From Bacillota bacterium (lineage in GTDB: Bacteria > Bacillota > Clostridia > Peptostreptococcales > Anaerovoracaceae): a stretch of 34,412 bases of DNA. The notes under the pieces were generated by a model that was given only the letters and a program-made list of their open reading frames with translations, searched no databases and was not told the DNA's origin. The stretch spans positions 1-34,412 of the forward strand of contig JAFWZZ010000008.1 of assembly GCA_017522185.1 (NCBI GenBank). The letters are read 5' to 3'. This document shows positions 1 to 34,412 of the stretch, in pieces. A program made the translations under genes and the position numbers. Every line of letters starts with the position of its first letter. The first letter of the stretch is position 1.

Positions 1-104
1 GGATACGAAGAAAGGGTTTGGATGGAGTTTGATACCAATTTTATCAAACTCCCCAAACCCTCTGAGTACGTTGTCTATGATTGTTTCGCCTGAGTGTTTG
101 TCTC
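1..104. repeat. Hairpin repeat element, copy A (left arm cut by window edge)
   Basis: Inverted repeat: GGGTTTGG at 14-21 pairs with CCAAACCC at 53-60, and GGAGTTTGATA at 24-34 pairs with TATCAAACTCC at 42-52, around a 7-nt loop. The 35-nt core at 23-57 is identical to a core at 15561-15595 (copy B). The right flank (61-104) also aligns with the right arm of copy B, for example around CGTTG and TATGATTG. It lies beyond the terminator of the leftward operon that ends at 221. I see no gene in 1-172. Confidence 0.8.
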
Positions 105-172
105 GAATAGCAACATTGCCGCTTTTCTAATTTACAAACAGGCAAATCCCAATCTAACGAACTCTTTTTTAC

Positions 173-207
173 AAAAACAGACACAGCAGATGTAACTGCC
201 GTGCCTG
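173..207 (-). terminator. Intrinsic terminator of the DUF4317-lysA-lipoprotein-flavoprotein operon
   Basis: On the minus strand CAGGCACGGCAG (207-196) pairs with CTGCTGTGTCTG (189-178) over 12 bp with two G-U pairs and a 6-nt loop, followed by TTTTTG (177-172). It sits 14 bp after the stop codon at 221. Confidence 0.8.
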
Positions 208-220
208 CAATTCTTACTGA

Positions 221-697
221 TTAGGATTCGTTTACAAACTTTCCGCACATGTGCTCTGGTGTCAGCTCTAACAGAATGGTCGCCTTGGCATCGGCTTCGA
301 TTTCCTTCTCAATCCATTCTTCATCCTGAGTGAACTTGTAGCAAAGCTTGCGGCAGATGTCTTTAATCATATCCATGTCGGTTACGACCTTCATGCGTCC
401 GAAAACGATAACGCTCTGCAGGTCCAGCCCGAAAGTGCCTTCCACAACCTGCGGATCACTGAGCACGCAGAAGGAAACCTTGTCGTGCTTTTCTACGGCA
501 GCTTTTCTGTGGCCGTAGTTGCCGCTGTGGAAATAGATTTTGCCGGTTTCTTCATCGTAGAAGTGATTCAGCGGCATACCGTATGGATAGTCGTCGTCTC
601 CCAATACGGACAGAACGCCACGCTTCTGGGTCTTCAGTAATTCAATACATCTTTCTTCGGAAATGGCCTTGTTGGCCTTCGCTAATTTTCTAAACAT
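221..697 (-). CDS. Pyridoxamine 5'-phosphate oxidase family (flavin split-barrel) protein
   Basis: 158 aa, the usual length for small FMN-binding split-barrel proteins of the PNPOx-like/NimA group. The N-terminal helix with the sequence ISEERCIELL, then RGVLSVLGDDDYPYGMPLNH and KIYFHSGNYGHRKAA, are typical of this fold: a beta barrel with an FMN phosphate pocket around the SG..GHR stretch. Members reduce nitro compounds or bind flavin/haem/F420; the substrate cannot be read here. The start is supported by AGGAGG ending 7 nt upstream; this ribosome binding site overlaps the UAG stop of the lipoprotein gene (TAGGAGG), so the two genes are probably translationally linked. It is the last gene of a leftward operon. 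Confidence 0.85.
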   Translation of the reverse strand: MFRKLAKANKAISEERCIELLKTQKRGVLSVLGDDDYPYGMPLNHFYDEETGKIYFHSGNYGHRKAAVEKHDKVSFCVLSDPQVVEGTFGLDLQSVIVFGRMKVVTDMDMIKDICRKLCYKFTQDEEWIEKEIEADAKATILLELTPEHMCGKFVNES

Positions 698-708
698 TGT
701 CGTTCCTC

Positions 709-1332
709 CTACAGTTTCACTTTATTCTGAACAGATTCCGGCATCGGATATACGTATTCCGGCCAGGTTCCGTCTTTCTCCTGCGTGTCATCGATGATTT
801 CCGTTCTCCAGTACCACTGGCCGTCATACAGTGCCAGTTCGATGGAACCACGGGCGATGCCGTCTTTGCTTGTCTTGATTAGAGTCGCCTGCTGCTCGAT
901 TTCGTCAAAGTAAATAGCCAAATCCTTTTCTTGATCGTCCATCTCATAGATGTACTCCAGCTCGTCTTCTGTGATTGGGATTGGGTTTACCGGGTCTTCC
1001 GCTTCGTCTTCCGCAAAGACGCTGACTTCCCATTCATAGTTCGCATCATCCTGGTAGTAGTTTGCGGCTTCTCCAGCCTGTTCCTCTGCTACATACAGGT
1101 CTCCATTGTTATGAACCATGTCAAACTGTGCGCCTTCGATTGGATAGGTCACGTCGGTTTCGAACTCGCCCTCTACTCCCAGGCCACAGCTGAAGATGTC
1201 CTGGCTGAAGGTTACCGGTACATAGGTTTTTCCCTGATACTCCAGTTTGTCGACTTCGGAATCATTGCTGCATCCAATCATTACAAAACATACAGCCAGC
1301 AGCAATACCATCATCAGATTTTTCTTTTTCAT
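709..1332 (-). CDS. Predicted lipoprotein of unknown function
   Basis: 207 aa with a type II signal peptide: basic MKKK, a hydrophobic stretch and the lipobox VMIGC, giving Cys21 as the lipidated residue. The mature part is acidic, rich in D/E and aromatic residues, with no motif I recognise, so function is unassigned. The start has GGGGGAG 7 nt upstream. It lies 15 bp after the lysA-like gene and 11 bp before the flavoprotein gene in the same leftward operon. It is expected on the outer face of the cytoplasmic membrane. Confidence 0.8.
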   Translation of the reverse strand: MKKKNLMMVLLLAVCFVMIGCSNDSEVDKLEYQGKTYVPVTFSQDIFSCGLGVEGEFETDVTYPIEGAQFDMVHNNGDLYVAEEQAGEAANYYQDDANYEWEVSVFAEDEAEDPVNPIPITEDELEYIYEMDDQEKDLAIYFDEIEQQATLIKTSKDGIARGSIELALYDGQWYWRTEIIDDTQEKDGTWPEYVYPMPESVQNKVKL

Positions 1333-1347
1333 CGTTTTCTCCCCCTT

Positions 1348-2616
1348 TTATCTGGTCAGTTTCTCAATAATGTCAAAACAATCAAAGCATGCAAAATAGT
1401 CTTTGATAGTCTGTGCACGGCGAATCAGCTGAACGCTTCCATCTTCCTTCAGCAGAAGTTCCGCAGAGTGAAGCCTGCCGTTGTAGTTGTATCCCATAGC
1501 GAATCCATGTGCCCCGGTGTCGTGGATGACCAAATAGTCACCCTTGTCGATTCTCGGCAGCATACGGTCTATGGCAAACTTGTCGTTGTTCTCGCAAAGG
1601 GATCCGACCACGTCGTATTTATGATCCGGCTCATCATCTTCTTTTCCCAGCACGGTGATGTGATGGTATGCGCCATAGATGGCCGGACGCATCAGGTTGG
1701 ATGCGCAGGCATCCACGCCGATGTATTCCTTGTATGTGTGTTTCTCGTGAACTGCCTTTGTCACCAGGCAACCGTAAGGTCCCATGACAAAGCGGCCCAT
1801 TTCCGTATAGAGTTTCACGTCCCCCATGCCAGCCGGCACGAGGATTTCCTCATAGGCTTTGCGCACGCCTTCACCGATGACTTTGATGTCATTGGCAGTC
1901 TGATCCGGTCTGTACGGAATGCCTACACCGCCGGACAGGTTGATGAAATCCATTTTCACCCCGATGGTGTCTTTGATTTCCACGCAAAGTTCAAAAAGCG
2001 TCCGCGCCAGCATCGGATAGTATTCGTTGGTTACCGTATTGCTGCACAGGAATGCGTGCATGCCGAAACGTTCCACGCCTTTCTCCTTCATGATGGCATA
2101 GGCATCAAAAAGCTGTTCCCTGGTCATACCGTATTTGGAATCTCCGGGATTATCCATAATGTCGTTGTTGATGGCATAGACGCCGCCCGGGTTGTAACGA
2201 CAGCTCATGGTTTTCGGCAGCTGACCGACGATGCCCTCCAGAAATTCGATATGGGTGCAATCATCCAAGTTGATGATTGCACCTATTTCTGCCGCATAAG
2301 CGAATTCTTCTGCCGGCGTTTCGTTGGAGGAGAACATGATGTCCTCGCCACGAAATCCCAGCTCATTGGCCAGTAACAGTTCCGCCATGGAAGAGCAGTC
2401 TGCACCGAAACCGTGCTCCTGCAGGATTTTCAGCAGGAACGGATTGCAGTTGGCTTTTACTGCGAAGTATTCTTTGTATCCCGGATTCCAGGCGAAGGCC
2501 TCGTTAATCTGCTGGGCGTTTGCGCGGATACCCTTCTCATCGTAGATGTGAAAAGGTGTGGGATACGTTTCTGTTATTTTCTCGATCTGTTCTTTGGTTA
2601 CGAAAGTCTGTTTCAT
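1348..2616 (-). CDS. lysA: PLP-dependent decarboxylase, diaminopimelate decarboxylase-like
   Basis: 422 aa, the size of fold-III Orn/DAP/Arg decarboxylases. Visible landmarks: the PLP lysine in YFAVKANCNP (Lys54), a glycine-rich phosphate loop LSGGVGIPY (about 228-235), TEMGRFVMG (E/G/R, about 271-279), the subunit-interface Cys341 in SLCENND, and HDTGAHGFAMGYNYNGR near 365-381. LysA converts meso-diaminopimelate to lysine. Several motifs differ from textbook LysA: HAFLCSN for HSHIGSQ, CENND for CESGD, and HDTGAHGF for DAGAYGF, so another amino-acid substrate is possible. Its start lies 3 nt after the DUF4317 stop, with the ribosome binding site GGTGAG inside that gene, indicating coupled translation. 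Confidence 0.75.
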   Translation of the reverse strand: MKQTFVTKEQIEKITETYPTPFHIYDEKGIRANAQQINEAFAWNPGYKEYFAVKANCNPFLLKILQEHGFGADCSSMAELLLANELGFRGEDIMFSSNETPAEEFAYAAEIGAIINLDDCTHIEFLEGIVGQLPKTMSCRYNPGGVYAINNDIMDNPGDSKYGMTREQLFDAYAIMKEKGVERFGMHAFLCSNTVTNEYYPMLARTLFELCVEIKDTIGVKMDFINLSGGVGIPYRPDQTANDIKVIGEGVRKAYEEILVPAGMGDVKLYTEMGRFVMGPYGCLVTKAVHEKHTYKEYIGVDACASNLMRPAIYGAYHHITVLGKEDDEPDHKYDVVGSLCENNDKFAIDRMLPRIDKGDYLVIHDTGAHGFAMGYNYNGRLHSAELLLKEDGSVQLIRRAQTIKDYFACFDCFDIIEKLTR

Positions 2617-2619
2617 AAA

Positions 2620-3762
2620 TTACTCACCTTTGATGTCGATGTCGATGCCGTTGACGGTTGCGCCCTCTCCCACCGGAATCAGGATGTATTTGATGCCATC
2701 GATGACTCTGGTCTGGATGCTTGCCGCACAGTCCGGCGCCACCTTGATCTTCACATCGGCAGTATTCAGCTCAAAAGCCTTTGTTTCCATCAGGTTGCTC
2801 GGATTGAGCACGCCGGCATTGCCAAATTCCTTCTCGCAGGAGTGGTGGAACGCGGTGATTTTCTCTTCGGAGACGCCGTTTTTCTTCAGGATGTCGCCTA
2901 CGTCTTCCACGTAAATCTCCGGAATTTCTACGTCCTTTGTCTCCTTATGTATCTCCAGTTTCTCTCTGATTTCTCCGTGGACCGCCTGCACCACTTCCAG
3001 ACTGCATTCTCCGTGGAGTGCATCGGACAGGACGGTGCTGAAGGTATTCTGCTGCAGTCCTGCGGACATCGGGATGTTTTCCAGGTTGAAGAGTCCGGAA
3101 ATCAGCTCGTCGTGAATGTCCATCAGGTCCTTGCTGTAGTACAGGGTGCTGTAGATGTTGGCCGCACGATTATCGAAGGTCGGGAACATGAACCCAACCG
3201 CCGGCGGACTGATGATGTGGCCGGTGGACGCGCTGCGGAAGGTCTTCTCTTCGGACGTGTAACGGAGTGCCGCCTTGGCGTCTTTGACCGGGCAGATTGC
3301 GCAGACAAAATAGTCGAAAACTTCTGCGGAGCCCTCATCAAAGATTTCGTCATTACCCGTCTTGTACGGTACATCGTAGGCGTCGAAGGCCAGCAGGATT
3401 ACATAGCTTTCGTCGCCCATGTTGAGGCTCTCGATGATACGCTGATATAAAGCGTCTCTCAGGCCGGCGTCGCGAAGCTGGCCCTGGCGGAGAGCCTGCA
3501 GCAGTCTGTGTTCATCGCTGTTTTCCACCTGTGCCGTGGAGAAAGGCAGTTCCAGCAGGTTTCTGCCCAGGCTGCCGGAAAGGGACTTCTTCAGAATTTT
3601 CAGGTACATCTCCCCTTCTTCCTGTTCCATGAGTCCCACAGGCATATCTATGGTTGTGACGATTTCCTTCGCCGCGTTAACATAACAGCCGTAGATGTGA
3701 CTGATACTGTCCTTGTTCAAGCTGAATCGTCTTCTGATTTCTTTTAGTTCTTTTAAGTTCAC
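2620..3762 (-). CDS. DUF4317 family protein
   Basis: 380 aa. The N-terminus (LKELKEIRRRF followed by ISHIYGCYVNA) and the overall pattern match the clostridial DUF4317 family, whose function is unknown. No catalytic motif or membrane segment is visible; the protein looks soluble and mixed alpha/beta. The start is GTG (minus strand, at 3762), chosen because AAGGAG lies 8 nt upstream and the N-terminus fits the family. It is the first gene of the leftward operon with lysA, a lipoprotein and a flavin-binding protein, driven by the promoter at 3795-3823. Confidence 0.8.
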   Translation of the reverse strand: MNLKELKEIRRRFSLNKDSISHIYGCYVNAAKEIVTTIDMPVGLMEQEEGEMYLKILKKSLSGSLGRNLLELPFSTAQVENSDEHRLLQALRQGQLRDAGLRDALYQRIIESLNMGDESYVILLAFDAYDVPYKTGNDEIFDEGSAEVFDYFVCAICPVKDAKAALRYTSEEKTFRSASTGHIISPPAVGFMFPTFDNRAANIYSTLYYSKDLMDIHDELISGLFNLENIPMSAGLQQNTFSTVLSDALHGECSLEVVQAVHGEIREKLEIHKETKDVEIPEIYVEDVGDILKKNGVSEEKITAFHHSCEKEFGNAGVLNPSNLMETKAFELNTADVKIKVAPDCAASIQTRVIDGIKYILIPVGEGATVNGIDIDIKGE

Positions 3763-3794
3763 TGTTGTACTCCTTTTGATTTGATAGTAATTTC

Positions 3795-3823
3795 ATTGTA
3801 TCACGAATCTGGCTCTACCGCAA
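3795..3823 (-). promoter_or_regulatory. Sigma-A-type promoter for the DUF4317-lysA operon
   Basis: Minus strand TTGCGG, 17-bp spacer, TACAAT. It starts about 33 bp upstream of the GTG start at 3762 and follows the terminator of the preceding gene. Confidence 0.55.
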
Positions 3824-3891
3824 TTCTTGGGCAGGTTCGGTGAGTTGTTTGTTTTTAAGGGTTTCCACCGAAAACAATAAAGTTAGCTATA

Positions 3892-3918
3892 GAAAAAGCA
3901 GTGCGGCACGCACTGCTT
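3892..3918 (-). terminator. Intrinsic terminator after the SprT-like gene
   Basis: Perfect 9-bp stem AAGCAGTGC/GCACTGCTT with a 5-nt loop (3896-3918), followed on the minus strand by a T run (3897-3893). It starts 2 bp after the stop codon of the gene at 3920. Confidence 0.8.
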
Positions 3919-3919
3919 G

Positions 3920-4453
3920 CTATCTTTTATGTTTGATTTTCCCTCCGCATTTACAGCGGTACTTTTCCGGGTGGAGAACCAGATTAGACCTGCGAAACCG
4001 CGTAATCTCCTGGCCGCACCTGGTGCAGACAAGCAGGTATTTTGTCTGGTATCCTGCCCTCTTTGCCTGGCGTGCAGCCTCCATAGCGGAGGCTTTGTCC
4101 TTGTCACCGCCGCTGGCGATAATATTGTAACCAAGCTGCTGCCGGACCTGATCCGCATAAGCCCTCCACTTCGGCCCGTGATTCAGACAGCCCGGACAGG
4201 TATGAAGAAGTTCGTGAATCAGTGTGTTTCTAATCGCTCGTTCACTGCTCTGCAGATGGTATTCTGAGATGCTGATCCGGAACCTGTACTTTACGCCCTG
4301 ATAAATACAATTCTGCCGGCACTGTCCGTACCAGCTGGTCGCCTTGGAAAAACGGATCTCCGGGCAGATTCCGCTGCTAACAGGAATGCCGAGTCCGGTT
4401 AAACGATTCTGCTCCTCCAGAAGCCACTTCGTCACTTGCTCTTTAGTGTACAT
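3920..4453 (-). CDS. SprT-like zinc metalloprotease-fold protein
   Basis: 177 aa. An HExxH zinc motif (HELLH, residues 80-84) is followed by a third His in CLNHGPKW (about residue 92), the arrangement of the SprT/Spartan fold. A C-terminal zinc ribbon follows: CTRCG near 142 and CKCGG near 170. Eukaryotic Spartan cleaves DNA-protein crosslinks; bacterial SprT-like proteins are largely uncharacterised, so a role in DNA or protein quality control is inference. It is 12 bp downstream of the alanine/lysine-rich gene and shares its promoter; the pairing with a putative nuclease-like, DNA-binding-like protein is suggestive. Confidence 0.8.
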   Translation of the reverse strand: MYTKEQVTKWLLEEQNRLTGLGIPVSSGICPEIRFSKATSWYGQCRQNCIYQGVKYRFRISISEYHLQSSERAIRNTLIHELLHTCPGCLNHGPKWRAYADQVRQQLGYNIIASGGDKDKASAMEAARQAKRAGYQTKYLLVCTRCGQEITRFRRSNLVLHPEKYRCKCGGKIKHKR

Positions 4454-4465
4454 AGGTAATCCTGA

Positions 4466-5374
4466 TTACTTCTTCAAATCTTCCAGGTACTTTTCTGCGT
4501 TCCAGTACTTCACGCTCTGCATGGTGCCCCTGTCACCGGCTTCCATCACGTTGATGGTCTTGCCGTGATAGAGAACGAACTTGCCGGTAATCTGTCCGTA
4601 ACGGCCCGCTACTGCATCACAGATTTCGTCGTTGAGCAGATATTCGCAGTGAGCGGAAGACAGCTCGCTGCAATGCTTGATTTCGTACAGCTCACAGGTG
4701 CCTGCTTTCCCATCGGCAACCACCATCTCAAAAGCGCCATCTGCCAAATGCAGACGGAATACTTCGCAGCCGGACTTTGCCGTCTTTGTTTCCAAATGCA
4801 GTACATCTTCTAACATTCTTGCTTTCATTCTCGTAGTCAGAGCCTCTGCCATCGCTTCTCTTTCGGATGCAGTCAGGCTGCCAAAGAAGGCATCTTCCAG
4901 CAGGAATGCCACCAGTTCTTCTGCCTGGCCGTCATCTGCGGCTTCCGGCAGGAGTACGTGTCTGATGCTTTTGCGGCTTTCGTCGTCAAACCATCTGGCT
5001 TCCACTTCCGCAACCGGCGCTGCAGACGCTGCCTTCGCAGCGGACTTTGCCTTCGTTGTCTTGGCGGACTTCGCCTTCTTCTCTGCCGGCTTCTTTTCTG
5101 CCGTTTTCTTTTCGGCACTCTTGCGAGGCTTTGCCGTCTTTGTCTTCGCCATTAGTCCTGCTTCTTTCAGCACGGCTTCCAGCTCTTTTCTTCTTTCGAT
5201 CTGCGCGGTCAAAGTTTCCAGCTCGTCGTCCTTGGCACGACGTGAACGCTGCTTACCATCTTCTCTCCACTGGTAGTAAGCGTATTCCTTACCGTTGATT
5301 TTCTTGTAAGTAATGCCACCCTGGGGCAGGCTTTCGATTTCTTTGATGATGTCGTTATATCTCTCTTCTGACAT
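4466..5374 (-). CDS. Hypothetical protein: short basic N-terminal motif, Ala/Lys-rich linker, C-terminal domain resembling DUF4143
   Basis: 302 aa in three parts. Residues 1-45 contain GGITYKKINGKEYAYYQW, a motif seen in short proteins of mobile elements and phages. Residues about 75-120 are a low-complexity AKKPAEKKAK-type linker, like histone H1 tails, and should bind nucleic acid. The C-terminal 170 residues include FEMVV, CELYEIKHC and ITGKFVLYHGK, which recall the C-terminal nuclease-fold domain (DUF4143) of clostridial AAA ATPases; no ATPase domain is present here. The start has AGGAGGG 6 nt upstream. It is the first gene before the SprT-like gene. The domain call is from memory of family patterns and is tentative. 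Confidence 0.7.
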   Translation of the reverse strand: MSEERYNDIIKEIESLPQGGITYKKINGKEYAYYQWREDGKQRSRRAKDDELETLTAQIERRKELEAVLKEAGLMAKTKTAKPRKSAEKKTAEKKPAEKKAKSAKTTKAKSAAKAASAAPVAEVEARWFDDESRKSIRHVLLPEAADDGQAEELVAFLLEDAFFGSLTASEREAMAEALTTRMKARMLEDVLHLETKTAKSGCEVFRLHLADGAFEMVVADGKAGTCELYEIKHCSELSSAHCEYLLNDEICDAVAGRYGQITGKFVLYHGKTINVMEAGDRGTMQSVKYWNAEKYLEDLKK

Positions 5375-5404
5375 GAATGTCCCTCCTAAAATTCTCTAAC
5401 ACAT

Positions 5405-5433
5405 ATTTTAACTTTTTTAACTTTGTTTGTAAA
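5405..5433 (-). promoter_or_regulatory. Sigma-A promoter for the Ala/Lys-rich gene and SprT-like gene
   Basis: Minus strand TTTACA, 17-bp spacer, TAAAAT; the -10 ends 30 bp before the start codon at 5374. Divergent from the promoter at 5492. Confidence 0.6.
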
Positions 5434-5491
5434 GGTAAATATTCCCTCATTTTCCGACACGTTGTTTTCTTTACCAGGCCGCCACTTTCTG

Positions 5492-5520
5492 TTGACAACT
5501 GCCATTTTTCCCGATAGTAT
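5492..5520 (+). promoter_or_regulatory. Sigma-A promoter for the acidic tail-anchored protein
   Basis: TTGACA, 17-bp spacer, TAGTAT, 43 bp before the ATG at 5564. Together with 5405-5433 it forms a divergent promoter region. Confidence 0.6.
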
Positions 5521-5563
5521 ATCAGTAACGAAGAACTTTATTGTGACGGAAGGAGTTGCAGTT

Positions 5564-6004
5564 ATGGATAAGAAATGGCCGTTTGGTTTTTTTGTATATA
5601 ACAACGTAGGGGACAAAGAAGAACCTGCAGGAGTGGAAGAAGTAGCGAAAGTTGAACTGGTGAAAGTCGTTTGGGCGGAAACTCCTGCGGCAGTGATCGC
5701 CGAAGAAGAAATCGAGGAGGCGGCAGAGGAAGCTGTGCCTCAGTTAGAAGAAGAATACCTGCCAGAGGATGAACCTCAGCCGGAAGACGCGGAACTCCCT
5801 GACACTGACGACGAGGACGATTTTGACGAAGACGAAGACCTTCCTGACCTGGAAGAAGAGCTGGAAATCGCGCTGGAAGAAGCACATCAGAAGGAAGTAA
5901 AGAAACAGCGCCTCATCACAGGCATCAGTGCCGGTGTGGCACTCCTGGGTGCTGTTGGACTTGCGACAGGACTTGCGATTCACAATCACTTTAAGAAAAA
6001 ATAA
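5564..6004 (+). CDS. Acidic protein with a single C-terminal membrane segment (tail-anchored), unknown function
   Basis: 146 aa from ATG 5564, chosen because GGAAGGAG lies about 9 nt upstream; longer readings lack a ribosome binding site and would run through the promoter. Residues 35-110 are dominated by Glu/Asp and Pro (for example DTDDEDDFDEDEDLPDLEEE). A Lys/Gln-rich hinge precedes one transmembrane helix (LITGISAGVALLGAVGLATG, about 119-138) and ends in basic FKKK. There is no signal peptide. The likely topology is an acidic cytoplasmic domain held to the membrane by its tail. I do not recognise a family. Flanked by its own promoter and terminator, so it is a single-gene unit. Confidence 0.8.
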   Translation: MDKKWPFGFFVYNNVGDKEEPAGVEEVAKVELVKVVWAETPAAVIAEEEIEEAAEEAVPQLEEEYLPEDEPQPEDAELPDTDDEDDFDEDEDLPDLEEELEIALEEAHQKEVKKQRLITGISAGVALLGAVGLATGLAIHNHFKKK

Positions 6005-6019
6005 CCTTTGATACAACCA

Positions 6020-6056
6020 GACCTGAATCAAAACGATTCGGGTCTTTCTTTTTATT
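6020..6056 (+). terminator. Intrinsic terminator after the acidic protein gene
   Basis: GACCTGAATC (6020-6029) pairs with GATTCGGGTC (6035-6044) with one G-U pair, followed by TTTCTTTTTATT. Confidence 0.85.
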
Positions 6057-6159
6057 TCGGCCCACAAAATTCTTTCTTTTGGTGATTTTGTCACAGAACG
6101 GGGTAAGAAAATGATATATAGTAAAACCACAAAGAAAGAAACTACCAGGAGGTATAGAT

Positions 6160-6480
6160 ATGGGATTTTTTGATTTATTCAGACAGCCTGATTTCGCACA
6201 GGGTATCGAAGAGTATCACGGTACACCAGACGCAGTTCTGTTAGATGTGCGCACACCGCAGGAGTACAAAGGCGGCCACGTGCCGGGAAGCAAGAACGTG
6301 CCGCTGCAGTCCATCGACAAGGTGGTATCCGTTGCAAAAAACAAAGACGCAGCCCTTTATGTTTACTGTCAGTCCGGCGCGAGAAGCCGTCAGGCGGCAG
6401 GTGCATTAAAAGGCATGGGCTACACGAATGTAAAAAATATCGGTGGCATTGCCGCATATACAGGAAGAGTGGTGAAATAA
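6160..6480 (+). CDS. Single-domain rhodanese-like sulfurtransferase
   Basis: 106 aa single rhodanese domain of GlpE/PspE type. Signature elements: LLDVRTPQEYKGGHVPGSKN and the active-site loop YCQSGARSR with catalytic Cys70, which would carry a persulfide. Such proteins move sulfane sulfur from thiosulfate or persulfides to thiols or cyanide. AGGAGG lies 8 nt upstream of the ATG. Its stop is 1 nt before the start of the CoA-disulfide reductase/rhodanese gene, so the two are one transcription unit and probably act on the same persulfide pool. A weak promoter (TTGTCA at 6088, AT-rich -10 near 6112-6120) may lie upstream; its spacing is not ideal. Confidence 0.9.
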   Translation: MGFFDLFRQPDFAQGIEEYHGTPDAVLLDVRTPQEYKGGHVPGSKNVPLQSIDKVVSVAKNKDAALYVYCQSGARSRQAAGALKGMGYTNVKNIGGIAAYTGRVVK

Positions 6481-6481
6481 A

Positions 6482-8173
6482 ATGAAGGTTATCATCGTAG
6501 GCGGCGTGGCAGGTGGCGCCACAGCTGCAGCAAGAATCCGCAGACTGGACGAACAGGCGCAGATTACCGTGTTTGAGCGTTCCGGATACATCTCCTACGC
6601 CAACTGCGGTCTTCCATATTATATCGGCGACGTGATTACAGACCCTGAGGAACTGACCCTGCAGACACCGGAAAGTTTCTGGGAGCGTTTCCGGGTTGAC
6701 ATGAGGGTCCGCCACGAGGTGACCGCCATTCACCCTGACCGCAAGACGGTTTCCGTCAAAGATCTGAAGACAGGCCGTGAGTTTGAAGAAAGCTACGACA
6801 AGCTGATTCTCTCCCCAGGTGCAAAACCGACCCAGCCACGTCTGCCGGGACTCGGTCTGGACCAGCTGTTTACCCTTCGTACCGTGGAGGACACCTTCCG
6901 CATCAAAGAATACATCGACACGCACCATCCGAAGTCTGTCATTTTGGCAGGCGGTGGTTTCATCGGTCTGGAAGTGGCCGAAAACCTGCGGGAACTGGGC
7001 ATGGATGTCACCATCGTCCAGCGTCCAAAGCAGCTGATGAATCCTTTCGATGCCGAGATGGCTTCCTTTATCCACAACGAAATGCGAAAGCACGGTGTCA
7101 GGCTGGAACTGGGATATACCGTTGAGGGATTTGAAGAGAAAGACGGCGGTGTAGACGTACTGCTGAAGGACCGAACACCGCTCCACGCGGACATGGTAGT
7201 CCTAGCCATCGGTGTTACACCGGATACAGGCCTTGCAAAAGAAGCCGGACTGGAACTGGGCATCAAAGGCAGTATCATCGTCAACGACAGGATGGAAACA
7301 TCCATCCCCGACATCTATGCGGCCGGTGACGCAGTACAGGTGAAGCACTATGTGACCGGAGAAGACGCTTTGATCTCTCTTGCGGGACCTGCCAACAAGC
7401 AGGGACGCATCATCGCAGACAACATCTGTGGTGGCGACAGTCGTTATCAGGGCAGCCAGGGCAGCTCTGTGGTGAAAGTCTTTGATATGACAGCAGCTGC
7501 AACCGGCGTCAACGAAACCAACGCCCGCAAGGCAGGGATGGACGTTGACAAGGTGATTCTGTCTCCGATGAGCCATGCCGGTTACTATCCCGGCGGCAGG
7601 CTGATGACCATGAAGGTGGTCTTCGAGAAGGAAACCTACCGTCTTCTGGGCGCACAGATCATCGGTTACGAAGGCGTCGACAAGCGCATCGACGTGCTGG
7701 CAACGGCCATCCACGCCGGCCTCAAGGCGACACAGCTGAAGGATCTGGACCTTGCCTATGCACCGCCATATTCCTCTGCGAAGGATCCTGTGAACATGGC
7801 AGGATTTATGATAGACAACATCGCCGGCGGCATTCTCCGGCAGTGGCATCTGGAAGATTTAGAAGGTCTGCCCCGCGACGGCAGCGTAACCCTGCTGGAT
7901 GCGCGCACGCCTTGGGAATATGCAGGTGGCCACATCGACGGATTTGTCAATATTCCGGTAGATGAGCTTCGCGAGCGGCTCTCCGAGATAGCCGCAGGCA
8001 AGCCGGTCTACGTTATCTGCCAGAGCGGACTGCGCAGCTACATCGCCAGCCGCATCCTGGAAAACGCCAGCTACGAGGCCTACAACTTCTCCGGCGGGTA
8101 CCGGTTCTACGCTGCGGTAACAGAGGACCGTGCACTAATTGAAGAGGCTTATGCATGTGGAATGGATAAATAA
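6482..8173 (+). CDS. FAD-dependent CoA-disulfide/persulfide reductase with C-terminal rhodanese domain
   Basis: 563 aa, the size of CoADR-rhodanese fusions. N-terminal FAD-binding start KVIIVGGVAGGATAAA; the single redox cysteine Cys42 in YANCGLPYY marks the CoADR subclass; the NAD(P)H-binding glycine motif is near VILAGGGFIGLEVAENL; the second FAD motif is IPDIYAAGDAVQV; a dimerisation domain follows. From about residue 460 there is a rhodanese domain with Cys513 in VICQSGLRSY. Characterised relatives reduce CoA disulfide, CoA persulfide or polysulfide with NAD(P)H, protecting the thiol pool. It starts 1 nt after the stop of the separate rhodanese gene; a terminator follows at once. Confidence 0.9.
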   Translation: MKVIIVGGVAGGATAAARIRRLDEQAQITVFERSGYISYANCGLPYYIGDVITDPEELTLQTPESFWERFRVDMRVRHEVTAIHPDRKTVSVKDLKTGREFEESYDKLILSPGAKPTQPRLPGLGLDQLFTLRTVEDTFRIKEYIDTHHPKSVILAGGGFIGLEVAENLRELGMDVTIVQRPKQLMNPFDAEMASFIHNEMRKHGVRLELGYTVEGFEEKDGGVDVLLKDRTPLHADMVVLAIGVTPDTGLAKEAGLELGIKGSIIVNDRMETSIPDIYAAGDAVQVKHYVTGEDALISLAGPANKQGRIIADNICGGDSRYQGSQGSSVVKVFDMTAAATGVNETNARKAGMDVDKVILSPMSHAGYYPGGRLMTMKVVFEKETYRLLGAQIIGYEGVDKRIDVLATAIHAGLKATQLKDLDLAYAPPYSSAKDPVNMAGFMIDNIAGGILRQWHLEDLEGLPRDGSVTLLDARTPWEYAGGHIDGFVNIPVDELRERLSEIAAGKPVYVICQSGLRSYIASRILENASYEAYNFSGGYRFYAAVTEDRALIEEAYACGMDK

Positions 8174-8196
8174 AAAAGCGGCAACATGCCGCTTTT
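8174..8196. terminator. Bidirectional terminator between the CoADR gene and thiD
   Basis: Stem AAAAGCGGC/GCCGCTTTT (8174-8182, 8188-8196) with loop AACAT. Read leftwards it ends in six T, read rightwards in four T. It separates convergent units ending at 8173 and 8227. Confidence 0.85.
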
Positions 8197-8226
8197 GTAA
8201 TTCGAACAAACCTCCGAAAGAATATA

Positions 8227-9024
8227 CTATTCTATTTCTTTTAGCAGAAATGCGTGGTTCATCGGGCCGGAGCCTTTTCCCAGGTCTAACATATCTGCGA
8301 GGGCTCCCGTAATGTAATCTTTTGCCTTTTGCACGGATTCTGCCAGCGGCTGTCCCTTTGCAAGGTTTGCCGCAATGGCGCTGGAGAGTGTGCATCCTGT
8401 GCCGTGAGTATTGGGATTATCAATGCGTCTGCCCTGGAACCAGGTCATTTCGCCACCGGCATAAAGCAGGTCGTTTGCGTCGTTGATGCTGTGTCCGCCT
8501 TTAAGCAGGACCGCACAATGGTAATCATCTCCAATCTGTTTCGCCACAGCCATCATATCTTCTTTGCTCTCGATGGTGCGTCCGGAGAGAATCTCAGCTT
8601 CCGGAATGTTCGGCGTAATGAGAGTGGAAAGCGGCAGCAGCTCTTCAATCAGCGTCTGCACCGCATCATTCTTCAGCAGGGCGGACCCGGAAGTCGCAAC
8701 CATGACGGGATCGACCACTACATTCTTTGCATCGTAATATCGCAGACTCTCAGCGATTACGTGGATTAGCTCACTGGAAGCTACCATGCCGATTTTCACA
8801 GCATCCGGATAAATATCCTCAAAGACCGCATCAATCTGCTGTCTCAGGAACGCCGGTGTCGATTCCTGTATCCCGCGCACACCGGTCGTGTTTTGCGCCG
8901 TCAGTGCCGTAACCACGCTCATGGCATAAACGCCGTTCATCGTCATCGTTTTCAAATCGGCCTGAATACCGGCTCCTCCGCTACAGTCACTTCCTGCAAT
9001 GGCCAACGCTGTTTTTAACTTCAT
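8227..9024 (-). CDS. thiD: Hydroxymethylpyrimidine (phosphate) kinase ThiD
   Basis: 265 aa ribokinase-family enzyme, full length for ThiD. N-terminal ALAIAGSDCSGGAGIQADLK with the HMP-binding Gln/Ala region; the C-terminal anion-hole motif NTHGTGCTLSSAIAANLAKG contains the catalytic GTGC loop. It phosphorylates HMP and HMP-P to HMP-PP in the cytosol, supplying ThiE. AAAAGGAGAG lies just upstream of the ATG. It is the last gene of the thiM-thiE-HAD-thiD operon, 27 bp after the HAD gene. The absence of thiC/thiG here fits salvage rather than de novo synthesis at this locus. Confidence 0.93.
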   Translation of the reverse strand: MKLKTALAIAGSDCSGGAGIQADLKTMTMNGVYAMSVVTALTAQNTTGVRGIQESTPAFLRQQIDAVFEDIYPDAVKIGMVASSELIHVIAESLRYYDAKNVVVDPVMVATSGSALLKNDAVQTLIEELLPLSTLITPNIPEAEILSGRTIESKEDMMAVAKQIGDDYHCAVLLKGGHSINDANDLLYAGGEMTWFQGRRIDNPNTHGTGCTLSSAIAANLAKGQPLAESVQKAKDYITGALADMLDLGKGSGPMNHAFLLKEIE

Positions 9025-9051
9025 GGTACTCTCTCCTTTTTTCCTATCACA

Positions 9052-9714
9052 TTACAAAGACGAAACAAGATTCCAGACCGCCTCTGCAGGCTCAAACCCC
9101 GTAATATAGCAGTCCGCAAGGTCACGGAGTCTGTCCTGTTGCTTTTCGCTGTCATCAAAGACTGCAGCTACGACAAAACCGTCTGTCTTGGCAGTCTCAA
9201 CCGCATGGATCGCATCCTCAAAAATAACGGTATTCTCCCGTCCGGCTCCAAAATGCGCCATCGCCTTTTGATAAATTACGGGTTCATTCTTACCGTGCCC
9301 CACTTCCCCACAGGTAAAAACTGCATCGAAATAAGGCTGCAGCCCACATCTGTCCAGGGCTGCTTCTATCAGATAGCGGTCCGTGGCCGTTGCAATGCAC
9401 ATCGGAATCCCCTTCTCTTGCAGCGTCTTCAAAAAAACCGGAATTCCGGGCTTTGGCAGGACCTGATGGATGTAAAAGCCCTCAATGGTCCGGTTGATAC
9501 CCCCCATGATTTCCTCTGCGGAAAGTGTCAGGTCGTATTCTTTGCGGAGATAGCAGGCCGCCTGATACAGGCTTAATGCTCTGATGTCCTCCCGTAATGA
9601 CGGCTTCGGCTCTTTCCCAAGAGACCGCAGATAGGTTTCGCCAACGCGGTCCCAAATAAACATGGAATCAAAAAGGGTCCCGTCAAAATCAAAAATCACA
9701 CACTTTATATTCAT
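9052..9714 (-). CDS. HAD-superfamily phosphatase in the thiamin operon
   Basis: 220 aa from the ATG at 9714, chosen because that ATG overlaps the TGA stop of thiE (ATGA) and opens directly into motif I, FDFDGTLFDS. Motif II is IATATDR, the lysine is in GHGKNEPVIY, and motif III/IV is VIFEDAIHAVETAK. A helical cap of beta-phosphoglucomutase/phosphoglycolate-phosphatase type lies between motifs I and II. The tight coupling to thiE suggests a thiamin-pathway substrate, such as dephosphorylating thiamin phosphate or clearing a damaged intermediate; the sequence does not decide this. An upstream in-frame ATG would add 14 residues overlapping thiE and is less likely. Confidence 0.85.
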   Translation of the reverse strand: MNIKCVIFDFDGTLFDSMFIWDRVGETYLRSLGKEPKPSLREDIRALSLYQAACYLRKEYDLTLSAEEIMGGINRTIEGFYIHQVLPKPGIPVFLKTLQEKGIPMCIATATDRYLIEAALDRCGLQPYFDAVFTCGEVGHGKNEPVIYQKAMAHFGAGRENTVIFEDAIHAVETAKTDGFVVAAVFDDSEKQQDRLRDLADCYITGFEPAEAVWNLVSSL

Positions 9715-10352
9715 AAATTCACCATTTCTTCTGACATCCTGCGCAGGAGACGACACTCGCTTTCTATGTCCTCCGCCGAGAAAATCGCACTGACCAGCGC
9801 AACACCATCTACACCGGTACCTGCAAGCTGATGGATGTTATCTTTTCCGATTCCTCCAATGGCAACGACGGGAATATCTACAGCAGCACAAATACGCGCA
9901 AGTGTCTCCATAGTTAAGACGTCTGCATCCGCCTTTGTTGACGTGGAGAACATAGCACCGACGCCGAGACAGTCCGCACCGTTTCGTACTGCGTCAAGTG
10001 CCTCTTCTACCGAGTGTACCGAAACACCGATAATCATATCATCGCCGACTTTCTGACGGACCTGTGCGGCCTCCATGTCCTCCTGGCCCACATGAATACC
10101 ATCCGCATGACACCGGATGGCAATGTCCACATTGTCGTTGATGAAGAAGGGAACACCGTACTGTTTACACAGCGTGGAAAGTTCCAGGGCTTCCTCCAGG
10201 AAGGCATCCTCGTCCAGGTCCTTTTCGCGGAGCTGCACACAGGTTGCGCCGCCCTTCAGGGCAGCTTCAACCTGCTGGTATAAACTTTGTTCGCCGACCC
10301 ACGCTCTGTCTGTCACAGCGTAGAGCAGCATCGCTTTTTTATCGCACTTCAT
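9711..10352 (-). CDS. thiE: Thiamine-phosphate synthase ThiE
   Basis: 213 aa TIM-barrel enzyme. Recognisable elements: LYAVTDRAW at the N-terminus, VQLREKD, FFINDNVDIAIRCHADGIHVGQEDM with the diphosphate/Mg ligands, GVSVHSVEEA, GADCLGVGAMFSTSTK and VVAIGGIGKDN for the phosphate site. It joins HMP-PP and HET-P to form thiamin phosphate. The start overlaps the end of thiM by 14 bp and its stop overlaps the HAD start by 4 bp, so the three are translated as a coupled set. Confidence 0.95.
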   Translation of the reverse strand: MKCDKKAMLLYAVTDRAWVGEQSLYQQVEAALKGGATCVQLREKDLDEDAFLEEALELSTLCKQYGVPFFINDNVDIAIRCHADGIHVGQEDMEAAQVRQKVGDDMIIGVSVHSVEEALDAVRNGADCLGVGAMFSTSTKADADVLTMETLARICAAVDIPVVAIGGIGKDNIHQLAGTGVDGVALVSAIFSAEDIESECRLLRRMSEEMVNL

Positions 10353-11160
10353 AGTTTGCGCCTTTCTCCAGCATCTCTGGGGTCATATGATAAATCGCGT
10401 CGATGATGTAATTTCGATAGGTAGAATTGCCGTCCATCTCGCCGAGTCTGCTGTAGGCAACCTCGCCTGCATAACCCATCACGGACACAGCCGCAGCCGC
10501 AGCTTCCAGTGGATGGTCAGGATTCGCCGTTACAAAGGCTGCCGTCATAGCGGAGAGCTGACAGCCTGTTCCACTGACAGATGACATCATCGGATGGCCG
10601 TTCCGGATGCAATAAGCGTTCTCAGCATCCGCCACGATATCGATGGCGCCGGTAATGGCAATCACCGCGCCGGTCTTCTTTGCAAAGGCCTTTGCAAAAG
10701 CAACCACATCATCAAGATTTTCTTCTGTTACTTTGTCCGCTACATCGGCATCTACGCCTTTTGTCGTGCCACTGCCGGATGCAAGGGTTTTGATTTCGGA
10801 GATATTTCCACGGATTACCGCGAACCGTACCTCTTCAAGCAGCTGCATCGCGGTATCCGTCCGGAGTCTGGATGCGCCTGCCCCCACAGGGTCAAGGACA
10901 ACCGGGTGATGCAGCTCGTTGGCCTGTTTTCCCGCAATCAGCATAGCCCCAATGGTACGGCAGTTCAGCGTACCGATATTGATATTCAGGCCACCGCAGA
11001 TTGTGGTAATTTCAGCAACTTCATCCTGATCATCGGACATGATAGGTGAAGCACCGCAGGCGATTAAAACGTTTGCACAGTCGTTTACGGTCACATAGTT
11101 GGTAATATTATGAATCAGCGGACAGTTCTTTCTTACGTTTTCAAAACTTTTCTTTAACAT
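10339..11160 (-). CDS. thiM: Hydroxyethylthiazole kinase ThiM
   Basis: 273 aa, full length for ThiM. Motifs: CPLIHNITNYVTVNDCANVLIACGASPIM at the N-terminus (substrate pocket), PVVLDPVGAGASRLR, RGNISEI and the C-terminal VSGTGCQLSAMTAAF, where the GTGC loop holds the catalytic cysteine/anion hole. It phosphorylates the thiazole alcohol HET to HET-P for ThiE, a salvage reaction. GAGGAGG lies 7 nt before the ATG. It is first in the operon, about 270 nt after a TPP riboswitch, a terminator and a further structured stretch that together probably control it. Confidence 0.95.
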   Translation of the reverse strand: MLKKSFENVRKNCPLIHNITNYVTVNDCANVLIACGASPIMSDDQDEVAEITTICGGLNINIGTLNCRTIGAMLIAGKQANELHHPVVLDPVGAGASRLRTDTAMQLLEEVRFAVIRGNISEIKTLASGSGTTKGVDADVADKVTEENLDDVVAFAKAFAKKTGAVIAITGAIDIVADAENAYCIRNGHPMMSSVSGTGCQLSAMTAAFVTANPDHPLEAAAAAVSVMGYAGEVAYSRLGEMDGNSTYRNYIIDAIYHMTPEMLEKGANYEVR

Positions 11161-11184
11161 TTTTCATCCTCCTCATTTGAGCTT

Positions 11185-11365
11185 TTCAGGAAACGTCTGT
11201 CATCAGCGACGCTTCCACAATAAGTTGCGCTACCCCTTGGGTAACTTCATGGAAGTTCGGTCGATGCTTACTGGCATCCTCTCACGCCGGAACACGGCTT
11301 CCCATCGCTGATATACAAGACCCAGGGCGCTCCCCCTCGGTCCGCCACATACGTGGATTCCATTT
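11185..11365 (-). ncRNA. Candidate structured RNA between the thi riboswitch terminator and thiM
   Basis: On the minus strand at least six helices can be drawn. An outer 10-bp stem ATCAGCGATG (11312-11303) pairs with CGTCGCTGAT (11211-11202). Inside it are GCCG/CGGC (11298-11286), GATGC/GCATC (11278-11263), and a nested hairpin CTTCCA, AAGTT, TACCC with matching arms GGGTA, AACTT, TGGAAG (11255-11212). Before it are CCAC/GTGG and GACC/GGTC hairpins (11357-11318). I do not recognise the class. A 31-codon reading frame (11268-11363, ATG 2 nt after GGAGG) overlaps it; the short spacing and the dense pairing make it doubtful as a leader peptide. A structured insertion or a second regulatory RNA are both possible. 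Confidence 0.45.
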
Positions 11366-11386
11366 CCTCCTTTCTCAAAAGGATAC

Positions 11387-11423
11387 GAAAAACAGGAGAC
11401 AAACCTTTGGGAATGCCTCCTGT
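11387..11423 (-). terminator. Terminator downstream of the TPP riboswitch; possible terminator-embedded HMP-PP (thiS-motif) aptamer
   Basis: Minus strand ACAGGAG (11423-11417) pairs with CTCCTGT (11398-11392), followed by a T run. The stem encloses an 18-nt interior with a small CC/GG hairpin flanked by unpaired GCATT and TTTGT. An intrinsic terminator whose interior looks like conserved bulges is the reported layout of HMP-PP (thiS-motif) riboswitches, which control thi genes. The terminator is well supported; the aptamer identity is a guess. Confidence 0.75.
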
Positions 11424-11439
11424 AAAAAATCCTGGTGTA

Positions 11440-11527
11440 TGACTTCCTACGGCGGCATTATCCGCATCAGGTTATAGGGTCGAAGTTCGATTACTTCCTC
11501 TCAGCCTGTCTCTACAAGCTCCCCTGT
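11440..11527 (-). promoter_or_regulatory. TPP riboswitch (THI element)
   Basis: Minus strand contains the conserved TPP aptamer blocks in order: GGGGAGC, GGCTGAGAGGA, a variable hairpin (GTAATCGAACTTCGAC), ACCTGATGCGGATAATGCC and GCCGTAGGAAG. The CTGAGA and GGATAATGCC blocks contact the pyrimidine and pyrophosphate of TPP. It begins about 4 nt after the predicted transcription start and is followed by the terminator at 11387-11423, so TPP should lower transcription of thiM-thiE-HAD-thiD. Confidence 0.95.
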
Positions 11528-11537
11528 TTTTTTCTAT

Positions 11538-11566
11538 AATATAGCACCATATGACTCAAGTGTCAA
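11538..11566 (-). promoter_or_regulatory. Strong sigma-A promoter of the thi operon
   Basis: Minus strand TTGACA (11566-11561), exact 17-bp spacer, TATATT (11543-11538). The start site would fall near 11531, directly before the TPP aptamer. Confidence 0.85.
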
Positions 11567-11594
11567 ATTTATGCTGAATATTTTATATCTACTC

Positions 11595-11936
11595 CTATGC
11601 AAATACTTCTGCCGCCATTTGGATGAAGCTGAGCAGCAGCTTTGCGCCATAAAACATGATGACCAGTCCGCAGATAATGTTGATTGCGCGGAAGACTTTG
11701 TCAGTAATCTTTGCCTTAAACAAAGAGAAGATGGTTGAAATTCCCAGCCACCAGAGAATCTGCGCGGTACATACGCTGGCGATGAAGATGAGTCCGTATT
11801 CTGCCGGGATGGAAGCTTTGAATGCCCCCAGCAGCATGGTTCCGTCAATCAGAGCCTGTGGATTCAGCCAGGTCACAACGCAGGCCGTGGTGACTACCTT
11901 TGCAATAGGAATGTCCACATTGGTTTCCGTGCTCAT
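11595..11936 (-). pseudogene. Truncated LysE/ArgO-family exporter (C-terminal half only)
   Basis: 113 aa. VTTACVVTWLNPQALIDGTM is the hallmark of the second half of LysE-type amino-acid exporters, followed by two or three membrane helices (YGLIFIASVCTAQILWWLG, FRAINIICGLVIMFYGAKLL). Full-length members have about 200 residues with an earlier three-helix half that is missing; the reading frame opens in what is normally the central loop (NVDIP). Upstream DNA belongs to the EFR1 gene, so the first half has been deleted. It is probably a remnant; a functional half-transporter is possible but not expected. It may be read as the last gene of the EamA-EFR1 unit. Confidence 0.75.
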
Positions 11937-11961
11937 TCCCGCCTTTCATATAAGGATATCG

Positions 11962-12714
11962 TTATAAAAATAAATAGTTCTCTTTCCGTCCACTGAGGTG
12001 TGGAGCGATTGCTTCACCTCGGGTCTTCAGCAGCTCAGCATCCAGGTCCCTTGCATGAACAGGGCACAGGCTGATGCAGCGCATACAGCTGATGCAGGCC
12101 TCCTTGTCTGTCACCTTCGGATTATCTAAATTGATTGCCGCCACCGGGCATTCTTTCGCACAAAGTCCACATAAGGTGCAGTCGTCATTTGCCTCAGGTT
12201 TATAAGGAGCGCCGTTGTACTCTTTGTAGGTACCGTGGCTTCCGGCGAGTTTCGGTCTGTCGGCGCTGCCAGCATCCAGTTTCTGCCGGATCTGTTTTGC
12301 GAATTCAATCAGCTGCTTCGTATCTTCTTCGTCCGGGCGTCCGGTCGCAAACTGACGAAAGATGGAATGCTCTGCTACTGCTGCAATCGCTGCCACACAG
12401 ACAAAGCCCTGGTCTTCTAAAACATCCTGCAATTCTGTCAGGGTATCGTCCCAGTGACGGTTGCCGTAAACACAATTCAGGATTGCCCTCGCGCCGTTTC
12501 CATTCATCTTTCTCAGGCGTTCCACATTCACCGCCGGCACGCGGCCTCCGAAAGAAGGTACGGAAATGAGGCACACGTCATCTGCGGTCAGTTCCATCGG
12601 GTTGATATCCCGACACAGGTCGACTTCTGTGAAGTCACCGACTAAGTTCCCTGCAAGAATGTCTGCTACTTTCTTTGTGCCGCCGGTCGGGCTGAAATAG
12701 ATATTGTAATACAT
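11962..12714 (-). CDS. EFR1-type ferredoxin: flavodoxin-like domain fused to two [4Fe-4S] clusters
   Basis: 250 aa. The N-terminal half has a flavodoxin-like FMN site (YFSPTGGTKKVA) and a Rossmann-like core (ARAILNCVYGNRHWDDTL). The C-terminal half has two classical cluster motifs, CTLCGLCAKECP (about 188-199) and CISCMRCISLCP (about 218-229). This is the clostridial EFR1 electron-carrier family, whose partners are mostly unknown; it should shuttle low-potential electrons in the cytosol. Its ATG lies 3 nt after the TAG stop of the EamA transporter, with GGAGAG inside that gene, so they are translationally coupled. Confidence 0.88.
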   Translation of the reverse strand: MYYNIYFSPTGGTKKVADILAGNLVGDFTEVDLCRDINPMELTADDVCLISVPSFGGRVPAVNVERLRKMNGNGARAILNCVYGNRHWDDTLTELQDVLEDQGFVCVAAIAAVAEHSIFRQFATGRPDEEDTKQLIEFAKQIRQKLDAGSADRPKLAGSHGTYKEYNGAPYKPEANDDCTLCGLCAKECPVAAINLDNPKVTDKEACISCMRCISLCPVHARDLDAELLKTRGEAIAPHLSGRKENYLFL

Positions 12715-12717
12715 GCT

Positions 12718-13629
12718 CTACTCTCCTTCAATCACTGCAAGCATCAGAATACCCAAGATGATGATTGCGATAAACAGGTACTGCTTCTTTGTCAGTTTTT
12801 CCTTCAGGAAAATTCTGGACAGCAGCAGAGATACTACGCATACGGAAGACAGGATTGGTGCCGCGATGGCGCCGTTTCCGCTCATGGCGTATACATAAGT
12901 CAGCTGACCAGCAGTTTCGCAGACCGCCGCGATGGCTTTGTCCTTCTGCTGCGGCAGCTCGAACTTCACCCGCTTCAGCTGCATGAACACAAAGAGAACC
13001 AGACCGACGATGGCAAAACTCAGTTCGTAAGAAACATTGGCCACCAGCTCGATGTTCTCTGCATTGACCCCAACCAGTGGGCTTGTCTCCATCTCCAGGA
13101 AAAAGATATCCAGGAAACTGCCCAGTGCGTCGATCAACGCGTAGCAGAACGGCATGGCAAAGGCGACAATCGCCAGCTTATTACCCAGTCTTTTTCTTCT
13201 GTCCACGTCAGCGGATTTCTCCATATAGCTGACGCCCACGATACCCACGACGATGATGGCAATGGCAACCCATACTATCGGCGCAATGGTTTCACCTAGG
13301 AAAATTACACAAAGGATGGAGCACATGGCACCGGCCGTATTTTCAATCGGGTCTGCCAGAGATTCTTCTATAAATCTGATACCGAAGAAAGAGCACGCCA
13401 TGGACAAAATATAGCACGCCGAAACCGGCAGATATTTGATTAAGTTCATCGGATCATAAACAATGTCTGTTGTCAGCAGTGTAAATACTGCGTGGATGCC
13501 CATGACCGCACCGACCAGGATACAGACCTTCAGGTGTCCGTACTTCTCATTTTCGTGGGAACCCTTCTTATAAAACAATTCCGCAGCGCCCCACAGCATG
13601 GTGGTCGCCAGTGTAAAAAATAACCACAT
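12718..13629 (-). CDS. EamA/DMT-superfamily transporter
   Basis: 303 aa with about ten hydrophobic helices in two EamA repeats: the first starts WLFFTLATTMLWGAAELFYK, the second near LAIVAFAMPFCYALIDALGS. The hydrophilic mid-loop (MEKSADVDRRKRLGN) separates the repeats. DMT transporters move small metabolites or amino acids across the cytoplasmic membrane; the substrate cannot be told. GAAGGGAG precedes the ATG. It is first of a unit with the EFR1 ferredoxin and a LysE remnant. Confidence 0.85.
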   Translation of the reverse strand: MWLFFTLATTMLWGAAELFYKKGSHENEKYGHLKVCILVGAVMGIHAVFTLLTTDIVYDPMNLIKYLPVSACYILSMACSFFGIRFIEESLADPIENTAGAMCSILCVIFLGETIAPIVWVAIAIIVVGIVGVSYMEKSADVDRRKRLGNKLAIVAFAMPFCYALIDALGSFLDIFFLEMETSPLVGVNAENIELVANVSYELSFAIVGLVLFVFMQLKRVKFELPQQKDKAIAAVCETAGQLTYVYAMSGNGAIAAPILSSVCVVSLLLSRIFLKEKLTKKQYLFIAIIILGILMLAVIEGE

Positions 13630-13650
13630 AGTGTAAACTCCCTTCTACAC

Positions 13651-13682
13651 AAAACAAAATCCGTCTGGAATCAGGCGGATTT
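13651..13682 (-). terminator. Terminator after the AT-rich hypothetical gene
   Basis: AAATCCG-T-CTG-GAAT-CAG-G-CGGATTT (13657-13682) forms a stem with one mismatched pair; read leftwards it is followed by TTTTGTTTT. It lies between the gene ending at 13734 and the transporter starting at 13629. Confidence 0.7.
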
Positions 13683-13733
13683 CGCGTTTTTGCTTCATTT
13701 ATTGTATCAAAAAATATAAGATTCGTCTAGATT

Positions 13734-14156
13734 TTATTCATCTGTTTCGTATACGATATCTCCAAAGTGATAGATCGACAGTATCATTTCGATGAAATCA
13801 TCATGATACGGTGCCGACAGGAATCCACTATATTCCACAGAATTATAACCATACATTTCGTCGACGATTTCGAACTCATATGTATCATATTTTTCAAGGA
13901 ATTCGTTCAGGGAGAGTTTGCATCCCTTAAACTCCCCGTAAGTCCCATTTTTGTTTAGCAGCATGACTGCCACAAAATCAAAGTCAACACCTTGAATTGT
14001 AATACTGCCGCCGACGCGTGAATATGGCTCTTTGAGGCTCACGTACCCTTGGTCAAATCGAAGGTGAATTTCATCGTCATTATATGTAATTTCATTCACA
14101 ACCATGTCGTGCAGGCTGTATGGTATGGTGGGCTGATATTTATATTTTGTAATCAT
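13734..14156 (-). CDS. Hypothetical protein, unknown family
   Basis: 140 aa, acidic, predicted soluble and beta-rich, with many aromatic residues (YDTYEFEIVDEMYGYNSVEY). No signal peptide or membrane segment. I do not recognise the family; small acidic proteins of this look include immunity and regulatory proteins, but nothing here proves that. GAAAGG is upstream of the ATG. The gene is noticeably richer in A+T than its neighbours, suggesting separate origin. It has its own terminator, and the region upstream holds the GTTTC/GAAAC array (14200-14497) and a promoter at 14640-14668 that would read through the array into this gene. Confidence 0.7.
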   Translation of the reverse strand: MITKYKYQPTIPYSLHDMVVNEITYNDDEIHLRFDQGYVSLKEPYSRVGGSITIQGVDFDFVAVMLLNKNGTYGEFKGCKLSLNEFLEKYDTYEFEIVDEMYGYNSVEYSGFLSAPYHDDFIEMILSIYHFGDIVYETDE

Positions 14157-14199
14157 TACAATGCCTTTCTATATTGGGATTTGTCCGTTTGGGCAGGTT

Positions 14200-14497
14200 G
14201 TTTCATTTTCGAAGCAAATGGTTTCTATAGAAACGGCTTTTATCTTCTTGGAAACCAGAACGATTACAGACTGCAATATGGTTTCTTTTTTGTAAGAATC
14301 GTTTCCAGAGAAACCATTTATTGCTTTTGGGAAACAAAATTACTTCTAAAACAGTATTTCGTTTCTTCTTTTGAAAAGATTGTTTCTATAGAAACGGTTT
14401 GTGGACTGTTAGAAACAGAATCAATAAAAAATCACGATTTCGTTTCCTCGTTCAATCAATGCGTTTCTACGGAAACAATTCTTGGCATTTTAGAAAC
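14200..14497. repeat. Array of four ~81-bp units built from GTTTC/GAAAC boxes (ParB/Noc-site-like palindromes)
   Basis: Each unit reads GTTTC - 16 bp - GTTTC-NNNN-GAAAC - 16 bp - GAAAC - 25 bp. Central palindromes lie at 14221-14234 (centre TATA), 14301-14314 (CAGA), 14382-14395 (TATA) and 14463-14476 (TACG). Outer GTTTC boxes start at 14200, 14281, 14361 and 14442; outer GAAAC boxes at 14251, 14331, 14412 and 14493. Offsets of 21, 9, 21 and about 30 bp place boxes near whole helical turns. Spacers differ in sequence but hold their length to within 1 bp, so the boxes themselves are under selection. The pentamers equal the outer part of the chromosomal parS half-site (GTTTCACGTGAAAC), with a different centre. 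Binding of a ParB/Noc-like or other dimeric protein is inferred. Confidence 0.9.
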
Positions 14498-14639
14498 CGA
14501 CACCCTTACAAATCCCAATTTGTCGATCTTTCTCCAAACGTCTAACATCAATCTCCTGTAAGGTGTTCTGCTTCTTTGCAGTCATTCGAGAAATTACGCC
14601 CGGCATGTTTTGTCCCACCCTAGGTTTGTCATGTGTTGT

Positions 14640-14668
14640 ATTATATCATGGCTTTCACTTCCGCACAA
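14640..14668 (-). promoter_or_regulatory. Sigma-A-type promoter reading left through the box array
   Basis: Minus strand TTGTGC (14668-14663), 17-bp spacer, TATAAT (14645-14640). The transcript would carry a leader of about 480 nt, including the whole array, before the gene starting at 14156. A 30-codon frame (14456-14548) with AGGAG upstream lies in this leader; I cannot say if it is used. Nothing else is evident in 14498-14711. Confidence 0.5.
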
Positions 14669-14711
14669 ATCCATAGTGGAATGCATTTATCTTCCAATCT
14701 CCTTGTGCTTC

Positions 14712-14739
14712 TTGACTTTTTTCAAAAATCCCGTATAAT
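14712..14739 (+). promoter_or_regulatory. Sigma-A promoter of ssrA
   Basis: TTGACT, 16-bp spacer, TATAAT. The start site near 14746 leaves a precursor leader of about 55 nt before the mature tmRNA 5' end. Confidence 0.8.
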
Positions 14740-14800
14740 ATTAGAACTGTGTGAACATAAACATAGTACTATGTTTTGTTGCTGATGCAGCTTCCGATTC

Positions 14801-15161
14801 GGGGATGTAAAGGTTTCGACGGGGGTGTAGAAGCAAGATAAGCGAGCGGTAGTTTGTCCAGTCTACCTAAAAAGGGACACGTTAAATATAAACGCTAAAA
14901 ATAACAACACATTCGCATTAGCTGCTTAATTTCGCAGCCCGCGTGTCAGCCTTAGTTTACCTGTAGGCTAAGAACCTGGCATCGACTATACAGGAAAACC
15001 TTGCGGGAGTTCCTCGTACCGTAAGGGAACAAGGGGATAGCTGATTTACCAGCCTGCTGATGGGCGTGTAAAGAGGCGAAATAACAAAACACCAGCTGCG
15101 CTCGGAGAAAGTTTTGTGGAAATGCTTTCGGACAGGAGTTCGACTCTCCTCATCTCCACCA
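14801..15161 (+). ncRNA. ssrA: Transfer-messenger RNA (tmRNA)
   Basis: The 5' end GGGGATG pairs with CATCTCC ahead of the 3' ACCA, forming the alanine-type acceptor stem; its third pair is G-U, the alanyl-tRNA synthetase identity element. The T arm is GGAGTTCGACTCTCC. The resume codon GCT is at 14894 and the encoded tag is AKNNNTFALAA followed by TAA (14927-14929), with the usual ALAA proteolysis signal. With SmpB it rescues ribosomes stalled on broken mRNA. The size (361 nt) fits a one-piece bacterial tmRNA with pseudoknots. The gene encodes the CCA end. smpB lies 0.5 kb downstream on the other strand. Confidence 0.97.
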
Positions 15162-15170
15162 AGACAATGA
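15151..15170 (+). repeat. Direct repeat in the tmRNA 3' end (putative attL)
   Basis: CATCTCCACCA plus AGACAATGA; 19 of 20 bases match 15452-15471. It covers the tmRNA acceptor-stem 3' strand and CCA, a classic tyrosine-integrase target. Confidence 0.75.
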
Positions 15171-15198
15171 AAATGGACCCTTGTGGTCCATTTTTTAT
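15170..15198 (+). terminator. Intrinsic terminator after ssrA
   Basis: AAATGGACC (15171-15179) pairs with GGTCCATTT (15185-15193) around a short loop, followed by TTTATT. Confidence 0.85.
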
Positions 15199-15471
15199 TG
15201 GCTTAATGATGGTCGGGAGAGTCGAAGTCAAAAGAGCGCGACTGTGAAGCGAGACAGTACGGCGTACTGTCGAGTAAGGAGCGGCCCAAGGCGACTGTAT
15301 GAGGAGCCGCAGGGCGGCAGATTGCGCAGCAAGCTGCAAACTCTCCTTGAAGCCCTAGCCCGCCGATTGGCGAGCCTTGAGGTGAAGACAGAGGCGAGGC
15401 AGGTCTCATGCGAGGGAAGCCCAAATCTATGATTTGGCTGCTTCCCACCGCCATCTCCACCAAAACAATGA
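15171..15471. mobile_element. Repeat-flanked islet at the ssrA 3' end (non-autonomous or remnant integrated element)
   Basis: About 300 bp bounded by the 20-bp direct repeats at 15151 and 15452. It holds the ssrA terminator, then a visibly GC-rich block (15212-15451) with several strong stems: GACAGTACG/CGTACTGTC (15253-15271), CGCC/GGCG near 15361-15372, and GGGAAGC plus CCAAATC pairing with GATTTGG plus GCTTCCC (15414-15446). No convincing protein-coding frame is present and there is no integrase nearby. It could be what is left of a genomic island, or a small element mobilised in trans. Confidence 0.55.
15452..15471 (+). repeat. Direct repeat of the tmRNA 3' end (putative attR)
   Basis: CATCTCCACCA plus AAACAATGA, one mismatch from 15151-15170. 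A displaced copy of a tmRNA 3' end is the expected footprint of integration into ssrA. Confidence 0.75.
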
Positions 15472-15513
15472 TGTTGTATCCCTAATGACCATGTGATGGC
15501 GGGAGAACTTTTT

Positions 15514-15634
15514 CTGACAGATTTCGTACAATCATTCAATGCAAGAGAAAAACCTTTGGCTGGAGTTTGATACCAATTTTATCAAACTCCCCAAAGGTTT
15601 CGATTGCGTTGATTATGATTGTGAAATCTGTCAG
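15514..15634. repeat. Hairpin repeat element, copy B (complete, about 121 bp)
   Basis: Nearly the whole element is one imperfect palindrome: the outer arms CTGACAGATTTC and GAAATCTGTCAG (15514-15525, 15623-15634) enclose ACAATCAT/ATGATTGT, then AAACCTTTGG/CCAAAGGTTT (15550-15559, 15591-15600) and GGAGTTTGATA/TATCAAACTCC (15562-15572, 15580-15590). The core equals copy A at 23-57, while the next stem differs in both arms so that pairing is kept. It lies just beyond the smpB stop and may also serve as its terminator, although no T run of note follows on the minus strand. Confidence 0.85.
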
Positions 15635-15662
15635 CAAGTTCGACCGGCATTACATGGTCACC

Positions 15663-16127
15663 TTACCATCTCTGCTTCATGGCCTGGTCCATCTTGCGGG
15701 CCGCATCCTTCTTTGCGATGTCGTCACGCTTATCGTAGTTCTTCTTACCACGGCAGACGCCCAGCTCCATCTTGCAGCGTCCGGATTCGTTGATGTACAT
15801 ATTCAGCGGCACCAGGGTCATGCCCTTCTGGGTCGTGTAGCCGATCAGCTTGCGGATCTCCTGCTTATGTAAGAGCAGCTTGCGCGGACGCAGCGGGTCC
15901 ACATTGAAGCGGTTGCCCTGCTCGTAGGGGCTGATGTTCATGCCGTATACGATGACTTCCGCCTTCTCAATCTTGGCATAGCTTTCTTTGATGCTGACCT
16001 TGCCTGCACGGATGGATTTGATCTCCGTACCGGTCAGCACGATGCCTGCCTCATATACTTCGTCTATAAAATAATCGTGGCGTGCCTTTTTGTTGTTGGC
16101 CACCAGTTTCTTCTGTCTTTTTACCAT
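15663..16127 (-). CDS. smpB: SsrA-binding protein SmpB
   Basis: 154 aa, the normal size. Signature stretches: ARHDYFIDEVYEAGIVLTGTEIKSIR, FNVDPLRPRKLLLHKQEI and the basic tail KKNYDKRDDIAKKDAARK that enters the ribosomal mRNA channel. It binds the tRNA-like domain of tmRNA and is required for trans-translation. The ATG overlaps the stop of the upstream signal-peptidase-like gene by 7 bp (ATGGTAA), so it is the last gene of a coupled four-gene leftward operon. Its partner RNA ssrA lies 0.5 kb away facing it. Confidence 0.96.
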   Translation of the reverse strand: MVKRQKKLVANNKKARHDYFIDEVYEAGIVLTGTEIKSIRAGKVSIKESYAKIEKAEVIVYGMNISPYEQGNRFNVDPLRPRKLLLHKQEIRKLIGYTTQKGMTLVPLNMYINESGRCKMELGVCRGKKNYDKRDDIAKKDAARKMDQAMKQRW

Positions 16128-16615
16128 TCTGTTATCACCCTTCCCAAGATGTCTTCTTCTCTAATCATGCCTACCGTCACATCGCGGCTGTCCGTACTGT
16201 CCGTCAGATTGTCTCCCAGCACGAAATAGGCACCTTCCGGTACCAGTCTCTCGGACATCACTTCATTGCCTGTGCGGATTCCTTCAAAAGCGTCTCCCGT
16301 AAGTGGTGTTCCGTCAATCCATACGAATCCGTCGGAGATGGAAACCCGTTCCCCCGGCATCGCGATGATGCGTTTCAGCATCCGTCCGTCTTCCCCGGTC
16401 TCCACGTACAAGAGATTCTCCAGTTCTACCACATCTCCCCGCTTCAGGTTCTTTTCTCCCGTCACAAAGAGGTCAAGCAGCACCCGCTCCCCTTTGATCA
16501 AAGCCGGAGCCATGGCATCATCTTCCACCGCGGTTACCGCAAATGCAGAGCCGCATCCCAGTCCCACGCATACGCCAAACAGCGCGGCACATAGAAACGC
16601 GATGATGTTTTTCAT
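16121..16615 (-). CDS. Type I signal peptidase-like protein lacking the catalytic serine
   Basis: 164 aa with one N-terminal membrane anchor (IIAFLCAALFGVCVGLGCG) and the S26 signal-peptidase fold. Box B, usually SMxPTL, reads DDAMAPALIKGE, so the nucleophile position is Ala34 (codon GCC; TCC would be Ser). The general-base lysine is present (Lys81 in MLKRIIAMPGE), and box E is FVLGDN..DSTDSRD. Family knowledge: the serine is essential, so this copy should be proteolytically inactive, like SpsA beside SpsB in Staphylococcus. It lies 32 bp after the intact paralogue and overlaps smpB. A regulatory or partner role is inference. Confidence 0.85.
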   Translation of the reverse strand: MKNIIAFLCAALFGVCVGLGCGSAFAVTAVEDDAMAPALIKGERVLLDLFVTGEKNLKRGDVVELENLLYVETGEDGRMLKRIIAMPGERVSISDGFVWIDGTPLTGDAFEGIRTGNEVMSERLVPEGAYFVLGDNLTDSTDSRDVTVGMIREEDILGRVITEW

Positions 16616-16647
16616 GGAGTCTCCCTTCCCGGGTCATGCTTTGGAGT

Positions 16648-17175
16648 CTATTCGCTGTACGGATTGTGTACGCCGCCAAACCCGCTGAACGGGAACAGGC
16701 GGAAGAAAACTTTTCCGACCAGCTGGGATTCGTCCACACATCCAACGGCCGGGTCACGGCTGTCGATGCTGACGTCTCTGTTGTCACCCATACAGAAATA
16801 CTGGCCGTCCGGAATCACCAGGTCCTCGATTTCTCCGTAGGTGGTTCCGTCCATAGTGTACGGTTCTTCCAGCATAACGCCGTTGATATATACTTTTTCA
16901 TCGATGATGTCCAGTTCTTCCCCCGGCAGGCCGATGATTCTCTTGATCAAAAGCTTTTCGCCGCCGTTTTCATCCGGCAGGGAAGAATCAAAGACCACAA
17001 CGTCCCCTCTCTGTGGCTCTCCAAACCGGTATGCCTGTTTGCTGACAAAGAGATAATCCTTGTCGTGGAAATTCGGCTCCATGGAGGACTGTTTCACGAT
17101 GGTCGGTTTTACAAACTGAACAATGACAAGCGCAATGATGAGTGCGATTGCAATATCCTTAATCCATTCTTTCAC
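16648..17175 (-). CDS. lepB: Type I signal peptidase (intact)
   Basis: 175 aa, one N-terminal membrane helix (DIAIALIIALVIVQFVKP), then the catalytic domain outside the membrane. Catalytic Ser31 in KQSSMEPNF and Lys78 in LLIKRIIGLPGE form the Ser/Lys dyad; box E is CMGDNRDVSIDSR. It removes signal peptides from exported proteins. The start is GTG at 17175 with AAGGAG about 10 nt upstream, 3 nt after the RluA-family stop, so it is coupled to that gene. Its inactive paralogue follows, suggesting tandem duplication. Confidence 0.92.
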   Translation of the reverse strand: MKEWIKDIAIALIIALVIVQFVKPTIVKQSSMEPNFHDKDYLFVSKQAYRFGEPQRGDVVVFDSSLPDENGGEKLLIKRIIGLPGEELDIIDEKVYINGVMLEEPYTMDGTTYGEIEDLVIPDGQYFCMGDNRDVSIDSRDPAVGCVDESQLVGKVFFRLFPFSGFGGVHNPYSE

Positions 17176-17178
17176 GAT

Positions 17179-18162
17179 TTATTTCTCCTTTTTATCTTCT
17201 CCAAATAACCCTGTTTTGATACGCTGAAAATCTTCCGGCAGCTCCGCGTAAACGGTCTTGCCGTTGAGATATGCCAGGTCTCCGTCAACTCCTGCAAATT
17301 CCAACTTATATGCATGAAGCAGCTGGGTGTTCAGATCAAAACGCTGTCTCACGTAACCGTTGACCCGCTTATCCCCGTACTTCACGTCGCCGATGACAGG
17401 ATGACCTGCCTTTGCCAGATGGGCACGGATTTGATGAGTCCTTCCCGTGATGATTTCTACTTCAACCAAGGTATACTTCCCGCTATGCTGAAGCGGTCTT
17501 ACGATGGTCTCCATTTCCAGTCCTTCCTGATCCATAGACAGCACCGTCACCTTGTTGTTGACTCTGTCCTTGACCATGCGGTCACGAAGATGCAGCTCCT
17601 TCTTCAGGGTTCCTGCCACAATGGTCATGTAGCATTTGCTGACTTTGTCCTTCTCACGGATCATCTGGTTCAGCTGCTGAACGGCCGGATTGGTTTTTCC
17701 AAACAAAACGAGGCCCGTCGTATTTCTGTCAAGACGGTTCACCGGTGCCGGCGTAAACGTCTTCTCAATACGCGGATTGTAGCTTTCCGTTTCGATGAGG
17801 TAGTCGATGACCTGGTTAGCCAGGTGGTTCTTCTTCTCATGCTGGTCCCCATGGGTCAGAAGCCCGAAAGGCTTCTCTACGATGATCAGGTTCTCATCCT
17901 CGTAGGCAATTTTGAACTGTCTTTTCGCCCTGGTAGCTTCTACTTTCTTTCTATAGCTTTCGATGACATCATCTGCAATATACAGCGTTACGGTATCGCC
18001 GAGCTCCAGGATATAATCCTCCTTGCTCCGTTTGCCATTAACCTTTACATCCTTTCGAATGGCTTTGTAAATATAAGATAATGGAGCCTTTCCCAGATAT
18101 TTCCGAAGGAACTTGTCCAAACGCTGGTTCTGTTCATTTTTCCCGATTTCAATGTTAATCAT
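17179..18162 (-). CDS. RluA-family rRNA/tRNA pseudouridine synthase with S4 domain
   Basis: 327 aa from the ATG at 18162 (an ATG three codons earlier, 18171, is also possible). N-terminal S4 RNA-binding domain (QNQRLDKFLRKYLG to about residue 65), then the RluA catalytic domain with PVNRLDRNTTGLVLFGK, where Asp145 is the catalytic residue (HRLD in most members, NRLD here), and TGRTHQIRAHLA. It isomerises uridines in structured RNA; the exact sites cannot be told. Neither start has a clear ribosome binding site, but a perfect TATAAT on the minus strand (18175-18170) would place the transcript start at or next to the 18162 ATG, a leaderless arrangement. First gene of the lepB-smpB operon. Confidence 0.85.
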   Translation of the reverse strand: MINIEIGKNEQNQRLDKFLRKYLGKAPLSYIYKAIRKDVKVNGKRSKEDYILELGDTVTLYIADDVIESYRKKVEATRAKRQFKIAYEDENLIIVEKPFGLLTHGDQHEKKNHLANQVIDYLIETESYNPRIEKTFTPAPVNRLDRNTTGLVLFGKTNPAVQQLNQMIREKDKVSKCYMTIVAGTLKKELHLRDRMVKDRVNNKVTVLSMDQEGLEMETIVRPLQHSGKYTLVEVEIITGRTHQIRAHLAKAGHPVIGDVKYGDKRVNGYVRQRFDLNTQLLHAYKLEFAGVDGDLAYLNGKTVYAELPEDFQRIKTGLFGEDKKEK

Positions 18163-18217
18163 AAAGTTCATTATACATCAAAAAGGCCTTCAAAACCACT
18201 AGGAAATCAATTTGTAA

Positions 18218-18246
18218 TTGTCCTTTTTTCAAAAGTGTGTTAAATT
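18218..18246 (+). promoter_or_regulatory. Possible sigma-A promoter for the gene at 18279
   Basis: TTGTCC, 17-bp spacer, TAAATT, ending 33 bp before the TTG start. Confidence 0.45.
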
Positions 18247-18278
18247 ATATGTGAGCAAAAAGAGGGGAGGAAGTTCCT

Positions 18279-18740
18279 TTGAAAAGATTTCAGGACTTTT
18301 TTTATGACAAAAACGATATCATTATCGCATTACTGATTTTATGTATAGCCGGACTGATCATCATGTGGAGAATCGAGGTCATCATGGATTATCCGCAGAC
18401 GCTGGCAAAAGAAACCGGTACGGTACAGACTACCGAGGATGCTGCCGTGGATACGGACAAAGCCACAGAGGAAGCAGATGCCGACACAACAGATGACGAC
18501 ACTCCGGATCAGGTCTGGATGGCCGGCGAGCTGACCCATGACATTACTATTTCCATTGCCGGAGGTTCTGCTATGGTTGCGGTGGACGGTCTTGTCAGCG
18601 CAGGCCTCTTTGACAGCTACGATGACTTCGCAGAAGTTTGCAAAGCTGCCGGACGCTCTCCGGAAGACATCAAGGCTAACACCTTTACCTTCGAAAAGGG
18701 AAGCACCCAGACAGACATTGCAAAACAGGTCACAGACTAG
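18279..18740 (+). CDS. Single-pass membrane protein with MltG/YceG-like N-terminal subdomain, no catalytic domain
   Basis: 153 aa starting at TTG 18279, chosen because GGGGAGG lies 8 nt upstream. Residues about 13-33 are one transmembrane helix (DIIIALLILCIAGLIIMW), followed by an acidic Asp/Thr/Glu linker and a C-terminal domain (ITISIAGGSAMVAVDGLVSA, then EVCKAAGRSPEDIKANTFTF). The last part resembles the LysM-like subdomain of the endolytic transglycosylase MltG, with a short repeat unit, but the MltG catalytic domain is absent. Function unknown; a role at the cell wall is inference. The terminator at 18763 lies inside the facing gene. Confidence 0.75.
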   Translation: MKRFQDFFYDKNDIIIALLILCIAGLIIMWRIEVIMDYPQTLAKETGTVQTTEDAAVDTDKATEEADADTTDDDTPDQVWMAGELTHDITISIAGGSAMVAVDGLVSAGLFDSYDDFAEVCKAAGRSPEDIKANTFTFEKGSTQTDIAKQVTD

Positions 18741-18746
18741 GACAGC

Positions 18747-19019
18747 TTAATAAGATTGTTTCAAAAGCCCGACGATTTTTTCCAGTCGGGCTTTTTGCTG
18801 CCCGGACATCATTGGCATCAGGCTTTCCAGGGCCGCCATCTGGGTTTCGTAAGGGATATTGGCCGCTTTCAGTTTTTCCTGCATCTTCAGCAGCTCCGCC
18901 ACCAGTTCCCCGTCGGACTTATTCTCATATTCCCGCATCTTCTGTTCCACCGGACCGGATTTGGCCCCGAGTCCCAGCTGTCCTGCCAGGCTGTTTATGG
19001 TTTTCTCGTCTAATTTCAT
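18747..19019 (-). CDS. Small helical hypothetical protein
   Basis: 90 aa from the ATG at 19019, chosen for GGGGGA just upstream; a longer reading adds 11 residues with no ribosome binding site. Predicted mostly helical and basic/acidic (GPVEQKMREYENKSDGELVA; QKARLEKIVGLL). I do not recognise a family. It faces the MltG-like gene with a 6-bp gap and is divergent from the small gene at 19102, sharing an 82-bp upstream region. Confidence 0.65.
   Translation of the reverse strand: MKLDEKTINSLAGQLGLGAKSGPVEQKMREYENKSDGELVAELLKMQEKLKAANIPYETQMAALESLMPMMSGQQKARLEKIVGLLKQSY
18763..18796 (+). terminator. Terminator of the MltG-like gene, located inside the facing coding region
   Basis: AAAAGCCCGAC (18763-18773) pairs with GTCGGGCTTTT (18785-18795), followed by T. 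It overlaps the last codons of the minus-strand gene ending at 18747. Confidence 0.8.
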
Positions 19020-19101
19020 GGAATTCCCCCTTTTCCCTTTCAATATATGCACCCCCGGCCTTCCCTTTTCATAAAATATGAAGAGAAGTTGGAGGTGGAC
19101 T

Positions 19102-19329
19102 ATGACAAAAAATCCATTGCTGATCTTATGCCTGTTCCTGTTCCTGCGTCGTCAGGGCAATGCCCCGCTGCCTGCCCTCAGCACACTGCAGCTGGAGTCT
19201 TTGATCGATCAGGTGCATACCATGATCCATACCATGGAAAAGGTCAATTCCTTCGCCCGGTCAGACCTGGCGTCGTCCCTCCCGGACATGAAAAAAATGC
19301 TGGAAGCCGTTGAAAAAATCCCCCTATAG
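19102..19329 (+). CDS. Small hypothetical protein with hydrophobic N-terminus
   Basis: 75 aa from the ATG at 19102 (GGAGGTGG upstream). The N-terminus MTKNPLLILCLFLFLRR is a short hydrophobic stretch, too brief and charged at its end for a sure signal peptide; the remainder is helical (LESLIDQVHTMIHTMEKV). Family unknown. The -35 box of the fba promoter lies within its last codons. Confidence 0.55.
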   Translation: MTKNPLLILCLFLFLRRQGNAPLPALSTLQLESLIDQVHTMIHTMEKVNSFARSDLASSLPDMKKMLEAVEKIPL

Positions 19330-19337
19330 TGTATAAT
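19310..19337 (+). promoter_or_regulatory. Sigma-A promoter of fba
   Basis: TTGAAA, 16-bp spacer, TATAAT, 35 bp before the ATG; AGGAGG follows 7 nt upstream of the start. Confidence 0.75.
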
Positions 19338-19372
19338 ATATATATTGATTTATACTTAGGAGGTATGACCTT

Positions 19373-20302
19373 ATGGCTCTCGTTACAACAAAAGAAATGT
19401 TTGAAAAGGCGATTAAGAGCGACTACGCGATTGGCGCTTTTAACGTAAATAATATGGAAATTATTCAGGGTATCGTGGAAGCTGCACAGATTGAACAGTC
19501 TCCACTGATTCTGCAGGTTTCTGCAGGCGCAAGAAAATATGCGAAGCCTGTTTATCTGAGAAAGCTGGTGGAAGCTGCAATCGAAGATACCGGTATCGAT
19601 GTTGCCCTGCATTTAGACCATGGCGAAGATTTTGAAATCTGTAAGAAGTGCGTGGATGACGGCTTTACATCCGTTATGATCGACGGTTCTAAGCATGATT
19701 TCGAGGAAAATATCAGACTGACCAAGCAGGTTGTAGAATACGCACACGCACACGGCGTTGTGGTAGAAGCAGAACTGGGCAAGCTGGCAGGCGTAGAAGA
19801 CAACATCAAAGTTGACGCAAGATCCGCTACATTCACAGATCCTGAAGAAGCTGCAGAATTCGTTGCAAGAACAGGCGTTGACTCCCTGGCTATCGCTATC
19901 GGTACCAGCCATGGTGCTTACAAGTTCAAGGGCGAACCATACTTAGACTACGAAAGACTGAAGAGAATCCACTCTCTGATTCCGGATACACCGCTGGTAT
20001 TACACGGCGCATCTTCCGTATTGAGAGAATTCGTAGACAGATGCAACCAGTACGGTGGTGACATTCCGGGCGCACAGGGTGTTCCTGAGGACATGATCCA
20101 CGAAGCTGTGAAATACGGCATCTGTAAGGTAAACGTGGATACAGACCTGAGACTGGCGATGACTGCTGAGATCAGAAGAGTTCTGGTTGAAAACCCAGGC
20201 GAATTCGACCCTAGAAAATTCTTAGGGCCTGGCAGAGATGCCATTAGAAACATGGTTCAGCACAAGATCAGAGATATGCTGAACGCATCTAACAGACTGT
20301 AA
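19373..20302 (+). CDS. fba: Class II fructose-1,6-bisphosphate aldolase
   Basis: 309 aa, full length. Zinc ligand His in ALHLDHGEDFE, substrate region MIDGSKHDFEENI, GKLAGVEDN, the loop DARSATFTDPEEAAEF, FAIAIGTSHGAYK-type motif (LAIAIGTSHGAYK) and LVLHGASSV with the second zinc His, then KVNVDTDLRLA. It splits fructose-1,6-bisphosphate to DHAP and GAP in glycolysis and the reverse in gluconeogenesis. Strong promoter, AGGAGG and codon usage suggest high expression. Monocistronic, with a good terminator. Confidence 0.95.
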   Translation: MALVTTKEMFEKAIKSDYAIGAFNVNNMEIIQGIVEAAQIEQSPLILQVSAGARKYAKPVYLRKLVEAAIEDTGIDVALHLDHGEDFEICKKCVDDGFTSVMIDGSKHDFEENIRLTKQVVEYAHAHGVVVEAELGKLAGVEDNIKVDARSATFTDPEEAAEFVARTGVDSLAIAIGTSHGAYKFKGEPYLDYERLKRIHSLIPDTPLVLHGASSVLREFVDRCNQYGGDIPGAQGVPEDMIHEAVKYGICKVNVDTDLRLAMTAEIRRVLVENPGEFDPRKFLGPGRDAIRNMVQHKIRDMLNASNRL

Positions 20303-20319
20303 TCGTAATAAACGAAAGG

Positions 20320-20353
20320 AAAAGACCCCGCGCCACAGGTGCAGGGGTCTTTT
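20320..20353. terminator. Terminator between convergent fba and the Na/Pi cotransporter gene
   Basis: AAAAGACCCC (20320-20329) pairs with GGGGTCTTTT (20344-20353), with further GC pairing inside. Followed by T-rich sequence on the plus strand; possibly used from both sides. Confidence 0.85.
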
Positions 20354-20389
20354 GTTTGATTATTATTTATTTGATGTTCTTTGGAAGTA

Positions 20390-22024
20390 TTATGCAATCA
20401 CGTTATATTCTTCCGCGATGTTCAATGCGTGGTCACCGATTCTTTCGAAGTCAGTAATCATACCGGAGAATAACAGACCAACCTGCAGCGGGTACTGACC
20501 TGCTCTCATTCTTTCCAGCTGGTTCTTTCTCATCACTTCTGTGAAGTCGTCGATGCGCTGTTCTAACTGTGCAGTTTCCTTCAGGATTTCGATACAGTCT
20601 CTTTCCTGGCCGATCTTCAGACCTCTCAGGGATTCCAGAATCATCGCTCTCATCTTCTCAATATCCTCGATTGCCTGTGCAGTCAGGTCTTCGTCCAGCT
20701 CTTCGATATTTCTTGCATATTCCGCAAAGTTCATGGCATGGTCGCCGACTCTCTCGATGTCGCCCAGAATCTTATAATAAGATCCGATCATAGCTGCATC
20801 TTCCTCTTCCATTTCCAGCGCAGCAATCTTTGCGATATACTTGGAAACTTCTTCATTTAAGTAATCGATATAGTCTTCTCTCTTTTCGATGTCTTCGTAA
20901 GTGTCTGCCTTGCCTTTGATGATGCAGTCGAAGGCGTCCACAATGTTTTCTTCAACCAGTTTATACATTCTTGCAACTTCGTTTTCAATGCCCTTCAGGA
21001 TAACGGATAACAGACCAACCTGGTGGAACGCTCTGCCGTCGATTGGATACAGATGCAGTACTTCGTATCCGCTTTCGATTTCTTCTTCCTTGTCTGGCAG
21101 AATCTTTGTTGCGATATTTGCCAGCACGCCTGCAAAGGGCAGCAGGATTAATGTAGTTGTAATGTTAAATACAGTATGTACGTTGGCAATCTGCGCTGCA
21201 ACATTTCCTGGTGTCAGGCTTTCCATAAACACAGCAAACGGTGTCGCCATACAGATAATTGTAAATATAATCGTACCGATAATATTGAACATTAAGTGAA
21301 TAATGGTTGTTCTCTTTGCTTCTGTCTTTGTACCGATAGATGCCAATACTGCTGTGATACAGGTACCGATGTTCTGACCGAACAGTACATATACAGCCTG
21401 TGGCAGGCCGATAACGCCGCTCATCGCCAGTGCCTGCAGGATACCTACAGATGCAGAAGAGGACTGAATGATCGCAGTGAAGCCCGCACCAACCAGGATT
21501 CCGATGACAGGATTGTCAAAGTTAGAAACCAGGCTTACGAATGTCGGGGAATCTCTCAGCGGCTCCATTGCGCTGCTCATCATGTCCATACCGATAAACA
21601 GAACACCTAAACCTGCTATGATGCTTCCGATATGCTGTGCTTTTTCAGATTTAAAGAATACGGTAAGCACAACCCCTGCGAAGGTGATCAGCGGTGCCAG
21701 TGCACTTACATCCAATGCGATTAACTGCCCTGTAATGGTTGTACCGATGTTGGCACCCATGATAACGCCAACCGCCTGGTTCAGGGACATCAGTCCGGCG
21801 GATACGAAACCAACGACCATTACGGTTGTTGCGGAAGAAGACTGGATAACTGCCGTAATACCGGCACCTACCAGCACCCCACGGATTTTGCCGGAAGTCA
21901 GCTTCTCTAAGATGTCCTTCATCTTATTACCCGCTGCAGCTTCCAGACCGCCACTCATCATCTGCATGCCGTATAAAAATAAGGCAAGCCCACCTAATAA
22001 CATTAAAATATCACTTGTTTGCAT
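20390..22024 (-). CDS. Na+/phosphate cotransporter (NptA/YjbB type) with C-terminal PhoU-like domain
   Basis: 544 aa. Two inverted membrane repeats carry the family signature: AVIQSSSATTVMVVGFV and AIIQSSSASVGILQAL, with GANIGTTITGQL and GQNIGTCITAVLA. About nine hydrophobic helices occupy residues 1-310. The C-terminal 220 residues are helical PhoU-like repeats (ILGDIERVGDHAMNFAEYA; MITDFERIGDHALNIAEE), whose E-x-x-x-D motifs bind metal. It takes up or extrudes phosphate. A weak promoter (TTGCAC, 17 bp, TATTTT; 22093-22065) lies upstream. Confidence 0.92.
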   Translation of the reverse strand: MQTSDILMLLGGLALFLYGMQMMSGGLEAAAGNKMKDILEKLTSGKIRGVLVGAGITAVIQSSSATTVMVVGFVSAGLMSLNQAVGVIMGANIGTTITGQLIALDVSALAPLITFAGVVLTVFFKSEKAQHIGSIIAGLGVLFIGMDMMSSAMEPLRDSPTFVSLVSNFDNPVIGILVGAGFTAIIQSSSASVGILQALAMSGVIGLPQAVYVLFGQNIGTCITAVLASIGTKTEAKRTTIIHLMFNIIGTIIFTIICMATPFAVFMESLTPGNVAAQIANVHTVFNITTTLILLPFAGVLANIATKILPDKEEEIESGYEVLHLYPIDGRAFHQVGLLSVILKGIENEVARMYKLVEENIVDAFDCIIKGKADTYEDIEKREDYIDYLNEEVSKYIAKIAALEMEEEDAAMIGSYYKILGDIERVGDHAMNFAEYARNIEELDEDLTAQAIEDIEKMRAMILESLRGLKIGQERDCIEILKETAQLEQRIDDFTEVMRKNQLERMRAGQYPLQVGLLFSGMITDFERIGDHALNIAEEYNVIA

Positions 22025-22142
22025 ATTTGATGCTCCTTTTATTTTTCATTGCTGTTTTGACATAAAAATAAGGCCCTTGTAACACAAGTGCAACTGCATT
22101 GTATCATCAACGGCCTCATTTGCATATTCAACTTTTGGTTTA

Positions 22143-22170
22143 ATCGGGTGCGATTACGTCTAAACCCGAT
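22143..22170 (-). terminator. Weak hairpin after the LuxR-type regulator gene
   Basis: ATCGGGT/ACCCGAT 7-bp stem 2 bp past the stop at 22173; there is no clear T run, so terminator use is uncertain. Confidence 0.35.
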
Positions 22171-22172
22171 AC

Positions 22173-23108
22173 TTATTTTGCCTTTATTTCCTTCTCTTCA
22201 CGGATAATACATACCGCTTCGACTCTGCTCTTTACGTTCATCTTTCGGAAGATATTGTAAATGTGCGCCTTTACCGTACTCTCGGAAATGAACAGATCTT
22301 CTGCAATCTGTGTGTTGGTCTTACCATTATACACTTCCGTCAGAATCTCGATTTCTCTGTTGGTCAGCTCATACTTTTTCTTTACCAGTTCCATGGCATC
22401 TTCCAGGTTCAGGGTCTGCACAGTACCTTCGTCCTCCTTTAAGAAAGATTCCACAAAATCCTTCTTATACAAGATAATCAGGTTCGCCGCGTTAATAATC
22501 AGCCAGAAGAAGATAGTAACATCCATAATGTTCTTTCCAGTGGACAGAAGCAGCCCTGACTCACTCACCAGATAAGTTGCATAGTTGCATGTCACGAAGA
22601 ATGTAATCACGCCTTCGTACACCAGCGTCAGAGGATCCACACCGTCTTTTCTGCCCTGCAGAATCAACGCTGCACTGCCGATAACTAACAGACAAATCAG
22701 CGGAACGTCAATCAGCAGACGAATCCAGCTGTATTCCATAAAGAAAGCCACTGCAATCAGCCACACTGCCAGATACACCAGAATAAATTTCTGGCCCAGC
22801 TTGAGCAGTTTTGACTCTGTCATGTTTCCGGCAAAGCTGACTTCAACCTGCAGCCACAGATATACCAGGATCGCAATCAGGCAATCCCCGAAACTGAGCA
22901 TCAGGTTGCCGCTTGGACGGTTGATAATATTATCAAAATAGTAAATTACAAAGTCAAACAGATTCAATAGTAGCAGCATGGATATAAAATACTGCACCTC
23001 TCTGGATCTGCCCTTTGTTTCGCCTCTGCCTGCAAGCCATTGAATAGTAAAGGCAGACACTCCTACTAAAATAGTAAAAATGTATGAAAATACTATGATG
23101 TGTTGCAT
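22173..23108 (-). CDS. Membrane-integrated LuxR-family transcriptional regulator
   Basis: 311 aa. Residues 1-215 hold about seven hydrophobic helices with short loops (IIVFSYIFTILVGVSAFTI; LLLLNLFDFVIYYFDNII and others). The C-terminal 65 residues are a GerE/LuxR helix-turn-helix: LTNREIEILTEVYNGKTNTQ and DLFISESTVKAHIYNIFRKM. No receiver domain is present, so the signal is probably sensed in or at the membrane and passed directly to the DNA-binding domain. The target is unknown; neighbours include a phosphate transporter and pncB, but both face the same way as separate units. Confidence 0.85.
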   Translation of the reverse strand: MQHIIVFSYIFTILVGVSAFTIQWLAGRGETKGRSREVQYFISMLLLLNLFDFVIYYFDNIINRPSGNLMLSFGDCLIAILVYLWLQVEVSFAGNMTESKLLKLGQKFILVYLAVWLIAVAFFMEYSWIRLLIDVPLICLLVIGSAALILQGRKDGVDPLTLVYEGVITFFVTCNYATYLVSESGLLLSTGKNIMDVTIFFWLIINAANLIILYKKDFVESFLKEDEGTVQTLNLEDAMELVKKKYELTNREIEILTEVYNGKTNTQIAEDLFISESTVKAHIYNIFRKMNVKSRVEAVCIIREEKEIKAK

Positions 23109-23153
23109 TATTCTCTAAATCCTTTCTAAAATCCTATCTTAAATCCTGTACTA

Positions 23154-23183
23154 ATTCTACTACATCCATTCAAAATCGGGCAA
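23154..23183 (-). promoter_or_regulatory. Possible promoter of the LuxR-type gene
   Basis: Minus strand TTGCCC (23183-23178), 18-bp spacer, TAGAAT (23159-23154), about 45 bp before the ATG. Confidence 0.4.
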
Positions 23184-23244
23184 TTAAACTTAAGTCTTAT
23201 TTCGACTAGAACTGCTAATTCTGCAGTTCAGTGTATCTTTTCAT

Positions 23245-23273
23245 CAAAAAAGGAAGAGCCGCAACTCTTCCTT
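23245..23273 (-). terminator. Terminator of pncB
   Basis: AAGGAAGAG/CTCTTCCTT 9-bp perfect stem (23250-23258, 23265-23273) with a 6-nt loop, followed on the minus strand by TTTTTTGA. Confidence 0.9.
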
Positions 23274-23288
23274 CTCAGGATTATTATA

Positions 23289-24725
23289 TTATCGAATCGA
23301 CATATCTTCCAAAAGCTGGCTCTTCATATCCCAAAGCTTCTTGGAAAGGTCAACGTAGTACGTCTGTGGATTTTCGAAACGAAGTGTCTCATCCCACAAA
23401 GTCGCCATCTGCTCTTTGCAGTAATTTCTGACTTCTTCAATGTTTGGACACTCGTATACGCACTGTCCCTTATCAAAGATCTGTACACGGATATTCTTCG
23501 CATAGAAGTTGCTCAGCTTCTTCTTCTTCCAAACAGCATTCGGGTCGAAGATTTCATAACCATCCTCTTCCGGAATGGTTTCCCCGTCCAGCGTCATCAC
23601 ATCGGCCAGAGCCTTATGATTGTCCTTATCGAAGAGACGGTACAGGGTCTTGAACCCAGGGTTCGTGATTTTCTCGATATTTTCGGAAATCTTGATTTTT
23701 GGAATGACAACGCCGTCCTTTTCCAAAGCAATCAGCTTATAAACCCCGCCGAAAACAGGCTGGGACTTTGCTGTAATCAGTCTTTCCCCAACACCAAAAG
23801 AGTCAATCTGTGCGCCTTCTAAGATTACGTCACGGATAATATATTCATCTAAAGAGTTTGAAACTGTAATTTCACATTCCTGCAGCCCCGCATCATCCAG
23901 CATCTTTCTTGCTTTCTTTGTCAGATACGCAACGTCTCCGCTGTCAATACGGATTGCCATCTTCTTTGGCTTTAATTCTTTGAACACCTTGATTGCATTT
24001 GGTACACCGGATTTCAGCACGTTATAAGTATCAACCAGAAGCGTACAGTTATTCGGATATATTTCCGCATACTTCTTGAAGGCTTCGTATTCACTGTCGT
24101 ACATCTGTACCCAGCTATGGGCCATAGTGCCAACAGCAGGAATACCGTATTCTCGATCAGCGATTGCACAGGCTGTTCCTGCACAGCCACCGATGTATGC
24201 AGCTCTTGCACCATACACTGCAGCAGCCGTACCATGTGCTCTGCGGGTACCGAATTCCAGTACAGGTCTTCCATTTGCTGCACGAACAATTCTGCTTGCC
24301 TTAGTTGCAATCAGACTCTGGTGATTGATCAGCAGAAGAATCATCGTTTCAATAAACTGTGCCTGCATTACCGGTCCTCTTACAGTCAGAATCGGCTCAT
24401 GAGGGAAGATTGGCGTACCTTCCGGCACTGCCCAGACATCACAGCTGAATTTAAAGTTGCGCAGATAATCCAAAAACTCTTCACAGAACATATCTTTAGA
24501 GCGCAGATACTCGATATCCTCTTCTGTAAAATGCAGACCCTTCAGGTATTCGATGACTGGTTCGAGCCCAGCCATGATGGCATAGCCACCGCCATCGGGA
24601 ACCTTTCTGTAAAACATGTCGAAATATGCAATTGCTTCATCTACTTGACCTGACTGGAAGTATCCGTTTGCCATGGTTAGTTCATAAAAGTCCGTCAGCA
24701 TTGTCAGGTTCTGATCTTTAATCAT
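23289..24725 (-). CDS. pncB: Nicotinate phosphoribosyltransferase
   Basis: 478 aa from the ATG at 24725, chosen because AAGGAGA lies 8 nt upstream; a longer reading would cross the operator and start site. Motifs: MLTDFYELTMANGYF at the N-terminus, LEFGTRRAHGTAAAVYGARA (PRPP/phosphate site), PAVGTMAHSWVQMY with the His that is autophosphorylated in the family, and IRIDSGDVAYL. It converts nicotinate and PRPP, using ATP, to nicotinate mononucleotide in NAD salvage. Monocistronic, with its own promoter, operator-like palindrome and terminator. Confidence 0.93.
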   Translation of the reverse strand: MIKDQNLTMLTDFYELTMANGYFQSGQVDEAIAYFDMFYRKVPDGGGYAIMAGLEPVIEYLKGLHFTEEDIEYLRSKDMFCEEFLDYLRNFKFSCDVWAVPEGTPIFPHEPILTVRGPVMQAQFIETMILLLINHQSLIATKASRIVRAANGRPVLEFGTRRAHGTAAAVYGARAAYIGGCAGTACAIADREYGIPAVGTMAHSWVQMYDSEYEAFKKYAEIYPNNCTLLVDTYNVLKSGVPNAIKVFKELKPKKMAIRIDSGDVAYLTKKARKMLDDAGLQECEITVSNSLDEYIIRDVILEGAQIDSFGVGERLITAKSQPVFGGVYKLIALEKDGVVIPKIKISENIEKITNPGFKTLYRLFDKDNHKALADVMTLDGETIPEEDGYEIFDPNAVWKKKKLSNFYAKNIRVQIFDKGQCVYECPNIEEVRNYCKEQMATLWDETLRFENPQTYYVDLSKKLWDMKSQLLEDMSIR

Positions 24726-24755
24726 TGGAAATCTCCTTACTATATTTATCAAAAC

Positions 24756-24773
24756 GATATATTACAATATATC
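24756..24773. promoter_or_regulatory. Perfect palindrome at the pncB transcription start (candidate operator)
   Basis: GATATATT-AC-AATATATC: 8-bp arms with 2-bp centre, immediately next to the -10 box (24774-24779), exactly over the expected start site. NAD-salvage genes in Firmicutes are often under dedicated repressors (for example NiaR); this palindrome does not match a box I can recall with certainty. Confidence 0.6.
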
Positions 24774-24802
24774 ATTATACACTACTTCAACATTTTCTTC
24801 AA
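24774..24802 (-). promoter_or_regulatory. Sigma-A promoter of pncB
   Basis: Minus strand TTGAAG (24802-24797), 17-bp spacer, TATAAT (24779-24774). The -35 lies in the last codons of uvrA. Confidence 0.75.
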
Positions 24803-27616
24803 GAAGTGACCCGTGTAAGATTCTGGACATTGGGCAACTTCCTCCGGCGTACCAGTAGCAACAACCGTACCGCCCCGATTACCGCCTTCCGGTCCCAGAT
24901 CGATGACATAGTCTGCACACTTGATCACATCCAGATTGTGTTCGATTACGACCACTGTATTACCCGCATCCACTAGCTTGTTGAGCACCAGCATCAGCTT
25001 ATCCACGTCAGCAAAGTGGAGGCCTGTGGTCGGCTCGTCTAAGATATATAACGTCTTGCCCGTGCTTCTCTTGGAAAGCTCAGTGGCCAGTTTCACACGC
25101 TGAGCCTCACCACCGGAAAGCTGTGTGGAAGGCTGTCCCAGTTTGATATAGTCCAGCCCTACCTGGTTCAGCGTATCCAGGTATCGTTTCAGAGACGGCA
25201 GGTTCTGGAAGAATTCCGCCGCTTCCGCTACGCTCATATCCAACACATCGTAGATGCTCTTACCTTTGTATTTTACCTCCAGGGTCTCGCGGTTGTACCG
25301 CTTGCCCTTGCAGACTTCGCAAGGTACATAGACATCCGGCAGGAAGTGCATTTCAATCTTGATGATACCGTCGCCGCTGCAGGCCTCGCATCGTCCACCC
25401 TTTACATTGAAGCTGAATCGGCCCTTGCCGTAACCTCTGATCTTCGCTTCCGGTGTGGCTGCAAAGAGGTCACGGATATGGGTAAACATCCCTGTATAGG
25501 TCGCAGGGTTGGAACGGGGAGTTCTGCCGATTGGAGACTGGTCGATGTCGATGACCTTATCCACGTGTTCCAGCCCCAGGATTTCATCAAATTTGCCAGC
25601 CTCGTCCTTCGTCTTATTCAGGATGCGGGAAGCTCCTTTGTTGAGGATCTCGTTGATCAGGCTGCTCTTCCCGGATCCGGACACACCGGTCACGCAGACC
25701 AGCTTGCCCAGCGGGATGTCCACATCGATACCCTTCAGGTTGTTTTCCGCGGCACCTTTGATGCTAATATACTTGCCATTACCTTCACGACGGACGCGGG
25801 GCACTTTGATAGCCTTTGCTCCAGACAGATACTGTCCCGTAATGGACTTTGGGCACGCCATAATCTCTTCCACAGTGCCCTGTGCCACCAGCTCGCCGCC
25901 GTAGATGCCTGCGCCAGGACCGATGTCGATGATGTGGTCCGCCGCATACATGGTATCCTCGTCGTGCTCTACGATCAGCAGGGTGTTGCCCAAGTCGGTC
26001 AGCTTGCGCAAAGTCTCCAGCAGTTTCTCATTGTCCCTCTGATGAAGGCCGATACTTGGTTCGTCCAATATATACAGGACACCCATCAAAGAGGATCCGA
26101 TCTGGGTCGCCAAACGGATTCTCTGGGATTCTCCACCGGACAAAGTTCCTGCCGAACGGGACAGTGTCAGGTAGTCCAGGCCCACGTTGATTAAGAACAT
26201 GAGACGTTCTTTGATTTCTTTGATGATCTGACGGCCGATGATCTGTTCCTTCTCCGTCAGTTCCAGGCCTGCGATAAAGTCATAGGCCTCGCGGATAGAC
26301 ATGTCGGACAGCTCGGCCAGGTTCTTGCCGCCTACGGTAACCGCCAGGATTTCCGGCTTCAGACGCTTACCATGACAGTCCGGACATTCCCGGGTCACCA
26401 TGTATTTCTGCATTTTCTCCTTCATGAAGTCGGAGCTGGTTTCACGGTAACGACGTTCCACGTTGTTGATCATACCTTCAAAAGGATGGTCCCTGTGGGA
26501 CACCGTTCCGGTGCTGCGGCTGGTGTAGGTGTATTTCAGATGTCTTTCCCCCGTACCGTAGAGGACCTCCTGCCTGAATTTCTCCGGCAGGTCCTTAAAC
26601 GGCGTGTTGATGTCTACGCCGTGCTCCCTGGCCAGGGCATCGATGACCTGACGATAAAATCCACTGAATTCCATGGAAGCAAAGATGGTGCCCAACGCGC
26701 CCCCTGGAATGCTCAGCTCTTCCTTTACAATCAGCTCCGGTTCGATTTTCTGGGTAAAACCAAGGCCGTTACAGCTTGGACATGCGCCGAATGGATTATT
26801 GAAAGAGAACATTCTCGGTTCCAGTTCCTCGATGCTGATGCCGTGTTCCGGACAGGCCAATTTGGTGGAGAAGGTCTTCTCCTGGCTGAAATCTTTATCC
26901 ATGAACTGTACCACAACCAGACCGTCCCCGTGCTGCATGGCCAGTTCTGCCGCTTCGGAAATACGGCCTTCCTGTCCCTCCCGCACCACGATACGGTCTA
27001 CGACAATTTCGATAGTATGCTTAAAGTTCTTTTCTAACTTAATTTCCTCTTCATTGATAAGACGGATTTCCCCGTCGATTCTCGCCCTGGTGAACCCTTC
27101 TTTTCGGATACGTTCCAGAATCTTCTCATGCTCGCCTTTTCGACCGCGGATTACCGGTGCCAGAATCATCAGTTTCGTGCCTTCCGGATACTCCATGATG
27201 GCATCCACCATCTGGTCCACCGTCTGGCTGGTGATAGGCTTGCCGCAGACTGGACAGTGGGGCTGGCCGATACGGGCATAAAGCAGTCTCAGGTAGTCGT
27301 GAATCTCCGTTACAGTCCCTACCGTAGATCTCGGGTTCTTGCTTGTGGTCTTCTGGTCGATGGAAATAGCCGGTGACAGCCCTTCGATCAGCTCCACGTC
27401 CGGTTTATCCATCTGTCCCAGGAATTGTCTCGCATAGGAGGACAGGCTCTCTACGTAACGGCGCTGTCCCTCTGCATATATGGTATCAAAGGCCAGAGAC
27501 GACTTCCCTGAGCCGGAAAGGCCGGTCAGAACCACCATCTTGTCTCTCGGGATGTTGACGTCGATGGCTTTCAGGTTATTCTCGCTGGCACCTTTGATGA
27601 TAATTTCATTTGCCAT
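24782..27616 (-). CDS. uvrA: Excinuclease ABC subunit A
   Basis: 944 aa, full length. Two ABC ATPase modules: Walker [14 protein letters not shown] and [13 protein letters not shown]; signatures [13 protein letters not shown] and [12 protein letters not shown]; Walker [13 protein letters not shown] and [12 protein letters not shown]. Zinc sites: CPVCGKPI near residue 120, CPEHG...CPSCNG, and CEACSGDG...CEVCKGKR. It finds bulky DNA lesions with UvrB in nucleotide excision repair. AAGGAG precedes the ATG; it follows uvrB by 11 bp in one operon. Confidence 0.98.
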
Positions 27617-27627
27617 GTAAATTCTCC

Positions 27628-29598
27628 TTATTTTAATCTCACTTTGTACTCAAAGATCTGGTCACGCAGCTGTGCCGCACGCTCGAACTGCAGGTCTGCG
27701 GCTGCCTGTTTCATTTCTGCTTCCAGTTCCTTGACGTAATCCTTTAGTTCCTTTTGTGTCAGTTCCAACGGCTTCTTGCCCTTGTACTTGGACTCTGCCG
27801 GTTTCGTCGCCTCGATAACGTCGCGGACTGATTTCTGCACGCTCTTCGGCGTAATGCCGTTTTCTTTGTTATAGCGGTCCTGAATACTGCGACGTCGGTC
27901 GGTTTCGTCGATGGCCGCCTTCATGGCCTTGCTGATATAGTCCGCATACATGATAACTCTGCCGCCGACGTTACGGGCCGCACGGCCGATGGTCTGAATT
28001 AAAGAGGTCTCCGTACGGAGGAATCCTTCTTTGTCAGCATCGAGAATGGCAACCAGGGAAACTTCCGGAATGTCCAGTCCTTCTCTCAGCAGGTTGATGC
28101 CTACCAATACGTCGAACTCGCCTAAACGCAGGTCGCGGATAATCTCCAGACGTTCCAGGGTATCCACTTCGGAATGGAGGTATCTGACACGGATTCCTGC
28201 GTTGGTCAGATAAGTGGTCAGGCTTTCCGCCATCTTCTTTGTCAACGTGGTCACAAAGGCTCTTTCGCCCCGCTCTGCCGTCGCTCTCAGTTCCGTAATC
28301 AGATCATCGATCTGCCCTTCCGTCGGTCTCACGTCGATTGGTGGATCCAGAAGGCCTGTCGGTCTGATAATCTGTTCCGCCGTAATGCCGCCAGCCTGCT
28401 CTTTCTCATATTCTGCCGGTGTCGCACTGACATATACCGTCTGGTGGGTCAGTTTCTCAAATTCGGCAAACTGCAACGGTCTGTTGTCCAGAGCCGATGG
28501 CAGTCTGAACCCGAAATCGACCAGCGAGGATTTTCTGGAACGGTCCCCGGCGTACATGGCCCGTAGCTGGGGCAGCATGACATGGGATTCGTCGATAAGC
28601 AGCAGAAAATCGTCTGGGAAGTAGTCGATCAACGTATACGGTCTGGTGCCCGGTGGCAGACCGTTGATATGTCTGGAATAGTTTTCGATGCCTTTGCATG
28701 AACCGATTTCACGCAGCATCTCCATGTCGTAACGGGTACGCTGCTCGATACGCTGGGCCTCCAGCAACTTACCTCTGTCCTGGAAGAACTGGATTCTTTC
28801 CTTCAGTTCCTCGTCGATGGTCACCAGCGCGCGCTCCATGTTGTCCTTGGATGTGACGTAATGGGAAGCCGGGTAGATAGCCACGTGATTACGCAGACCC
28901 AGGATTTCCCCGGTCAAAGGGTTCATCTCTTTGATGGACTCGATTTCGTCGCCGAAGAGTTCCACGCGGACGGCTTTGTCGGATCCCGCCGGGAAGATAT
29001 CGATGATATCGCCGCGGACACGGAAATTGCCACGTTCGAAAGCCATATCGTTTCGCGTATACTGAATGTCTACCAGCTTACGGAGAATTTCGTTTCGCTC
29101 CTTCTCCATGCCCGGTCTCAGGGACAGCATCTGATTCTCATAGTCGAACGGGGAACCCAGGCCGTAGATACAGGATACGGAAGCCACGATGATGACGTCG
29201 CGGCGTTCTGCCAGGGCCGCCGTCGCAGAGTGACGCAGCTTCTCGATCTCGTCGTTAATCTGAGAGTCTTTTTCAATATATGTGTCAGTAGACGGCACGT
29301 AAGCTTCCGGCTGGTAATAGTCATAGTAGGATACAAAATACTCCACTGCATTCTCAGGGAAGAACTCCTTGAATTCCCCGTGAAGCTGTGCAGCCAGGGT
29401 CTTGTTGTGGGAAATGACCAGTGTAGGTTTCTGTACCTGCTCAATAATATTGGCCATGGTAAATGTCTTACCGGAACCGGTTACACCCATGAGGGTCTGG
29501 TGCTGTTTCCCAGCTTTTATGCCGGCTACAAGCTTTTCTACCGCCTGGGGCTGGTCGCCCATCATTTTATATTCTGAATGTAGTTTGAAGTCAGGCAT
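27628..29598 (-). CDS. uvrB: Excinuclease ABC subunit B
   Basis: 656 aa, full length. Walker [16 protein letters not shown] near residue 40, the beta-hairpin [20 protein letters not shown] that separates strands at lesions, DEAD-like LLLIDESHV, helicase motif [15 protein letters not shown] and QTIGRAARN, and the C-terminal UVR domain ([20 protein letters not shown]) that binds UvrC. It is loaded by UvrA at damage. Leader of the uvrB-uvrA operon; GAGAGGAG precedes the ATG. Confidence 0.98.
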
Positions 29599-29658
29599 GT
29601 CCTGATTCTCCTCTCTGATCGGTTAAAATCTATACTAAAATTCGTGTTTTCTCTCTAT

Positions 29659-29687
29659 ATTATATTCACCACTATGGTTACTATCAA
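29659..29687 (-). promoter_or_regulatory. Proximal sigma-A promoter of uvrBA
   Basis: Minus strand TTGATA (29687-29682), exact 17-bp spacer, TATAAT (29664-29659), 60 bp before the uvrB ATG. The -35 is part of the inverted repeat GGTT-GATAGT-AACC. Confidence 0.75.
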
Positions 29688-29707
29688 CCAGCAGTTTTTA
29701 CCCCATA

Positions 29708-29736
29708 ATTATAGCATAATCGCACTTTTTTCGCAA
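29708..29736 (-). promoter_or_regulatory. Distal sigma-A promoter of uvrBA
   Basis: Minus strand TTGCGA (29736-29731), 17-bp spacer, TATAAT (29713-29708). Its -35 is overlapped by the LexA-like box. Confidence 0.6.
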
Positions 29737-29747
29737 ACAAATGTTCT
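29734..29747 (-). promoter_or_regulatory. LexA (SOS) box-like site upstream of uvrBA
   Basis: Minus strand AGAACATTTGTTTG matches 12 of 14 positions of the Gram-positive SOS box CGAACRNRYGTTYG. It covers the distal -35. uvrBA is a classic SOS operon in Firmicutes, so the site is plausible. Confidence 0.5.
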
Positions 29748-29825
29748 ATTTCGCCTTTTTCGAGATGAATAAATATACGCAAAATCACCGCAAAACGCTA
29801 CAACCATTGAAAATACTGGGCTTTA

Positions 29826-29854
29826 CACCCACATTCTCGGTGAGAATGCAGGTG
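29826..29854. repeat. Imperfect inverted repeat next to the integrase stop (candidate attachment core)
   Basis: 13-bp arms (CACCCACATTCTC and GAGAATGCAGGTG, two mismatches) around GGT, 28 bp beyond the integrase stop. There is no T run for a terminator; core-type arms next to int are usual for attachment sites. The partner site would be outside the window. Confidence 0.4.
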
Positions 29855-29882
29855 ACGATTTTGAAACCCCGTATGATTACAA

Positions 29883-31232
29883 TTAAACGGCATCCTCACA
29901 CATTTCGCTTACGATTTTCAGAGACACTTCTACGTCCGTATGCTCTTCGTAGGAGTCTTTTTCGTCAAGAAATCCCGTGTCAATCGAAACGTCAGTTAGT
30001 TCTCGGTACATACCGCCTTCATCAGGCAACACATCATCAATAAAGCTTTGCATATCCTGTACACCGTCTGCGATAATCTGTGCCTTATCTGCATACACAT
30101 CCAGTGTAATGATTTCTTTAGCATGCCCCATCATTCTGGACACGGCCTTTGGGCTGTAATCATTTTTTAGGAGCAATGTACAGAAAGTACTACGCAAATC
30201 ATGCCATCTAACATCGGGCAGACCAAGGTCTTTTAAGAGTTTTTTATATGGCTTGAAATGAAAGCTCATACTTCTTGGATGTCCGTAACTGGAACAACAG
30301 ATATAGTCCTGATCGTTGAAGTCCTTCTTACGCCTGCTTCTATTCTTTTCATACTTCTTGCGTTCTTTTAAGATCTCCTCAAATACATAATCAGGGATAT
30401 TCAAAGTTCTTACGCTGGACCTTGTTTTAGGAGGAATCTCCTGTTTTGTATAAGTCCCTTCCTGCATATCACTCTTCTTTGTGTTCGGTTTTCTGCCCAA
30501 CTGACGTTTAACGGTAAGCGTTCTGTTGATATAATCAACGTCTGAATACTTCAGTCCATTAATTTCGCCTCGTCTTAGACCCATCAATACGGCAAACAGC
30601 ACCTGCATATGTATTGGAGTTCCCTCACTTGCCTTAACCAGAGCTAGAATCTGCTCCAAGTTCAGGGTTTTCGTTGTATCAATGACTCTTTTTCTATACT
30701 CTTTCTTTTCCACATGCTTTGGAAGGTCTACCCCTCGTGCCGGATTGTACGACACAAGGTTATTCTTCTTTGCGTAGTCCATACAGGTATTCATCACTGT
30801 CTTAATTAGTCGAGTAACCGATAGCGAGTATTCTATTTTTTCATTATACAGTTCTCGGATATGGGACATCTTGATGTTGCTGAGATTCACTCCGTCAAAA
30901 TACGGAATCAGATGATTATACACCACATTCTTATATCCATCATAAGAAGCTGCTGTCATCGTCTTACGTTTTACTTCCTCCAGCCAATAGGTGAGAAACT
31001 CTTTCATCGACAGGTCCTCATATACGATATACTTCCCCGCATACAGCTGCCCTACAACCTTATCTCTTACCTCCATAGCCTGCTCATCAGACTCGTAACC
31101 TTCTTTCTTCTGGATATACTCTGTTCCATCAGGAAAGATTAGTCTTACCTCAAAATAAAATTCTTCTTCTGCAGTTTCCTTTACTGCTCCCACCTTAAAA
31201 TCTATAAAATTTAGTTTTTTCAGTTCTAACAT
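29883..31232 (-). CDS. Tyrosine recombinase / integrase (449 aa)
   Basis: 449 aa. N-terminal AP2-like/SAM-like arm (to about 165), catalytic domain after that. Catalytic set: Arg220 (MGLRRGE), Lys269 (PPKTRSS), His344 and Arg347 (WHDLRST), His370 (MMGHAKE) and Tyr380 (DVYADK). A 60-residue acidic C-terminal tail follows the catalytic tyrosine. It should cut and rejoin the element's attachment sites. AAGGAG lies directly after the stop of the first recombinase (gap 10 bp), so both are co-expressed. Its 3' end faces the presumed element boundary. Confidence 0.92.
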   Translation of the reverse strand: MLELKKLNFIDFKVGAVKETAEEEFYFEVRLIFPDGTEYIQKKEGYESDEQAMEVRDKVVGQLYAGKYIVYEDLSMKEFLTYWLEEVKRKTMTAASYDGYKNVVYNHLIPYFDGVNLSNIKMSHIRELYNEKIEYSLSVTRLIKTVMNTCMDYAKKNNLVSYNPARGVDLPKHVEKKEYRKRVIDTTKTLNLEQILALVKASEGTPIHMQVLFAVLMGLRRGEINGLKYSDVDYINRTLTVKRQLGRKPNTKKSDMQEGTYTKQEIPPKTRSSVRTLNIPDYVFEEILKERKKYEKNRSRRKKDFNDQDYICCSSYGHPRSMSFHFKPYKKLLKDLGLPDVRWHDLRSTFCTLLLKNDYSPKAVSRMMGHAKEIITLDVYADKAQIIADGVQDMQSFIDDVLPDEGGMYRELTDVSIDTGFLDEKDSYEEHTDVEVSLKIVSEMCEDAV

Positions 31233-31242
31233 GTCCTTCTCC

Positions 31243-32397
31243 TTACTTCATAATATGGTTCATGAAATCTATGATTTTTCCATCTTCGTCCATAATTTCA
31301 CAATAATATTCAAATGTTGTATTTACCGACTCATGGCCAAGCAATGCTGATATTTTCGGAAGATTCACGCCTTGCTCCATTAAGATCGTCGCATACATAT
31401 GTCTCAATGAATGGACGGATATTCTTGGAAGCGCATTTTTCTTACACAATTTGATTACGGCATTGTTCATAGAAGTCATGCTATGCGGTTTGCCGTTCTC
31501 CCTGCAGGAGATATAATCGTGATCTTCATATTCATCTTCAAACTTGACCTTATTGTAGTTGACGAGAAGCTGTCTCTTTTTCACTTCGTTTAAAACTACA
31601 TCCGGAACTCTTAAGACTCTGTAACTGTTTCCGGTCTTCGGCGGTCTTTCCGTCATTTTCGTTGCTTCAATCTTATGCTGGTTTCCAAACTGATAATTCA
31701 CGCCAAGCTGTCTGCTGATTCTCACAGTCTGTGCCTGATAATCAAAATCACTAAATTTAAGGCCTGCTACCTCTCCTTTACGAAGCCCGCAAAACAGGCA
31801 TAATAGAATTTCCAAGTACCAGTTCGTGCTTGCCGCCGCCTTCAGGAATTCCCTTGTCTGTCTTTTATTCAGAATCCTAATCGAAGGCTTCTTTCTGTGA
31901 TAAGCCTTTGCATCATATACCGGGTTCTCCAAAATATATCCTTCAATTACGGCATCTTTCAGAGCCAGATATAAGAATTCTCTGGCTGCACCGCCTGCTG
32001 ATTCGGAATGCTTTGCTGCCTCTTCTAAAATCGCATTGATATACTCTGTCGTTACATATCGCAGTTTAATGTCGTTTCTGATATTTGGCAGAAGCAGTTT
32101 GTTTAATGCATAAGACTTTGCCATCCTTGTTGTTGGCTCAATACGCTTACAGAAGGTTTCATCGAACCAATACTGCAGGTAGTCATCAAACATAATCTCT
32201 GTATTGATATCATGGTGATTGAGATAATCATGGTATTTCTTCTCAAAATCCGTCTTATAAAACAAATAGCTTCTTTCTGCATCCGCTTCTGTTTCAAAGC
32301 CGGTTTTTACATCATGCTGAATATTGCCGTTCTCCAGCAGTATTTTTATCTTATGTCCCCATTTATCATCTACACGAAATACTTTTTCGTTGTTCAT
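31243..32397 (-). CDS. Tyrosine recombinase / integrase (384 aa)
   Basis: 384 aa from the ATG at 32397, chosen for AGGAGAG upstream; an earlier in-frame ATG adds 21 residues without a ribosome binding site. Catalytic set: Arg206 (CGLRKGE), Lys254 (PPKTGNS), His329 and Arg332 (VHSLRHM), His355 (LLGHESV) and Tyr365 (EYYCEI). N-terminal arm-binding and core-binding regions precede it. It is not a near copy of the downstream recombinase, so the pair is not a recent duplication. Two recombinases in tandem may act as a heteromer or serve different steps. Confidence 0.9.
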   Translation of the reverse strand: MNNEKVFRVDDKWGHKIKILLENGNIQHDVKTGFETEADAERSYLFYKTDFEKKYHDYLNHHDINTEIMFDDYLQYWFDETFCKRIEPTTRMAKSYALNKLLLPNIRNDIKLRYVTTEYINAILEEAAKHSESAGGAAREFLYLALKDAVIEGYILENPVYDAKAYHRKKPSIRILNKRQTREFLKAAASTNWYLEILLCLFCGLRKGEVAGLKFSDFDYQAQTVRISRQLGVNYQFGNQHKIEATKMTERPPKTGNSYRVLRVPDVVLNEVKKRQLLVNYNKVKFEDEYEDHDYISCRENGKPHSMTSMNNAVIKLCKKNALPRISVHSLRHMYATILMEQGVNLPKISALLGHESVNTTFEYYCEIMDEDGKIIDFMNHIMK

Positions 32398-32480
32398 TTT
32401 CTTCTCTCCTCTCTCCCATCTGAAATCTGCTTTATCTTTGTGGACCAAATCATAAAGCAATCAGCAGATTTCCGCACGGC

Positions 32481-32499
32481 TGCGATTTTTCAAATCGCA
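32481..32499. repeat. Hairpin between the toxin gene and the first recombinase
   Basis: TGCGATTT-TTC-AAATCGCA, an 8-bp perfect stem 14 bp beyond the mazF-like stop. No T run on the minus strand follows, so a processing or mRNA-stability site is as likely as a terminator. Confidence 0.5.
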
Positions 32500-32512
32500 C
32501 ACTTGACTGTCC

Positions 32513-32917
32513 TTAAGCTATATCTTTGAATTTATTCTTGATTTTGTACATCTGACATATGGCTTGCACGCATCCAGGCAAGATGCTGATTGCCAGGGCC
32601 AGATTTATCTCGATCATCTTCCTTCGGTTTAAGCTGCCGACTCTTTTCTTCAGCCTTGCCTTGCTGATTGTAATAATCTGTTCGCATATTGCCTTGGAGC
32701 TGCTGTCCAGTTCTTTCATCCGATTGACCTTTACATGGGTCGGCATATACCATTTATTTTCTTTCTTTGTTGTAATCGGTACAATGATCGTGGTTGCTGC
32801 ATGTTTGTTTCCTATGTTGTTCTGTACGATTACTACAGGTCTGTATCCATGCTGGACACTTCCATCAACCACTTCGAGGTCTGCCATATATACTTCTCCG
32901 CGTTTAATATTCATCAT
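32513..32917 (-). CDS. MazF/PemK-family toxin (endoribonuclease fold)
   Basis: 134 aa from the ATG at 32917 (AGGAGG 9 nt upstream). Conserved MazF/PemK features: IKRGEVYMADL at the N-terminus, HGYRPVVIVQNN, TTIIVPITTK, and the conserved ISKARLKKRVG after CEQIITI. The family cleaves RNA at short sequences; the partner is normally a MazE-type antitoxin upstream. No such gene lies within the 480 bp upstream, which instead holds a structured stretch. A C-terminal extension (PGCVQAICQMYKIKNKF) is slightly longer than usual. It precedes the recombinase genes. Confidence 0.85.
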   Translation of the reverse strand: MMNIKRGEVYMADLEVVDGSVQHGYRPVVIVQNNIGNKHAATTIIVPITTKKENKWYMPTHVKVNRMKELDSSSKAICEQIITISKARLKKRVGSLNRRKMIEINLALAISILPGCVQAICQMYKIKNKFKDIA

Positions 32918-32938
32918 TGCATTATTCCTCCTATGTAA

Positions 32939-33345
32939 AAGCAATGCTCCTTAAGTCAAACTTCGAATTAAAAAGCATTGCTTGAACTTTTGTTTTACTT
33001 TTCTGTTATCCTGATTTGTCCACGACACCCCGGACCGGGAAGTCAATAGGCAGCAAGTGGCTTTCTTGCTTCACGGGTCTCTAACCCCACCTGTGGTTCT
33101 CACAGAGCCGCCCTTTCGGACAGGAGTATCATTATCCCCTTTGGAGATCATCGCACATAGCAGGTGCCGCCTGTCATTTACAATCAGATATTTCTCGCCG
33201 ATGCGTATCTATTGACGGTGCTTTCGTTCATCACGTTCCAAAGGTAACGTACCTATTGAATGTGTATGCAGTTGTCAAAGTTCACTCTGTGGACTGACAA
33301 CCGCAACTCCTGTTTGCTTCAACGAAGCTTACACTTTGAAGTAAA
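32939..33345 (-). ncRNA. Candidate structured RNA or element control region, upstream of the MazF-like gene
   Basis: About 400 bp without a credible gene but with many stems on the minus strand: GCTTC/GAAGC (33328-33316), GTTGTCA/TGACAAC (33302-33272), ACGTT/AACGT (33250-33233), AGATA/TATCT (33210-33186), GACAGG/CCTGTC (33175-33119) enclosing GCAC/GTGC and ATC..GAT hairpins, CTGTG/CACAG (33106-33091), GCAAG/CTTGC (33069-33053), CCCGG/CCGGG (33039-33029), and a terminal AAGCAATGCT/AGCATTGCTT (32983-32939) that could terminate or attenuate. It may be an RNA gene, an antisense-type control of the toxin, or DNA such as oriT or an origin. I cannot assign a class. Confidence 0.4.
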
Positions 33346-33402
33346 TTGCCCTTCCAATATATAGGCAGTGGTGGGGGCAAAAATATAAGGTTGTGATGAA
33401 AA

Positions 33403-33858
33403 TTATTTTAATTTTTTTATAATCGTTTTAATCTGTTGGGAAACTGCTGCCTGTGACACACCCAAATCCTTAGCAATTTCAGCCTGGTTTTTTTCTTCAA
33501 ATACATACTGCGTTAATATGTCTAACTGCTTTAACGTGAGTTCTTTCACTTTGTCTAGCAGCTCTGGGCTTGAGATTGTTTCCACCCAATCGTAACGACC
33601 TGTCTGGAAGTATGTATCCTCACAACAGAACTTTTCCGGGCACTTCACTTCCAGTGGATGACTTCCGTCCACATACTCTTCTTCAGGAATATGTACAGTG
33701 AAATGTCTAAAGCTACGCTCTCTTCTAAAAGCTTCCCATTCCTCAGCTTTCACTTTTTCAAGCTTTTCTCTCGTAATGCCTACTGCTAGACAATGCTTCT
33801 CAATATGCATCCAATCTTGTTCAAAGACTCTCTTTTCATGTTCATAATTAAATTTCAT
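33403..33858 (-). CDS. Sigma-70 region 4-like helix-turn-helix protein of the mobile element
   Basis: 151 aa from the ATG at 33858 (GGAGG 8 nt upstream). The C-terminal 60 residues form a sigma-region-4-type helix-turn-helix: LTLKQLDILTQYVFEEKNQA followed by IAKDLGVSQAAVSQQIKTII. The N-terminal part is specific to this type and lacks sigma region 2. Such proteins are common regulators in clostridial integrative elements. The role here (activating excision or toxin/integrase genes) is inferred from position. Confidence 0.8.
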   Translation of the reverse strand: MKFNYEHEKRVFEQDWMHIEKHCLAVGITREKLEKVKAEEWEAFRRERSFRHFTVHIPEEEYVDGSHPLEVKCPEKFCCEDTYFQTGRYDWVETISSPELLDKVKELTLKQLDILTQYVFEEKNQAEIAKDLGVSQAAVSQQIKTIIKKLK

Positions 33859-33989
33859 TCTTGTAACCTCCGAATTTTGAAAAATTTGATATAACTTCTT
33901 CAAAATCCGTCAGCTACGGTCCTCTTATCTGTTTCATCGATGCTCCTGTTCCGAGCTGCAGAACAAAAGCAAACCGAATTTTACGCAAA

Positions 33990-34051
33990 CAAAAAAGCCT
34001 GACAAAACAATATAGTTATCCCTTATCGGATTACTTTTGTTTTGCCAGGCT
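33990..34051 (-). terminator. Terminator-like hairpin upstream of the sigma-like gene
   Basis: Minus strand AGCCTGGCAAAACAA (34051-34037) pairs with TTGTTTTGTCAGGCT (34010-33996) with one mismatch and a 26-nt loop, followed by TTTTTTG. It would end transcripts from the gene at 34187. The rest of 33904-34186 has only short imperfect repeats (34055-34155). Confidence 0.7.
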
Positions 34052-34186
34052 CTTAATGATACTCGTCAAGTTCAGACCATTCACAAACTCTTGGAGGCCA
34101 ACCGCCGCTCCTGATGATACTGTGTCAAATCCAGCGGTACTCGTGAACTCCTCATTGTATTCAATTATTATTAACCTATTAGGCTG

Positions 34187-34378
34187 TTAGCCTTCCATGT
34201 CGCTGTGTGCCTTGTACTGGAAATCTGTTTCCTTTATCAAAACAGATCCCCTCTCTATGACCACTTCCAGGTTGCTCTTACATTTCGGACAAAAGAATTC
34301 CTCAATGTTGGCAACGCATCCTTTGAATAATTTCTTCCCGCACATCGGGCATGTTACAATGTATTTCCCTTGCTTCAT
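34187..34378 (-). CDS. Small zinc-ribbon protein
   Basis: 63 aa with two CxxC pairs, CPMCGKK (residues 11-17) and CPKCKSN (33-39), plus Cys21, a likely rubredoxin-like zinc ribbon, followed by a short beta-strand tail (LEVVIERGSVLI). GGGAGGT precedes the ATG by 8 nt. Similar small zinc ribbons occur in clostridial mobile elements; the function is unknown. The upstream context is cut by the window edge. Confidence 0.7.
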   Translation of the reverse strand: MKQGKYIVTCPMCGKKLFKGCVANIEEFFCPKCKSNLEVVIERGSVLIKETDFQYKAHSDMEG

Positions 34379-34412
34379 CGTCTTTTACCTCCCAGGTAAT
34401 ATCCCATAATAC

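Follow-up and report, generated by a model that had tools for sequence, protein, structure and literature searches.

The window, by which we mean the whole stretch of 34,412 nucleotides analysed here, belongs to contig C32 of a host genome (G000) of 2.12 Mb in 35 contigs, and carries an array of short inverted boxes. Four GTTTC-N4-GAAAC palindromes, already pointed out in an earlier note on this DNA, are found at positions 14221, 14301, 14382 and 14463; the claimed repeat of 80-81 bp is measured as steps of 80, 81 and 81 bp. Each palindrome is flanked on both sides by a single half-box (14200, 14251, 14281, 14331, 14361, 14412, 14442 and 14493), which gives four units on the forward strand: GTTTC-16-GTTTC-TATA-GAAAC-16-GAAAC (14200..14255), GTTTC-15-GTTTC-CAGA-GAAAC-16-GAAAC (14281..14335), GTTTC-16-GTTTC-TATA-GAAAC-16-GAAAC (14361..14416) and GTTTC-16-GTTTC-TACG-GAAAC-16-GAAAC (14442..14497). 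The four centres are those first described, and the spacers are indeed fixed, at 16-4-16, 15-4-16, 16-4-16 and 16-4-16 with 25 bp between units; the further claim that the flanking half-boxes sit exactly 21 bp out holds everywhere except for the left half-box of unit 2, which is 20 bp out. The expected number of such palindromes in the window is 0.04, and none of 100 shuffles reached four. A scan of the window for further box arrays of the same kind finds none, and neither do scans of five Markov-shuffled windows.

A 12-bp inverted repeat that was absent from the earlier note encloses the array: ATTGGGATTTGT at 14173..14184 (forward strand) and ACAAATCCCAAT at 14508..14519 (reverse strand). 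Together these ends delimit an entire dispersed element of about 347 bp (14173..14519), as defined by a repeat search and by alignment with copies on contigs C21, C28 and C34, in all of which the left end is recognisable. The two flanking genes are context only. On one side lies a 140-aa open reading frame (13734..14156, reverse strand), whose start codon is separated from the element by 17 bp and which has a single Pfam match, below threshold (PF01856, E 0.0095), and no match in an NCBIfam search; on the other lies the tmRNA gene ssrA (14801..15161, forward strand). Rfam also places a TPP riboswitch (11427-11535) and a pemK RNA (33071-33135), both on the reverse strand, in the window.

How widespread is the pattern? 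The scan of the genome and its relatives that the earlier note had called for, using the full quad of one palindrome with both flanking half-boxes, gives the host 10 exact matches and a sister species 13, against 0 for the reversed-pattern controls in both. Overall, the host holds 11 arrays, five of them of the GTTTC type. Three of these are close relatives of the window array (C21:91.6 kb, 92% identity; C28:47.9 kb, 90%; C34:85.5 kb, 84%, with one unit lost), and the fifth, C33:3.1 kb, has the same boxes in steps of 81, 81 and 71 bp and resembles the window beyond the boxes in short stretches only. The remaining six arrays form a second set in which TTTTC/GAAAA boxes are arranged in the same 16-4-16 and 80-81 bp geometry as in the window (22 pattern matches against 0 for the reversed pattern).

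The inverted-repeat ends of the element are clear in four of the 11 host arrays, with hints by eye at two more, and none are seen by eye in ten arrays of the congeneric species G002. Together with the 84-92% identity of the four host copies, they suggest that this subtype was copied fairly recently. By eye, the left end also occurs near TTTTC-type arrays on C28 and C34. No target-site duplication is seen by eye at the four aligned host copies. These common ends and the high identity are what one would expect of an ordinary MITE family, that is, of insertion-sequence remnants with inverted-repeat ends whose association with a nuclease-like gene, described below, is coincidental. We consider this reading quite improbable: the arrays at C33, in G002 and in the species G008 preserve the box geometry but are otherwise little alike, matches are missing from plasmid and phage collections, and adjacency to the same gene in three of three species, along with arrays of other boxes beside its paralogues, is not expected of such a family. 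An origin in a plasmid or phage is likewise rejected, since the window array has no blastn match in those collections and the exact quad is missing from viral contigs.

Among 349 genomes of the taxonomic family, a quad with all 20 box bases occurs in two, the host and G002, both of the same genus. With up to three mismatches allowed, G002 has 22 quad matches, 20 of them in ten pairs that represent its ten arrays, and 7 of the 13 genomes of the genus have a match. Those in G001, G005, G007 and G010 (1-3 matches against 1-2 for reversed controls) we take as background, and the three in G008 (0 for controls) led us to find its arrays, a variant with five, sometimes six, centre bases (64 occurrences of GTTTC-N4-6-GAAAC against 15 for controls). 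These form at least 11 arrays among the 50 of 64 forward matches listed, where the ends of contigs C19 and C35 are counted as one. In the other ten species of the genus this palindrome shows no clear excess, and dispersed arrays are present in three of 13 species (host, G002 and G008). Two G008 arrays (G008:C1:25445-25823 and C14:94370-94659) consist of near-identical tandem units of 91-92 bp, a sign that duplication of units can lengthen or shorten an array. Several G002 elements (e.g. L073, L075, L076 and L038) have by eye an AT-rich motif close to TATCYATTTATTTACATAAAAA, in either orientation, between their two quads, possibly the site of a second protein. Exact quads in wider genome contigs amount to 16 stretches, seven of which are from Eubacterium sp. 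S30_Bin6; the other nine (Latescibacterota, Treponema, Bacteroidetes/Bacteroidales and Parasutterella) look by eye like unrelated repeats or chance matches. Some of the Latescibacterota (L029, L031, L042 and L044) and Treponema (L043) stretches hold other GTTTC/GAAAC repeats with different spacers, for example GTTTCATATGACACAGTAAGTGTTTC and a tandem GTTTC-CCAG-GAAAC.

Quantitative inspection of the spacing between units reveals what is being kept. The ten pair spacings in G002 are 185, 185, 195, 196, 196, 196, 206, 206, 206 and 237 bp, which fit a period of 10.40 bp with R=0.983, a value matched by none of 20,000 jittered sets; 25 spacings in G008 (70 to 112 bp, plus 183 and 204) fit a 10.25-bp period with R=0.948. 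Unit spacing is locked to the DNA helix with a period of about 10.4 bp, and because the sequence between units is largely unrelated, the kept feature is the helix face. The claim that boxes and geometry are maintained as the rest drifts is thus upheld by the phasing. It also agrees with the variable columns among the window, C21 and C28 copies (4/80 in boxes and 32/218 elsewhere, p=0.026), a comparison in which only one of three pairwise tests is significant and the test on four copies is not. Recurrence and phasing together give the arrays the appearance of binding sites for a multimeric protein, as had been suggested from the letters of the window.

A 5-bp inverted repeat around four bases in each unit could also be read as an RNA or single-stranded hairpin element, such as a classical REP, a terminator or a small RNA, and one of the four window units does fold better than most of its shuffles (z -2.74). 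The other three fold no better than shuffles, Rfam at gathering thresholds has no family over the array, and within a unit the left spacer complements the right one less well than randomly paired spacers complement each other, at 0.311 compared with 0.373 in 40 host quads and 0.391 compared with 0.460 in 20 G002 quads. On these three grounds we reject a hairpin or RNA element, the least probable of all the readings considered here: the low spacer complementarity and poor folding lead us to read the arrays as double-stranded binding sites, and they do not show the single-strand hairpin folding of REPs.

The earlier note proposed that the protein in question is a ParB/Noc-like clamp for which the array is a loading site, and it is true that the half-box is identical to the outer portion of parS. 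A parS site has ACGT at its centre and a Noc site a CCGG-type centre. The host array centres are neither; they are mostly Y-A-N-R (TATA, CAGA, TACG, TACA, CATA and TTGA). The ParB/Noc loci we inspected keep GTTTCACGTGAAAC / GTTTCATGTGAAAC-type sites, namely those at host C19, G001, G003 and G004, with one site in G005; on host C19, parS-type sites share the contig with two ParB_N genes. The window is free of parAB and noc genes, as reported: host ParB_N matches lie on C19 (two) and C28 (one), and none on C32. ParB_N proteins are found in 11 of the 13 species of the genus, whereas dispersed arrays are found in three, so that arrays do not occur wherever ParB/Noc genes do. Nor does an extra ParB homologue appear to serve the arrays, since G008, whose arrays have an N5 centre, has just two ParB_N matches, adjacent on one contig, and no third. 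In sum, parS and Noc sites resemble the arrays in the GTTTC half-box and differ from them in the centre, the outer half-boxes, the multi-unit phased layout and the species distribution, and we regard a ParB/Noc-like clamp as highly improbable.

If not ParB or Noc, which protein travels with the arrays? We compared the neighbours of 25 arrays at first, and later of 31. The neighbours differ among species and synteny in the sense of the earlier note is not borne out, with one clear exception, the array adjoining the gene of a 233-aa protein. In G002 (C74) and G008 (C42) this gene lies directly downstream of an array, and the two proteins are 51% identical; in the host, the partner gene, G000:C35:8074-8769, lies directly downstream of a four-unit TTTTC array with the geometry of the window array. 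Gene and array are thus adjacent in all three array-bearing species, and each adjacent array has that species' own style. A single class of neighbour protein for the dispersed arrays was not found, other cross-species matches among neighbours being weak (24-44% identity) and several of them ABC-transporter-like by eye. It is thus a PD-(D/E)XK/Vsr-like protein, and not ParB/Noc, that accompanies the arrays.

This assignment comes from the domain of the 233-aa protein, which is PD-(D/E)XK/Vsr-like with a tentative fold match to I-Bth0305I/Vsr. In an alignment of 40 of the 53 genus members of its family, chosen for completeness and spread, residues S128, E131, D161, E176 and H177 are invariant in all 40 (E..PDF..EH), which places the acidic catalytic residues of the PD-(D/E)XK / Vsr-like superfamily in the expected order, with histidine at the position of the usual lysine; the protein is at most a putative nuclease. 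A paralogue matches the models PDC-S68 and PDC-S69 (E 4.8e-34 and 1.7e-6). The structure model is modest (pLDDT 73), and a sequence search of solved structures returns nothing significant (best E 0.31). Weak profile matches to phage endonucleases (PHROG 945, E 7.9e-4; PHROG 29037, E 0.0081) would agree with a nuclease and settle nothing. Pfam has no match above cut-off in five family members, and NCBIfam none in one. For residues 1-100, VIA-align returns mainly coiled-coil-type matches. In the window itself, a 302-aa protein encoded at 4466-5374 on the reverse strand, whose N-terminus begins LPQGGITYKKINGKEYAYYQW..., has a weak match to the family profile (13.8 bits; E 0.00044 and 0.0041 in two runs). 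It resembles the N-terminal part of the family and not the nuclease-like domain, which suggests that this part may be a wider module. The nuclease-type domain, in turn, forms the end of several open frames of about 1,000-1,125 aa on viral contigs (L147-L155), which also contain sequence that looks by eye like an ATPase or helicase.

Now we consider the family as a whole. The 233-aa query has close full-length relatives in five species of the genus, and the family, which is multi-copy and clostridial, has one or more members in all 13; of 393 sampled Clostridia genomes, 70 have a match, some of them in larger proteins with the nuclease-like domain only. To survey the flanks we took 53 of 61 search hits as the genus set, the eight dropped being four further fragments of genes already taken and four short partial matches, and as the class set 28 loci, from 30 in a longer Clostridia match list minus two (L156 and L157) that are in the genus set. 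Each locus contributes up to two windows (157 in total), and the test takes the best of all 6-mers as judged against Markov sequences. An inverted half-box array within 450 bp of the gene is found at 32 of 81 loci (19/53 in the genus, 13/28 in the class), or in 32/157 family windows against 1/249 control windows, the controls being single flanks of open frames of at least 180 codons in 27 other sequences and therefore more often coding than the test windows. Boxes mostly differ among loci (ATGGCG, TTCTAG, TGACCG, TTTAGC, GTCTGC, GGCCGA, GTCCGT and others). Close members can have a box in common, as do L129/L133 at 80% protein identity and L108/L114 at 67% (the L114 array itself has p 0.05), and boxes have mostly diverged at 45-57% identity. 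A covariation of box and protein at 45% identity or more was looked for and is not significant (18 pairs, permutation p=0.41).

Such a gene-adjacent array could be read as part of a transcription-factor regulon, in which the nuclease-like protein would repress or activate transcription from its own control region and from operator arrays at other genes. The GTTTTC/GAAAAC boxes in G001 and G010, which by eye lie between promoter-like sequence and the gene, are placed as an autoregulatory operator would be, although these two loci fall short in the array test (p 0.135 and 0.01); the host array on C35 lies upstream of a sequence that looks by eye like a promoter. However, of the 32 gene-adjacent arrays 19 are upstream and 13 downstream of the gene, open frames, judged by eye, place many dispersed arrays between convergent genes or beyond the end of a gene, no adjacent gene is clearly common to the species apart from that of the nuclease and the one next to it, and the nuclease residues are invariant. 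We therefore find a regulon unlikely, while giving it somewhat more weight than the other alternatives.

The host genome contains a second pairing of this kind. Downstream of a family gene on C31 lie ten TTCTAG boxes with steps of 29/30 and 23 bp and one of 43 bp, and two more TTCTAG arrays with steps of the C31 type turn up in 543,954 bases of sampled host sequence (overlaps included): eight boxes at C33 ~37.2 kb, where one step measures 81 bp and another 22 bp, and four boxes at C34 ~116.4 kb. No family gene is detected in the stretches that hold these two copies, in a search that recovered two known genes as positive controls. With the dispersed GTTTC/TTTTC arrays, this means that at least two gene-array pairs in the host have gene-less copies elsewhere.

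Dispersed sites of this sort recall chromosome-organising systems, in which proteins such as MatP, RacA and Noc bridge or anchor DNA by binding scattered sites. A nucleoid or segregation protein would fit with the numbers found (about 5 to 11 arrays of each box type in a genome), with the strict helical phasing, and with the presence of four of the ten G002 arrays on one 205-kb contig. But dispersed arrays of this box were not found in 10 of the 13 species of the genus, array positions are not conserved, and one genome carries several box types unrelated to each other, two of which go with a family member, which makes a role in chromosome organisation a decidedly unlikely explanation.

The closest parallel is REP/RAYT, the pairing of REP/REPIN repeats with RAYT (TnpA-REP) genes in so-called REPtrons. 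There, a distinctive gene adjoins its own repeat cluster, and further copies lie between genes elsewhere, without it; every RAYT is flanked by a REPIN cluster of a type that also occurs in scattered copies; and several RAYT-repeat pairs with different repeats coexist in one genome (PMC3116915, PMC8266576). The arrays are alike in all of this, with a gene beside its own cluster, dispersed gene-less copies and several pairs per genome: a cluster by the gene with the same repeat dispersed is seen for GTTTC/TTTTC in three of three species and for the TTCTAG pair in the host. The differences lie in the components. REP/RAYT relies on a HuH tyrosine transposase; here the protein has instead a PD-(D/E)XK/Vsr-like domain, with invariant E..PDF..EH and a match to the PDC-S68 nuclease model. 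REPs are folded hairpins, whereas the repeats here are extended series of phased half-boxes that we read as sites on duplex DNA, and we find about 10 copies per type where REPs usually exceed 100 (PMC2817692). Compared with I-Bth0305I and the Vsr/EDxHD fold, the family has a different N-terminal region and is linked to arrays, and no intron or target gene is seen. The C-terminal domain of the PADLOC candidates PDC-S68 / PDC-S69 is by HMM the same nuclease-type domain, and differs in setting, since here the protein stands alone at ~233-290 aa with a short N-terminal part.

We conclude that the window array is probably one of the dispersed copies, with no gene beside it, of an array that the PD-(D/E)XK/Vsr-like protein would bind, in a partnership like that of REP and RAYT. 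In the host the dedicated DNA-binding protein would be the product of G000:C35:8074-8769. Its N-terminal part would bind half-boxes on double-stranded DNA, and copies of it would assemble one phased complex per array, across the units. By analogy with REP/RAYT, the protein or the breaks it makes may help to spread gene-less arrays, whether through cleavage and repair or through transposition between the inverted-repeat ends, and the gene-adjacent array may in addition regulate the gene's expression or retain the gene. Several findings count against this reading. The array beside the host gene has TTTTC boxes and the window array GTTTC; 49 of the 81 family loci, G001 and G010 among them, have no array by our test; box and protein similarity do not run together at 45% identity or more; target-site duplications are not seen by eye, and the inverted-repeat ends are clear in four of the 11 host arrays; and the structure model is modest, with histidine in place of the usual lysine. 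Given (G)TTTTC beside the gene, the window boxes would be either a site of this protein that has diverged slightly or what is left of the site of a sister protein since lost.

As for a more general statement, we propose tentatively, and at slightly less than even chances, that Clostridia contain a large class of gene-repeat partnerships in which paralogous Vsr/PD-(D/E)XK-like proteins each recognise their own double-stranded array, keep one beside the gene and disperse others without it, as a nuclease-based counterpart of RAYT/REPIN with an independent origin. By our tests neither the protein nor the repeat falls within a known protein-repeat system, although the logic is known; a description of the nuclease-array pairing was not found in searches of the open-licence PMC literature. 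In RAYT/REPIN, gene-less repeats are kept by a single-copy gene, and an addiction system and a host function have been put forward as possible reasons for the persistence of the association (PMC3116915). If our proposal is true, there is a second system with the REP/RAYT logic and an unrelated protein, in which this question of persistence could be compared across independent origins. It would also give a partner to a nuclease-like family present in 70 of the 393 Clostridia genomes, and many natural pairs of protein and box from which a DNA-recognition code might be read.

The host has one more type of array, composed of TTCGAC-N25/26-GTCGAA units, at G000:C34 ~57,617-57,875 (L206, from ~17,600). 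Its four units lie 14-16 bp apart after the end of a gene, and no family gene is detected in the sampled stretches. A looser scan of 400 kb of host sequence gives seven isolated weak matches of 6, which we take as background. Two host family members, G000:C6:13689-14471 and G000:C26:89924-90733, have one in-frame stop each and for this reason look like pseudogenes; former arrays of these members could explain orphan types.
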